DNA of 64,000 nucleotides from Acidobacteriaceae bacterium (lineage in GTDB: Bacteria; Acidobacteriota; Terriglobia; Bryobacterales; Bryobacteraceae). This document shows, piece by piece, positions 1-64,000 of this stretch (its first letter is position 1; each line of letters starts with the position of its first letter). The stretch is from the NCBI GenBank assembly GCA_019240405.1, contig JAFAYL010000038.1:62001-126000 (forward strand). Reading direction: 5' to 3'. The position numbers were made by a program, and so were the translations under genes. The notes under the pieces are model-generated. The model was not told the origin of the DNA and did not search any database. It saw only the letters and a list, made by a program, of their open reading frames with translations.

Positions 1-523
1 TCTGCCTCAGCTCATACTCAACTGAGCTCTTGACGCTGGCGTGCGAACCACGTTGCCCCTCGCACGAGGCGAGCAAAAATGCGCCAAGAATTGCGAGAAC
101 GAGTGCTGATCGCGGCAAGATCTTACCTGTCTCGCTCGATTGTACGAAAGTGTCAGGTTCAGCACGATGTACCGGGAACTTCGTCCAGCGGTCACAACAC
201 TCAAAAAGAATTTCGCCTTAAAAGTCAGAGACTTACTCCGACTTACCAGGCCCGGCGCGCCCAACAATGCTACTTTCGAGCCGTTCGATGCGACGTAGCA
301 TCAAAGAAAAGATCGAGCAAGCCCGGCTTCGCGCGGCTACTCGTGTGCGGCCTCCATACATCATCGAGCCGACTGGCAGAGGGCGCACGAAATGCCACGC
401 CGACGCTCCCGATCCCAACTGTCGCCGCTGCCGCCGCCGTTTGCTAATGCGACGCCTCCGCAATCAGCGCCGCGAAACGCAGCCCGGAAAGAACTGACGG
501 GCCGCTTCCTCACGCATTTCACC

Positions 524-553
524 GCCCGGTGCCGTCGCGCATCCGGGCTTTTT
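524..553 (+). terminator. Candidate intrinsic terminator-like hairpin: GCCCGG ... CCGGGC followed by TTTTT
   Basis: GCCCGG (524-529) and CCGGGC (543-548) are complementary with a 13-nt loop, followed by T5 (549-553). Confidence 0.35.
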
Positions 554-567
554 CATTTGGGGCGCAG

Positions 568-587
568 GGGCTTGGCTTGCCAAGCCC
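568..587. repeat. Perfect inverted repeat GGGCTTGGC-TT-GCCAAGCCC (REP-like palindrome)
   Basis: 9-bp arms with a 2-nt loop, read directly; intergenic, just upstream of the 620-1332 ORF. Confidence 0.6.
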
Positions 588-619
588 GCAGCCCACGATC
601 TAACGAAAGGACCATAACC

Positions 620-1332
620 ATGTCGACTCCCGCTCAAATCTCAGCCAACCAAGCCAACGCTCAACTCTCCACCGGCCCCCGTACTCCCGAAGGCAAAGCC
701 GCCTCCGCGCGAAATCACTTCTCGCACGGCCTGTCCGGTTCTCAATTCACCGTTCTCGATTGGGAGCATCAGCACGCCTTCGACGAGCTCCTGCAAAGCC
801 TCGATCTCGAGCACCAACCCGCCACCCCAACCGAACAGATCCTGGTTCGCAAACTGGCCCAGCACTACTGGCTCACCCAGCGCGCCATCACGCTCCAAAA
901 TTCCTGCTTCAAACCCGAGATCGCGCCGGAGGATCCGAAAAGCAGCTCGCTCTCTACCTCCGTTACCAGACCACGCACGACCGAGCCTTCCACAAGAGCC
1001 TCGCTCAGCTCCTAAAGCTCAGAGCGGAAAAGCGCAAAGCCGAAATTGAGTTCGAATCGCAGCAGCGCAAATTAGTTCAGCAAGAAGAACGAGCGCGACG
1101 CCAACAAGCGCGCCTGGAAGCGGAAAATGCCCGCCAGGCGGCCGACCACGCCCGCCGGGAAGCCGCCGAAAAGCGCAAGCAGGACATGCACCGCTTCGAC
1201 ATTATGTTCCGCCAGGCCGAAATGGATCACCAGATCTCGAAAACCAACATGCTGCAAATGGACAGAATCGCCGCAGAACTTCGCGCCGAAGAGGCAGCAG
1301 AAAGGCCCATCCGCCCGCAAAAGGCCGCATAG
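620..1332 (+). pseudogene. Frameshifted hypothetical protein: N-terminus MSTPAQISANQANAQLSTGPRTPEGKAASARNHFSHGL in one frame, C-terminus LYLRYQTTHDRAFHKSLAQLLKLRAEKRKAEIEFESQ... in another
   Basis: The coding signal moves from the frame of ORF 392-1015 to the frame of ORF 760-1332 around the GAAAAG run at about 937-942; the two halves resemble one widespread Acidobacteriota hypothetical family. Confidence 0.6.
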
Positions 1333-1365
1333 CTCTTGAACCCCACAACTGAACCGATTTGTAGG

Positions 1366-1383
1366 GTGCGGGCATGCCCGCAC
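1366..1383. repeat. Perfect 18-bp palindrome GTGCGGGCATGCCCGCAC (REP-like)
   Basis: Read directly; intergenic, 33 bp downstream of the frameshifted gene. Confidence 0.6.
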
Positions 1384-1422
1384 GAAGAGATCAGCGGGGT
1401 GAACCGTTATCGGCCATTCGCT

Positions 1423-1983
1423 TTATGGAAGTACCGAAAAGATCTCCGATACGCGAATCCCGAGCTGGGGAAGCGGATGGGGCAACATGACAGTTTCGCC
1501 GTTGCGGAATTCCCTGCTCGTGTCCTCGGATTCCCACACGGTGGTGGTGCGTGTTTTTGGATAAACAACCCACACAGCCGATGAGCCATGACGAAGATAA
1601 AGTCTGATCTTCTTCAGGAGTTCCTTTTTTGTATTTCCGGGCGAGACGACCTCAACCGCCAACTCTGGAGCCCCGGCGGGGAACACATCGCGCTCGGCTG
1701 CAGCCAAGAACCGCCGTCGGTCCATCACAAACGCGTCTGGCCGCGGCATGCTGACCGGGTTCGAAGCATCCAGGACAATGCTCAAATCCGAGTTAACCTC
1801 GAAATCTGCGCCCTCGAGCATTTCATCAAGCAGTCGCACGAGTCTCTTAATCACAAGCGCATGTCTAGGGGATCCCGACGGCGAAATGACTATTTCTCCC
1901 TCGATGAGCTCATCCTTTGTCCCCTCCGGCGCTTCAAAACTGAGGTAGTCTTCCATCGAGACCGTGAGTGATGTGGTACCCAT
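1423..1983 (-). CDS. Uma2 family (putative restriction-endonuclease-fold) protein
   Basis: MGTTSLTVSMEDYLSFE...DELIEGEIVISPSGSPRHALVIKRL...RPDAFV...PELAVEVVSPGNTKKELLKKIRLYLRHG is typical of Uma2; start trimmed to the ATG at 1983 because upstream codons run through the tRNA. Confidence 0.85.
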   Translation of the reverse strand: MGTTSLTVSMEDYLSFEAPEGTKDELIEGEIVISPSGSPRHALVIKRLVRLLDEMLEGADFEVNSDLSIVLDASNPVSMPRPDAFVMDRRRFLAAAERDVFPAGAPELAVEVVSPGNTKKELLKKIRLYLRHGSSAVWVVYPKTRTTTVWESEDTSREFRNGETVMLPHPLPQLGIRVSEIFSVLP

Positions 1984-2020
1984 AGGGGAACTCCGTTCAG
2001 CATCTTGATTATACGGATTT

Positions 2021-2097
2021 TGGCGCGCCCGGAGAGACTCGAACTCCCGACCTGCTGATTCGAAGTCAGACGCTCTATCCACCTGAGCTACGGGCGC
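2021..2097 (-). tRNA. tRNA-Arg, anticodon TCG, with encoded CCA
   Basis: Reverse complement GCGCCCGTAGCTCAGGTGGATAGAGCGTCTGACTTCGAATCAGCAGGTCGGGAGTTCGAGTCTCTCCGGGCGCGCCA folds as a cloverleaf; loop CTTCGAA gives anticodon TCG. Confidence 0.93.
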
Positions 2098-2185
2098 GCG
2101 CTGGCTGCTTAAGGTATGGCCTCCATTATACGCATGGGAAAATTCAAGCAGGATCCCCATACATTCGCAGATCTGATTTTCAAAA

Positions 2186-2746
2186 ATGAAGCCGGCTGAA
2201 GAAACAGAAGTCAAAATCAGGCTCTCCGACCGCAATTCGGTGTTCGACTCGCTCAAACGCTTGGGCCTCGGGATTTCCGTTGCGCGCCAGTTCGAATCGA
2301 ACGCTCTCTACGATACAGATGATCAAACGCTTCGTCGAAAAAGTATGCTCCTGCGTCTCAGGCAGGTCGGCGATATGTCTCTGATTACCTGGAAAGGCCC
2401 CGGCGCAAGCAGCGCATACAAGGTCCGTCCGGAGCTAGAAACCAGCATCGGCTCGCTCGAAACATTCGCCCGAATCCTGTCTCAGCTTGGGTACCACGTC
2501 ACGTTTCGTTATGAGAAATATCGCACCGAATTCGAGGACAACAAGCGCGTCGGAACCGTGACTCTGGACGAAACTCCTATTGGCGATTTTCTCGAGTTAG
2601 AAGGACCTGGCGAATGGATTGATGAGACCGCGCGAGCCCTTGGATTCTCGCGAAAAGATTATGTGCTGGAGAGCTATGCAGGGCTTTATCTGGAACATTG
2701 CCGGCGCCGCGGCCTGGAACCCAGCTATATGGTGTTCGCGTCCTAA
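2186..2746 (+). CDS. Class IV adenylate cyclase / CYTH domain protein
   Basis: EVKIRL near the N-terminus, LRRKSMLLRLRQ, TWKGP, YEKYRTEF, LDETPIGDFLELEG CYTH signature. Confidence 0.85.
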   Translation: MKPAEETEVKIRLSDRNSVFDSLKRLGLGISVARQFESNALYDTDDQTLRRKSMLLRLRQVGDMSLITWKGPGASSAYKVRPELETSIGSLETFARILSQLGYHVTFRYEKYRTEFEDNKRVGTVTLDETPIGDFLELEGPGEWIDETARALGFSRKDYVLESYAGLYLEHCRRRGLEPSYMVFAS

Positions 2747-2832
2747 AGCACAAGAGTGCCGCAGTGAGGAGAAGTGACTCTAGAATCCCGCGAAGTAACA
2801 GTACAGCAACTCTGCTCTAGAATGATTTGAAA

Positions 2833-3841
<1,009 letters not shown>

Positions 3842-3849
<8 letters not shown>

Positions 3850-4735
3850 ACCGCTCATCGATAAGCAATTCCTTGAACGGCTGGAGTTGCTGACACTGCA
3901 CTGGCAGAAATCATTCAATGGTCTCGTCGGTGGGCATAACGTCTCGCAGTTTGCAGGGCCAGGGCAAGAGTTTCTGGAGCACCGCAATTTTCATCATGGA
4001 GATGATCTGCGCGCTGTCAACTGGCGTGCATATTTGCGATTTGAAAAGCTGTTTCTCAAAATGTTTCAGGTTGAGCCTCGCGTACCGGTCCGTTTGCTCT
4101 TGGATACGAGCGCGTCGATGCTCGCTGGCAGCGGTACCGCGGAGCCGTCTAAATTCGATTACGCGCGAAAGCTCGCGGCTGCGCTAATCTACGTCGGGTT
4201 GGTCCGGCTCGATAGCATCGTGCTCCAGCCATTCTCAGACTGCTTGCTCGACCGCTGTGTATCTAGCGGCGGCCGCCATCGTTTTCAGCCCGCCGAAAGC
4301 TATCTACGCGAATTGAAGGCGGAAGGTAAAACCGATTTTCTTGAAGTAGCGCGCCAATTCCTAAGCACGTACCCGCAGCGCGGGCTGGCTATCATTATTT
4401 CGGATTTTCTTGCCGAGTCGGATTGCCTCCGCCCGCTGCAGTACATCGCCGACTTCGGGCACGAACTTTTTTTGGTCCAATTGTGGGGTGAGGAAGATCG
4501 CCGGCCGAGCGGTGATTCGGAAACAGAACTGATCGATATCGAATCAGGCGTTTGCGTCAAGATTGTGCTTGATCGCGAGGCGTGCGAATCCTACACGCAG
4601 GCCTTTGATGGATATGCCGAAGGAGTAAAGAGGCTGGCTCTGCGCAATGGCGGCCGCTACGCTGGATTTTCAATACAGGTGTCGATCGAAGAGGCCATCT
4701 TTGGCGCTCTGACAACAGCCGAAAACTCTCGTTGA
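3842..4735 (+). CDS. DUF58 domain-containing protein
   Basis: GPGQEFLEHRNFHHGDDLRAVNWRAYLR; overlaps the moxR end by 8 bp. Confidence 0.9.
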
Positions 4736-4741
4736 AAACTC

Positions 4742-7700
4742 GTGTTTCTCCTGAATCTCACGGCCGGTGAACTCTTCTCGCTGTTTGCAGCGCTGGGCGG
4801 GCTCATTGCAGCGCTATATCTGCTCGATAAAGCGAAGCAGCAGAAACTTGTTTCTACTCTGCGCTTCTGGACCGCCGCGATGACTCAGCGAGAGCAACGA
4901 AGTCGGCGCCGCCTGCGCGATCCATGGTCGCTTACGCTGCAACTCCTCGGTCTATTTCTGCTGCTACTTGCAATCGGGCGCCTCGAATGGGGAACAGGGG
5001 ACCATCGGAGCCGCGATCACGTTCTTCTGCTCGACACATCGTCGTGGACCGCGGAGAATTCGGCACTCGGTACGCTTTTGGACCGCGAAAAAGAGATCGC
5101 TCAGCAATATCTCTCGGCGCTGCCCGCGCGCGACCGTGTGATGCTGGTGCGTGTCGATGGACTCGTCACGCCCGCCACGCCCTTCACCTCCGATCGGCGC
5201 GAGCTTGAGACAGCGCTGCTTCAGTCGCGCCCATCATTCTTAGCTTTGAAAGCCGGTCAAGCGCTCTCTTTTGCCCGCCGCGCTCAAAGTTGGTCAGGAG
5301 GCCGGCCCGGCGACATCACTTATGTAGGCCCCAGATTGATTGCCGGAGACGAAAGCCTTTCCGCAACCCCCCCGAACTTGCGCATCCTGCCGGTTGAGGC
5401 GAATCGGGAACACTGCGGCATCCGCGGGATCGATGTGAAGAAGAGCGATGAGGATGCAAAGTCTTGGCAGGCAACTGTCGTTTTGAAAAATTTCGGATCA
5501 ACCCGCAAAACTGTCCGGTTGAACGCGCTGTTTGCCGGAACGCGATTTGCGCCCCGCTCGTTGCTGCTTAACTCCGGCGAGGAGAGAAGCGCCGAGTTTA
5601 ACTTCAGCACAACAGTTGCAGGTGACTTCGTGGTTCAGCTTGAGCCTTCGGATAATTTGCCCATCGATGGGCGAGCCGTGTTGCATCTGCCAAGCACTGG
5701 AATGCTGCGCCTCGCTGTATTCACCACTCGTTCAGATTTGTTGAAGCCGTTACTCAATGCAAACCATCGCCTTCAAGTTGTGTTCTTCTCCCCAGGCGAG
5801 TACATTGCAAAACCCGGTGCAGACGTGATGCTGCTTGATCACGTCAGTCCCGAAGAACAGCCCGGAATTCCCGCTCTTTGGATTGCGCCATCGAAGGAGC
5901 GCTCGCCGCTGCCTCTAAAAGCCGTTGTCAGCGATGCCCTTGTGAAGACTTGGCATCCTGAAACGGTTTTGGCCGGTGCATTGCACGCCCGGGAAACACG
6001 GATTCCCGCCGCTGAAGTTTTTCATACTTTCGACGGAGATCTTCCCGTTTCGAGTGTCGCGGAAGGGCCAATCATAGTGGCGCGTCCGGCAAACAGCACG
6101 CGCCCGCGGACCGTCGTGATGGGATTTGATCCTTTTGATGGCCAGCTCAAATATCAAATCACGACGCCATTACTCTTCGCGAATTTATTAAGCTGGCTTT
6201 CTCCTGAAGCACTTAGCGCGGTCGACTTCACGGCCGGTCCGGCCGGTGCCGTAACCTTGACTCTCGATCCCGATGAACGCGGCGAGCAATTGCGCGTCAG
6301 CAACGATCAAGGCGATGCCATTCCATTCACCGTGCGCAATCAGACGTTGAAACTATTCACAAGTTCTCCCGGTATTGTGCGTATTGCGTCTGGCAAACGT
6401 GAGCGGATGCTCTCTCTCACGCTGCCCGATTTGGCCGAATTCGATTGGAAACCGCGCGAAAGCATGCCTGGCTTGCCTGTTCCCTCCGCTTTCACGCCGC
6501 AACGGATCGATCCATGGAAGTGGCTTGCTGTGCTCGCCGGTTTCGCGTTAACCGCTGAATGGATTCTGTTTGGTCGCAGGCGTACATCAAGTAAGCCCGT
6601 TCTCCGATACTTGATGCTTGCCATGAAGGGCGCGAGCTTGGTGGCAATTCTGTTCGCGTTGGCTGAACCCACAGCGACCCTGCCCGAAACGAAAACAGGT
6701 GCCGTGATTCTTGCCGACACCTCTGCGAGCATCACGCGCGATGATCTCGTGCATGCCTCCTCGATTATTTCCGAAATGGAGCGGCACAAGCACGGCAATT
6801 GGATGAAGGTGATTCCGTTCGCCCGTGAAACGCGCACTCTGCGCTACGAAGAAGTTTCCGATCGGATTCGCCTGGTCAACACACCAGGCAATGCAGGGAA
6901 TGGAACGGATTTCGAAGCCGCTCTAATGGACGGCTTGTCAGCGATTCCTGCTGGATATGTTCCGCAGGTAGTATTGATCAGCGACGGCAATGAAAATGAA
7001 GGCAGCACATCGCGGGCCGTCGCCGAGCTCGCGCGTTTGCATGTTCCAGTGCATACGATTCCTCTCGCCGGGCGTTCCGAAAGCGGCCTGCGGCTGGTAT
7101 CTGTGTCGATGCCTCGAGGGGCCTATTCCGGCGAGCAAATCCCTATTGATTTGACGCTTCATTCGCCGCAGTCTGCGCGCGGAACTGTAGAGGTTTTCGC
7201 CGGCGACAGGAGCTTAGGCGGCAACGCAATAGAGCTCGAAACTGGCGCGAATACTTTGCGGGTTCACGCGCGCGTGAAATCGGCCGGCACAATACCCATC
7301 TCGGGCAAAGTTTCCGCCCCAGGGTTGGGTGAGCTCCGATTTGAAGACGTCGTTCAGCTACGGCGCGCTAGAGTTCTATACATTTCCGAGGACCCGCCTG
7401 GAACTGAACTCAATCTGCTTCAGGCGCTCAGCCAGGCCGATTTTGAAGTAACGCGTGATCCGTCTTTAATTGATCGAGATCCAGGCGCCATCCAACTCGT
7501 GATCTTGAACAACATCGATCTCAATTCATTGAGCGCGGAACGCAAAAACCGCCTCGAAGAGTATGTGAAGAACGGCGGCGGTCTCCTGCTTATCGGAGGT
7601 GAGCGTCAGCTTTTCAAAGACGATAAGCAGATGGACGCGCTCGACCGTGTCCTGCCCGCCAAGTTGGCGCCGCCCAAAACATATGAAGGCACGTGCGTCG

Positions 7701-9112
7701 GTTTAATCATCGACAAATCGTCTTCAATGGAAGGCCGCAAAATTGAGCTGGCGCGGCTTTCTGCAATCGGTGTCATCGATCACCTGCGGCCAACTGACAA
7801 AATCGGTGTCCTGATTTTCGACAACTCTTATCAGTGGGCGGTCCCGATCAGACGTGCTGAAGATAAGTCCCTGATCAAACGCTTAATTTCCGGCATCACG
7901 CCTGATGGAGGGACGCAAATCGCGCCTGCTCTCGCTGAGGCTTACCACAAAGTGCTCTCTTCGAACGTGGCTTATAGACATATCGTCTTGCTGACCGATG
8001 GTATTTCCGAAGAGGGGGATAGTATCGACCTCGCTCGTGAGGCTCTTGATCATCAGGTCACGATCTCTACCGTCGGGCTCGGCCAGGATGTCAACCGTTC
8101 CTATCTTGAAAAAGTTGCCGCGACCTCGGGTGGTCGAAGCTATTTCTTAAATGACCCGCAGGGTCTCGAGCAAATCTTGCTTAAGGACGTGATTGACTAT
8201 AGCGGATCAACTACGGTCGAAAAGCGCTTGAAAGCGGTTGTCCAGCAAGACGCTGAGATCCTCAACGGGGTTGGCATTGAGAGCGCTCCTCCACTGAAGG
8301 GCTATGCGCGCTTCTCGGCCAAGCCCGAAGCTGATACGATTCTGGCGATTGACGGCGAGAAAAAAGATCCTCTCTATATTCGCTGGCAGTACGGTCTCGG
8401 TCGCGTCGCAATCTTCACGTCCGACGCGAAAAGCCGCTGGGCGGAAGCGTGGGTCACATGGCCGGGTTTTGACAAGCTTTGGATTAACATTAGTCGCGAT
8501 CTCTTGGCGCACATTGATCAAAGCGAAGCGAGAACACGGTTTGATAGCGCGAACGGTGATCTCTTGGTCAGCTATCGCCTGGGTAGCGGCATCGTTGAGC
8601 CGGCCGAACCACCGCAGATTTTTGTGCTCGGCCCCAAGGACTTTGAGCAGCGTTTGTTTCTTCAAAGGATCGGGCCGCGGGCTTACCAGGGGCGTTTGCA
8701 CATTGGGCGCTCGAACGGCCTTTTTCTCATCCGGCCTGCCGAAGAATCGGCGGCGTTTCCGGAAACGGCTCTTTATCGCGCGGAAGAAGAGCTGCAGGAC
8801 CGCGGCTCTGACCGTGCTCTTCTACAGCGGATCTCTTCGCTGACGGGTGGCCGCTTCAATCCGCCGCCTGACTCGATTTTTGACGCGCGCAGCCGTTCGG
8901 TAAACAAGCTGTGGCAGCTTTGGCCGGCGCTGCTCGCGCTCGCCATCGCACTCACAATCGGCGAATTGACTATCCGGAAATGGAGAGGCTTGGTCTGGCC
9001 TTTTCGACGTCCGCGTTTCCCGTCATCCGATATTGCCTCTCCGGATGCTTCAGCTCCAGATGTGCGATCGTTTCGAAATGATATGTTCGCGGGAACAAGT
9101 CAATCAAGGTAA
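4742..9112 (+). CDS. Giant VWA-domain protein (BatA-like N-terminal half fused to a second VWA/glutamine-amidotransferase-like half)
   Basis: 1456 aa; BatA-like N-terminus; VWA-type motifs VLLLDTSS, VILADTSASI and VGLIIDKSSSMEGRKIELA; GTG start directly after the DUF58 gene. Confidence 0.85.
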   Translation: MFLLNLTAGELFSLFAALGGLIAALYLLDKAKQQKLVSTLRFWTAAMTQREQRSRRRLRDPWSLTLQLLGLFLLLLAIGRLEWGTGDHRSRDHVLLLDTSSWTAENSALGTLLDREKEIAQQYLSALPARDRVMLVRVDGLVTPATPFTSDRRELETALLQSRPSFLALKAGQALSFARRAQSWSGGRPGDITYVGPRLIAGDESLSATPPNLRILPVEANREHCGIRGIDVKKSDEDAKSWQATVVLKNFGSTRKTVRLNALFAGTRFAPRSLLLNSGEERSAEFNFSTTVAGDFVVQLEPSDNLPIDGRAVLHLPSTGMLRLAVFTTRSDLLKPLLNANHRLQVVFFSPGEYIAKPGADVMLLDHVSPEEQPGIPALWIAPSKERSPLPLKAVVSDALVKTWHPETVLAGALHARETRIPAAEVFHTFDGDLPVSSVAEGPIIVARPANSTRPRTVVMGFDPFDGQLKYQITTPLLFANLLSWLSPEALSAVDFTAGPAGAVTLTLDPDERGEQLRVSNDQGDAIPFTVRNQTLKLFTSSPGIVRIASGKRERMLSLTLPDLAEFDWKPRESMPGLPVPSAFTPQRIDPWKWLAVLAGFALTAEWILFGRRRTSSKPVLRYLMLAMKGASLVAILFALAEPTATLPETKTGAVILADTSASITRDDLVHASSIISEMERHKHGNWMKVIPFARETRTLRYEEVSDRIRLVNTPGNAGNGTDFEAALMDGLSAIPAGYVPQVVLISDGNENEGSTSRAVAELARLHVPVHTIPLAGRSESGLRLVSVSMPRGAYSGEQIPIDLTLHSPQSARGTVEVFAGDRSLGGNAIELETGANTLRVHARVKSAGTIPISGKVSAPGLGELRFEDVVQLRRARVLYISEDPPGTELNLLQALSQADFEVTRDPSLIDRDPGAIQLVILNNIDLNSLSAERKNRLEEYVKNGGGLLLIGGERQLFKDDKQMDALDRVLPAKLAPPKTYEGTCVGLIIDKSSSMEGRKIELARLSAIGVIDHLRPTDKIGVLIFDNSYQWAVPIRRAEDKSLIKRLISGITPDGGTQIAPALAEAYHKVLSSNVAYRHIVLLTDGISEEGDSIDLAREALDHQVTISTVGLGQDVNRSYLEKVAATSGGRSYFLNDPQGLEQILLKDVIDYSGSTTVEKRLKAVVQQDAEILNGVGIESAPPLKGYARFSAKPEADTILAIDGEKKDPLYIRWQYGLGRVAIFTSDAKSRWAEAWVTWPGFDKLWINISRDLLAHIDQSEARTRFDSANGDLLVSYRLGSGIVEPAEPPQIFVLGPKDFEQRLFLQRIGPRAYQGRLHIGRSNGLFLIRPAEESAAFPETALYRAEEELQDRGSDRALLQRISSLTGGRFNPPPDSIFDARSRSVNKLWQLWPALLALAIALTIGELTIRKWRGLVWPFRRPRFPSSDIASPDASAPDVRSFRNDMFAGTSQSR

Positions 9113-10244
9113 GCCGCCTGATCCGATATTGGGTGAGCAGTTTCCGCATGTCCCGAGCGAGTGTTGCTGGGTCGCAACTGACCAGATTTAATTGTGGGGC
9201 TGAGAGGCGCAGGAGTTCCGCTGTTGTGTCTCGTCCTAGACCCGCCCGCGGTGGGTCGGCTACGATCAGGTCCGGCGCATCTGTCAGCGGTTTCAAAAAA
9301 TCCTCGGTTGATTCATTCACGGCGCGAATATTGGCTCCGCTCTGTATCGCATTCCACTCGAGATCGCGATAAGCAGGCGCGCTGCGCTCCACCGCGTCGA
9401 CCATTCGAAAGCGGTTACTCAGCGGAAGCGAAAACAAACCCACGCCGGCATATAGATCGAGCGCATGCGTTCCCTGAGCCTCGCCCAGAACCTCCTCAAT
9501 TAACGCATCAATCAAGAACCGATTCACCTGGAAAAACGAACCCCGGCTAATCCGCAGTCTATGCCCGCCCACGCCGTACTCGATCGCTCCTGGCGCAAAT
9601 CCCGAAAGAAATGTGGAGCACCACGTGAAGAAGCGCGCTGCGAGAGGGCGCAGAGTCTCGCTCACATTCAACTGAATTTCGACTTCGTTCGTGAAGACCT
9701 CGAGCGAACGTAGAAACTCCGGCCATTGCGGCTGTTTGGCAGCCCACTGTAATTTCGAGATTGCTTCATTCAACACGGGCGAGGAAATCTCGCAATGAGT
9801 AATCGGGCATAGATCGTGCGATTCAGCTTTGCGAAAGCCTGAGTTTCGGTTCTTGAAATGAAGCTGAATACGATTGCGGTAGTACCACGGAGTGGCGTTG
9901 ATCACGTCGATCTCGCCCTCGTACGCGATGCCCCCGAACCGGTTCAGTGTCTCGCGAAGAATGGTGCGCTTCTGCTCCAGTTCGAATGCGTACTCTGCAT
10001 GCTGATAATGGCATCCGCCGCAGTTGGCGAAATACTCGCACCGCGGCCTCGTACGCTCGGGCGCGGCTTCGATGATCTGCGGTGATGAACCGCGAAGCAG
10101 CCCACTCTTTACAGGGTGAGTCGCGACGGAAATCCGTTCGCCCGGCAGCACGAAGGGAACGAGCAATACCTGCCCATCCACAAGCGCCAGTCCTTCGCCT
10201 CCATAGACGAGCTTCTCGATTCCAACGGTAACCGGGGCTGACAT
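8970..10244 (-). CDS. Class I SAM-dependent 23S rRNA m5U methyltransferase (RlmD/RumA/TrmA family)
   Basis: CEYFANCGGCHYQHAEY Fe-S-type motif, ALDLYAGVGLFSLPL, LIVADPPRAGL, LVSCDPATLARD. Confidence 0.9.
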   Translation of the reverse strand: MSAPVTVGIEKLVYGGEGLALVDGQVLLVPFVLPGERISVATHPVKSGLLRGSSPQIIEAAPERTRPRCEYFANCGGCHYQHAEYAFELEQKRTILRETLNRFGGIAYEGEIDVINATPWYYRNRIQLHFKNRNSGFRKAESHDLCPITHCEISSPVLNEAISKLQWAAKQPQWPEFLRSLEVFTNEVEIQLNVSETLRPLAARFFTWCSTFLSGFAPGAIEYGVGGHRLRISRGSFFQVNRFLIDALIEEVLGEAQGTHALDLYAGVGLFSLPLSNRFRMVDAVERSAPAYRDLEWNAIQSGANIRAVNESTEDFLKPLTDAPDLIVADPPRAGLGRDTTAELLRLSAPQLNLVSCDPATLARDMRKLLTQYRIRRLTLIDLFPRTYHFETIAHLELKHPERQYRMTGNADVEKARPSLSISG

Positions 10245-10272
10245 CACTTACGATAAAAGTTCGTTCTACTTG

Positions 10273-11253
10273 ATGAAAGCACGAGTCTTCTCCGGCGTTC
10301 AGCCTAGCGGCCAGCTTCATATTGGTAATTATTTGGGAGCTCTCAAAAGTTGGGCCGAGATTCAGAGCCGCTACGAAAGTATTTTTTGCATCGTCGATCT
10401 GCACGCCGTAACGATTTACCAAAATCCAGAAGAGTTATCGGCCAAAATCAGAGAAACCGCAGCGTTGTTCATCGCTGCCGGCATCGATCCCCAACAGTCT
10501 TCGATTATTGTGCAATCCAGTATTTCAGGCCACGCAGAGCTGGCTTGGCTTCTCACATGTGTAACGCCAGTTGGCTGGTTGAATCGTATGACACAGTACA
10601 AGGCGAAAGCCGAGAAGCAGGAGACTGTGAGCGACGGATTGCTTCAGTATCCAGTGTTGATGGCTGCAGACATTCTGTTGTATCAGGCGAGCATAGTGCC
10701 GGTTGGCGAAGATCAGTCTCAGCATCTCGAACTTGCCCGCGATGTCGCCCAGCGTTTTAATTCGCTTTATGGTGAGACATTCGTGATGCCCGCCACTCAT
10801 CTGCCTACGGTCGGCGCGCGTATCATGGGTCTCGACGATCCGACTCAAAAGATGAGCAAATCTGCGCCTGGAGCGGGACACGCGATCAGCCTGCTCGATG
10901 AACCTAAGATAGTTCAAAAGAAAATCGTGCGTGCGACAACGGATTCGCAACCGGAGGTCAATTTGGAGACGATGGGCCCAGGTATCGCGAATCTATTGAC
11001 AATTGGTTTAGCCTGCGATCCGTCGCTCACGAGGGAGAGCGTAGCGGGAATGCGATATGGTGATCTAAAAAAACGGATAGCTGAGGCCGTGATTGCTCGT
11101 CTCGCGCCGATCCAACAGCGCTATCGCGAAATCACGGCTGATCCTTCCTATATCGATGGCGTGTTGAGAGAAGGGAAGGCGCGCACTTCCCCCATTGCAG
11201 AAGACACACTGCGCACCGCGAAGCGCGCGATGGGTCTGTATGTGCTCCGTTAA
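10273..11253 (+). CDS. trpS: Tryptophan--tRNA ligase
   Basis: RVFSGVQPSGQLHIGNYLGAL (HIGN) and KMSKSAPG signatures. Confidence 0.97.
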   Translation: MKARVFSGVQPSGQLHIGNYLGALKSWAEIQSRYESIFCIVDLHAVTIYQNPEELSAKIRETAALFIAAGIDPQQSSIIVQSSISGHAELAWLLTCVTPVGWLNRMTQYKAKAEKQETVSDGLLQYPVLMAADILLYQASIVPVGEDQSQHLELARDVAQRFNSLYGETFVMPATHLPTVGARIMGLDDPTQKMSKSAPGAGHAISLLDEPKIVQKKIVRATTDSQPEVNLETMGPGIANLLTIGLACDPSLTRESVAGMRYGDLKKRIAEAVIARLAPIQQRYREITADPSYIDGVLREGKARTSPIAEDTLRTAKRAMGLYVLR

Positions 11254-13547
11254 TTGCGCAGCGGTTTGCCATTCTGCAACATATATTGAATGCGTTCCTG
11301 CGACTTCGGCATCCCGCAAAGGCTCACAAAGACTTCGCGCTCCAAATCGAGCAGGTGTTGCTCGCTGACCGTTTTTCCCGCTGCGACCCGTCCTCCGCTG
11401 AGCACATATGCGGCCTTTTCGAGAATGAGGCTATCGTGTTCAGTGATCTCTCCAGCTTGTTTTCTCGATTCCGCAGCTTGCACCATGCGCTCGTAACCGG
11501 GTCCGCCCGAAACGGCAACTTCTCTCTGCGGCTCGCCGGGCTGGTAGTTCTTCCGAAGCTCTAACGCGAACTGCTTTGCGTCTCCAATCTGCAATTCGGG
11601 ATTCATCGAGATGCGATCCGCAGGCCGAAGAAAACCCATCTGTCTTGCTTCGGCGGCGCTGCCCGAAACCTTAGCTCGCGCGATCAAATCGAGACCCTTC
11701 ATCGGATCGGCGGATCGCAGGGCCATTTCTTTCGTGCCCCCGGCAGCCGGTATCAAACCAACGTTGAGCTCCACCAATCCAATATTCAGCTCCGCGAAAG
11801 CTTGAACCCGATGGCTCTGCAGAACTACTTCGCACCCTCCGCCAAGCGCGCGAGAAAATGGAGCCGCGATGACCGGTTTCGGAGCGTACTTGATGGCCAG
11901 CATCGCTTGTTGGAAATCCCGGATGTAGGTTTCGATGCGCGCGAAATCGCCGGCTTGGGCAGCGCTCAAAAAGATCTGAAGATTTGCGCCTACGCTGAAG
12001 TTATCTCCTTCATTAGCGATCACCATGCCCTCGAAATCGCGCTCTAACAGCTCGACTCCTCGCATTACCATCGCCACAGTTCCTTCGCCGATCGCATTCA
12101 TTTTGCTGTGAAACTCCAGACACAGAACGCCATCACCCAAGTCGATCAGCGACGCATCGCTATTCTTGTCTACTTCGCCGCGAGCGCGTTTCACGTCATT
12201 GAGCTTCACAATGCCTGGACGTTTTTCGAGCGGCTTGTACTCGCCCTTGATGAGATCGAAGTATTCGGCGCCGCGGTAAAAATGTGTGATTCCGGAAGCA
12301 AGCATGCGCGTGACAGAATCGGGCACTAGGAAGCGTTCGTTCTCGAGTCGCTTTGCAACGTACTCGAAACCGACCGACTCCCAAAGCTCGAACGGTCCGA
12401 GCTTGTGGCCGAAGCCCCACCGCATCGCGCGGTCAATCTCAACGATTCGGTCCGAAATTTCCGGGATCATCGAGGCCGAATAGACAAAGACGCTTGCCAG
12501 CACGCACCATAGAAACGTGCCAGCCCGGTCTGTGCTTTCAAGCAGCGCCCGAACGCGGTGACCGAGATCCGGATCTTTACGGACCGCCTCCACACTTTCG
12601 AAACGCACTTTTTGGGGAACGTGATACTCGAGCGTCTTCCAATCTAGTATCTGAATCTGCTTTTCAGGTCCGACCCGCTTATAAAATCCCTGGCCCGTCT
12701 TTTCGCCAAGCCAGCCGTTCTCGAGCATTTTCAGCGTGTAGGGCGCGGGCTTGAACCAGTCAGTCCACTCGTCTTGTTTCGCCGCGTAAACATTACGCGC
12801 TACCTGCGCCCACACATCGAGACCGATAATGTCCATCAGGCGAAACGTGGCGCTGTTCGGAATTCCGATCAATGGCCCTGTAAGAGCATCGGCCTCTTCG
12901 ATTGTGTAATCGCCTTCCAGCATTGCGCGTTCTACAGCAGAGGTGTAGAAACAGCCGATGCGATTGCCAATGAAATCAGGTGTGTCTTTGCAAATGACAA
13001 TGCCCTTGCCGAGGCGTTTTTCGGCCAACATCGAGACGATCTCGATTACTTCTTTGTCGGTCTCGGCCCCGGGGATGATTTCGAGCAGATGCAGATACCG
13101 CGGCGGGTTAAAGAAGTGCGTGCCCAGGAAGCGTGTCTTGAAAGATGAGGGAAAATCGCGCGCAATTTCAGCCAGCCGGATGCCGCTCGTGTTGGTAGAA
13201 AGAATCGCCTCGGGTTGACGATGTTTTTCGATACGAGACCAGAGATTGCGCTTGATGTCGAGATTCTCCGTGACGGCTTCGATCACCCACTGGCACTCCC
13301 GAATCCGCTGTAGATCGTCATCGAAGTTGCCGGTTTCGATCATCGCCGCCCCTGATTCTGTGAAAAGGGCTGCAGGCCGTAGCTTCAGCGCATTTTCCAC
13401 TCCCCTCTTGGCGATTTCATTCCGGTCACCGCCGCTGGAGGGTAGATCCAGCAGCAGGCTCGGAATACCTGCATTTGCAAAATGGGCTGCGATGCGGGCG
13501 CCCATGGTTCCGGCCCCCAAAACCGCGACTCGTTGGATGGTTTGCAT
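11250..13547 (-). CDS. 3-hydroxyacyl-CoA dehydrogenase / enoyl-CoA hydratase fusion (fatty-acid beta-oxidation)
   Basis: VAVLGAGTMGARIAAHFANAG Rossmann; FLGTHFFNPPRYLHLLEIIPG; crotonase-like C-terminal region. Confidence 0.93.
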   Translation of the reverse strand: MQTIQRVAVLGAGTMGARIAAHFANAGIPSLLLDLPSSGGDRNEIAKRGVENALKLRPAALFTESGAAMIETGNFDDDLQRIRECQWVIEAVTENLDIKRNLWSRIEKHRQPEAILSTNTSGIRLAEIARDFPSSFKTRFLGTHFFNPPRYLHLLEIIPGAETDKEVIEIVSMLAEKRLGKGIVICKDTPDFIGNRIGCFYTSAVERAMLEGDYTIEEADALTGPLIGIPNSATFRLMDIIGLDVWAQVARNVYAAKQDEWTDWFKPAPYTLKMLENGWLGEKTGQGFYKRVGPEKQIQILDWKTLEYHVPQKVRFESVEAVRKDPDLGHRVRALLESTDRAGTFLWCVLASVFVYSASMIPEISDRIVEIDRAMRWGFGHKLGPFELWESVGFEYVAKRLENERFLVPDSVTRMLASGITHFYRGAEYFDLIKGEYKPLEKRPGIVKLNDVKRARGEVDKNSDASLIDLGDGVLCLEFHSKMNAIGEGTVAMVMRGVELLERDFEGMVIANEGDNFSVGANLQIFLSAAQAGDFARIETYIRDFQQAMLAIKYAPKPVIAAPFSRALGGGCEVVLQSHRVQAFAELNIGLVELNVGLIPAAGGTKEMALRSADPMKGLDLIARAKVSGSAAEARQMGFLRPADRISMNPELQIGDAKQFALELRKNYQPGEPQREVAVSGGPGYERMVQAAESRKQAGEITEHDSLILEKAAYVLSGGRVAAGKTVSEQHLLDLEREVFVSLCGMPKSQERIQYMLQNGKPLRN

Positions 13548-13611
13548 TCCAGAAAAAGTGTACCGAACGAGGTTAGCTACGAGCTATGCAGTTCTGATGG
13601 CTGCGGGCGCG

Positions 13612-13641
13612 TTGACTTGCGGAAGGTCTACTGGATAAATA
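13612..13641 (+). promoter_or_regulatory. Candidate sigma70 promoter TTGACT-N18-TAAATA upstream of the 13651 gene
   Basis: -35 at 13612-13617, -10 at 13636-13641; start codon only 9 nt beyond the -10. Confidence 0.35.
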
Positions 13642-13650
13642 GAGATTGTT

Positions 13651-15021
13651 ATGGCGGATCCCATTCAGCACGTTGTCGTTCTGATGCTTGAGAACAATTC
13701 GTTCGATCGGATGCTCGGATGCATGAATTCCGTCTATCCGGAATTGGACGGGCCGCTCCCGCCAGGTCAAAATCCGTTCACCAATCCTGATTACCCCGAC
13801 GCGAGCCATTCGTTTGCGCAATTGCCGCAGGCGACACACTCTGTACCAGTCGACCCGGACCATGACCTGGATGACGTGTTGCGCCAGATCAATCAAGGAG
13901 ACTGCAAGGGGTTCGTTCGCGATTTCGTGCAACACAGCCCGCAAGCGCCGACAGACGAACGCTACCAGATCATGGATTATTTCAGTCTTGATGATCTGCC
14001 CGTGCTTCACACGCTGGCAAGAAATTTCACGATTTGTGACCATTGGTTTTCGTCTGTTCCTGGTCCAACTTGGCCGAACCGCTTTTTTGTGCACAGCGGG
14101 ACATCGCTGGGCCATGTGGACATGCCCTCAGGAATCTTCCACCCCGCACTTCATTTCTACGATCAGCCGACCATATACCAACGGTTGCAAGAGAAAGACG
14201 TCTCTTGGCGGATTTATTACGGCGATGTTCCTCAATCGCTTCTAATGATTAAGCAACTTGAATTTCCAACTCATTACCGGCGAATGGAAAGTTTTGCAGC
14301 CGACGCACAAGGGCCCGCAGACGCTTTTCCTCAATACGTGTTCATTGAGCCCTGCTACTTCGGAGCAGGCCAGAACGATCAGCATCCGCCTACCGATGTC
14401 GTGCGTGGAGAACAGTTGATTGCAAATGTGTACAACATCCTCCGTGCCAACGAAGAGCTCTGGCAGTCCACGTTGTTTGTCCTGCTATATGACGAGCACG
14501 GCGGTTTCTTTGACCATGTGGCGCCTCCACCTACGATTGCCCCGGACGATAACACCAACAAGTTTGCGTTTAATCAGCTTGGTGTCCGGGTTCCCGCCCT
14601 GTTGATCTCAGTCTGGGTTGATCCAGGCGTGTTTCACGCCACACTCGATCACACCAGCCTGCTCCGATATCTCACCGACAAGTGGCAACTAGGCCCGCTC
14701 GGCAATCGAGTACCTCAAGCGAATTCGTTTGCGAGCGCAATCGCCCGAACCAGCGCGCGGCAGGATTGTGTGATGTCCGTTACGGCTTCATCCCCCCAAC
14801 CGATTGATCCGCAAATGCCCTTCAACGCACATCAGGTCGCATTAGCCGCATTCACGCATCACTTGGAAGTGAACCACACGCAAGCTGATGATCAAACCAT
14901 TGCTGCACATGCCCGCGCCATGGCTTCAGCCGATTTCACCGCTCAAAGCCAAGCGGTTTCGGAACGTGTGCAGGACTTTCTCGCCAAAGCTGGACCGCAG
15001 GTGTTAACCGGGCGTGCTTAA
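13651..15021 (+). CDS. Phosphoesterase family protein (phospholipase C / acid phosphatase-like)
   Basis: IQHVVVLMLENNSFDRMLG ... DHWFSSVPGPTWPNRFFVHSGTS ... YDEHGGFFDHVAPP. Confidence 0.88.
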   Translation: MADPIQHVVVLMLENNSFDRMLGCMNSVYPELDGPLPPGQNPFTNPDYPDASHSFAQLPQATHSVPVDPDHDLDDVLRQINQGDCKGFVRDFVQHSPQAPTDERYQIMDYFSLDDLPVLHTLARNFTICDHWFSSVPGPTWPNRFFVHSGTSLGHVDMPSGIFHPALHFYDQPTIYQRLQEKDVSWRIYYGDVPQSLLMIKQLEFPTHYRRMESFAADAQGPADAFPQYVFIEPCYFGAGQNDQHPPTDVVRGEQLIANVYNILRANEELWQSTLFVLLYDEHGGFFDHVAPPPTIAPDDNTNKFAFNQLGVRVPALLISVWVDPGVFHATLDHTSLLRYLTDKWQLGPLGNRVPQANSFASAIARTSARQDCVMSVTASSPQPIDPQMPFNAHQVALAAFTHHLEVNHTQADDQTIAAHARAMASADFTAQSQAVSERVQDFLAKAGPQVLTGRA

Positions 15022-15035
15022 GTGCAAGTGCGCGG

Positions 15036-15548
15036 TCAGGATGAATAGAGATCCGCCTCGCTAACCGCTGATTCCGTTCGCGCTTCGCCGGCGAGCCCTG
15101 CTCGCTTGCGAGCCGAGAACATGGCGCCTCGTGCCGGTTCTACGGGCGCGAATCTTGCGAGACCAGTTCTACGCGCCATGTCGATGTACACGGCTTCAAA
15201 TCCGCCGCGGCGGAAATAGGTTTCGTGCCAAAACCCGGTCCCGCCGCTATCGCGCAAAAAGTTCTGCCACCAGATCCGATGCGGCTCCGAGCGCGACCAT
15301 GTCTCAAGCGAATTGAAATCACGCCAATATTGCCGCATCCCGACGTGCCGCAGTGAATACAGCAGGTTCTCGTGAAGCAGCAGCCCATCCGGATTGGCGT
15401 CCACCGCTCTCGTGATCTTCGGGCCGAAGCCGAGCAGAGTTTTAATCCCTATCAGCGTATTGACTCGCATTCCCAAATAAATAACAACGAGATCAGGGAA
15501 TCCCGCCAGATCAACCGTTTCCCGCTTGGGTTTGCTCTTCATGATCAT
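15036..15548 (-). CDS. DUF4188 / monooxygenase-like family protein
   Basis: VVIYLGMRVNTLIGIKTLLGFGPKI...LRHVGMRQYWRDFNSLETWSRSEPHRIWWQNFLRDSGGTGFWHETYF. Confidence 0.75.
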   Translation of the reverse strand: MIMKSKPKRETVDLAGFPDLVVIYLGMRVNTLIGIKTLLGFGPKITRAVDANPDGLLLHENLLYSLRHVGMRQYWRDFNSLETWSRSEPHRIWWQNFLRDSGGTGFWHETYFRRGGFEAVYIDMARRTGLARFAPVEPARGAMFSARKRAGLAGEARTESAVSEADLYSS

Positions 15549-15617
15549 CCTTTAGTCGATGATAGATTGTTCCGCGCGCTTCCCAGGTTGATTTGTCCTG
15601 CGGAACTTTAGTTGGGA

Positions 15618-16721
15618 CTATTGGGCGAGGGGCAAGGTGACAGTGTTGCCGGACTCCGCAGAGCGGCGAGCCGCATCAAGAATTTCACTAACGGCGAGGT
15701 TCGTACTGAGCGAAGACAAAAACTCCTCATGGGCTTTGCCCTTGATTAAAGCAGCGAAATAATGCAACGGATCATCATACGGAGCAATTAATGGGCGCGC
15801 ATTGGCGGTCTGGCTCGTTTTCTGGCCTTGGCGACGAAACTCGATCTTTTCGCGCACGATCGTCTTGACATATCCCGTTTGGCCGTAGATTTCCATATCT
15901 TTTCGATCAAAAGGCCAGTTCCAGGAGGCCTGTAATATTGCGACCGCTGATGGGTAAGTTAAGATCACATTCGCCTCGTCGTCCACTCTGGGATAGATAA
16001 TCGGCTTGAAATGCTGAGTCACAGCAGTGACGGTTTGTGGCCGCTGGCCTCGCATGATTCGAGTAGCGAGATCCGCGCCGTAGCATGCGAAATCGTAGAG
16101 AGCGCCCGCGCCATTCAGCTTCGGATCTGTGAGCCAAGCGAGAAACTCGGGCGCAACATGAATTTCCTTGGGGCCGGGGTGGCCATCGTGAAAGACCATT
16201 TTGTGAATAGTGCCGAGCTCGCCGTGTTGAACAATTTCGAAAGCAGCCTCATTGCTTGCGTACCAAGTGGTCTCATAATTCACCAGGACTTGGATTTTGC
16301 CGGTAGTGGCGGCAGTAGAAATTGCACGGGCGTCCTCGTAGCTGACGGCAAGCGGCTTCTCCATCATCACGTGAATGCTGCGACGGGCGCACTCTTCAAC
16401 TACTTTGCGGTGATCAAACGTGTTGGTGTAGACAACAACCGCCTGAGGGTGGGCACGGGAGATCATATCATCGAGAGTTGAAGAGTAAAGATTGGGATCC
16501 AGGCGGTATTGCTGCGCGTAACGATCGAAGAGTTTGCGGTCAGGTTCTGCAACACCCGCGATTTGGACGTCATTCCGGTTAATGGCGGCACTGAAAAACC
16601 CGGCAACGTGACCGTGCACTAGACCAACAACGCCGATGCGAAGAGGAGCTGAAGGTTGCTGGGGGTAGAGAACGGAACTCAATGCAAATAGGAGTAACGC
16701 GGAGCGGCGCGGTTGGCTCAT
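15618..16721 (-). CDS. Gfo/Idh/MocA family oxidoreductase with signal-like N-terminus
   Basis: LRIGVVGLVHGHVAGFF; HVMMEKPLAVSYEDARAI motif. Confidence 0.88.
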   Translation of the reverse strand: MSQPRRSALLLFALSSVLYPQQPSAPLRIGVVGLVHGHVAGFFSAAINRNDVQIAGVAEPDRKLFDRYAQQYRLDPNLYSSTLDDMISRAHPQAVVVYTNTFDHRKVVEECARRSIHVMMEKPLAVSYEDARAISTAATTGKIQVLVNYETTWYASNEAAFEIVQHGELGTIHKMVFHDGHPGPKEIHVAPEFLAWLTDPKLNGAGALYDFACYGADLATRIMRGQRPQTVTAVTQHFKPIIYPRVDDEANVILTYPSAVAILQASWNWPFDRKDMEIYGQTGYVKTIVREKIEFRRQGQKTSQTANARPLIAPYDDPLHYFAALIKGKAHEEFLSSLSTNLAVSEILDAARRSAESGNTVTLPLAQ

Positions 16722-18400
16722 TCCATTCCCGCCTTGGCCATGGCTTCAGTAACGGATTGCGCGGGGATCAGCGAGACTTGCAATTGTTTCTTTTCGTTTG
16801 CTTCCACAGTAACGTCAAGTGCATTCGATTCCATTTGCTTCAGCAGGTCCGGATTTTCCCAGGCATCCTCTTCGATCTTTTCCCAGGCGTAGAGCTTGTA
16901 TTTGCCGGGGGCGATGCCTTTGATGCTGAATGCGCCGTACTGGTCGAAAACGGCCTCTTCCGTGTATTCTTCGCGCCGGTGGAGGTTAGGAGTGTCGGGG
17001 ATGAGGACGACTTTCCAGCTTTTCGGTGTAGCAGGCGTAGAGTGGTCAGTCTCATCGGAGTCGATTTTGATAGAGCCCTGGATAACTCCACCATCCGCGC
17101 CGAGAACGAGGTCCAATTCCCCTCGAGTGCCTGAGTTTATATCGATCGTGCCATCGCTAGATTCGGCTTCGGCCAGGCGAATAGATTTGAGATAGGTCGC
17201 TTCGGGCTTGTTCCAAATATGGATTCGATATTTTCCGGGTCCGATCCCCGTGAATTCGAAAGTGCCGTCAGTTTTTACACGCGCCGGCATGCCTCCGAAT
17301 TCGTCATCGACTGTTTGGAGCGCGATCATGGCGCGCCCTAAATCGGGTTTATCATTCCCCTCGATACGAAGCTTGCCGGATAGCGGCTGAGGAGCTACAG
17401 CTTGAATCGTTAGATTGTGAATGTTTCGCTCGCCGACTTCGACCGTGGTTCGCGCGAGCGTGGTTCCGGGATTCTGGATTACATACAACTCATAAAGTCC
17501 AGGTTGCACACCGTCCACTTCAAAAGAGCCATTTTTTTCCACCATCGCGCCGCGGAATGCTCCGAAGGATCCGGAGCTGCCAGCGCGCCGCAGTCTGATA
17601 TGCCGGACGCCAAAAAATTCCTTGGACTCGGGTACGTCATCAAGGCCGATCACTTTGCCGGTGATCGAGTACGTCGCGCCTTTCTGGAGTTTAATTTCAA
17701 CGTTCGAGACCTGCTGTCCGGCGGCGAGGACGATTGGGACAGCATCTTCTTCATTCAGGGTGCCGGGATAGTAGGTGATGACTTCTTGATGTGGCGATTT
17801 CCCAACTTGCCGGCTGTGCCGCTGGAACTCAGTAGGATTGACAGAGAGATAATACTTTCCGGCAGTCAGACCGGCAATGCGGAACTCACCGCGGTCGTCA
17901 ACGCCTCCGTTTTCGTGAAATTCGCGCTCTCGTTTTCCGTGCCTCCAAATATAGGTGAAGACAGCCACCTCGCAGCGCCCGTAAGGATCGCCGTCTTGAT
18001 CCACCACGCGACCGCTAATAACGGCTTGTGGCGTCAGAAAGAATTGCAAATTATCCAGCTTTTGACCGCGAGAGAGTCGAAGCTCAATTCCTTCGCCGCG
18101 CCCTCCACCGGCGCCGTAAGCACCTTGCACGTAGCCTGGCTTCTCTCCCCATAAACAGTAAGTTCCGGGCTCGACGTTTTCAAAGACGAATGTCCCGTCG
18201 GCATTCGAGATTGCACCATAAGAGCTCGACTCATTCCGAGTATTCGCGACGAGCGTAAGATCCACTTTCCGGAGCGGTTCCTTCGTGAGCAAGTCGAAGA
18301 CAATGCCGCTGACGCTGGCCTTCTGGTCGTTTGCAGGCTGAGATTGTTGCCCGAAAGAAAGACCGGCAAGAAAAATGAACGGGAACCAGCGCAGTCTCAT
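16718..18400 (-). CDS. Carboxypeptidase regulatory-like domain protein (secreted)
   Basis: Repeated KASVSGIVFDLLTKEPLRKVDLTL / GTFVFENVEPGTYCLWGEKPGY type beta-sandwich repeats; signal peptide MRLRWFPFIFLAGLSFGQ. Confidence 0.82.
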   Translation of the reverse strand: MRLRWFPFIFLAGLSFGQQSQPANDQKASVSGIVFDLLTKEPLRKVDLTLVANTRNESSSYGAISNADGTFVFENVEPGTYCLWGEKPGYVQGAYGAGGGRGEGIELRLSRGQKLDNLQFFLTPQAVISGRVVDQDGDPYGRCEVAVFTYIWRHGKREREFHENGGVDDRGEFRIAGLTAGKYYLSVNPTEFQRHSRQVGKSPHQEVITYYPGTLNEEDAVPIVLAAGQQVSNVEIKLQKGATYSITGKVIGLDDVPESKEFFGVRHIRLRRAGSSGSFGAFRGAMVEKNGSFEVDGVQPGLYELYVIQNPGTTLARTTVEVGERNIHNLTIQAVAPQPLSGKLRIEGNDKPDLGRAMIALQTVDDEFGGMPARVKTDGTFEFTGIGPGKYRIHIWNKPEATYLKSIRLAEAESSDGTIDINSGTRGELDLVLGADGGVIQGSIKIDSDETDHSTPATPKSWKVVLIPDTPNLHRREEYTEEAVFDQYGAFSIKGIAPGKYKLYAWEKIEEDAWENPDLLKQMESNALDVTVEANEKKQLQVSLIPAQSVTEAMAKAGME

Positions 18401-18418
18401 ATAACCAGTTAACACCGA

Positions 18419-19732
18419 TTAGACGGGATCTTTTAAACACTTCGCCACAATTAAGGTCATGTCATCGTACTGCTCGTTTGGGCTGAACTGCCGAACGGCA
18501 TCAACGACAGATGTGATGATCCTGCTTGGTGCCAACTCTCGATTCTTCTCGAGAGCTTCGATCAGGCGCTGTTCTCCGAACTCCTCTCCGGCATCGTTGA
18601 AAGATTCCGTTATGCCATCGCTGTAAAACACAAGCACGTCTTCTGGCTTCAGGCGGCATTCCTTAATCGAGCAATCCCATTCCTTGAAAAGGCCCACTAC
18701 AGTGCAGGTGGAATGGAGTCTCTCGATCTTGCTGTCGTTTCGAAGAATCAGCGCGGCGGGATGACCGCAATTGGAGTAGCGCAATCGCCCTGTCATGTCG
18801 TCGTATTCCGCAAAGAACAAACTAGCGTAGGCGCTGTCAACTGTGTTTTCGTAGAAGAGCTTATTGACGGAGCGCAATAAGCGCTCGGGCTCATCTAACG
18901 CGATAGCAGATTGGCTGCGAAGATTGGCCTGGAGATTGGCCATAAGTAGCGCGCCAGCGATTCCCTTACCGGAGATATCGGCGATCACGAAGCCGAACCG
19001 GTCGCGTCCGAGATCGAGGAAATCGTGATAATCGCCGCCCACTTGGCGGGCCTGGATACACGCACCTGCATATTCGAGAGTTTGTATAGACGGAAGCGTT
19101 TGCGGAAAGAGCCGGCCCTGCACTTGCCGGGCGATCTCGAGTTCTTGCGCGGCGCTGCGCTCAGCTTCGAGTTTCTCAGCCATCCGGCGGCGTTGTGCTT
19201 CGATTTCGCGATTCACCTCGTCGAAGCCAATCAGTGAAAAGGTGTTCCCGTCGATGTCCTTAAAGCGCGTGAATATGCCACCCCAGACGGGGAGGTGCTC
19301 TCCAGTCGTTTCAGGAGGAATATTCGAATTCGAATGGGGAACGGGGCGCTCATATTTGACACGCCTGAGCCGAGGCGTGAAGAGGAAGCGAACGCCACGT
19401 CTGCGCCATTCTTCAAATTTGGCAGGCAGGTCCTCCGTGACAAAAACGATTCCGGTAGAACGGCCGATGAGGTTGTACTCCTTGGAATCGTGCGAGGGAG
19501 TGACCAGCGAGAGGACGGTGCTCCCGTCGGGCGGCGCAACGGCGATCCATCGTTGGCCCGATTGGAGCTTTGCATCGAAAGCCAGATGGAATCCGAGCTG
19601 CTCCACATAGAACCGCAAGGCTCGATCCTGATCCCGGACAAAAACATTGATCGCGTGGATGCCTAGAAATGGACTTTGTGGATCGGCCCAGACGGTGTCG
19701 TTAGCTCGCTTCGGTCGATCGAGGTCGGCCAT
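18419..19732 (-). CDS. PP2C-type (SpoIIE/RsbU) phosphatase with N-terminal VOC/glyoxalase-like domain
   Basis: N-terminus GIHAINVFVRDQDRALRFYVEQLGFHLAFDA (VOC); C-terminus LEIARQVQGRLFPQTLP...GGDYHDFLDLGRDRFGFVIADISGKGIAGALLMANLQANLR. Confidence 0.9.
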   Translation of the reverse strand: MADLDRPKRANDTVWADPQSPFLGIHAINVFVRDQDRALRFYVEQLGFHLAFDAKLQSGQRWIAVAPPDGSTVLSLVTPSHDSKEYNLIGRSTGIVFVTEDLPAKFEEWRRRGVRFLFTPRLRRVKYERPVPHSNSNIPPETTGEHLPVWGGIFTRFKDIDGNTFSLIGFDEVNREIEAQRRRMAEKLEAERSAAQELEIARQVQGRLFPQTLPSIQTLEYAGACIQARQVGGDYHDFLDLGRDRFGFVIADISGKGIAGALLMANLQANLRSQSAIALDEPERLLRSVNKLFYENTVDSAYASLFFAEYDDMTGRLRYSNCGHPAALILRNDSKIERLHSTCTVVGLFKEWDCSIKECRLKPEDVLVFYSDGITESFNDAGEEFGEQRLIEALEKNRELAPSRIITSVVDAVRQFSPNEQYDDMTLIVAKCLKDPV

Positions 19733-19798
19733 GGGAGCGATTATAAAGTTTCGATTAGCGGTTAGGCCGGCGAGAGACTTGGCCGGCGCACAGGTACT

Positions 19799-20113
19799 CT
19801 AAGGCGCGCCCGAGGCGGAAAGGATTTTTGCAGTTTCAGTTTTGGTGGGTTTTCGCGCCGGACGGTCGGCCGCGCGCGGCTTGATATCGTTATAAAAAAC
19901 GAAATAGAACTGGCCTTCCCAGTAAACTTTTAGCGTGTTTTCGTTGAAACCATCGCCGCAGAAGGCCAATTCCGCGCCTTGCGGAAGATGGGTAATAGCT
20001 CCGAGGTCCACGCGTCCGTCCGCACCATAACAGGCCTGGATGGCGGGAATGTCGTCTATCAAACGATAGTGGGAATTGAAAGAGGCACTACGCGGTGCAT
20101 TTTGCTTATACAT
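19799..20113 (-). CDS. Hypothetical protein
   Basis: ATG at 20113 is preceded by a strong SD (AAAAGGAGGCGCATC-ATG); MYKQNAPRSASFNSHYRLIDDIPAIQACYGADGRVDLGAITHLPQGAELAFCGDG... Confidence 0.7.
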   Translation of the reverse strand: MYKQNAPRSASFNSHYRLIDDIPAIQACYGADGRVDLGAITHLPQGAELAFCGDGFNENTLKVYWEGQFYFVFYNDIKPRAADRPARKPTKTETAKILSASGAP

Positions 20114-20270
20114 GATGCGCCTCCTTTTCAAATAGCGACGTCAACAACAGAAATTAAGTTCTGTTAGGTTAAAACAATTCTACCTGAAAACTCGCAAAAA
20201 TCACCGAAATTTTACACGCGTCCAACTACAAGTACGCCGAGCATCTCTATGATGGTTAGCTGCTAACGTC

Positions 20271-21095
20271 GTGATCGTAACCGTTGCCCTAAGTGTTTTT
20301 CTGGTAATTGCGGAAATGCCGACTCCCGCGAGGGACGATGACCTGCTGGAACAAGGGTATAAGGACATGTACAATCTTGCGTTCAATGAAGCGCATGAAG
20401 TGTTCCAGCGATGGGAGATAAATCATCCAGCAGATCCGCTGGGACCGGCTTCGGATGCGGCCGCGTATCTCTTTTCAGAGTTCCACCGGCTGAACATCCT
20501 GCAATCGGAATTTTTCGTGAACGATTCAAGTTTCTTTCACCGAAATACCGGGAATCCGGATCCGAGAGTCAAGCGTGAATTTCAGGCCGCGTTGAATCGC
20601 AGCCGCACGCTGGCCGAAGCAATTTTGCAACGCTCGCCAGACGACAGAGCAGCGCTGTTCGCGATTGTTCTGCGGCTAGGGTTGCAAGCCGATTACACGG
20701 CGCTTATTGAGAAGCGGTATTTGGCGTCTTTGGATGATGTGAAACAGGCGCGCAGCGTCGCCGAACAGCTTCTTGCGCGCTACCCCGACTGCTATGACGC
20801 GTATCTCGCCATAGGAGTGGAGAATTACCTCCTGAGTTTGAAACCGGCTCCGGTTCGATGGTTACTGCGAATGCGGGGCGCAGAGACAGACAAAACTTTG
20901 GGGCTAGCAAAGCTTCAGTTGACGGCGGAAAAGGGCCATTATCTCGCGCCGTATGCAGAATTGTTACTTGCTGTCGCGGCGTTGCGGGATAAAAGGAACG
21001 GCGATGCTCAGCGGATCTTGGCGGATTTGGCGGCACGATTTCCGAGAAATGAACTGTATCGCACGGAGCTGCAGAAAGCCCGGGAGGGGACATGA
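20271..21095 (+). CDS. Tetratricopeptide-like hypothetical protein
   Basis: Helical-repeat sequence; GTG start; 4-bp overlap with the next gene. Confidence 0.7.
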   Translation: MIVTVALSVFLVIAEMPTPARDDDLLEQGYKDMYNLAFNEAHEVFQRWEINHPADPLGPASDAAAYLFSEFHRLNILQSEFFVNDSSFFHRNTGNPDPRVKREFQAALNRSRTLAEAILQRSPDDRAALFAIVLRLGLQADYTALIEKRYLASLDDVKQARSVAEQLLARYPDCYDAYLAIGVENYLLSLKPAPVRWLLRMRGAETDKTLGLAKLQLTAEKGHYLAPYAELLLAVAALRDKRNGDAQRILADLAARFPRNELYRTELQKAREGT

Positions 21096-22174
21096 GCTTG
21101 GCGCCCGACGTGCTGATCGTTGGAGCCGGCCCGGCAGGAATCGCAACTGCGCTTGCCCTTCATCGCGCGGGTTTTGCAGTCGCCGTAACCGATTGCGCCT
21201 GTCCTCCAGTAGACAAAGTGTGCGGGGAAGGGCTGCTACCAGATAGTATTGCCGCGCTAAATGAACTTGGAGTGACTATTCCCGTCGGCGTGGGGTTCGG
21301 ATTCAGAGGCGTCCGTTTTATCGATGGGGAACTGTCTGCGACCGCTGATTTCACGCGCGGTACTGGAATTGGTTTACGTAGGACCGTTCTGCACGCGTTG
21401 CTGATCGAGCACGCGCTGAAGGCCGGTATTTCCTTCGCCTGGGGGCAGCGGGGAACACGGCTCGCGAAGCAAGGGGTCTTGTTCAATGGCGAGATAGTGA
21501 GGCCGAAGCTCGTGGTGGGCGCGGACGGTCAGAACTCGAAGATCAGAAAGGATGCGGGCTTTGGCCGCGCGAGGCGTGAAGCGAGACGATTTGGATTCCG
21601 TCGGCATTACAAGATTGCGCCGTGGTCAGCCTATGCCGAGTTGCATTGGGGCCAGCGATGCCAGCTTTATGTCACTCCTGTTTCTGAAAGCGAGGTGGGA
21701 ATTGCGTTTCTTTCGCGTAATTCGAAGCTGCGTTTGAGAGATGCACTGGCTGATTTCCCTGCTGTCCGCGAGAGGCTTGGAAGAGCTCACGCTTGTTCGG
21801 CGGAAGCCGGCGGGGTAACGGTTTCACGGCGCCTAGATCGGGTATGCAGCGACCGCGTGGCGCTGGTGGGAGACGCTTCTGGATCCGTCGATGCGATTAC
21901 CGCTGAAGGCATGGGCTTGTCGTTCAGGCAAGCCATCGCTCTGTCCCATGCATTTAAATCTGGAGATCTTTCCGAATACGAACGAGCCCATCGAGCGCTT
22001 CGACGTCGACCGGCATTTATGGAATCAGCGATGCTTACGTTAGCCCGGCATGACGCACTCCGCAGGCGAGCCTTGGCACTCCTCGCCCGATATCCCGAAC
22101 TTTTCGCGCGCATTTTGGCGATTCACGTAGGGGCTGCTTCATTGGGCGATCCAGTGATTCGAGCCGCAGCTTAG
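21092..22174 (+). CDS. NAD(P)/FAD-dependent oxidoreductase (geranylgeranyl reductase-like)
   Basis: DVLIVGAGPAGIATALALHRAGFAVAVTD ... VALVGDASGSVDAITAEGMGLSFRQA. Confidence 0.87.
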   Translation: MSLAPDVLIVGAGPAGIATALALHRAGFAVAVTDCACPPVDKVCGEGLLPDSIAALNELGVTIPVGVGFGFRGVRFIDGELSATADFTRGTGIGLRRTVLHALLIEHALKAGISFAWGQRGTRLAKQGVLFNGEIVRPKLVVGADGQNSKIRKDAGFGRARREARRFGFRRHYKIAPWSAYAELHWGQRCQLYVTPVSESEVGIAFLSRNSKLRLRDALADFPAVRERLGRAHACSAEAGGVTVSRRLDRVCSDRVALVGDASGSVDAITAEGMGLSFRQAIALSHAFKSGDLSEYERAHRALRRRPAFMESAMLTLARHDALRRRALALLARYPELFARILAIHVGAASLGDPVIRAAA

Positions 22175-22914
22175 ATGCTGCGTATGGGCATGCTGACAAT
22201 ATCATCGATTTGGATGCACTCCTTCAAGGAAAAGGGCTCGCCATACTTTGCGCCGATCAGGTTGCCATAGAACCGAGCAATGGCGGCCAGGCGCTCTTGT
22301 ATTTCCTGATGGGAAGGGAAGAGATCCGAAGCCTCATCGCTATCCCCGTATTGCGAAGCGTAGCTTAGGAGCGCGGCCATACGGCGCTCGAACTGGCGCG
22401 AAATATCGACGACAAACGATGGAGTAACGTTTGCATAAACAGACGAGTACAAAATTTTGAACGGGCGGTGTGGAGGCGTGTCTTCTTCGAGCCGAGTGAG
22501 GCCGGCGAGAAATGAGGCTTCGTAGCCGATTTCAGAAGCTCGGTAATGATCGGGATGGCGGCCGGCCCAGTAGGGAAGGATGAGGACATGAGGGCGGAGA
22601 CGGCGGACGACACCCGCGAGAGTCATGCGAGCGGTAATCGTATTTTCGAGACGCGCATCGGGCCAGCGAAGATTCTGGCGCCAGGCAACGAGCAGGTGTT
22701 CCGCCGCGTTTTTAGATTCCTTGATACGAAGCTCGGGCGTGCCGCGGCTGCCCATATCCCCTGCGGTCAGATCGAGAATGCCGGTTCGATAACCCATTTC
22801 AGCCATGCGGATGAGAGTGCCGCCGCATGTTTGCTCGACGTCATCGGGATGCGCGGCGATAGCCAGAACGTCGAGAGGGCGTGTGTTTTCGAACGGTTCG
22901 TTCGGATCGTGCAT
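22171..22914 (-). CDS. bshB1: Bacillithiol biosynthesis deacetylase BshB1 (LmbE/PIG-L family)
   Basis: LDVLAIAAHPDDVEQTCGGTLIRMAEMGYRTGILDLTAGDMGSRGTPELRIKESKNAAE ... YWAGRHPDHYRASEI. Confidence 0.85.
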   Translation of the reverse strand: MHDPNEPFENTRPLDVLAIAAHPDDVEQTCGGTLIRMAEMGYRTGILDLTAGDMGSRGTPELRIKESKNAAEHLLVAWRQNLRWPDARLENTITARMTLAGVVRRLRPHVLILPYWAGRHPDHYRASEIGYEASFLAGLTRLEEDTPPHRPFKILYSSVYANVTPSFVVDISRQFERRMAALLSYASQYGDSDEASDLFPSHQEIQERLAAIARFYGNLIGAKYGEPFSLKECIQIDDIVSMPIRSI

Positions 22915-22923
22915 GAACCAGCC

Positions 22924-23574
22924 TCAGAAGGAATAGCGCGGCCGATTGCCCAGAAAGGCGCGAACGAACAGGATGCCCGCGAGGAATCCTCCGACGTGAG
23001 CAAACCAGGCAATGCCCTGCGCCTGCGAGACACTGCTGAGCGACCCCAATCCACTGAGCAACTGAATGGCGAACCAATAGATGAGCATGAAAGCGGCCGG
23101 AATCTGAATTGTTGTTATGAAGAAGATAATGAACACTAGTGTCACGACTCGAACGCGTGGGTAAAGGATGAGGAACGCACCCATTACACCCGCAATAGCG
23201 CCGCTCGCGCCGATGGTGGGTATCGGACTGCCTAGGCTAGTGACGAATTGAACCATTGCAGATGCGATACCGCTGATCAGATAAAAAATCAGGAATCGCG
23301 CGGAACCCATGGCCTCCTCGATGTGGGAGCCGAACACCCATAAAAACCACATGTTGCCGAGGAGATGGAGCCAGCCTCCGTGCAGGAACATAGACGTGAC
23401 GAAGCTCGTGAGGCGGAGCTGGTCCGGGACGAGCGCGTAGTGCTCCACGAAGCGATCGCGCAGATAAATGGGTTGGGCCATCTCAAACAGGAAGCACAAA
23501 AGATTCACAGCAATGATGAGCAGAGTCATCACAGGTGTCGATTTTCGATAAAGAAGAGCGCGAAGAGGAATCAT
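22924..23574 (-). CDS. Rhomboid family intramembrane serine protease
   Basis: MFLHGGWLHLLGNMWFLWVFG, GASGAIAGVMGAFL, WFAHVGGFLAG. Confidence 0.93.
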   Translation of the reverse strand: MIPLRALLYRKSTPVMTLLIIAVNLLCFLFEMAQPIYLRDRFVEHYALVPDQLRLTSFVTSMFLHGGWLHLLGNMWFLWVFGSHIEEAMGSARFLIFYLISGIASAMVQFVTSLGSPIPTIGASGAIAGVMGAFLILYPRVRVVTLVFIIFFITTIQIPAAFMLIYWFAIQLLSGLGSLSSVSQAQGIAWFAHVGGFLAGILFVRAFLGNRPRYSF

Positions 23575-24581
23575 CCGTGGGGAGACGCGGTCTGAGCGAG
23601 TTTTGCGCCGAAACGGCTGGAAATAGCGGGAGCATGGCGACGGCCGATTTGATGACCCGAGGCGCGCGCAATCAAGGCATCAACTTCGGCGCGGGCCGGA
23701 ATTTTTCCACGAGCGCCGATCGCCGTACAATTCAGAGCCGCCGCGGCGTTCGAAAAATCGAGAGCCTTCTGGAGCGGCATTTGATGGAGCATGGCGCAGC
23801 AGAAAGCGCCATGGAAAACGTCTCCGGCCCCAGTCGTGTCCGCACATGACACTTCGAAAGCGGGCGAGTAAGCCCAAGAGCCTCGTTCGAACGCGAGGGA
23901 ACCGCGATCTCCGAGTGTCATTGCAGCGATCCTCAGGCCGTATTCGCGCTGCAGACGGGGCAAGGCGATAAAAGGATCCTCTTCACCGGTCCATTTTTTC
24001 GGCCAGGAGGAGCTAGCGACAAGGTAATCGACATTCTCGAGCACGCGGTCAAAACCAGGATAGACGGTATCAACATCAAGCGAAACGGGAATGCCTTGCT
24101 GGCGCGCCAGCGACGCTGCATGCGAGGCGGCGTCAACATCGTAACCATCGATGTGCAGCAGTTTTGCTGAACGGATGGCTTCAGGCTTGATGTCGGAAGG
24201 CGCTAAACGTAAACAATCGGCACGATGCCATAGAACCGTGCGCTCGCCCGTGCGCTGGTCAATCAGAATGTATGCGGTTTGGTTGGGGCATTCGCGCCGC
24301 ACGATCAGATCGGAGATATCGACGCCAGTCGCTTCGAGGCTTTGACGCTGAACATTTCCGCGGATATCGTCGCCAATCGTGCCGATGTACTTGGCACGAA
24401 GCCCCAGTTTCACGCAGGCCACGATGGCGGTGGCGACCTGGCCACCGGGGCTGAGCAATTCCTGACCGTAGGCTATTTTGCCAGCGTAGGAGGGGAATTC
24501 CGGCAGCAGAAGAAGGGTGTCGGTAGCGTTCAGACCGATCCCGAGAACGTCGAACCCTGAAGGCTTCGCCAGAGAGGTCAC
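23571..24581 (-). CDS. PfkB family carbohydrate kinase
   Basis: GGQVATAIVACVKLGLRAKYIGTIGDD ... DTTGAGDVFHGAFCCAML. Confidence 0.9.
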   Translation of the reverse strand: MTSLAKPSGFDVLGIGLNATDTLLLLPEFPSYAGKIAYGQELLSPGGQVATAIVACVKLGLRAKYIGTIGDDIRGNVQRQSLEATGVDISDLIVRRECPNQTAYILIDQRTGERTVLWHRADCLRLAPSDIKPEAIRSAKLLHIDGYDVDAASHAASLARQQGIPVSLDVDTVYPGFDRVLENVDYLVASSSWPKKWTGEEDPFIALPRLQREYGLRIAAMTLGDRGSLAFERGSWAYSPAFEVSCADTTGAGDVFHGAFCCAMLHQMPLQKALDFSNAAAALNCTAIGARGKIPARAEVDALIARASGHQIGRRHAPAISSRFGAKLAQTASPHG

Positions 24582-24594
24582 GTGGCGAATCGGC

Positions 24595-25182
24595 CTATTT
24601 CTTCACGATCGAATTCGGTACCTGATAAAGGTAAATGGTATGCGTTACGCCGTGGCGTCCTTCGGATGCAGATGCGTCCATAGGTTTCCAGCCCGGGATG
24701 GGATAGTCATAGGACACCACGCGCGTGTTCGGACGCAAATAGCGCTCCAGGTTGGGCCGCAGGCTTTCATTCGCAGCAGTCGCTAGATAGAGCGTCACTA
24801 CATCGGCGGGGCTGAGATCCGTCTGCATAAAATCCCCGTGAACGATTTTCACCTGGTCCTCCAGACCATGTTTCTTCACGTTATCGACGGCAGTCTTCGC
24901 GAGGTGTTCTGAAATCTCGATGCCGACGGCCTTCACTCTATACTTTTCGGCGGCAGCGATGAGAATGCGCCCGTCTCCGCAGCCGAGATCATAAAGCGTC
25001 TCGCCCGGCTTGAGGTTTGCCATATTCAGCATTTTGTCAACGGCATGCCCGGGCGAAGTGACAAACGGCGCGAGGTTATTTTTGAATTCGGACAGATTAC
25101 GCCGCTGACCGAAACCGGCGATTGCCGAAGCGAAAAACACAGTGGAGATCAGAATGCCGAAGCGAAGCATCCGAAATCTCAT
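24595..25182 (-). CDS. Class I SAM-dependent methyltransferase with N-terminal signal/anchor
   Basis: LYDLGCGDGRILIAAAEKYRVKAVGIEIS. Confidence 0.85.
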   Translation of the reverse strand: MRFRMLRFGILISTVFFASAIAGFGQRRNLSEFKNNLAPFVTSPGHAVDKMLNMANLKPGETLYDLGCGDGRILIAAAEKYRVKAVGIEISEHLAKTAVDNVKKHGLEDQVKIVHGDFMQTDLSPADVVTLYLATAANESLRPNLERYLRPNTRVVSYDYPIPGWKPMDASASEGRHGVTHTIYLYQVPNSIVKK

Positions 25183-25210
25183 AGATGATTCTCCCTGAAC
25201 CCCTTTTAGC

Positions 25211-26509
25211 TTATCGCGATCTACCACTCACGACTGACGCTACGGCGTGCTGCCGCTTTGCGCGTAGGATACGCGACATCATCTCGGTGGTTGAAAGCCA
25301 GAGGTCGCGCGGGCGCGAGATGGTGTACTCCGTGCCCTTGAACAGGCGTATGGCGTGGCTGATCGAATCTCTCCACGGCACCGCCTGCGGGTTCAAATTA
25401 TAGTTCATGTAGAACACGGGACACTCTACATTTCCGATGCGCCGGAGGTCATCTTGGGGTACATCGGCATCGAGCATGGCTTTGGGACCGGCGAACACCA
25501 CGGCGTCAGGATGGCTGGGGTTGCCGATCTCTTTCTCGATCAGCGTTTCGAGAAAATCGGTTTCGCTGTGCTTTTGGCCGAGCTGCTGAAGCCGTACGGT
25601 GCCCAGTTTCATCTTTTCGAGGGCTTTTCCGAGGGCGGGATAATCAATTTGTTCCGCTGCATCCTGGCGATACAGGACGCGTTCCTCCTCCATATTGAAG
25701 GCGACGAGTGACAAACGCCCGATGTGGGGGTCGCGTTCGATAGCCTTCAAAATGCTGACTAGCGGATCCGTATCGATTCGTTGAAGCGCAGCGGAATTAG
25801 TCACTTGCGGCGCGAAGTTAACGAGAAGCTTAATGTCCAAATCATCCCCGCGCGGGGTAGGCGGGCGCACGAACGGCTCATTGATGAAGGGTTCGGCCGC
25901 GGTCTCAGCAATCTGATTTGGCCGGATGAAGAGCGCAATCGGCTTATCTCTGGGAGCTAAGGAGGCTTCTACGTCCCAGCTTGACGAGCAGATTCGTTCG
26001 GCACGATCACGCATAAGCCAGTCCACGTGATAATTGCCTTCTCCGAGATCCACGGCGCCGGAAAGCGAGGCATCTCCCTTAGAATTTTCCGGAATGGCGG
26101 GCACGCGGAAGTGCTGAACAAAGTAAGCCGGATGCACCTTGTCCTGGGTAGGATAGGCGCGGAAGATGACGGTCAGGAGCTGCTGGTCTCCCTCGAGCGA
26201 ATTAATCGGAATCGAGACATCGTAGCCGCTATGGAAGCGCAGGTCGAATCCGAGATCCGCCTTGCGCGGCGTTACGGCACACGGGAGATCCTTTCGAGCG
26301 TCACGTGATTCAAGGATTGTGAGATCCGAGGGCATGAGGCTGATGGGCTCGCCGGGTTGTGTGGGCTTGATCAGGAACTGCGGGAATGCAGACGGCAAGA
26401 AGACCGAGCCCAACAAGAGCAAGATGGCGGACCTGGAGGACGCAGCGGCCACGCGCGCATCGGACGACGCGCTATCAGGCGAACACGATCGTAATAACCG
26501 CGAAGCCAT
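25211..26509 (-). CDS. Secreted hypothetical protein
   Basis: Long ORF with signal-like hydrophobic segment SAILLLLGSVFLPSAFPQ; no confident family. Confidence 0.7.
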   Translation of the reverse strand: MASRLLRSCSPDSASSDARVAAASSRSAILLLLGSVFLPSAFPQFLIKPTQPGEPISLMPSDLTILESRDARKDLPCAVTPRKADLGFDLRFHSGYDVSIPINSLEGDQQLLTVIFRAYPTQDKVHPAYFVQHFRVPAIPENSKGDASLSGAVDLGEGNYHVDWLMRDRAERICSSSWDVEASLAPRDKPIALFIRPNQIAETAAEPFINEPFVRPPTPRGDDLDIKLLVNFAPQVTNSAALQRIDTDPLVSILKAIERDPHIGRLSLVAFNMEEERVLYRQDAAEQIDYPALGKALEKMKLGTVRLQQLGQKHSETDFLETLIEKEIGNPSHPDAVVFAGPKAMLDADVPQDDLRRIGNVECPVFYMNYNLNPQAVPWRDSISHAIRLFKGTEYTISRPRDLWLSTTEMMSRILRAKRQHAVASVVSGRSR

Positions 26510-26658
26510 ATTCCCCCAAGTGGCTTATGTACGGAAGGCCCCGGGCGAGAACCCGGTAGTTCAATATTACCCCTACATTTGTGTATTGATCCAGCAAGAA
26601 ATTTCACCTGGTAACAAAAATCTGAATTTGTGAAGCGCGGAAACCGACGGGCGATCCC

Positions 26659-26672
26659 GACGTACCGGTACG
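26659..26672. promoter_or_regulatory. Perfect 14-bp palindrome ACGTACCGGTACGT upstream of ssb
   Basis: Read directly; ends 32 bp before the ssb ATG. Confidence 0.4.
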
Positions 26673-26704
26673 TGGAAGCGTTGTTATGTTACAGTTCGAG
26701 CATT

Positions 26705-27208
26705 ATGGCTTCGCGAAGCGTTAATAAGGTCATTCTGATTGGAAATCTGGGTCGTGATGCCGAGACGAAATTCACGCCCTCTGGAGCCGCTGTCACGCGG
26801 TTTGCGATCGCGACGACACGAAGCTGGAAAGACCAGCAGACCAACGAATGGAAAGAAGAGACCAACTGGACAAACGTGGTGCTCTGGCGCCAGGAAAATC
26901 TCGCGAACTATCTTTCGAAAGGGAAACAGGTGTACGTTGAGGGTCGATTGCAGACGCGCAGCTATGACGATAAGGACGGCAAGAAAGTCTATACAACCGA
27001 GGTAATTGCCGAGGAAGTGATCCTTTTGGGCGGCCGAGCGGAGGGCGCGACTTCGGGATTTGAGAGCGGAGCGCCCGTGGGTGCGCGGTCGGCAGTTCCG
27101 GGCGGATCGATGGTTGCGGGACGAGGGAAAGGGGCAGGGGCGGGAGCACCGCCCGATGAAGATCAGTTCGGAGGCATGGGCGTCACGGACGATGACGTGC
27201 CGTTTTGA
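26705..27208 (+). CDS. ssb: Single-stranded DNA-binding protein
   Basis: MASRSVNKVILIGNLGRDAETKFTPSGAAVTRFAIATTRSWKD...TNWTNVVLW; acidic tail ending DDDVPF. Confidence 0.97.
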   Translation: MASRSVNKVILIGNLGRDAETKFTPSGAAVTRFAIATTRSWKDQQTNEWKEETNWTNVVLWRQENLANYLSKGKQVYVEGRLQTRSYDDKDGKKVYTTEVIAEEVILLGGRAEGATSGFESGAPVGARSAVPGGSMVAGRGKGAGAGAPPDEDQFGGMGVTDDDVPF

Positions 27209-27234
27209 CGGCGAGCCCGCGTCAAGATCGTCCC

Positions 27235-28143
27235 TCAGGCTAGATTTTTGAGACTCTGCTGCAGAAGGCGTTGCGTTCCCTCGTACGGGTCTCCAATGCC
27301 TTCCCATTCGATTGAGAAATAGCCGCGGTAGCCAGACTTCTTAGCGACGGCGAAGATCCGGTCCACGTTGACGCGATAGGTTTTGCCGTCATCGTGTTCC
27401 TCGTCTTTCACATGACTGATATTAAACGCGTGCGCGAATAATGACTGCATTGCACTTTCGTTATATTGTTCGTCATTCTTAATCAGCATCGAATTGCAGA
27501 AGTCGGGAAGAGCGCGAAGATAGGGAGTGTTCGCAGTTTGAATGATTCGAACGATGCGCGAGGGATCCTCCGCGCGGGGCTCGTCGTTTTCAAGGTTGAT
27601 CACAATATTCTTTTTTGAGCCATACTCGGCAAGCGCTTCGAGGTTTTGCACGGCGCAATCGAGGTCACCTTCGGGCGCGTGGACGCGAACTCCCGGAGAG
27701 CCCAGGGTTACGGCGGCATCGACCCATTTTCTGTAGAGGGTTTGCCCAGCCTCGCGATCTTCGGAGCTGGAGCCGCATAGTTTGACAGGCGCATCCACTG
27801 GAATATTCACGACACGGAGGCCCGCCGCTTTGAACGCGCGGCTCAAATCCCGCAGGTAAGCGGCGTCAAGCGATTCGAAATGCTTGCTCCAAGGCTCGAT
27901 GCCGGTCACTTGTAACCGGGTCGGAAGGGCTTGCGCGAATTGGGCCAAAGTCATGCCGGGTTTGCTCTTGTCGCGATCCTCAGCTTCAGGCGAATCGATG
28001 AAAGCGCGAAACGGGTAAGAAGATACGGCTAGCCTTTGGCGCGGATCGGTGGGGAAGTTCGCCGGTGGCTCGGCGGATTTCAAGGAAGTTGCCATAACGA
28101 AAGAGAACCCCAGAAACTCGCGCCTTCCGATTTTGAATCGCAT
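27235..28143 (-). CDS. Sugar phosphate isomerase/epimerase family (TIM barrel)
   Basis: RREFLGFSFVMA N-terminus; VINLENDEP...; FSIEWEGIGDPYEGTQRLLQQSL. Confidence 0.83.
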   Translation of the reverse strand: MRFKIGRREFLGFSFVMATSLKSAEPPANFPTDPRQRLAVSSYPFRAFIDSPEAEDRDKSKPGMTLAQFAQALPTRLQVTGIEPWSKHFESLDAAYLRDLSRAFKAAGLRVVNIPVDAPVKLCGSSSEDREAGQTLYRKWVDAAVTLGSPGVRVHAPEGDLDCAVQNLEALAEYGSKKNIVINLENDEPRAEDPSRIVRIIQTANTPYLRALPDFCNSMLIKNDEQYNESAMQSLFAHAFNISHVKDEEHDDGKTYRVNVDRIFAVAKKSGYRGYFSIEWEGIGDPYEGTQRLLQQSLKNLA

Positions 28144-28160
28144 GCGTTTCCTTTCTCAAG

Positions 28161-29105
28161 CTAACTTATTGGGCGGTGTGCCAAAAACGGCCATGCTGCT
28201 CCTGCGAGCGTCGCCATGGGTCCTAATTCGGCTCGACATAACGAAGCGCGAGCTTGCGCAAACAGGCTGGCTGAGCTCTGAAAGCTGCCCTTAGCCGGCT
28301 TGAGGATCAAATCTCCCGCTGCGGATAATCCTCCGGCGATGGCGATTCGATCCGGAAAGAAGATATTCGCCATGGAGGCGGCTGCGAGTCCCAACCATTC
28401 ACCGGCATTAGAGAGAACCGAAATAGCGATCTCATCGCTGTTCTCAGCAGCCGAAATGACATCGCGCAGAGAAACGTTGGGAACGGCTCTCGTTCTTTCC
28501 CGATATTGCTGTGCCAGAGCAGGCGCCGAAACAAGAATCTCAGCGCATCCTCGTCCGCCACAGGTACAGAGGGGGCCATTGCGCTCAAGGATGACGTGTC
28601 CGATATCGCCGAGGCACTCGTAAGCGAACCGTAACGGCACCCCCTTAATTGCCATGCCGACACCCAGGCCCGTGCCCGCCGCAATACAAAGAAAACGATC
28701 GGATCCCCGGCCGGAACCGAAGCAGTATTCGGCCATGCAGGCAGCGTTCGAATCGACCTCAATTTCCACTCGCATCGGGAAGTGCTTCGCAAGGTAATCT
28801 CGCAGGGGATAATTCTCGAGCCAGGGAAGATTAGAGTTGTAGATCATCGTTGTGCGCTCGGGGTTGAGAAATCCCGCCACCGCTACCCCGAGGCCGATGC
28901 ACGCCGTTTCTTGCGCGCATGCGGCCTGATGCACACGCTCGATGAGGGCTGAAAGTTCGTTGCCGAAGCGTTCCGGATTGGGGCCGCCCGTTGGAATGGA
29001 TTGGAGCCCGCTCAGCTCGCCCGTCGAGTTAACAAGCCCAGCCTTGGTAGACGTCCCGCCTATGTCAACGCATAGGACAGATTCTGCTTCGGCTCGATGT
29101 GCCAT
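28161..29105 (-). CDS. ROK family sugar kinase/regulator
   Basis: VLCVDIGGTSTKAGLVN; AAGTGLGVGMAIKG; GDIGHVILERNGPLCTCGGRGCAEIL. Confidence 0.92.
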   Translation of the reverse strand: MAHRAEAESVLCVDIGGTSTKAGLVNSTGELSGLQSIPTGGPNPERFGNELSALIERVHQAACAQETACIGLGVAVAGFLNPERTTMIYNSNLPWLENYPLRDYLAKHFPMRVEIEVDSNAACMAEYCFGSGRGSDRFLCIAAGTGLGVGMAIKGVPLRFAYECLGDIGHVILERNGPLCTCGGRGCAEILVSAPALAQQYRERTRAVPNVSLRDVISAAENSDEIAISVLSNAGEWLGLAAASMANIFFPDRIAIAGGLSAAGDLILKPAKGSFQSSASLFAQARASLCRAELGPMATLAGAAWPFLAHRPIS

Positions 29106-29110
29106 CAAAA

Positions 29111-30202
29111 TTACACGTGGCCGCCGAAACCGATTTCGGACATTGTGACTTGCGGAGCATGCCGGAACTGGCCGGGAATGACTCCCCGTATCTCCGCCAA
29201 TCGATATGCGGCAATTTGCATGGGAATGGTTCCCACGGCAGGAGCGAATCGATTGGAGACACAAGCGGGCCAAGGGCAGAGAGGAGTAGCTTTGTATTCT
29301 TTTACAGCCGGTCCCAACCAGCGCGCGATTCCGTTCATCTCACTGATATCGTGCGCGAGCGCCGCGTCGAGATCCACAGTGGAAGAGTGAAGACCGAAAA
29401 TGACGGCATGGAATCGCCGGTCGACTACTTCAACCGGGCCGTGTCTGAAATTCCCCGCTTCCATTCCGAGGGCGGAAGTCTTCGCGACTTCGTGAAACAG
29501 GAGCACACCCGCATGAACGGCTGCAAGAGAAACGCCACGGCCGAGCAGATAGAGAGGGGATGCAGATTGCAGAAAGGAAGACCAGTGCTCACTCGAATCC
29601 AGGCATTGAGGAATCCACACTCTAAGCGAGTCCGCGAGGGTTTCGAGCTCTGAGTACAAGCTAGAATCTATTTCGCCGCAGACAGCTGCGCCCAAAAGCA
29701 GCAAGACAATCAAGGTCGCGGTATAGGTTTGAATGGCCACGAACTGATCAGGCGGACTCTGTAGGACCAGGCATTCGGTTGCATTCGACGCAAGTGTGCT
29801 GCCGTGAACGTTTGTCACGCCTATTACGGTTGCGCCTCGTTCCCGCAAGATGCGGAGTAGCTTCGTGACTTCCACTGTTTCGCCGGAGCGCGAAACGAGG
29901 ATAACGGTCGTGTCTTGGTCGAGGGCTGCGGCGTAGGAGTGCAAGAGCTCAGATGTTTCGATCACCGGCGCAAACATTCCTTGTGCAGCGAGATAATGGC
30001 TCAGTGGAATGCATGCGAAGAGCGAGCCGCCCATTCCGCTCAAAATAAGGCGGCCGCGGCGGGACTGCAGTAGAGCCCCTGAGCGAAACAGTGCTGCATG
30101 GCCCTCGCCGAATTGATAGGCCGCGGCGGTTCGAATCGCCTCGGGTTGAGCGAGGATATTTTCGACCAGAGGAACGCTTATTTGTCTTTTCTGGTTAACC
30201 AT
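29111..30202 (-). CDS. SIS domain sugar isomerase/aminotransferase-like protein
   Basis: LILSGMGGSLFACIPLSHYLA; VILVSRSGETVEVTKLLRIL; GMEAGNFRHGPVEVV. Confidence 0.87.
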   Translation of the reverse strand: MVNQKRQISVPLVENILAQPEAIRTAAAYQFGEGHAALFRSGALLQSRRGRLILSGMGGSLFACIPLSHYLAAQGMFAPVIETSELLHSYAAALDQDTTVILVSRSGETVEVTKLLRILRERGATVIGVTNVHGSTLASNATECLVLQSPPDQFVAIQTYTATLIVLLLLGAAVCGEIDSSLYSELETLADSLRVWIPQCLDSSEHWSSFLQSASPLYLLGRGVSLAAVHAGVLLFHEVAKTSALGMEAGNFRHGPVEVVDRRFHAVIFGLHSSTVDLDAALAHDISEMNGIARWLGPAVKEYKATPLCPWPACVSNRFAPAVGTIPMQIAAYRLAEIRGVIPGQFRHAPQVTMSEIGFGGHV

Positions 30203-31278
30203 TCGTCGATCGGCATTTTGGTCTGGGGCTTGTATGGAATTTTGACCTTCTCGCCCAATCCTGCTGAAGCATAAGCAGCGTACAGAACTTCCATTACAAC
30301 TCGGCCGTCCTCACCAGTGCCTTTTGGCGTCTCTTTGCCGCGTACGCAGCGGGCGAAGTGGTGCAACTCCTGCGGCGTGCCGTAGTTCCAAAGCTCTTCG
30401 TAAACCGGATAGCTCCACCCCTTAGTGGTCGGCGCTTTTTCTACGGCATAGGTGAATCCGTACTCGCTATACGTTGGGAGAGCATTTCCCATGTGCAGAT
30501 CCGCATACGTTACGCCGCCTTCGCCGTAGACCTCAACGCGGTCGTACATGCCGCCGCGGCGCGCCCAACTATTCTCAACCAGGCCGACGGCTCCGTTCTC
30601 GAACTCCAGAATGCAGAGCGCATCGTCATCGCCTTTGGTTTTATCGGCGTGAACATAGGTTCCAAGCTGACTGTAGACGGTCGTGATGCGCGGCCTTCCG
30701 AGAAACCAATAACAGAACGCAATGCCATGGCAGCCAAGATCCATCAATGCGCCGCCACCGGAACGCTTGACGTCCCAGAACCATTCGCTATGCGGGCCGA
30801 AATGCTTCTCGCTTTGTTTGACGAGATAAATTTTGCCGAGCCCTCCCTGATCCGCCATTTCTTTGGCCTTCAGGTACTTCGGCGTGAAGAACAGTTCTTC
30901 GCCATACATGAGCAGGACGCCTTGTTTTTTGCACGTGTCGATCATCTGATCGGCTTCTTCGAGCGTGACGCAAAGCGGTTTTTCGCACATCACGTGCTTG
31001 CCGGATTTGGCAATGTCGATGGTCATGGGCGCGTGCAGATAATTCGGCGCGGTAATGCAGACGAGCTCGATATCCGACTCGCGCAGCATTTGGCGGTAAT
31101 CGTGGAAGACACGCGGGATGTGATATTTTTCGGCCAGCTCCTCGGGATGTCTCGGAGTTGGCGAAGTCACGGCGACGAGCTCCGCTTCCTCAGGCATGAT
31201 GTGGAAGGAGGCGGCGAGAATATCCGCTTGAAATTGCGAACCGATGATTGCAGCCTTTACTTTTCCTGTTGTGGGCAT
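30178..31278 (-). CDS. Gfo/Idh/MocA family oxidoreductase
   Basis: KAAIIGSQFQADILAASF; GKHVMCEKPLCVTLEEADQMI. Confidence 0.92.
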   Translation of the reverse strand: MPTTGKVKAAIIGSQFQADILAASFHIMPEEAELVAVTSPTPRHPEELAEKYHIPRVFHDYRQMLRESDIELVCITAPNYLHAPMTIDIAKSGKHVMCEKPLCVTLEEADQMIDTCKKQGVLLMYGEELFFTPKYLKAKEMADQGGLGKIYLVKQSEKHFGPHSEWFWDVKRSGGGALMDLGCHGIAFCYWFLGRPRITTVYSQLGTYVHADKTKGDDDALCILEFENGAVGLVENSWARRGGMYDRVEVYGEGGVTYADLHMGNALPTYSEYGFTYAVEKAPTTKGWSYPVYEELWNYGTPQELHHFARCVRGKETPKGTGEDGRVVMEVLYAAYASAGLGEKVKIPYKPQTKMPIDEWLTRKDK

Positions 31279-31330
31279 AGACGTTTCGTATTGTCGCTCA
31301 GGCGTGTGCGAGGGTCGCGCACGAGTCGAT

Positions 31331-32335
31331 TCACCTGGAAGAAGCCGGTCCAGTAGATTGGCGGACCACTAGTTCCGTTTCCACGGTTTGCTCGATACCG
31401 AGATGGCGTTTCGTTTTCAGCATCCGCTCGAGAGTTTCGAAACAAAGTTTTCCGAGCCGGTCTCTCGGAACGCGGATGGTGGTGAGGGGCGGGTTTAGGT
31501 ATCGAGCGAACAATACGTCGTCCGCGCCGATCACGGAGATATCTTCCGGGACTCTGAAACCCAGACCGAACGCGGCACTCATTGCGCCGATAGCCATTCG
31601 ATCATTTCCGCAGAGAAGCGCTGTTGGCCGGTTCGGGGAGCTCAGCAAGTCTCTCGCCGCCGCAGCCCCGCTTTCAGGCCGGTTATCTCCTTCGATAACA
31701 CGAAAGGGCTCACACCTGACCTGTCTTAGCGCGGATATCAAATTCTCGCGGTGCGTAGAAGCCGAGATGCGGTTAATCGGACCAGTTATGACAGCAATGG
31801 CGCGATGCCCCAGATCACCCAGGTGTTTCACTGCTTCTGAAATTCCATGCGAATAATTAACCGCTATGTTGCTCCGACCCGCGCGCTTGGGAGGAGAATC
31901 GAGCAAGACGAGCGGAAGGTGATTACCGGCGAGCTGGGCAAGCAGATCGCTATCGAGCTGAGATGTCATGATCGCCACGCCGCGCACCCGGCTTTCGAGC
32001 ATTCGACGCACGGCTTTCTGCGCTTGATCGCGGGCATAATTCGTCGTGCAGAGAATGGTCTCCATGCCCCTTGATAAGCAGGCCTGCTCAAAACTTTTAA
32101 TGAGCTCCGGAAAGAATGGATTTTCAATGTCCGAAATAATTAACCCGAACGAGTTGCTTTCGCCACGTACGAGGAGCCGGGCGGACGCGTTTTTGTAATA
32201 GCTCAGCTCACGGACGGCACTCAGCACGCGATCCCGGGTGTAACGGGCGACAGGCCGTGTCTCATTGATCACATGGGAGACCGTAGTCACCGAGACACCC
32301 GCTTTTCGGGCGACGTCGCTCATTCCAATGGGCAT
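31331..32335 (-). CDS. LacI family transcriptional regulator
   Basis: MSDVARKAGVSVTTVSHVINETRPVARYTRDRVLSAVRELSYYKNASARLL HTH; periplasmic-binding-protein-like effector domain. Confidence 0.95.
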   Translation of the reverse strand: MPIGMSDVARKAGVSVTTVSHVINETRPVARYTRDRVLSAVRELSYYKNASARLLVRGESNSFGLIISDIENPFFPELIKSFEQACLSRGMETILCTTNYARDQAQKAVRRMLESRVRGVAIMTSQLDSDLLAQLAGNHLPLVLLDSPPKRAGRSNIAVNYSHGISEAVKHLGDLGHRAIAVITGPINRISASTHRENLISALRQVRCEPFRVIEGDNRPESGAAAARDLLSSPNRPTALLCGNDRMAIGAMSAAFGLGFRVPEDISVIGADDVLFARYLNPPLTTIRVPRDRLGKLCFETLERMLKTKRHLGIEQTVETELVVRQSTGPASSR

Positions 32336-32339
32336 ATTC

Positions 32340-32364
32340 GCAAACGTTTGCCGCAAACGTTTGC
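32340..32364. promoter_or_regulatory. Tandem LacI-type operators GCAAACGTTTGC x2 (32340-32351 and 32353-32364)
   Basis: Two perfect 12-bp palindromes with 13-bp spacing, immediately upstream of the lacI-family start codon. Confidence 0.85.
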
Positions 32365-32367
32365 ATC

Positions 32368-32397
32368 AGTATAGAACCGGAGGAAGGGAATTGCCAA
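32368..32397 (-). promoter_or_regulatory. Candidate lacI-family promoter TTGGCA-N18-TATACT
   Basis: Minus strand: -35 at 32392-32397, -10 at 32368-32373, predicted start within the tandem operators. Confidence 0.6.
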
Positions 32398-32406
32398 CGT
32401 TTTCTC

Positions 32407-32435
32407 TTGACACCCGGTCAGCCTGAACCTATATT
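32407..32435 (+). promoter_or_regulatory. Candidate sigma70 promoter TTGACA-N17-TATATT for the TonB receptor
   Basis: -35 at 32407-32412, -10 at 32430-32435, exact consensus -35 and 17-bp spacer. Confidence 0.65.
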
Positions 32436-32462
32436 GCTAAACAGCATTACTGCGTTTGAAGC

Positions 32463-32474
32463 GCAAACGCTTGC
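32463..32474. promoter_or_regulatory. Third LacI-type operator GCAAACGCTTGC (one mismatch)
   Basis: Same 12-bp motif with one change, about 20 bp downstream of the predicted TonB-receptor transcription start. Confidence 0.65.
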
Positions 32475-32511
32475 TTTGGGTAGGTCAGAAATTTCTTCCC
32501 AGGAGGGCTCC

Positions 32512-35500
32512 ATGAGGTTTGTTCGCAACTGCGCAATTATAGGGCTGGTAAGTTTTCTCACCGCCGCAATCGCGTCATCACAGACTGGAGATGGATCGAT
32601 TGCCGGGAACGTGCGTGACAGCAGTGGCGGGGCTATCCCGAACGCCAGCGTAGAAGTTTCGAGCGTCGAGCAAGGCTTCACGCGTACGACAACCTCAAAC
32701 GCAAGCGGCGATTATCTGGTTGCGGGACTTCCTCCAGGCGCTTACAACGTCACCGTCACTGCAAAAGGCTTTGAGAAATTCAATGTAACGAATCTGATAT
32801 TGCGCGTAGCGGAGAAGGCCCGCGCAGATGCCACTCTGACGGTTGGCGCGATAAGCACTGAGGTGACAGTGGCTGGGACGAACGTGGCCGCTGTGGAAAC
32901 CGAATCCTCCGAACTCTCCGGCGTCGTAACAGGCAAGCAGATCGATCAACTGGTTCTGAACGGCCGAAATTTCACACAACTGGTGACGCTCGTGCCCGGG
33001 GTGAGCAATCAAACCGGCCAGGACGAAGGACAAGTTGGCGTGTATGGGAACGTGGCCTACAGCATTAACGGCGGTCGCAACGAGTACAACAACTGGGAAC
33101 TCGATGGCGGCGACAACATGGATAACGGAAGCAATTCCACTCTGAATGTCTACCCAAATGTCGACGCGATTGCAGAGTTCAAAGTATTGACCTCGAACTA
33201 TGGTGCTCAATACGGGCGCAATGGATCGGGAACGATTGAAACCGTTACGAAGTCCGGCACGCGTGAGTTCCACGGGGATCTTTTTGAATTCGTGCGCAAC
33301 GAAGATTTCAACGCACGCGGCTTCTTCCAAACCACGCGACCGGCTTACAAGAAGAATGACTACGGCTATACGATCGGCGGCCCGGTCTTTATTCCCAAGC
33401 TGTATAACACGGGCCGGCAGAAGACATTCTTCTTTTTTTCAGAAGACTGGCACAGAGATCGCGTTCCCGGCCAAACCTATCACCAACAGACGGCGCCTGC
33501 TGCAGAACGAAGTGGCAACTTCAATGATGTATGCCCCGGCCCGGACTGTCCGATAAATCCGGCTACCCACGCTCCGTTTCCCGGTAATCAGGTCCCGGTC
33601 GATCCGAACGCGCAAATCCTACTCGGCCTGATTCCAGCGCCGAATGCGGGAGCTGGGACAGAATCCTTCTTTAACGCGGCTCCCGTGACTCCCACGAACT
33701 GGCGTCAGGAGTTAGCGCGCGTGGATGAGAATTTTAGCGACAAGGTACGGTTCTTCTACCGTTTTACACACGATTCCTGGAACACTGTCGTACCCAACCC
33801 TCTTTGGGGTAATGCCACCAACAGCTTTCCTACCGTGCAAACCACGTTTGTCGGCCCGGGCGTTTCGATGGTGGCGAATTTGGCGATCAGCGCTTCGCCC
33901 ACTCTGCTGAATGAAACTGTGTTCAGCTACACCACCGATCACATTTTTCTGAATGCACTGGGCAATGCTTCCGTGCCCTCGAACTTTACGATGAAAGGTC
34001 TCTACAACAACGGTTTCGGAGGCCTTCTACCGGCTGTGGAAATTCTCAATGGGACGCCATACGGCGGCGGCTTTGGCGTGGACACGGGTTATTTCCCGTG
34101 GAACAATGCCAATCCCACTTACACATATAAAGACCAATTGACGAAGATTATGGGCGCTCATAATCTCTATTTCGGAGCCTACGTTGTATTGGCGGAAAAG
34201 AATGAAGACAACAGCCCCCAACTCCAGGGCATTCTTAATTTCAGCAACACGTCGAAATTTTCTACGGGAAACGCATTTGCCGACTTTCTGACTGGTCGTA
34301 TCGCCTCATACCAGCAGACGAACGCGAAGATCAAGTACTACAATCGCTACAAAATCGTAGAGCCGTATTTTCAAGACGACTGGCATGTCACGAAGAAGCT
34401 GACTCTCAACCTCGGTCTTCGACTCAGTCTATTCGGGACGTATCGCGATAAATACAAGGACGCCTATAACTGGGAGCCCGGTCTTTACAATCCGGCTCAG
34501 GCGCCCGCGATTCAAACCAGTGGGCCAGGAGCCGGTGCATTAGTCCCCGGTGTTGGAAACCCCTTCGATGGCATCGTGCAATGCGGAGCGTCGGGCATTC
34601 CTCGCGGATGTGTCGCGGGACATCTCTTCAATCCCGCTCCTCGTTTTGGCTTTGCTTATGATCCCGTCGGCGACGGCAAAACGGCTATCCGCGGTGGATA
34701 CGGCATTTTCTTTGAGCACACGAACGGGAACGAAGGAAACACAGAATCTCTGGAAGGCAGCCCGCCGCTAGTGCTTTCTTCGACTCAGTACAACATCGTC
34801 GGTTATAACGCCGTCGGCGCAGGAGGCTTGGTGTTTCCGCTGGGAGGCGGGTCATTCAAATCAATTCCCACAAAGGCTTACTGGCCATACATGCAGCAAT
34901 GGCATTTCGATGTGCAACGCGATCTCGGTGAACGTACCGTGCTCACGGTTTCGTACGTAGGGAGTAAAGGGACCCATTTAACGGACCAGCGGGATTTCAA
35001 CCAAATCTTCCCGTTACCCGCTAATCTCAACCCGTACCACCCCGGTCAGCCTATCAGCTCGAATGATTGCAGCACGCTGACCGTAAATGGAGTGCCGGTA
35101 ACCGGGCAAGCAGCGGTGAACCTGAACGTTGCTTGCGGAGCCAATCCTAATTTCTATCGGCCCTTCGCCGGGTTCGGCACCATCACGGGATTGGAGGATG
35201 AAGCCAACTCAAGTTATAACGCGATGCAAGTCTCGGCCCGGCATTACATCGGGCATTTGAACGTCAGTCTTGCCTATACTTGGAGCCACTCGATCGATGA
35301 CTCATCGGATCGCGGCGACAATACTTTTGTGAATTCGTACAATCTGGAGAGCACTCGCGCGAGTTCCCAATTCGATCAACGGCATCTGTTGAACATCAGC
35401 TATGTCTACGACCTCCCGTTCTTTACCAAACCGGGACTTCTCCACACGGTATTGGGGGCATGGCAGATATCAGGCTTGATCACGCATCAGAGCGGTACGC

Positions 35501-35997
35501 CTTTCAGCATCATCAACGGAACGTTCGGTGATAGCGCGGGCGTGGGGAACGGCGTCGGAACCGGCTCTTTCGTCAACATTGTTGGGAATCCATACGCTCC
35601 TCCGCCAGTAACGAATGTGCCCGGAATTATAGGACCGCTGCTTTACAATCCTGCCGCTTTTGCGGCTCCCACGGGACTAACTTTCGGAACTGCGGGTCGA
35701 GACATTCTCAATAATCCTTCCCGCACCAACTGGGATGTCGGTTTGTTTAAACACTTTCCACTCCGATCAGAAACTCGTGCGATTGAGTTCCGCGCGGAAG
35801 CGTTCAACGTGCTTAATCACACACAATGGGACAGCGGCGGGCAGGGCGGGAGCGCGGTGAGTAACACAGCGTCTTGCTATGCCGGGCCAAACAACTCAGC
35901 AGGTGATCCAAGCTGTGTCTCCACTTCGACTTTTCTTCATCCGACTGGCGCGCACAACCCACGCATTATGCAGCTTGGGATGAAGTTCCTGTTTTAA
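32512..35997 (+). CDS. TonB-dependent receptor with N-terminal carboxypeptidase-regulatory-like domain (Oar-like)
   Basis: GSIAGNVRDSSGGAIPNASVEV..., plug region QIDQLVLNGRNFTQLVTLVPGV, C-terminal beta-barrel ending MKFLF. Confidence 0.93.
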   Translation: MRFVRNCAIIGLVSFLTAAIASSQTGDGSIAGNVRDSSGGAIPNASVEVSSVEQGFTRTTTSNASGDYLVAGLPPGAYNVTVTAKGFEKFNVTNLILRVAEKARADATLTVGAISTEVTVAGTNVAAVETESSELSGVVTGKQIDQLVLNGRNFTQLVTLVPGVSNQTGQDEGQVGVYGNVAYSINGGRNEYNNWELDGGDNMDNGSNSTLNVYPNVDAIAEFKVLTSNYGAQYGRNGSGTIETVTKSGTREFHGDLFEFVRNEDFNARGFFQTTRPAYKKNDYGYTIGGPVFIPKLYNTGRQKTFFFFSEDWHRDRVPGQTYHQQTAPAAERSGNFNDVCPGPDCPINPATHAPFPGNQVPVDPNAQILLGLIPAPNAGAGTESFFNAAPVTPTNWRQELARVDENFSDKVRFFYRFTHDSWNTVVPNPLWGNATNSFPTVQTTFVGPGVSMVANLAISASPTLLNETVFSYTTDHIFLNALGNASVPSNFTMKGLYNNGFGGLLPAVEILNGTPYGGGFGVDTGYFPWNNANPTYTYKDQLTKIMGAHNLYFGAYVVLAEKNEDNSPQLQGILNFSNTSKFSTGNAFADFLTGRIASYQQTNAKIKYYNRYKIVEPYFQDDWHVTKKLTLNLGLRLSLFGTYRDKYKDAYNWEPGLYNPAQAPAIQTSGPGAGALVPGVGNPFDGIVQCGASGIPRGCVAGHLFNPAPRFGFAYDPVGDGKTAIRGGYGIFFEHTNGNEGNTESLEGSPPLVLSSTQYNIVGYNAVGAGGLVFPLGGGSFKSIPTKAYWPYMQQWHFDVQRDLGERTVLTVSYVGSKGTHLTDQRDFNQIFPLPANLNPYHPGQPISSNDCSTLTVNGVPVTGQAAVNLNVACGANPNFYRPFAGFGTITGLEDEANSSYNAMQVSARHYIGHLNVSLAYTWSHSIDDSSDRGDNTFVNSYNLESTRASSQFDQRHLLNISYVYDLPFFTKPGLLHTVLGAWQISGLITHQSGTPFSIINGTFGDSAGVGNGVGTGSFVNIVGNPYAPPPVTNVPGIIGPLLYNPAAFAAPTGLTFGTAGRDILNNPSRTNWDVGLFKHFPLRSETRAIEFRAEAFNVLNHTQWDSGGQGGSAVSNTASCYAGPNNSAGDPSCVSTSTFLHPTGAHNPRIMQLGMKFLF

Positions 35998-36065
35998 CCG
36001 TAACGGGCCGAAGGACTCACCGTGCGCGTTCGGCCCGGCTTTATCCGATTCTCGGTCTCCCCACA

Positions 36066-37775
<1,710 letters not shown>

Positions 37776-39012
37776 GGCCGGACCGCGGGCCGAAAAGCGA
37801 CAGCTGGGTAGCTCTGCGCAATCTCTTTCGGTCATCGAAAACGGATCTGCCGTTGAGCTCCGGCGAGATGGCATGCTCGTGCACGACGAGGCGTTCGAAA
37901 TTCGCCTCGGGGTTGAAACGTTTCTCGACGCTGTGAACGAAATGGTTGAGCCGCTTGAATCCGTCCAATTTGTCTGTGTCCCCCAGCTTGGCGGCTTCGA
38001 GCGAACGGCGTAGCACCGAAAGCGATTCATCGTACGTCTTCAGCGGCACGGGAAAGGGATGGCGATCTTTTCCGCCCAACGCGAAAGAAAAACGGGCGGG
38101 GTCAGCAAAGCGAGCCGGAGTGCCGTGTACCACTTCGGCGATTAACGCCAGGGATTGCAACGTGCGCGGCCCCAGATTTTCGACCAGCAAGAGTGAAGCG
38201 AAGTCCCGTAGCTGCCGCTCATAGCTGACGGCGAGCACAGCGCCCAGGCGCTTCAGATCGACGTTTTCAGGACGTACGTCGTGATGCGCGGGCATTCGTA
38301 GCTTTTGAAATTCGCGAAGCGTCCGGTCAGGATGTTCCTTCGCGATAGCAAGTAGTGCTTCTTGCGCCGGCTTTGCGCGACGATCAATCAAATTAAGTAT
38401 CGTGCCTTCCGGCTCGCCAACGATGGCGGTGTGGGGTTCGCACGTGAAGTCGCGGACCGATGCCGAATGCCAGTGATAGCGGCGCGCGAGGCCGGTTAGG
38501 CCGTTCATCCCTTGCTGAACGACGGCCCAATCTCCGGCGGAAGTCACAACAAAGCTGTGGAGATAAAGCTGGAAACCATCCGCGATGGCGTTGTTGTCGA
38601 TTTTTGCCGTTAGCCGGCTAGTGCGCGCGAGGACATTGCCGTTCAGATTATTATGTCCGGCCACCGTGAGCAGCTCATCGGGCGTCTTGCGAGATTGTTT
38701 TCCGCGGCCGCCGCATACGTAAATGCCAAGCTCGTGAGCTCGCGGGTTCAGTCCGCGTTTCAGAGCGCCGAGAACCGAGGTGGTGATTCCGGACGAGTGC
38801 CAATCCATTCCCATGACGCAACCCAGAGCCTGAAACCAGAATGGGTCGCTCAATCGCGAGAGGAATTCTGCGGCGCCGTAATGGTAGACGATGCTTTCGG
38901 TGATGGCCGTGCCGAGCTTTTCCATGCGTTCGGAGAGCCAGAGTGGTACGCGGCCGCCGTGAAGCGGCAAGTCACCGAATCCGGAACGTTTCATCGCTAC
39001 TTCTACGCTAAA

Positions 39013-40923
39013 TCAAATTCTCTCTAAGATCTGCTGAACGGCGCGGCGTGCTTCGAGAATGGAGGTCCGGTGGTCCATGATTCCGGAGAGATCGGAATTT
39101 GCGAATGAGATACGGCCGAATGGCGAATTGCGAAGCACATCTCCGGGACCGGGCTTGCCGTCGCTGCCAAAGAAGAAACCAGGCTGAGGACTCAGGTAGG
39201 CATGGCCCCACCGGTTGAGAATTATCCCGCCGATATCACGATTAGCATCGAATCCGGCGCGCGCGAACATCGCCGTGAACTGCTCGCGAATGCGGCGCTC
39301 ATACACGCGGAATGGCGTGGATAGCAATTCGGCGCGTCCGCGGCTCGTTTGTGTTTCAACGGGGAGTCCGGGGTACGAGAAGAGAATTTTCAGAGTCAAC
39401 ACAGCGGGCAAATCAGGATTGATCGCTGGAGGATCGGTTCCAATGGTCGCCACCTTTCGGACCACGAGATAATTCCCGATGCCTTCAAACCACTGGCACT
39501 CTGTGAGGCCGAGCTTGTAAAGGAATCTCCAGTTGCGTACCGCGACATTCGCCATGAGACAAGAGGCGCGATGAAATTGGGCGTAAGCATCGCGGCATGC
39601 GGCGGGTAGGTCCCTCACGATGTGCTTTGTCGTCCAGCTACCGCCTGCCATAATCGCCGACTTGCCGCGCAGGCGATACAGCTTCCCGTCTTTGGTGTAA
39701 AGAATCTCAACGCGATCAGATCGCTTGGGTTCGCCGGTGTGCTTCACACCCAGCACTGTCGAGCCGAGGCGAATGCGCGTGGGTTGATTTTTGCGATCTA
39801 GCGCCGTGAATTGCACGCGCCCCCGGCAGATCGCGGCCATGCTGGGCAATCCTGAAATTGCATCAGGAATGAGAGCTTTCAGCATGTGACGCGCGATTCC
39901 TGTATTTCCCCCCGGGAACATTTGCGCGCCCTGCTTATAATCCCAGGGCAGCAACACATCGGCTGCATATTCCGCATAACCGGACAACGCGTCCGGTCCC
40001 AGACCAGAGCCGCCGCCAGAAATCGGAGAGAGAAATGTGCGGACGGTTTCAGAGCTCAGGCCGTACATCTCCGTGAGGTGCTGCTCGAGTGTGATGCTGT
40101 CTAGATGGCGCGACGCTACATCGCCGTGCTGTTTGGGCTGGTAGCGGTGCGCAGTGAATGGCTTTCGATCAACTTCGCGCATGTTGAGCAGCTCGCGCCG
40201 TGCCTGCTCAGAGATCGGCGCGCCTTCCAATTGCTTTCCAAAAGGATCGATGAGCCACAGTCCCTCGGGATGTCCAAATTTGGCGCCGAAAAAGAAGCCT
40301 GATGTTGTACCGAAGGTCGGGTATGGCGCCGTCTCGAGGGGCAAATCGATCCGGCCACCAGGCCAAGTCTGATACTGAAACTGCCGCCAATCGATGCCGA
40401 TGGAATCGTAAAAGCTTTGAAGAAACGTACCCGGTAGAGGCGGAAAGCACGCCGCCGATCCCTGGTGCACCATCAAGCGATGGCCGTCGACATTGAACTC
40501 ATTCCGCTTGGCCTCGCCGCCGAAAATCGGATGATTCTCAAGCAACAGGCAGGTTCGATTCGGGCCGGCCTCACGCCGAAAAAAGAGGGCGGCCGCCAGC
40601 CCGCTAATTCCTCCACCAACAACGATGCAATCAAAATCTTCACGGGTGTCGATAGCGGAGGCCGACGCATGGTCGAAGTTCTCATCGCGGATTCTGTGGC
40701 CTGCTGTCATGACCTCGTACGTGTTTCCGTTTGATCGTGTGTAATCGCCGATGCCCCCGTATCCCGTCCAATCTTCTTCCGCGAGAAGCTGAATAGGAGC
40801 AACTGAGCTTAACAGCAGGCCGCCGGCGGCGAGCAGTGTTGAGTTCAACAGATCGCGTCTTTGAATTGGCGCATTTAACCCGAGCGCATCGTCGCCCGAG
40901 TTATTCAGTTTGGAACAGGACAT
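39013..40923 (-). CDS. FAD/NAD(P)-binding oxidoreductase (spermidine-dehydrogenase-like flavoprotein)
   Basis: DFDCIVVGGGISGLAAALFFRREAG dinucleotide-binding motif; signal-like N-terminus QRRDLLNSTLLAAGG. Confidence 0.82.
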   Translation of the reverse strand: MSCSKLNNSGDDALGLNAPIQRRDLLNSTLLAAGGLLLSSVAPIQLLAEEDWTGYGGIGDYTRSNGNTYEVMTAGHRIRDENFDHASASAIDTREDFDCIVVGGGISGLAAALFFRREAGPNRTCLLLENHPIFGGEAKRNEFNVDGHRLMVHQGSAACFPPLPGTFLQSFYDSIGIDWRQFQYQTWPGGRIDLPLETAPYPTFGTTSGFFFGAKFGHPEGLWLIDPFGKQLEGAPISEQARRELLNMREVDRKPFTAHRYQPKQHGDVASRHLDSITLEQHLTEMYGLSSETVRTFLSPISGGGSGLGPDALSGYAEYAADVLLPWDYKQGAQMFPGGNTGIARHMLKALIPDAISGLPSMAAICRGRVQFTALDRKNQPTRIRLGSTVLGVKHTGEPKRSDRVEILYTKDGKLYRLRGKSAIMAGGSWTTKHIVRDLPAACRDAYAQFHRASCLMANVAVRNWRFLYKLGLTECQWFEGIGNYLVVRKVATIGTDPPAINPDLPAVLTLKILFSYPGLPVETQTSRGRAELLSTPFRVYERRIREQFTAMFARAGFDANRDIGGIILNRWGHAYLSPQPGFFFGSDGKPGPGDVLRNSPFGRISFANSDLSGIMDHRTSILEARRAVQQILERI

Positions 40924-40928
40924 CGGGA

Positions 40929-42065
40929 TTACAGCAGTTTCGGTACGGGGATTCTGGCCTTTACCTCGGGAAGCGAAGGGAAATCGGTGTAGGGCTCGGA
41001 TTGGTACCAATAACCGACCGAATAAAAGCAATCGGCGCGATCATCGGCATGCCCGTGCTCGATCGTGTGCTTGACGTAACGCGTAAAGGCGATGGGATTG
41101 TCCGCGTGCCAGCGGTACAGGCAATAGCGACCGCCTGTCCGTTCGTGTATAGCGATGTAAGGGGCGCCATTGTAGAGATGATGAAACGGAACAGCGTCGG
41201 AACCGGCGGAAAAATTCCAAGCGCCGCAAAAGTAATCTTCCGTTCCGGTACCTGTGATCGCTGGTTTCGATTCGTCATCGATGAAGACCATATCATCGCC
41301 TTCGCCAAACCAGCCTTCCGTGTTCTGAAGCACGCCCAGCGTTACGCCCATAACGTGTCCGCGTCCCCGAGCTTCTAAGAATACGTAATTGCGCTGGCCG
41401 TGAAGATTCAGCTCTTTTTGTCCCGCCGCAAACGTAACTGGCTTGTTGGGAGCGGCCTGCCGGTACTGCGCGTGAAAATACAACGTGTCTTCGGAAAGCA
41501 CAGGAAGAAGCTGGTAATCGATGTTCGAATAAAAGGCTTCGACGGGCAGCGCGCTTTCGTTCGTCACGGTAATTCGCGCAGAACGCCGGAACGGCATGGC
41601 GAAGTAGCAGTTCAAGGCTTTCATGGATGAGCAGTTGAGGAAAGCGGATTGATAGACGAAATACTGCCCCAGGTTCAGCCCGAAGAAATCCCCCACCGGT
41701 GTTTCGACGCTCGGCTTTGAGTTACCTTCCCAGTACATGCGAAGCACCAACTCTTTCAGATGGTCGCGACTCTCAGTTGCGATGGTGAACCAGATGTGAG
41801 TAATTATCCCGGGGCCGGATGATTGAAATACCTCGAGCGTGCCACCCGGCGCGACTTTACGAAAATCCTCATTGCCTCCGGTTCGGTCGTAAGTCGATTG
41901 CTTGAGGGTCTTATACTGCTGCGCACGTACGTAGGCCGGAAATGTGACAGCGCCCTCAATGCGCCCTGCCTCGCCCTGAGTTTCAAGTTCGCGATTACTG
42001 GCGAACAGAGCGCCAAAACTTCCGATCGAGGTAATGAAGTTTCTTCGGCGTGAGCGTTGATCCAT
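40929..42065 (-). CDS. DUF2961 (GH172-type) protein with Tat-like N-terminus
   Basis: GPGIITHIWFTIATESRDHLKELVLRMYWEGNSKPSVETPVGDFFGLNLGQY; GTGTEDYFCGAWNF. Confidence 0.85.
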   Translation of the reverse strand: MDQRSRRRNFITSIGSFGALFASNRELETQGEAGRIEGAVTFPAYVRAQQYKTLKQSTYDRTGGNEDFRKVAPGGTLEVFQSSGPGIITHIWFTIATESRDHLKELVLRMYWEGNSKPSVETPVGDFFGLNLGQYFVYQSAFLNCSSMKALNCYFAMPFRRSARITVTNESALPVEAFYSNIDYQLLPVLSEDTLYFHAQYRQAAPNKPVTFAAGQKELNLHGQRNYVFLEARGRGHVMGVTLGVLQNTEGWFGEGDDMVFIDDESKPAITGTGTEDYFCGAWNFSAGSDAVPFHHLYNGAPYIAIHERTGGRYCLYRWHADNPIAFTRYVKHTIEHGHADDRADCFYSVGYWYQSEPYTDFPSLPEVKARIPVPKLL

Positions 42066-42073
42066 ACGGGCAG

Positions 42074-43144
42074 TCAAGCGGATGTACTTGTGCGCGCAGT
42101 CTTGCTGTCGTGCTTATAACAGCGCTGGAATTCTTCCACCTCGGCACTGCTGCCGAAGACAAGTGGCGTGCGCTGATGAATTTCATGAGGCTGAATTTCG
42201 ACAATGCGCCTTTCACCGTCAGTTGCCGAGCCCCCAGCTTGCTCTGCGATGAACGCGAGTGGATTCGCTTCATATAGAAGTCGTAGCTTTCCGCTGGGAT
42301 AACCCTTCGTTGGCGGGTAGAGAAACACTCCGCCTTTGAGCAGAGTACGATGGAAATCCGCAACGAGAGAGCCCACGTAACGCGAGCTGTACTCCCGCCT
42401 CAGGGCTCCCGTGCGCAAACCTGTGAGAAAGTTTTGATACACGTCAGGGAAGCTATCGGATTGCGCTTCGTTCACTGAATATGTACTGCCGTGATCTGGC
42501 ATTCGAAGGTTCTCGTGACTCAGCACATATGCGCCGATGCCGGGGTCCAAAGTAAAGCCGAACACGCCCTGGCCAGTTGTGTAGACGAGCATGGTTGAGG
42601 AACCATAGACTACGTAACCCGCTGCGACCTGCTTGGATCCGGGCTGCAAGACTGCCGAATTTACTTCGCTTCCGGGCGGCCGGCGAAAGACTGAGAATAT
42701 TGTGCCAACGCTAACGTTGACATCAATATTGGAGGAGCCGTCAAGCGGATCGAAAAAGATCACGTACTTGCCTGTTTCGGGCGCGCGACCAAACGTAACC
42801 GGCTCTTCGTTTTCTTCTGAAACCAAAACGGCGACCGTATCACGTTGACCGAGGCACTCCAGCAGAGCTTGATTCGCATAAACATCAAGCTTCTGCTGAA
42901 CTTCTCCTTGTACATTTCTTTCGCCGGCGCTACCGAGAATATCCAGAAGACCGGCGCTTCGAACTTTTGCCTGAATCATCTTGGTAGCAAGCGCGATGCT
43001 CGCCAGCAGTTCCGAGAATGTGCCTCCAGCTTCGGGGAAATGCTTTTGCTGCTGTTGGAGGATATGCTGTTCTGCCGTGACTATGAGCGGTCTGCGCGTC
43101 TGCAATGCCGGGCCGGTTGATGGCGGGTGGGGAATGGTGGCCAT
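42074..43144 (-). CDS. fbp: Class 1 fructose-1,6-bisphosphatase
   Basis: YVIFFDPLDGSSNIDVNVSVGTIFSVFRR; GGVFLYPPTKGYPSGKLRLLYEANPLAFIAEQAGG. Confidence 0.97.
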   Translation of the reverse strand: MATIPHPPSTGPALQTRRPLIVTAEQHILQQQQKHFPEAGGTFSELLASIALATKMIQAKVRSAGLLDILGSAGERNVQGEVQQKLDVYANQALLECLGQRDTVAVLVSEENEEPVTFGRAPETGKYVIFFDPLDGSSNIDVNVSVGTIFSVFRRPPGSEVNSAVLQPGSKQVAAGYVVYGSSTMLVYTTGQGVFGFTLDPGIGAYVLSHENLRMPDHGSTYSVNEAQSDSFPDVYQNFLTGLRTGALRREYSSRYVGSLVADFHRTLLKGGVFLYPPTKGYPSGKLRLLYEANPLAFIAEQAGGSATDGERRIVEIQPHEIHQRTPLVFGSSAEVEEFQRCYKHDSKTARTSTSA

Positions 43145-43217
43145 TTGTTGGCGCTCCTGGGATGCCCGGCGTCAGTATAACAGCCGAAATCTGAAGCGGA
43201 TTCAGTTAGGCTTAGGT

Positions 43218-45326
43218 TTGTTAAAGCATTCCTCAGAAGTCAAGACGCCGCGTTTCACTGGCTTGTTTGCAGGCGGCGTGCCCACCCTGTTTGGGACAAC
43301 CATTTTTCTCAGTGCCTTTCTTCTTTTCTCCGTTGAACCACTAATTGCAAAACGTATTTTGCCGTGGTTTGGCGGTTCCGCGGCCGTGTGGTCGACGTGT
43401 CTCGTCTTCTACCAAACGGCTCTGCTTCTCGGCTATGTCTATGCAAGATTATTGACGCGCTATTTAACACCACGACGGCAGGTCACGATCCACGTTGTGC
43501 TTCTGCTTGTCTCGCTCGCGCTGCTGCCGATCGGTCCGGGGCAGCGTTGGAAACCGGGCCCGGCCCAAGATCCAACTTGGTTGATCCTGGAGATGCTCAC
43601 GTTAACCATCGGTCTGCCATTTGTGGTTTTGTCGTCGACAAGTCCATTGCTTCAGGACTGGATTGCGCGAGGCGGATATAAGACGCCGTATCGTCTCTTT
43701 GCGCTCTCAAACCTGGCATCGTTCGTAGCGCTTCTGGGTTATCCGCTATTTATCGAGCCTCTTTTAGACACACGCTCGCAAAGCCTGATATGGTCGGCCG
43801 GATATGCGGTTTTCATCGTGCTCTGCGGTTTCAGTGCGTGGCGGAGCCGAAACAGAGGCGGAGAAAAGCTGGCCGAATCAGCGCCCGAAAGGATCGACAG
43901 AACGCAGACGCGGTGGTGGTTTTTGTTATCCGCGTGCGGGTCCATGTTATTGCTTTCCGTGACGAACCACATCACTGAGAACGTCGCGGCGGTCCCGCTC
44001 TTATGGGTTCTGCCGCTGGCGATTTACTTGCTTACTTTCGTTCTGATTTTCGGTCCCAACAGAGTTTACAAACGAGCGATGTGGCTGCGGCTCCTCGCGG
44101 TAGCATTGGGAACACTTGGTTACGCCATCTACGACATTCATGTCACGGAAGTGATTCAGGTCAGTTTGCCCATCGCGCTCCTTTCTCTTTTTGTGTGCTG
44201 CATGTTTTGCCATGGAGAGCTAAGCCGTTTGCGCCCTGATTCACGAAACTTGACTGATTTTTATATGATGCTTTCTCTCGGAGGGGCAGCCGGCGCGATC
44301 TTTGTCGGAATCATAGCGCCGCGCGTATTTAGCGGCATTTACGAGCTGCCGCTCACGCTGGTACTGACGGCGGGCCTTGCGCTGCTGCTCACCTGGCGGG
44401 ACGGCGCATGGCCGCTTCGTCTTTTATGGATCGGCGTCACCGGGTGCATGATTGTGGTCCTCGGCGCGAATGTGAAAGGTTACCGGGAGAATGCGTTATC
44501 AGTTCGCCGCAGTTTTTACGGCTCGCTACGCGTTGTCCAATCGCCGCATCCAGGTGAGGAGCAAACGAGAACGCTGTTTCACGGAACTGTCGAGCACGGC
44601 GCGGAGTTTCTGCTGCCCCCTCGTCAACTTCAGCCGACCACTTATTACGGCTCAGATTCAGGAGTCGGGATCGTATTGCGTGAGTGTTTCCAGAATCCAA
44701 AACGCGTCGGAGTCGTGGGACTGGGGGTTGGCACAATCGCGGCCTACGCCCAGGCGGGCGATAGCTTCCGGTTTTACGAAATTAACGGACAAGTTATCGA
44801 TATAGCCGAGTCACTCTTCTTCTATCTGCGTGAGGCGCGTGCCGAGGTGCAGATTGTTGAGGGCGACGCGCGGCTTTCGATTGAGCGCGAGAGTGGGCCT
44901 CCGTTCGACGTGCTGGCTCTCGATGCATTCTCCGGAGATGCGATTCCGGTTCATCTGCTGACGAAGGAAGCTGTAGCGCTTTATTTGAAGCATCTGAAAC
45001 CAGACGGCGTGCTGGCGTTTCATGTCTCCAATCAATATTTGGATTTGGCGCCGATTGTTGGCCAAATTGCTAAAGCCGCCGGATATGAAGCGCTTCTTGT
45101 GAAAAGCCGGGGTATGGACGAAGACCTGACTCTACCGACGGACTGGGTGCTCGTCACGAGAAACGCTTTAGTGTTGAAGAACGCAGACGTGACTCTGCGT
45201 TCGGCCGCTATTCCGCTGCGCGACGGTTTAAGGCTCTGGACCGACGATTACAACAACCTGTTTCGAATCCTGAATGCGCCTCACTGGCATGAACTTCGGC
45301 CCTTGTCTTCAGAACCCGGTCGCTGA
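43218..45326 (+). CDS. Membrane-fused spermidine synthase-like protein
   Basis: Multiple TM segments then VGVVGLGVGTIAAYAQAGDSFRFYEIN...VLALDAFSGDAIPVHLLTKEA; upstream 42981-43217 is antisense to fbp, so start placed at TTG 43218. Confidence 0.85.
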   Translation: MLKHSSEVKTPRFTGLFAGGVPTLFGTTIFLSAFLLFSVEPLIAKRILPWFGGSAAVWSTCLVFYQTALLLGYVYARLLTRYLTPRRQVTIHVVLLLVSLALLPIGPGQRWKPGPAQDPTWLILEMLTLTIGLPFVVLSSTSPLLQDWIARGGYKTPYRLFALSNLASFVALLGYPLFIEPLLDTRSQSLIWSAGYAVFIVLCGFSAWRSRNRGGEKLAESAPERIDRTQTRWWFLLSACGSMLLLSVTNHITENVAAVPLLWVLPLAIYLLTFVLIFGPNRVYKRAMWLRLLAVALGTLGYAIYDIHVTEVIQVSLPIALLSLFVCCMFCHGELSRLRPDSRNLTDFYMMLSLGGAAGAIFVGIIAPRVFSGIYELPLTLVLTAGLALLLTWRDGAWPLRLLWIGVTGCMIVVLGANVKGYRENALSVRRSFYGSLRVVQSPHPGEEQTRTLFHGTVEHGAEFLLPPRQLQPTTYYGSDSGVGIVLRECFQNPKRVGVVGLGVGTIAAYAQAGDSFRFYEINGQVIDIAESLFFYLREARAEVQIVEGDARLSIERESGPPFDVLALDAFSGDAIPVHLLTKEAVALYLKHLKPDGVLAFHVSNQYLDLAPIVGQIAKAAGYEALLVKSRGMDEDLTLPTDWVLVTRNALVLKNADVTLRSAAIPLRDGLRLWTDDYNNLFRILNAPHWHELRPLSSEPGR

Positions 45327-46769
45327 CATTCTTCTGAACGTAGTCCGTTGAAAATTCTCCTTGCTCAACTCGAGATGTAGCCGCAGGCAAAACGCCCAAA
45401 CAGGGCCGCGATCGTGATTGAAAGCCGGATTCGCAACGCGCTGGGCATCAAAGCTGGTGAAAAAACCTGAGAACAGGCGCGCCGAATAATAGCTCTCCCA
45501 CACGTATTCAGGCGCATAGTTCAACCGTCCATCGCCAATGAGAAAATCGAGGCCGCCATGCGCCAGATAAGTGGCATGCACGGCCGACAAACCACTCGCT
45601 ATAAAAGCGCTGGCGAGTACATCATCCTTCCGTTTCCACGAGCGCCCAGCAATCGATACGCCGCCGCTTGCCATGCGATCAATCGCGGTGAAGGCAAAGC
45701 TCTCTGTTTTTCCGTCATTCCATCCGAGACGTGTGAAAACACCCACATCGCGGGTCAGCTCTTGATCGGCACTCACGCCAACCCCGTACTTCAGAGTGCC
45801 GGGACGATGAACCGCGGCGACGTTGGGCGTAGTGTTCGTCTGCTCGCTAACTTGGAGCGCCTTGGCATAAGTCCCTGAATCGGTGTGCAAAAGAAATTCC
45901 AGGATCCTAATGGCTCCAGCGTGTTTTCTAATCTCATAACGCCTCTCGGCTTCAAACATGTCGCCACGGTCACGAAATATTCGCCGATCAAAACGCAACC
46001 CGTTCGCCACTTTCGGCTCTGCCGCGCTGCCATATCGAAATGACCAGTTCTCCGTATGAAACTCATGAACCCAGCCCCAGGTGTAACCGCGTGTGTCGGC
46101 CGGGTAATCCCATGCGCCGTTATACATCAAGCTCCATCCCGTGAATTGAGTTCGTGGATCGTGCGTATAACGGTTGTTATCGAAAAAATCGGTAAGTGAG
46201 AATCGGCCTACGTAGATGGTGTAACGCGTCATTGGCCTATCCCCCGCGAGCTGGTTCTCGTCACTGTCGAAGTGCTGCATTGCATCTCCGAAGCCGAAAT
46301 CGTGAAAGACGTAGAGCCGCGCGATATATGGCTTTGGAGTGGCGCTTGCCACGCGTGGCAGCTCGCCGTTAGTCGCATCAGCAATGCCGTTCACTCCACT
46401 GAAGCCTCTTCCGCCGGCAATTTCGGGATCGAAATAGAACTGGGTGTTCTTACTCAGCCGCGCGCCAAAGAACAACGTTGTAGTGAGTGAAACATCACGC
46501 TCGGGAACATCGACAAGACTCAAGGGGCCTTGATATGGAGAGTGAAACGTTCCGTGATATTCACCGATAGAAGTTGCTTGATAAAAAAGGTTCCAGTTTT
46601 CAAAAGCCGGTTGATCACCGGATGCCGCTGCCGCTGGAGCTGTGACGCTGTTCGGTTTGTGCTCGTCCGGAGGGGGCTGTTGCTGCGCAGTTGTCAGCGA
46701 GACAGCGAAAGAGGCGACAGTGACGAGCCATAGAACTCGCGACGCGACCCTTAGCCCGCAGCAAGACAT
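45309..46769 (-). CDS. Carbohydrate porin (OprB-like) outer-membrane protein
   Basis: Signal peptide; FENWNLFYQATSIGEYHGTFHSPYQGPLSL; GVFTRLGWNDGKTESFAFTAIDRMASGGVSIAG. Confidence 0.8.
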   Translation of the reverse strand: MSCCGLRVASRVLWLVTVASFAVSLTTAQQQPPPDEHKPNSVTAPAAAASGDQPAFENWNLFYQATSIGEYHGTFHSPYQGPLSLVDVPERDVSLTTTLFFGARLSKNTQFYFDPEIAGGRGFSGVNGIADATNGELPRVASATPKPYIARLYVFHDFGFGDAMQHFDSDENQLAGDRPMTRYTIYVGRFSLTDFFDNNRYTHDPRTQFTGWSLMYNGAWDYPADTRGYTWGWVHEFHTENWSFRYGSAAEPKVANGLRFDRRIFRDRGDMFEAERRYEIRKHAGAIRILEFLLHTDSGTYAKALQVSEQTNTTPNVAAVHRPGTLKYGVGVSADQELTRDVGVFTRLGWNDGKTESFAFTAIDRMASGGVSIAGRSWKRKDDVLASAFIASGLSAVHATYLAHGGLDFLIGDGRLNYAPEYVWESYYSARLFSGFFTSFDAQRVANPAFNHDRGPVWAFCLRLHLELSKENFQRTTFRRMSATGF

Positions 46770-46869
46770 TATTTCAGTGTCGCGCGGGTGTGTGAATGCT
46801 TTGTGCGTTCTGTATGACGATTGCGTTTAACGACGTTGAGCGTGAGGAACAAACGACCGCCTTAACATC

Positions 46870-47667
46870 GTGTGTATCGTAGCATCGAACTTGAGCACAA
46901 ACTGGAACAGTTCTAGCGTTTACCCGCGTGCTTCGGTTGTCGTTCCCTGCTACAACGAAGCCGCGCGCTTGGACACAGAGCTTTTTCGGCAATATATTGC
47001 CGGGAATATGCAAACGCGCATCCTCTTCGTCGACGACGGAAGCACGGATGGAACGGCGAGCGTTCTCGAAAATATTCGAGCTGGACTTGAGTGCCGGGCC
47101 GAGATTCTGCGCGCTTCAGAAAACAGAGGAAAGGCGGAAGCCGTCCGCCTCGGGATCACTCACGCTCTGAATCATTTCGAACAGGAAGTCGCCGGCTACT
47201 GGGATGCGGACCTGGCAACGCCTCTGGATTCCATCAGCCGCTTTTTGAACCTCCTCGATAGCCGGCCAGATATCGAAATGGTATTCGGCGCCCGCGTCAA
47301 GCTACTAGGGCGTTACGTCGTGCGTCGATCAACGCGGCATTATCTCGGCCGGGTATTTGCGACAGTCGTCTCGCAGATGCTGCGACTGCCAATTTATGAC
47401 ACACAATGCGGGGCCAAGCTATTTCGTGTGACGCCGAATCTGCGGAAGGTATTCGCTGAAGCATTCATTTCCAGTTGGGTTTTTGATGTCGAGATCATCG
47501 CGCGGTATTTAAACCTATATGGAAACGATCCAGTTCATCTTGAGCGGGTCATCTTCGAATATCCTCTTGAAAGGTGGACAGACGTCGCTGGGTCCAAAGT
47601 TGGTCCCGGAGATTTCCTGACAGCACTCTGGGATCTAATCAAAATTCAACGAAAATATCTGGGTTAG
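46870..47667 (+). CDS. Glycosyltransferase family 2 (dolichyl-phosphate glucosyltransferase-like)
   Basis: ASVVVPCYNEAARLD, ILFVDDGSTDGTASVLE, YWDADLATPLDSI, YDTQCGAKLFR. Confidence 0.9.
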   Translation: MCIVASNLSTNWNSSSVYPRASVVVPCYNEAARLDTELFRQYIAGNMQTRILFVDDGSTDGTASVLENIRAGLECRAEILRASENRGKAEAVRLGITHALNHFEQEVAGYWDADLATPLDSISRFLNLLDSRPDIEMVFGARVKLLGRYVVRRSTRHYLGRVFATVVSQMLRLPIYDTQCGAKLFRVTPNLRKVFAEAFISSWVFDVEIIARYLNLYGNDPVHLERVIFEYPLERWTDVAGSKVGPGDFLTALWDLIKIQRKYLG

Positions 47668-47678
47668 GTTTTGGCAGA

Positions 47679-48524
47679 TTGCGCATTGCGTACGCCGCAG
47701 TCATTCTCGCCGCTACCGGCGCGCTCGCAACATATAAGAGTTCACAACAGGAGTTCCACTTCGTTGTCCTCGGGGATCGCACAGGAGGCGCGATTCCGGG
47801 AGTATACGAGGAAGCGCTTCGGGAAGCGGACCTTGATCGGCCTGATTTCATCATGTCTGTCGGGGACACGATAGAAGGAGGCAACGACCGGACCCTTACT
47901 GCAGAGTGGCAGCAAATCAGGCGGATTCTCGCGCCCTACAGACGCTACCGGTTGTTTCTCTTGCCGGGGAATCATGACGTCTGGTCGACAGCATCAGCGG
48001 ACGCTTTCAAGAAATATGCGATGCGGCCGCTGCACTACAGCTTCGATTACCAGCAGGCACACTTCACTATGCTTGATAACAGCCGGAGCGATAATATGCC
48101 GTCCGACGAGCTTGCATTCCTCGAAAAGGATCTGCAAGCGCATATCCGCCAGCGCGTGAAGTTCATTTTTTCGCACCGGCCGTCCTGGATTTTGCAGGTT
48201 GTGCTGGGGAATCCTGATTTTGCCATACATCGCCTGGCGAAGCGCTACGGGGTACAGTATGTGATTGCCGGCCACCTTCACGAGATGTTGCACTTTGAAC
48301 TGGATGGGGTCACATACATTTCGATCGCCAGCTCTGGCGGACATTTGCGCGCTAGCAAGCGATATGAAGATGGATGGTTCTTTCAGCGGACGTTTGTCAC
48401 CGTTAAAGATGATTCAGCGGATTTTCGTATCAAAGAATTAGGCCCGCCTTTCGGCCAATCACGCATAACGCGACTTGAGGACTGGGGCGCGGTAGGGCTT
48501 ATCAAAAAAGCAGGGCCTGAATAG
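47679..48524 (+). CDS. Metallophosphoesterase
   Basis: FVVLGDRTGG, MSVGDTIEGGND, LLPGNHDVW, YVIAGHLHEM; TTG start proposed. Confidence 0.85.
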   Translation: MRIAYAAVILAATGALATYKSSQQEFHFVVLGDRTGGAIPGVYEEALREADLDRPDFIMSVGDTIEGGNDRTLTAEWQQIRRILAPYRRYRLFLLPGNHDVWSTASADAFKKYAMRPLHYSFDYQQAHFTMLDNSRSDNMPSDELAFLEKDLQAHIRQRVKFIFSHRPSWILQVVLGNPDFAIHRLAKRYGVQYVIAGHLHEMLHFELDGVTYISIASSGGHLRASKRYEDGWFFQRTFVTVKDDSADFRIKELGPPFGQSRITRLEDWGAVGLIKKAGPE

Positions 48525-48574
48525 ATCGTTAGATCTCGCTGAGACGAAAAAAGGACGTACGTTCTAATGGTTCA

Positions 48575-49306
48575 GTGCTGCGCGGAAACCTAAATACGCC
48601 AGGCTGGCCGGTTGTCGCGCTAGGCGCTGCGATTCTCGCTGTCGTCCTCGCCGGGGCTTGGTACGCGGGACGCCAATCAGCCGTTATCCAAGATGAAAGA
48701 GTGAATTCTGACCTGAACCGGTTAACGCAACAAGTTGCGTCGTTGAGAGTTCAACTTGAGGATGAGAGAATGCGACGGCAAGAGGCTGAAAAATCGCTGC
48801 AAGCTGCTGGACAGGGCGCCCATACAGATGAACAATCTCAAACACAACGGCAACTTTTGGAACTCGAGGCCGAAGTCAGCCAATACAAGACAATTGTGGA
48901 CCGTCAACAACGCTCATTAGCCGACAACCTGCGCCTGCTCAAAGCGCTTTCCGCTCCGCGCGCGCACTTATTCACAATGAAAGGTTCCGAGATCGCCTCC
49001 GATTGCACGGCATACAGCCTGCTTGTTGTGAAGTCGAGGGTGGTATTGGTTGCCAGCAATCTTCCGAAGCTGGCCGAGAACAAACAGTTTCAGTTCTGGC
49101 TACTTCGCAATAAAGAGCCAAAGATCGTCAGCGCCGGCGTTTTCTCACCAGATGACGAAAACCACGCGGTTGTGGACTTCGAAGATCCATCTGTCCTTAC
49201 TGATATCTCGATATTCGAGGTCACGGACGAACCGCGCGGGGGCAGCTCAGAACCGACGGGAGTGAAGCTCTTGACGGCCAGTACGGAAACTGGCACTGCG
49301 CAATAG
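48575..49306 (+). CDS. RskA-like anti-sigma factor C-terminal domain protein with TM and coiled coil
   Basis: TM VVALGAAILAVVLAGAWYAG; FQFWLLRNKEPKIVSAGVF...DISIFEVTDEPRGGSSEPTG. Confidence 0.7.
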   Translation: MLRGNLNTPGWPVVALGAAILAVVLAGAWYAGRQSAVIQDERVNSDLNRLTQQVASLRVQLEDERMRRQEAEKSLQAAGQGAHTDEQSQTQRQLLELEAEVSQYKTIVDRQQRSLADNLRLLKALSAPRAHLFTMKGSEIASDCTAYSLLVVKSRVVLVASNLPKLAENKQFQFWLLRNKEPKIVSAGVFSPDDENHAVVDFEDPSVLTDISIFEVTDEPRGGSSEPTGVKLLTASTETGTAQ

Positions 49307-49325
49307 AATTCCAAGTGCCGCAGCG

Positions 49326-50531
49326 TCATTCGTAGCGCAGCGCTTCGGTCGGATTTAATTGCGAAGCACGGCGCGCTGGAAGCAATCCAAAACCGACTCC
49401 GACTGTGAACGACACTGCGAATGCGACTAACACGGAAATCGGGGAAATCGGCACCCGCACCGCATCGGTTATTAAGCGGACACTGAGCGGCAAAAATAGT
49501 CCGATAAGAATACCAATGCTCCCGCCCGCCAAGCTGATGAGAACAGATTCAACCAGGAACTGCAGCATAATTTCGCCCCTTGACGCGCCTACCGCCATGC
49601 GCAATCCAATTTCTCGTGTGCGCTCCGTAACTGTGACCAGCATGATGTTCATGATGCCGATACCGGAAATGACCAGTGCAATCGCTGACACGATGATCAG
49701 CACGACGGTCAGAACATTGGCAATTTTGTTCGCCGCATCAAGAAAGCCTTGTAAGTCTTGCACCGTATATTGTGCGCCCGGCCTATGGCGCCGCGCCAAG
49801 ATTCGCCCCACCTCTTGCCGCACGGCGGGCACGTCGGCTGCATTGCGGACTTCAATGTAAACCGGATCGACCCGCTCATACTGCACGAAGTAACGCATCA
49901 CGGTAATGGGTATAAGAATCGTCTCACTGGTGATCTCTCCGATATCGTGCGTGCTGGTCTTTTCTCGAAAGGTCCCGATAACCGTAAACTGCAGTTGGCT
50001 GATTTTGACAGTCTGTCCGACGGAAGCTTCCTGACTTCCAAAGATTCGGATCGCCAGCTTATCGGTGAGCATGGCCACATGCTCGCGCAGAGTCATATCG
50101 CTTTGATCGAACCTGCGCCCGTGCAAAACGATTAAGTTTCGGACCAATGCGTATTGATCATCTACTCCATTGATCGTCACCTCACGCACTTTGCCGTTTA
50201 CAACGATCTGATCGTTGTTCTGCATAACGGCGGTCGCGGCAACAATCGTAGGCCCGAGCGTATCGCGAATGGCATCGACATCTGCGATTTTGACGAAATC
50301 GGCCTGCACCTTGGCGACATTTTGGCCGCCAGTCGCATAACTCGCATAAACGAGATTTGAGCCGATACCGCGGATTTGGTCGAGAATCAAATCTTTGCTC
50401 GCCAGAGAAATGGTAACCACCAGAATGACGGAGGCATTTCCGATCACCAGGCCTAATGCGGTTAGAAATGTTCGCAGCCGGTTCGCGCGAAGCGCCTGCA
50501 AGCTGAAGTTGACGGCCTCAGAGAGATTCAT
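49326..50531 (-). CDS. ABC transporter permease (MacB/FtsX family)
   Basis: LRANRLRTFLTALGLVIGNASVILVVTISLA; GIGIMNIMLVTVTERTREIGLRMAVGA. Confidence 0.92.
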   Translation of the reverse strand: MNLSEAVNFSLQALRANRLRTFLTALGLVIGNASVILVVTISLASKDLILDQIRGIGSNLVYASYATGGQNVAKVQADFVKIADVDAIRDTLGPTIVAATAVMQNNDQIVVNGKVREVTINGVDDQYALVRNLIVLHGRRFDQSDMTLREHVAMLTDKLAIRIFGSQEASVGQTVKISQLQFTVIGTFREKTSTHDIGEITSETILIPITVMRYFVQYERVDPVYIEVRNAADVPAVRQEVGRILARRHRPGAQYTVQDLQGFLDAANKIANVLTVVLIIVSAIALVISGIGIMNIMLVTVTERTREIGLRMAVGASRGEIMLQFLVESVLISLAGGSIGILIGLFLPLSVRLITDAVRVPISPISVLVAFAVSFTVGVGFGLLPARRASQLNPTEALRYE

Positions 50532-50600
50532 TGCAAGATTTGGTGCTGGCCCTTTTTCATCCCACTGGCCGGGAGAGTTGCGGTACGGAGCCGCAGTTAC

Positions 50601-51545
50601 CTAAACGCCGTCAACTTGTTTTAGAAGCCGCAGCGCCCGTTCCTTTGGTGGGTCATCGACCGTGATTGGAGCATGAATGTACTTCTGAAGGAGATTCTTG
50701 GCTTCTTCTAAGTTGCGCTTCTGCTTCACGAGCACGTCAGCCCGCGCAAACCAAACCTTTGGAGCGTTCGGGTCTACTTTCTGAGCTTCCAAAAAAACAG
50801 CATCGCTCTCGCGAGTCTTTCCTTCATTCGCCAAAAACTTAGCCAAATCAACAAGCCGCCCTACTTGGTGTGGTGCGAGTGCAGCGGCTTTACGCAGATG
50901 CTGCTCAGCGGTCTCGAATTCCTTAGCTTTCTGCTCTAATTGCGCCTTGGCAAAGTACCCTTCAGCCGGGTCCACGCGAGCAATTTTCTGGGCAACGGCT
51001 CTGGCCTTCTCATATCCGCCGCCGAGGAAACCTGGCGCTTCCAGATAGTAATCGAACAGATCACTGAGCGCCTCTGTGTTCCGGCTATCGAGCGCTACGG
51101 AACTTTCAAACGCTTGCCGGGCTTTCGACGCGAATTTCGGCGCGCTCAAAGGATTGGATGTTTCGGCGCGCTTTCCATACGCCCGGCCAAGCCAGTCCAT
51201 GTAGTCGCTGTTATTCGGCTCAGCGGTTGCGGCCTTCTGAATAAATTCGGTAGCGTTCTTGAACTCGCCAAGCATGAAATAGTCGCGGCCAATTAAAAAC
51301 GTGGTCTGCGGGTCTGTGCTGCTGGTATCGAGCAGTGCGAGCGATTCTTCGTAGTTAGTGTGCTTGTAGAGCTCTTCTGCCTTGTCTAGCGTCTCGCTGA
51401 AAAGCGGCAGAGAGCCTGCCCACAAGAACAACAGCGATGCCGCGACTCTGAAACCGCTTCCCAAGGCAATTCTCTCTCTTAGTTGTAAGCCGATTCTATC
51501 GAAATTGAGTCTTACCCTCAACAAGATGCGCATAAGGTCCCCCAA
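50601..51545 (-). CDS. Tetratricopeptide repeat protein
   Basis: Helical repeats such as LGEFKNATEFIQKAATAEPNNSDYMDWLGRAYG. Confidence 0.83.
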   Translation of the reverse strand: MGDLMRILLRVRLNFDRIGLQLRERIALGSGFRVAASLLFLWAGSLPLFSETLDKAEELYKHTNYEESLALLDTSSTDPQTTFLIGRDYFMLGEFKNATEFIQKAATAEPNNSDYMDWLGRAYGKRAETSNPLSAPKFASKARQAFESSVALDSRNTEALSDLFDYYLEAPGFLGGGYEKARAVAQKIARVDPAEGYFAKAQLEQKAKEFETAEQHLRKAAALAPHQVGRLVDLAKFLANEGKTRESDAVFLEAQKVDPNAPKVWFARADVLVKQKRNLEEAKNLLQKYIHAPITVDDPPKERALRLLKQVDGV

Positions 51546-51686
51546 GTTGCGCCGGATGGCGTAATCCAGGCCACATCCCGGGTTCCTCTTTCACCTACTC
51601 ATTGAGAGCAATTCAGTCGCCGAACCTCGCTGTTATTCAACTGAGAGCGAGTATATTAGGCTTAGGCTGGAATTTTGGAAGGAGAG

Positions 51687-52877
51687 ATGGAGATGATACT
51701 CGCCCAGTTGCGACGTTTGCTTCTTTTAAGCGGTTTTGCTCTCCTGGTGACCGCCCCAATTTGGGCTCAGGTCACGACTATGGAGGGTAGTGTTAAGGAT
51801 GAAAACGGCCAGCCCGTAGCCAAAGCGCTCATTAAGCTGGATCGAACCGATATTAAGGGACACTACGAAGTTAAATCAGACAAAAAGGGGCACTGGTTCT
51901 ACACCGGGCTCCCATTGGGGACCTTCAACCTTAGCTGCGAAATTAACGGGCAAGTTGTGGACAAAGTGGAAGGCGTTAAATCCAAGTATGGAGACTCCAC
52001 GGTGGTGGATTTCAACGCCGCAAAGGCCAAGCAGCAGCAAGCGGCAGCACAGCAGGCCGCAGCCACAGGCCAGCTCACGCAAGAGCAGGCGCGAGGCATG
52101 AGCGCTGAACAGAAGAAACAGTTTGAAGAAGCGGCAAAGAAGCAGCAAGAGCAGATGAAGAAGAATAAGGCGCTGAACGATGCGTTCAATGCCGGTCAGG
52201 ATGCAAAAAAAGCTGGAGACGCTGATACAGATCCCGCCAAGAAGGCTGCGGATTACCAGACTGCGATCGATAGCTTCAACAAAGCTGGAGAAATCGACCC
52301 GAGTCAGATCGCCGTCTGGAACAGTTTAGGTGAAGCGTACAACGGACTCGCTTCCACTCAGAAGGGCGATGATAAGACCAAGTCGTACGACGCCGCGATC
52401 GCTGCCTATAACAAATCGCTCGCGCTGCAGCCGAATCAAGCGAGCGTATATAACCAGATGGGAAACATTTATGGCTCGGAAAAGAAGATGCCGGAAGCCA
52501 CAGCGGCTCTGACGAAGGCAGCCGAGCTGGATCCTGCAGTGGCGGCGAAGGCCTACTACAACATGGGCGCAAATCTTGTGAACAGCGGGCAATCGGACCA
52601 AGCGATCGACTTTTTTCAGAAAGCAATTCAAGCCGACCCGAACTATGCCGAGGCGCATTACCAGCTCGGGGTGTGTTTGATGGGTAAAGCTCAGGTGGAT
52701 ACGAAAACGGGCAAGATCACTCCTCCGGAAGGTACCGCAGAGCATTTTCAAAAATATCTAGAGCTAAAACCCGACGGCGCCTTCGCACAACCTTCTAAAG
52801 ACATGCTTGCGTCGCTTGGTGAAACCGTGCAGACGAAGGTCACGGTTCCGAGCGCAAAAAAGAAAAAGTCTCAGTAG
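51687..52877 (+). CDS. TPR protein with N-terminal carboxypeptidase-regulatory-like domain
   Basis: VTTMEGSVKDENGQPVAKALIKL followed by TPRs (AVWNSLGEAYNGLAS..., ASVYNQMGNIYG..., AEAHYQLGVCLMG). Confidence 0.85.
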   Translation: MEMILAQLRRLLLLSGFALLVTAPIWAQVTTMEGSVKDENGQPVAKALIKLDRTDIKGHYEVKSDKKGHWFYTGLPLGTFNLSCEINGQVVDKVEGVKSKYGDSTVVDFNAAKAKQQQAAAQQAAATGQLTQEQARGMSAEQKKQFEEAAKKQQEQMKKNKALNDAFNAGQDAKKAGDADTDPAKKAADYQTAIDSFNKAGEIDPSQIAVWNSLGEAYNGLASTQKGDDKTKSYDAAIAAYNKSLALQPNQASVYNQMGNIYGSEKKMPEATAALTKAAELDPAVAAKAYYNMGANLVNSGQSDQAIDFFQKAIQADPNYAEAHYQLGVCLMGKAQVDTKTGKITPPEGTAEHFQKYLELKPDGAFAQPSKDMLASLGETVQTKVTVPSAKKKKSQ

Positions 52878-52925
52878 CGGTATCGAAGGAGCGCTGAAGC
52901 TGAGTGCTCTAATCCGTTCACTTTT

Positions 52926-53240
52926 ATGTTTCGCGCGATTTTCGAACTACTCATCACGATTCTGGTTGTTATCGTGGCGCGTGCGATCCTGACCAGTCTC
53001 GTCAAAAATTTTTCGAGAGTCTCTTCCAATCCGTTTCAATATCGCGCGCCAAACCAGCGATCGGGCGCGTATCCCGCCAATTCGGCTCCAGATGCTCATC
53101 CAGGAGGTGAGCTACATAAGGACCCTGTGTGCGGCACCTATGTCGCCGAATCGACTCCATTCCACCGGCAGATTTCGGGCCAGAGCTTTTATTACTGTTC
53201 CGAGGCATGCCGGGAGAAACACGCGCTCGTTGCACGATAA
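52926..53240 (+). CDS. Small membrane-anchored YHS-domain protein
   Basis: MFRAIFELLITILVVIVARAIL TM; DPVCGTYVAESTPFHRQISGQSFYYCSEACREKH. Confidence 0.8.
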   Translation: MFRAIFELLITILVVIVARAILTSLVKNFSRVSSNPFQYRAPNQRSGAYPANSAPDAHPGGELHKDPVCGTYVAESTPFHRQISGQSFYYCSEACREKHALVAR

Positions 53241-53290
53241 GTGATCTTCCCAAGGCGGGTGAACTCATTCACGCCTAACGCATCTCGCTC

Positions 53291-53803
53291 ATGAGATGGC
53301 TGGGTTATGCCGGACTGCTTCTGGCGGTTTTGATCGCCGTTGTAATTGTTATCGCGGTGATGTTGCCGGAAAAACATGTTGTCACCCGGCATGCCTTTTT
53401 CAGGCAGTCTCCCGAAGCAGTATTTGCGCTAATAACAGGTCCGCAGAATTGGAGGCCTGACGTCGCTAGATGGGAGGAGATTCCGAACCCTGGCGGCCCG
53501 CGGCGCTGGCAAGAGTACTCAATGCAAGGCAACTCCGTCACATTTGAGGAGACGGCGTCGGACCCGCCCCGAAAATATCAGGCCGTAATTGCAGATAAAA
53601 ACCTGCCGTTTAGCGGAACGTGGACATGGGAAATCACGCCGGCAAACGATGGTTGCGATGTGCGCATCACCGAGAATGGCGGAGTCCACAACGCGATTTT
53701 TCGGTTTGTCGGCCGCTTCGTCATCGGATACAGCAAAACGATGACAGATTACCTGAAAGCTCTCGGAAAGAAGTTCGGAGAGCCCGTCAACATTCAAGAG
53801 TAA
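53291..53803 (+). CDS. SRPBCC family protein with N-terminal TM helix
   Basis: FFRQSPEAVFALITGPQNWRPDVARWEEIP; GTWTWEITPANDGCDVRITENG. Confidence 0.8.
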   Translation: MRWLGYAGLLLAVLIAVVIVIAVMLPEKHVVTRHAFFRQSPEAVFALITGPQNWRPDVARWEEIPNPGGPRRWQEYSMQGNSVTFEETASDPPRKYQAVIADKNLPFSGTWTWEITPANDGCDVRITENGGVHNAIFRFVGRFVIGYSKTMTDYLKALGKKFGEPVNIQE

Positions 53804-55008
53804 TGGTTACGGCGGGCTGGCAATATAGTCCCGCGGCAATTTCCCAGGCCGATTCTCACGAAGCCTTCACGCGCGCAATAGCCCGTGAAGATCACCTCGT
53901 CGCCGTCTTCAAGAAAACTGCGTTGTTCACCAGTTGGGAGTTGAATTGGTTCACTGCCTCGCCATGTGCGCTCCAGTAAGCAGCCGCGGTTTTCCTTTTC
54001 CGGCCCTGAAACGGTTCCGCTCGCGATCAGATCACCCGGACGGAGTGGGCAGCCGTTTGAGGAATGGTGTGCGATCATTTGCGCCAGTGTCCAATAAAGA
54101 TCTTTGAAGTGACTCCTGCTGATCAGCATTGGCTCGATCATGCCCTCGGAACGTAAGCGAACTTCAAGGGTAATCTCGAAAGCGCCCGAGCCGGTCGCTT
54201 GCAAATAGGGCAGCACGGGAACGTGATGTTCCGCAGGGCTGGCGCGAAACGGCTCTAGTGCTTCCATCGTAATCAGCCAGGGAGAAATGGACGTAGCAAA
54301 GTTTTTCGCAAGAAACGGTCCGAGCGGCTGATATTCCCAGCGCTGAATATCGCGCGCCGACCAATCATTCACCAAACACACTCCGGCTATGTGCTGCTCG
54401 GCTTCATCGATGGGAATGGACTCGCCTATTGCGTTGCCAGGGCCGAGAAAAGCGCCTAGCTCCAGCTCGTAATCGAGGTTCTTGGTAGGCCCGAATTGCC
54501 CTTCGCCAAGCTGACCCACCGGCCGGCGAACAGCCGTCCCGCTCACGACAATTGACGATGAACGGCCGTGATATGCGATCGGCACATGCCGGTAGTTGGG
54601 CAGCAGCGGGTTGTCAGGACGAAACATGCTCCCAACGTTCTGAGCGTGGTGAATGGAAGCATAGAAATCCGTATAATCGCCGATGCTCGCAGGTAACAGC
54701 ATCTCGCATTCGGATTGCGCAACCAGCTCGCGCTTGCCGGAGCCGCTCTCGAGAGCCTTGCTTATGTCGCACCTCAAACGGCGGCGGTCGGAGGGCATGA
54801 GACTCATGTAGCCGTTTAGATTGTCCCAGGTAAGCCATTGACTTAACGGCAAAATAAAATCTCCAATTGCGGCGCCCAGACGCGGCTCTGGAGACTGTGT
54901 CGTACGAAACACACCCAACGGCAGATTTTGAATAGGAAAGTCGCAATCTTCGCGATTCGCTGATTCGACCCAGCTCTTGAGTGTTGGGTCGTGTGTCTCC
55001 TCAATCAT
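53794..55008 (-). CDS. fahA: Fumarylacetoacetase
   Basis: SWVESANREDCDFPIQNLPLGVF; DFYASIHHAQNVGSMFRPDNPLLPNYRHVPIAYHGR; LVNDWSARDIQRWEYQPLGPFLAKNF. Confidence 0.96.
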   Translation of the reverse strand: MIEETHDPTLKSWVESANREDCDFPIQNLPLGVFRTTQSPEPRLGAAIGDFILPLSQWLTWDNLNGYMSLMPSDRRRLRCDISKALESGSGKRELVAQSECEMLLPASIGDYTDFYASIHHAQNVGSMFRPDNPLLPNYRHVPIAYHGRSSSIVVSGTAVRRPVGQLGEGQFGPTKNLDYELELGAFLGPGNAIGESIPIDEAEQHIAGVCLVNDWSARDIQRWEYQPLGPFLAKNFATSISPWLITMEALEPFRASPAEHHVPVLPYLQATGSGAFEITLEVRLRSEGMIEPMLISRSHFKDLYWTLAQMIAHHSSNGCPLRPGDLIASGTVSGPEKENRGCLLERTWRGSEPIQLPTGEQRSFLEDGDEVIFTGYCAREGFVRIGLGNCRGTILPARRNHYS

Positions 55009-55763
55009 AGGAATCCGAGCGCGTTCAGATCTTCAACCGGCTCCTCGAATGAACATGAGCCAAATGAATGCGCGAATGATTCGCGGGCCTGAGCAATGTT
55101 TGCTGCCGGAAGTGAGCGGTCGCGCCAATGTGCGGAATCGTCAAATCGAAACGCAAGCGGATCGGTCTCGGCTAGGATCGGATCGAGATCGCGCTCACCA
55201 CGCCACGCAAACGCTGCAGCAAGAAAAACGTTGATAAAGCCGTGCATCATCGCCGAGGGCGCGCCTAGCTCGTAAGTAAGCGCATGGATCGATCGGATTG
55301 GATGATGAAGTCCGGCGGTGGCTTTGAAGGATAACTTTCGATCGGCGCACGCAATGATATAGCTGGAAACGTCCTCGATAGAAGGAATCGCATCGAGTAT
55401 TATCCCGCCTGTTCGAATCTTTGCGAATGAGCCGGCTTTCTTCACTTCATCGAGCTGATCGAGTACTACCTCACAGTAGGTAGGCTTTGAGGTTGAAATG
55501 ATGTTCTTGGATTCAATCGCAGCAGCGCGTGGATCGTCCGTATCGCTAAGCACCGCGAGCGGCCAATCAAGCGGAGCCATTTGCATGACTTGCGCCGCGG
55601 GAATAACGAAACGTCCCAAGATCCAAGCGTGCTCCGCGCTTCGATAGCGGCCATAGTTAGCCACGGCCGCTTCACGCGCGAGCGATGTTGGGGGAAACAT
55701 TCCCGCGTAATCGATCAGATTGGCTAGCAGCGCACGTAGCGCGGGTGCTACGTGTCCAGCCAC
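55005..55763 (-). CDS. Uncharacterised protein within the homogentisate operon (TIM-barrel-like by eye)
   Basis: MAGHVAPALRALLANLIDYAGMFPPTSLA...FAKIRTGGI...SSYIIACADRKLSFKATAGLHHPIR; overlaps both neighbouring genes. Confidence 0.85.
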   Translation of the reverse strand: MAGHVAPALRALLANLIDYAGMFPPTSLAREAAVANYGRYRSAEHAWILGRFVIPAAQVMQMAPLDWPLAVLSDTDDPRAAAIESKNIISTSKPTYCEVVLDQLDEVKKAGSFAKIRTGGIILDAIPSIEDVSSYIIACADRKLSFKATAGLHHPIRSIHALTYELGAPSAMMHGFINVFLAAAFAWRGERDLDPILAETDPLAFRFDDSAHWRDRSLPAANIAQARESFAHSFGSCSFEEPVEDLNALGFL

Positions 55764-56905
55764 GACAAATAGTAGTTTTTATCTTCCACGCCGCACGCCT
55801 CTTGGCTAACGTACAAACCTCGGAAAGTGTCCATCATCACTGCGAGTTCGTTTGTCTCCTTCTGGCCGATGGAAGCCTCAGTTCGGCCAGGCTGAGGGCC
55901 GTGCGCTAGCCCGTCCGGGTGCAAGGTGATGGAACCGTATTCAATTCCTTTTCGGCTCATGAATTCGGAGTTGGCGTAATAGAGGACCTCGTCGGACATG
56001 ACGTTTGAATGATTGTACGGTGCCGGGACGGCCTCGGGATCAAAATCATAGGGACGCGGGCAAAAGGAGCACACGACGAAACCGTCACCCTCGAACATTT
56101 GATGAGTCGGCGGCGGCAGATGAAATCGCCCGACGCGCGGCTCAAAATTGTGAATGTTCATCGCCCAGGGGTAATAGTAACCGTCCCATCCGATCACATC
56201 GAACGGGTGATAGGCGAGCATCATCTCGGTCAGGCTGTTTGCCTTTTTCACAATTAAGCGGAACTCGCCCTTTTCGTCGTGGGTCTCGAGATTTTCGGGG
56301 CAGCGCATATCGCGCTCCGAGTAGGGGCTCGATTCGATTAGCTGGCCGTATTCGTTTCGGTATCGCTTTGGCGGGCGAACGTAGCCGGCACTTTCGATAA
56401 TGAGCAATGTTCTCTCTTCCGATGTGAACCGGTATCGGTGTAGAATGCCGCGCGGAATTACAATATAATCACCTTCGCTGAATTCGATACTGCCAAACGG
56501 CGATTCTAAGCGACCTCTGCCTCCGCTTACGTATACGATTTCATCACCTTGCGCATTCCGATAGAATTGCGAAACCTCGTCAGCGGGACGCACGAACGAC
56601 ATGGACACGTCGTTATTAAAAAGAAGAGGAATCCTGTCGAGAATTGCGTCGCCGGGTGTCGTCAATTGCTTGGTTCGAAAATGGCGGTGCCGCAGGGGCT
56701 CGCAAGGAGCGGGATTCCAATGAATCTCTTTAACCGTGTGCACGGCCCGAACGGCTGTCGGGCGCTCGACGTGATAAAGCAGCGACGAAGGGCCGACAAA
56801 TCCCATGTTCCCCATCAGCTCTTCTGCGTAGAGCTCGCCTGATGGCTTGCGAAAAACCTTGTGTCGCTTCGAGGGTATTTCACCGAGACGGTGGTAAACA
56901 GGCAT
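55748..56905 (-). CDS. hmgA: Homogentisate 1,2-dioxygenase
   Basis: PVYHRLGEIPSKRHKVFRKPSGELYAEELMGNMGFVGPSSLLYH; GDYIVIPRGILHRYRF. Confidence 0.93.
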   Translation of the reverse strand: MPVYHRLGEIPSKRHKVFRKPSGELYAEELMGNMGFVGPSSLLYHVERPTAVRAVHTVKEIHWNPAPCEPLRHRHFRTKQLTTPGDAILDRIPLLFNNDVSMSFVRPADEVSQFYRNAQGDEIVYVSGGRGRLESPFGSIEFSEGDYIVIPRGILHRYRFTSEERTLLIIESAGYVRPPKRYRNEYGQLIESSPYSERDMRCPENLETHDEKGEFRLIVKKANSLTEMMLAYHPFDVIGWDGYYYPWAMNIHNFEPRVGRFHLPPPTHQMFEGDGFVVCSFCPRPYDFDPEAVPAPYNHSNVMSDEVLYYANSEFMSRKGIEYGSITLHPDGLAHGPQPGRTEASIGQKETNELAVMMDTFRGLYVSQEACGVEDKNYYLSWLDT

Positions 56906-56914
56906 GAAAACCTC

Positions 56915-58807
56915 CTAAGTGTTCAGGTTCCGGATGCATTCGACAGCGCCGGGATTTTCGAGCGCCATCAAATCGCCCGCGTCCTGATTCAAATATGCGG
57001 CGCGAATGACACGCCGGACAATCTTCCCATTTCTCGTTTTTGGTAGGGCGGAGACGAAATGGATTCGTTCCGGCTTCAGGGGCTTCCCAAGTTCGCTCGC
57101 GACATGATCCCTGAGCCGGTCAGCAAGACCGTTGGTCTCGCGGGCAACGCACAGACCCACGATCGCGGTTCCCTTCTTTTCATCGGGAATACCGATGACC
57201 GCCGCCTCAATCACACCCGGATAGGACGTCAAGATCGATTCCACTTCCGCCGGCCCCAATCGCTTTCCGGCCACTTTCAGTGTGTCATCACTGCGGCCGA
57301 GAATGAACCAGTGTTCATCGGCGTCCTTTTCGACCCAGTCACCGTGAATCCACAGACCTGGGACGCGCTCCCAGTATGTTTTCAGGTATCGATCAGGATC
57401 GTTCCAAAAACCTCTCGCTTGACCAATCCAAGGGCCGCGAATCGCAAGCTCGCCGACGCCGGTTTTGAGCGCGTTTCCAGAGTCGTCCACCACATCGGCG
57501 TCGATACCGAGGCACGCCGCTGTAAAACCGCACGGCTTGATTGGTGCGAGCGGGTGATTGGATAGGATCCCCCCCGAGATTTCCGTCCCGCCCGAATAAT
57601 TGATGATAGGAATTCGTTTCTGGCCCACTTTTTCAAACAACCACCACCACGACGCCGGGTCCCAAGGTTCGCCTGAGGACGCGAAAAAGCGAAGCTTGGA
57701 GAGATTATGCGACGCAATCTGCGGATCGCCATATTCAATCAACTTGCGAATCAGAGACGGCGAGATCCCAAGCACGTCGAGATGATGGCGGGCACTGAAC
57801 TTCCACAGGCGATCGGGTGCCGGATAATCGGGAGCGCCGTCGTACAGCACTACGGTTCCGCCAAGAATGAGAGCGCCATAGATCAGCCAGGGTCCCATCA
57901 TCCAGCCGAGATCAGTGATCCATGAAATCGAATCTCCTGGACCGATATCCATGTGGAAGGCCACATCCTGCGCGGCTTTGATGGGGAAACTGCAATGCGT
58001 GTGGACAATACCTTTGGGCTCGCCAGTGGTTCCGGAAGAAAAGATGATGATCAATGGATCTTCGGCTGAAGTAGTCTCGTGTTCTGCTTCCCCGAATCCG
58101 AGCAAGTTGTTCCATCGGAAGGTGCCGTCAGGGGTATTCGTCTGCTCGGATACCACAATGAGCGTCTCGACCAGCGGACAGCGGTCGGCCGCCTCTTTAG
58201 CGGTTTTGAGCATGTCGATCTGCTTGCCGGCCCGAGAGAAACTCTCACATGTGATCAACGCTTTTGCGCCTGTATGCTTCAGGCGTGTTTCGATCGCAGT
58301 CGGGCCATACCCGGAAAACAGCGGCACAGCAATTGCGCCGATTCGTCCCAAAGCTAACAGTGCGACGACTGTTTCGGGCAGCATCGGCATGTAGATCCCG
58401 ACGGTCTCTCCCTTGGCAATTCTCAACGCCTTGAGACCCGCCGCGGCGCGCGCTACCTCTTCGCGGAGTTCTCCAAAAGTTAACTGACGTGTGTTGCCAC
58501 TTTCGCCTTCCCAAGTGACAGCCATTCGGGCAGCATCATGATTCAGACAGCTTTCGGTGGCGTTAAATTTCCCGTTCACGCACCAGCGGGGCCATTCCGG
58601 ACCGCGCGGCAGATCGAGCACGGAGCTGTAAGGTTGATCGAATCTCACGTTCAAGAAACGAAGCACCTGCTCGGTAAACCACGGCACATCCGCAACAGAA
58701 TGCGCATGCAATTCGGTGTAATCTCGCGACCCGGTGAGGCACAGGAATTTCGTGAGTTGAGCGCGCTCGATTACGGCGGGAGTAGGGGACCAGGCAAATC
58801 CACTCAT
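56915..58807 (-). CDS. AMP-dependent acyl-CoA synthetase (acetyl-/acetoacetyl-CoA synthetase-like)
   Basis: [67 protein letters not shown]. Confidence 0.92.
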
Positions 58808-59535
58808 CTCGCGACCTTGTTCTTCTCCAGAAGAAAGCCATTGCGGCGAACGCCCGAGCCTGCGCCCCAGACATCGCGCCCCAGTGCGTTTAGCTGGCCG
58901 CGGGTGATATCCGCGACCACGGCCTCGTGCGCAGCGACGGCATCTTTTCTGCGAATAGCGTCGACAATTGGCTTTAGGAGACTTTCTATTTCCGCAGGCA
59001 CTTCTTTTGAGCCTTGGGCCGCAAGATAGACAAGCCGGGTTGAACGCTCGAGCACACCCCGAAGCAAGGCTTCGAATTCTCCGTTATGCGTCATGTATGC
59101 AATTTGAAGGTGAAATTTCTGATTCGCTTCAATGAAGGAATCGAGTCCACCTGGCTTGCGGGCTACTTGGATGGCATGCCTGTAATGATCCTCGAGAGTC
59201 GCTACTTCATGGGGATCAGCGCGTAACGCAGCAAGCTCGGCGGCAATACCTTCCAAGACAATGCGAGTCTCGAGAAGATCGCGAACTCCGCGAAAACTCA
59301 GCTCTGGGACATGGTAGCCCCGGCGCGGAACTACCTCAAGCAACTGTTCATTGTGCAGCCGGTTGCAGGCTTCACGGAACGGCGTCCGGCCAATTCCGTA
59401 GCGCGCGAGAATTTCTGCCTCGTTCAGAAAGCTTCCTTCAGAAAATTCTCCGTGCAGGATTCCGTGTTTCAGGAATAGGTAAGCACGATCAACGAGAGTG
59501 CCGCTGCGTCTTGGCTTTATTTTCGGAACAGGCAT
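58804..59535 (-). CDS. GntR family (FCD-type) transcriptional regulator
   Basis: [60 protein letters not shown] wHTH followed by helical FCD-like domain. Confidence 0.93.
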
Positions 59536-59561
59536 GTTGGACACTCTTTCCGAAACACGTT

Positions 59562-59580
59562 AATATACTATCAGTATATT
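59562..59580. promoter_or_regulatory. Perfect inverted repeat AATATACT-atc-AGTATATT, operator candidate
   Basis: 8-bp arms, 3-bp spacer, centred between the divergent GntR and aminotransferase start codons. Confidence 0.75.
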
Positions 59581-59608
59581 TCTGATCGACGGAATATCTG
59601 AAGCTCCG

Positions 59609-60739
59609 ATGATCTCTGCCCAATTATTAGTCCCTCCTCACATCTTGAAATTACGGCCTTACGAGCCTGGGCTCAGTCCGGAGCAGGTGAAGGAGCGATA
59701 TGGTATCGCCCGGGCGATCAAGCTTGCCTCGAATGAAAATCCACTGGGGGCATCTCCGCTCGCAATTGAAAATGCAAAGCGGGCGCTTAAAGACATGTTT
59801 CTGTACCCAGACGGAGGGCTTGCGCTTCGACGGAAGCTGGCAGAGCGATACAATCTCAAACCCGAGAACGTTATCGCAGGAGCCGGCAGCGAAGGCATTA
59901 TGGCGAATATCGTGCGCGCTTTTCTGGGCGACGAAGATGAGGTCCTAACTACCGAGGCAGCATTTTCGGGGTTTCAGGTACTGGCTCGGAGCCGCGGAGT
60001 TGCATACCGGACCGTTTCCTATCTGGACTGGCGCTACGATCTCGCGAAAATGGCTGACGCGATCACCGACCGGACGAAACTGATCTATCTCGCGAACCCG
60101 AATAACCCGACGGGGACGTTTTTTACTCGTCAGGAATTCGAGGAATTCCATCGCCGGGTGCCCGAACGCGTGTTGATCATTCTTGACGAGGCGTATTTTG
60201 AGTTTGCGATGAGCGAACCGTCGTATCCGGACTCGATGCAGTATCGCTTTGATAATGTGATCACGCTGCGAACGTTTTCTAAGATTTACGGATTGGCTGG
60301 AGCTCGCGTAGGATACGGATTCGCGCACCAGGATTTAATTTCCGTTCTGCTTAAGATCAAGTTACCGTTCGAGCCAAGCGGTATCGGAGAAGCGGCAGCC
60401 CTCGGCGCGCTTGACGATCGCGAATTCATGGAACAGTCAATCGCCAATAATGTGCGCGGACTCGCTTTCATGACTCGCGCTTTTGAAGCGTTAGGGTTCA
60501 CGGTCGTTCCTTCCGCCGCGAATTTCATAATGGTCGTGCTCGATACTGAAGAGTTGGCCCAGCAACTGTTCGAAACGCTGCTCCGACGCGGCGTGATCGT
60601 GCGTCCCTTGAAGGCTAGTGGTCTTGCCAATTGTCTTCGTGTCTCAATTGGCACTCAAGATGAGAACGAAATGTGCATTCAAGCGCTGAAGCATGCCGGC
60701 GCTGAACTGGAGGTAAATCGCTATGCCACAACTAACTGA
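59609..60739 (+). CDS. HisC-type (histidinol-phosphate/aromatic) aminotransferase
   Basis: KLASNENPLGASPLAIENAKRAL; YLANPNNPTGTFFTRQE; LRTFSKIYGLAGARVGYG PLP-lysine motif. Confidence 0.93.
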   Translation: MISAQLLVPPHILKLRPYEPGLSPEQVKERYGIARAIKLASNENPLGASPLAIENAKRALKDMFLYPDGGLALRRKLAERYNLKPENVIAGAGSEGIMANIVRAFLGDEDEVLTTEAAFSGFQVLARSRGVAYRTVSYLDWRYDLAKMADAITDRTKLIYLANPNNPTGTFFTRQEFEEFHRRVPERVLIILDEAYFEFAMSEPSYPDSMQYRFDNVITLRTFSKIYGLAGARVGYGFAHQDLISVLLKIKLPFEPSGIGEAAALGALDDREFMEQSIANNVRGLAFMTRAFEALGFTVVPSAANFIMVVLDTEELAQQLFETLLRRGVIVRPLKASGLANCLRVSIGTQDENEMCIQALKHAGAELEVNRYATTN

Positions 60740-61859
60740 ACAGGCTGACAAAGTAACTTCTACCCAGCAGGATTTCCTTCCGATTCACGGAACGGATCAC
60801 GTCGAGTTTTACGTTGGAAACGCCAAACAGTCAGCGTATTTCTACAGAGCCTCAATGGGATTCACCCTTGTCGCGTACCGAGGACCGGAAACTGGGACGC
60901 GAGATCGCGCTTCCTATGTTCTTCAACAGAACAAAATTCGCTTTGTCCTGACGACACCTTTGCAGCCCTCCGGCGAAATCGCCGATCACGTTTACCACCA
61001 TGGAGACGGCGTTAAATCGATTGCGCTCTGGGTGGACGATGCCCAATCCGCCTGGGAAGAGACCACAGCGCGCGGCGCTCAGAGCGTCCGAGAACCTTTC
61101 ACCATTAAAGACGAGAACGGCACGGCACGGCTCTCTTCTATAGCTCTTTATGGCGACACGATTCACACATTTGTTGAACGTGCGGATTATCGCGGTCCGT
61201 TTCTCCCGGGATTTATCGAGACGCCCGGCCCCGATCGAATTGCCCGTCCCGCTGGACTCATGCACATCGACCACATGGTTGGAAACGTCGGTTGGGGACA
61301 GATGAACACGTGGGTCGAGTTTTACGAGCGAGTCATGGGTTTTCGAATGTTCAAGCACTTCGATGATCAGGATATCTCGACGGAGTACTCGGCCTTGATG
61401 TCGAAGGTTATGACCAACGGCAATGAACGGATTCGCTTCCCGATCAATGAACCCGCAGTTGGCCGCAAGAAATCGCAGATCGAAGAGTATCTCGATTATT
61501 ACGGCAGTCCCGGAGTCCAGCACATTGCGATGGCAACTCACGACATCATTGAATCCGTCACGGTACTACGCGATCAAGGGGTCGAGTTCCTTTCTATTCC
61601 CACAACCTACTATGAGGATTTGACAGCAAGAGTTGGGCGCATCGATGAGCCGATAGATGAACTCGCGCGTTTGGGAATTCTTGTTGATCGCGATGATGAG
61701 GGTTATATGCTGCAGATCTTCACGAAACCAGTGGAAGACCGGCCAACGCTCTTCTACGAGATCATCCAGAGGAAAGGCAGCCGCAGTTTCGGCAAGGGAA
61801 ATTTCAAGGCGTTGTTTGAAGCGATCGAGCGCGAGCAAGCGCGGCGCGGAAATCTGTAA
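60723..61859 (+). CDS. hppD: 4-hydroxyphenylpyruvate dioxygenase
   Basis: GTDHVEFYVGNAKQSAYFYRASMGFTLVAY; IDHMVGNVGWGQMNTWVEFYERVMGF; LQIFTKPVEDRPTLFYEIIQRKGSRSFGKGNFKALFEAIE. Confidence 0.97.
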   Translation: MPQLTEQADKVTSTQQDFLPIHGTDHVEFYVGNAKQSAYFYRASMGFTLVAYRGPETGTRDRASYVLQQNKIRFVLTTPLQPSGEIADHVYHHGDGVKSIALWVDDAQSAWEETTARGAQSVREPFTIKDENGTARLSSIALYGDTIHTFVERADYRGPFLPGFIETPGPDRIARPAGLMHIDHMVGNVGWGQMNTWVEFYERVMGFRMFKHFDDQDISTEYSALMSKVMTNGNERIRFPINEPAVGRKKSQIEEYLDYYGSPGVQHIAMATHDIIESVTVLRDQGVEFLSIPTTYYEDLTARVGRIDEPIDELARLGILVDRDDEGYMLQIFTKPVEDRPTLFYEIIQRKGSRSFGKGNFKALFEAIEREQARRGNL

Positions 61860-61871
61860 TCCATCCGCGAT

Positions 61872-63341
61872 ATGCGTTCGATTGCAACAGTTACTATTTT
61901 TCTGTGCGCGACACTTCTCTGCTTATCTCGCGGGCCGGGGAGCGCAGATGAACCTGCCAATCAACTCGCCCGCGATATTCTGAAACAGCTCGTCGAGACT
62001 AATACGACTGATTCGGTAGGAAGCACGACCGTCGCTGCCGAAGCGATGGCCCAACGATTCCGCGAAGTCGGTTTCCCGAAGGAAGATGTCGTAGTGCTCG
62101 GTCCAAACGAGCGCAAGGGAAACATGGTTGTCAGGCTGCGCGGCACCGGGGCGTACAGGCCGATTCTGCTGATCGGCCATCTTGATGTCGTCGAAGCGCG
62201 CCGCGAGGACTGGACGACAGATCCTTTTACGCTGGTCGAAAAAGATGGATATTTCTACGGACGCGGAACGCAGGATATGAAGGGCGAGGACGCCATCTTC
62301 GTGACAACCTTGCTGCGCTTCAAAAAGGAAGGATATAAGCCGGATCGCGATATTATTTTGGCTCTCACTGCCGATGAAGAGGGCGGCAACTTTAATGGCA
62401 TCGACTGGCTGTTAAAGAATCACCGAGAACTGATCGACGCTGAGTTTGTCCTCAACGGCGATGGTGGTGGAGTAAACACCGAAAATGGCAAGCCCGTTAA
62501 CGTTTCTATCGACGCGAGCGAAAAGCTTTATGCGGATTATGAGCTAACCGTGACGAATGCCGGTGGGCATAGTTCTTTGCCCGTGCCGGACAACGCTATC
62601 TATCACCTCGCAGACGCGCTGAGCCGCTTAGAGCGGCATTCATTTCCTTTCGAGCTGAACAACGTTACACGCGCATATTTCGGGCGCATGGCTACGGTTG
62701 AGACGGGGCAGAAGGCTGCGGATATGAAAGCGATTTTGAAGAACCCGCCTGACCCAGCCGCGATCGAACGTCTTTCCGCCGACCCGAACGATAACGCAAC
62801 TTTTCGAACTACGTGCGTCGCAACGCGCTTGGAAGCCGGTCACGCTAACAATGCGTTGCCGCAGACCGCGCGCGCAAATGTGAATTGCCGTATCCTGCCG
62901 GGTCATTCGCGGGAAGAGATACGGCAAACTCTAATCGGAGTCTTTCGAGACCCGAAAATCACCGTCCGCTATGTGGCAACGCATGGAGAATCTCCGGACC
63001 GTGCTCTGGCCCAGCAGTCCTTTCCGCCCGTACCCCTGCGCCCAGACGTGATGCATTCCCTGGAACAAATAGCGGCACAAATGTGGCCGGGCGCGCCGGT
63101 GATTCCTACCATGGCAACCGGAGCGTCCGATGCTGTATATACAACGGCAGCGGGCCTACCCACCTACGGAATTTCGGGAATTGCGATTGACATGGACGAC
63201 GTCAGAGCCCATGGAAAAGACGAGCGTATCCGCACGCAATCCTTCTATGACGGTTTGGAATTTCGATACCGCTACCTGAAAGCGCTCACGTCAGCGGAAT
63301 CATTTTCGAAGCCTGATTCTCGAGACAGAAATCCTCTATAG
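61872..63341 (+). CDS. M20 family metallopeptidase
   Basis: LIGHLDVVEARREDWTTDPFTLVEKDGYFYGRGTQDMKGEDA; ALTADEEGG; signal peptide. Confidence 0.93.
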   Translation: MRSIATVTIFLCATLLCLSRGPGSADEPANQLARDILKQLVETNTTDSVGSTTVAAEAMAQRFREVGFPKEDVVVLGPNERKGNMVVRLRGTGAYRPILLIGHLDVVEARREDWTTDPFTLVEKDGYFYGRGTQDMKGEDAIFVTTLLRFKKEGYKPDRDIILALTADEEGGNFNGIDWLLKNHRELIDAEFVLNGDGGGVNTENGKPVNVSIDASEKLYADYELTVTNAGGHSSLPVPDNAIYHLADALSRLERHSFPFELNNVTRAYFGRMATVETGQKAADMKAILKNPPDPAAIERLSADPNDNATFRTTCVATRLEAGHANNALPQTARANVNCRILPGHSREEIRQTLIGVFRDPKITVRYVATHGESPDRALAQQSFPPVPLRPDVMHSLEQIAAQMWPGAPVIPTMATGASDAVYTTAAGLPTYGISGIAIDMDDVRAHGKDERIRTQSFYDGLEFRYRYLKALTSAESFSKPDSRDRNPL

Positions 63342-63999
63342 GCTCCCCGTCGCTTTTACGGCAATCGCCGGGACGTCTTGCTCCTTTACAAACTTGTTGA
63401 ATGCCGGAATGCCCGATTCCATGAGCTGATTGAGCTTCTTAATTTGCGCGTTTATGCTGGTCGCCAAATCTTCATAGACCTGCTGCTGTGCCGCAGTGGG
63501 CTGCGCATCGGCTTCTGCTACATCCGCCAACACGGCAGCGAGCTTGTTGTTTAATCGGATCGGGAAATTAAGAGGATCCTCGCTCGCCTTGTTCTTCGTC
63601 TGATAGAGCGCTTCCTCAACGCTCGTAAGCTCGTCGGAAAGCGATTTTGCCCGGTCAGCTATGAGTTTCGATTTCGGAGTGTCTCCGGAACCTTTGAGGC
63701 GCGCCGTTAGTTCATCAATCTGCTTTCGGACATCTCGTATCCGTATCACGGCTTCGTTCGTCTGGCTCAATTTGTCGCGCATCTGCAATTCCAGCGCGAG
63801 CTGAGAAGCGTACTGCTCCGGCGTGGTCTCGACGCGCGGATCTTTTTTGACTTCGAACTTCTGCGTTTGCGATTTTCCATTCACGGTCAGCTTGACTTGA
63901 TAAACCCCGGGCACTACGATCGGCCCATGAACGCTTCCCGCCCAAAGAATCATCCCGGGGAATTTTGTCGCGTCAGGATAACGCAGGTCCCATTCAAAG
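63336..63999 (-). CDS. C-terminal part of a large secreted protein (sortilin/VPS10-type BNR-repeat glycosyl hydrolase-like), truncated by the window edge
   Basis: Frame stays open past 63953 as ...FEWDLRYPDATKFPGMILWAGSVHGPIVVPGVYQVKLTVNGKSQTQKFEVKKDPR. Confidence 0.75.
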   Translation of the reverse strand, partial: FEWDLRYPDATKFPGMILWAGSVHGPIVVPGVYQVKLTVNGKSQTQKFEVKKDPRVETTPEQYASQLALELQMRDKLSQTNEAVIRIRDVRKQIDELTARLKGSGDTPKSKLIADRAKSLSDELTSVEEALYQTKNKASEDPLNFPIRLNNKLAAVLADVAEADAQPTAAQQQVYEDLATSINAQIKKLNQLMESGIPAFNKFVKEQDVPAIAVKATGSL

Positions 64000-64000
64000 C

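Follow-up and report, generated by a model that had tools for sequence, protein, structure and literature searches.

Genes on both sides of the intergenic region

The window, the 64,000-nucleotide stretch of DNA that we analyzed as a whole, contains two gene sets that diverge from a common intergenic region. On the minus strand, lacI (31331 to 32335), which encodes a LacI-family regulator of 334 residues with the recognition helix VTTVSHVIN, heads a tight row of five genes (27235 to 32335). The second gene encodes a Gfo/Idh/MocA oxidoreductase (30178 to 31278), followed by genes for a SIS-domain sugar-phosphate isomerase/deaminase-like protein similar to the C-terminal part of GlmS (29111 to 30202), a ROK-family sugar kinase (28161 to 29105; the reading frame opens at 29273, with a likely start at ∼29105) and a xylose-isomerase–like TIM-barrel protein (27235 to 28143), likely the last gene of the operon. 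On the plus strand lies the gene for an Oar/TonB-type outer-membrane receptor (32512 to 35997), which combines a carboxypeptidase-regulatory domain with an OMP_b-brl_4 barrel. An FG-GAP/ASPIC-UnbV (CRTAC1-like) gene (36066 to 37775) begins 68 bp past it on the same strand and is probably cotranscribed with it. The SIS and ROK proteins suggest that the substrate is an amino sugar or a related sugar, and the effector of the regulator is probably sugar- or amino-sugar–derived.

Domain analyses revealed that the regulator contains both a LacI helix–turn–helix (HTH; PF00356, 4.4e-16, 58.8 bits against a cut-off of 27) and a periplasmic-binding–like effector domain (PF13377, 3.4e-33). Its best matches in the PDB were the structures of Escherichia coli PurR (E ∼3e-62), to which it aligns end to end, with residues 5 to 328 of 334 matching PurR residues 3 to 330. 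The protein is thus of PurR-like length, and the alignment showed no C-terminal tetramerization segment or helix of the LacI type. Recognition-helix residues 16 to 23 (TTVSHVIN, PurR numbering) are identical to those of PurR, while position 15 is V in the regulator and T in PurR. Judged by its sequence and gene setting, the regulator is not a PurR orthologue: it scored 256 bits against the curated PurR family NF007979, below the cut-off of 501, and no purine genes are found near it, its neighbors being the Gfo/Idh, SIS, ROK, TIM-barrel and receptor genes. The score against the NCBIfam RbsR family was also below threshold (217 bits versus a cut-off of 531).

Predicted promoters and operator copies

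Two back-to-back promoters are predicted between lacI and the receptor gene, both as σ70-like consensus matches, from which the transcription starts were in turn predicted. The lacI operon promoter, TTGGCA-N18-TATACT, lies on the minus strand (32368 to 32397; boxes at 32397 to 32392 and 32373 to 32368), and the receptor promoter, TTGACA-N17-TATATT, on the plus strand (32407 to 32435; boxes at 32407 to 32412 and 32430 to 32435). Their −35 boxes are 9 bp apart. The first-pass annotation of this DNA had given the same boxes and spacings, which we found to be exact. Two promoter-like sites were seen, compared to 0.6 expected in shuffled sequence.

The perfect palindrome GCAAACGTTTGC occurs at 32340 to 32351 (O1) and again at 32353 to 32364 (O2), a 1-bp spacer giving a pitch of 13 bp. 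O2 spans the predicted lacI transcription start and O1 covers ∼+11 to +22 of the predicted transcript; the tandem operators therefore do sit on the predicted start and 5′ leader, as first annotated. A third copy, GCAAACGCTTGC (O3; 32463 to 32474), has one mismatch and stands single, without a partner at 13 bp. It occupies ∼+22 to +33 relative to the predicted transcription start of the receptor gene, in agreement with its earlier placement about 20 bp past this start. A weak copy with two mismatches, GCCAACGTTTTC (32393 to 32404), overlaps the minus-strand −35 box. The coordinates first reported for all four copies were exact. The first-pass annotation had assigned the minus-strand promoter to lacI, which is correct as far as it goes but incomplete, since the same promoter heads the five-gene catabolic operon. 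Because lacI leads this tight row, the tandem operators would control the catabolic operon and not lacI alone.

Both leaders have further features. The lacI leader (32333 to 32364) contains no obvious Shine–Dalgarno sequence, and the operators fill the space expected for it; one lacI orthologue (G049) has GGGGAGG where the operators lie here. In the receptor leader, O3 and the half-site GCGTTTG make up an inverted repeat that resembles a hairpin (GCGTTTG-AAGCG-CAAACGC; 32452 to 32470), in which the half-site lies at a 15-bp rather than a 13-bp pitch.

Given the base composition of the window, the 12-mer GCAAACGTTTGC is expected 0.0036 times per 64 kb; for two perfect copies no more than 30 bp apart, the expectation is ∼6e-9. 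The genome scan for the 12-mer that had been suggested as a check located perfect copies only at 32340 and 32353, the O1 and O2 positions, in the whole 4.45-Mb genome. Copies with at most one mismatch showed no enrichment, either in this genome (16, versus 18 for a reversed-pattern control) or across five relatives (67, versus 73 in the control). The motif is therefore local, with no genome-wide regulon signal, and we rejected a larger regulon argued from these counts. As the sequence class of O3 is not enriched genome-wide, the weight of this copy comes from where it lies and from its conservation. Eight matches with at most two mismatches were found in the window, versus 3.9 expected by chance, and the weak copy at 32393 means little alone. 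None of the four orthologous loci described below has a counterpart of it at the corresponding position, and most of its sequence belongs to the −35 region. Thus, it is probably not an operator, and the earlier proposal that it serves as a fourth one was dropped.

Orthologous loci and the 13-bp pitch

Orthologs of lacI with an intact upstream region were found in four genomes, G011 (61% identity), G010 (59%), G049 (56%) and G181 (56%), and matching operators are present in each of the four intergenic regions, those on the receptor side in 4/4. A fifth orthologue (G270) appears to be N-terminally truncated and has operator sites elsewhere in its cluster. The four loci share a single layout: operator(s), divergent promoter, two back-to-back −35 boxes, lacI promoter, operator(s). 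In these loci and in the window, each −10 box is closely followed by operator sequence that overlaps the predicted transcription start or the leader, and counterparts of both O1 and O3 are kept. The −35 boxes are separated by 8, 9, 17 and 6 bp in the four orthologs. Predicted promoters also stand at the same places, with TTGACA-N18-TATACT (G011, G010), TTGACG-N17-TATAAG (G049) and TTGACA-N16-TAGAAT (G181) on the lacI side, and TTGACA-N17-TATAGT/TATATT in G011/G010, and TTGACA promoters in G049 and G181 too, on the divergent side. The divergent gene is an orthologue of the Oar/TonB-type receptor gene in G011 and, by its N terminus, in G010. As read from the sequence, the divergent frame starts like a ROK kinase in G049 and like a Gfo/Idh oxidoreductase in G181, functions that both occur within the lacI operon of the window. 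A Gfo/Idh gene follows lacI in G011 and G181, and the G011 order of lacI, Gfo/Idh, ROK and TIM barrel is as in the window. More distant homologs (∼43% identity), with IATVSHVLN helices, have no operator sites.

The cluster of the truncated orthologue (L201; G270:C189) encodes SIS, Gfo/Idh and homocysteine-S-methyltransferase–like proteins and carries 13-bp operator pairs at three separate gaps (7024, 9146/9159 and 13077).

To describe the spacing of the sites, we started from 25 anchor sites, which lie in regulon loci of six genomes and were picked by single-site matching or direct upstream inspection, independently of any pair pattern, and allowed partners up to three mismatches. In 21 observations a second site lay exactly 13 bp away, compared to one at most at every other spacing from 10 to 45 bp. 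Similarly, the six genomes have 83 places that match with at most one mismatch, of which 17 belong to 13-bp pairs versus ∼0.1 expected; the remainder look like chance occurrences. The pairs are on the lacI side in the window, on the receptor side in G011 and on both sides in G049 and G181, and further promoters in the neighborhood of an orthologue carry them as well (G049, G270). One locus (L202; G270:C167) has three sites at 13-bp pitch (179, 192 and 205; 179 to 216) upstream of an outer-membrane barrel reading frame (753 to 3920). G010 has single operators only and lacks the 13-bp pair; with O3 also single, the pair is therefore not indispensable. Thus, what is new here, from the sequence comparison, is that sites in this clade come as pairs at exactly 13-bp pitch, the usual form of the site. 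The first-pass annotation had noticed that the tandem operators are adjacent but missed the exact pitch, which recurs in the clade, as a conserved unit.

Within 15 pairs, the G/C beside the spacer changed in 2/30 cases and the outermost G/C in 14/30 (Fisher p = 0.0009). The spacer base itself is G or C in 14/15. One genome supplies eight of the 15 pairs and, with that genome removed, the difference is not significant (junction 1/14 versus outer 5/14, p = 0.16). We therefore regard the better-kept junction bases as a lead rather than a result.

How such a pair is used can be read in two ways. It could provide mutually exclusive seats for one dimer, or a strong seat with a relic partner, a reading that we consider quite possible, though short of even odds. 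Consistent with it, the sites abut, so that the contacts of two dimers overlap; several pairs combine one near-perfect copy with a weaker one; G010 and O3 manage with single sites; and dimers at 13-bp spacing cannot interact according to Ravcheev et al. 2014 (PMC4052901). Against it stand the pitch itself, which is exactly 13 bp across five genomes, when a relic or dosage effect would not fix the spacing, the three-site run in L202 and the rarer changes at the junction. Because the pitch is exact, we lean slightly toward joint rather than alternate use of O1/O2. More tentatively still, and with a rather low likelihood, the recognition unit in this clade may be a composite of 25 bp, nCAAACGTTTGC-S-GCAAACGTTTGn, which two dimers spaced 13 bp apart would read side by side, in a mode so far undescribed.

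Paired sites are not confined to this clade. In a scan over 85,000 species, the spacings of exact CAAACGTTTG pairs clustered at 12 to 13, 17, 20 to 22, 24 and 30 to 33 bp (at least 119 stretches); the 8-kb stretches scanned were not centered on the sites, which weakens any link between pitch class and type of recognition helix. Among the matches listed, abutting pairs at 12 or 13 bp occur in several phyla, LacI genes with a VTTVSH helix lie within ∼4 kb of paired CAAACGTTTG sites in unrelated phyla, and some of the 12-bp pairs belong to β-proteobacterial and Synergistaceae loci that have a VTTVSH-type LacI gene. Also among the matches listed, CAAACGTTTGCGCAAACGTTTG, with a 12-bp pitch, recurs in Chryseobacterium, Acidovorax/Pseudacidovorax, Uliginosibacterium and Synergistaceae (loci including L054, L058, L073, L075, L087, L095, L103, L108 and L111), at ∼140 to 170 bp from the LacI gene in several Chryseobacterium-group loci and in Synergistaceae.

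A candidate switch and its relation to known systems

The most probable reading of the locus, to which we assign a probability of roughly 0.87, is a local autoregulated LacI-family switch, in which the regulator encoded at 31331 to 32335 would act on the GCAAACGTTTGC-type sites to control both divergent promoters. Thus, a LacI-type repressor very probably switches itself, together with the sugar-breakdown operon, and the neighboring outer-membrane receptor. The uniqueness of the sites, the conserved layout and pitch and the match between recognition helix and operator core can be read directly from the DNA, and from these we infer binding, repression as its direction and the existence of an effector. 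Haemophilus influenzae PurR sites include AAGCAAACGTTTGCTA, with the same core as GCAAACGTTTGC (PMC3739930), and Camas et al. 2010 tied residues 15, 16 and 20 to half-site bases 4 to 6 (PMC2978694); the helix–operator core match agrees with this residue–base scheme. Autoregulation and receptor control through LacI-family operators, as originally proposed, are thus supported by a PurR-like helix and by four orthologous loci that keep operators past both promoters. Indeed, the locus has what characterizes a local sugar regulon of the LacI type, namely an even palindrome with a CG center upstream of the regulator's own gene and adjacent catabolic genes.

In the proposed switch, when effector is absent, dimers on O1/O2, acting as a composite operator of 13-bp pitch with presumed co-occupancy of the pair, would lie over the transcription start and leader of the lacI-gfo/idh-SIS-ROK-TIM operon and, in the receptor leader, a dimer bound to O3 would block elongation or clearance at the receptor promoter. 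Both divergent promoters would then be shut, or their polymerases stopped. Effector binding would free the dimers, such that the receptor, the catabolic operon and the repressor come on together; uptake and breakdown would rise together and the repressor would limit itself. The operator positions fit the roadblock or steric control suggested in the first-pass annotation, and the mode of action itself we infer.

The same annotation had raised looping between O3 and O1/O2 across both promoters, in the style of the lac operon. Operators do flank both promoters in 5/5 loci, 92 to 123 bp apart from center to center. However, the alignment with PurR extends to the last few residues of the regulator, and because a protein of this length has no C-terminal extension, looping by a tetramer is unsupported. 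Moreover, the distances differ between species by nonintegral helical turns (110 and 123 bp here; 98/111, 123 and 92 to 118 bp in the orthologs). Looping is therefore improbable, although a version with a helper protein, as for GalR with HU, is conceivable. Use of the sites by another regulator is very improbable: the genome does encode a second LacI-family HTH protein, on contig C42, but its helix differs (TATVSRVLN), no GCAAACGTTTGC-type site lies upstream of its own gene and the sites travel with the orthologs of the adjacent regulator. Least probable of all is action of the repeats in RNA as leader hairpins, for despite self-complementary sequence in both leaders and a terminator-like hairpin flagged at 32452 to 32470, neither leader folds better than shuffled sequence (z = +0.30 and +0.59).

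The local switch thus makes the locus an ordinary, well-supported LacI-family regulon, in which an Oar/TonB receptor would be linked with an operon for the catabolism of a sugar or amino sugar and which helps to annotate an unstudied genome. Its wider interest lies in the 13-bp composite operator, whose spacing was found to be preferred across LacI regulators but could not be reconciled there with known structures (PMC4052901). Among the 1281 LacI regulons reconstructed by Ravcheev et al. 2014 (PMC4052901), 72% are autoregulated; tandem sites occur at 1118 operons, with intersite distances that peak at 13, 22 and 32 bp. The 13-bp class, at 110 operons, has a demonstrated case in E. coli GntR at gntKU and was judged to be nonartefactual yet hard to reconcile with structures, for which a special binding mode was suggested (PMC4052901). 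The 13-bp overlap is therefore already known for LacI regulators, and beyond that study we found no further structural explanation of the pair in the literature. The present clade, nearly confined to this arrangement, offers O1/O2 as a perfect example from nature, O3 and the G010 sites as natural single-site controls and also a triple array, variants that make the question directly testable. If the composite reading is true, these loci would serve to test what lies behind the 13-bp peak, so far unexplained, across the LacI family.

The sites here resemble the overlapping sites of Ravcheev et al. 2014 (PMC4052901) in that two CG-centered palindromes lie 13 bp apart and are conserved in an orthologous group. 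They differ in that a single small clade has the pair as its usual form, the G/C junction is conserved and one array is triple, and in taxa, as the word Acidobacteria is absent from the text of that paper. With E. coli and Haemophilus PurR and β-proteobacterial RbsR, the locus shares the operator core GCAAACGTTTGC and, with PurR, helix residues 16 to 23, a similar length and an end-to-end alignment. In contrast, the regulator has V15 where PurR has T, falls well below both NCBIfam cut-offs and has sugar-catabolic genes and an Oar/TonB receptor gene, rather than purine genes, as its neighbors. Finally, like LacI of the lac operon, it would be an autoregulated sugar-type repressor with several operators around its promoters, but it lacks the tetramerization tail and works, as we propose, on divergent twin promoters with abutting operators.
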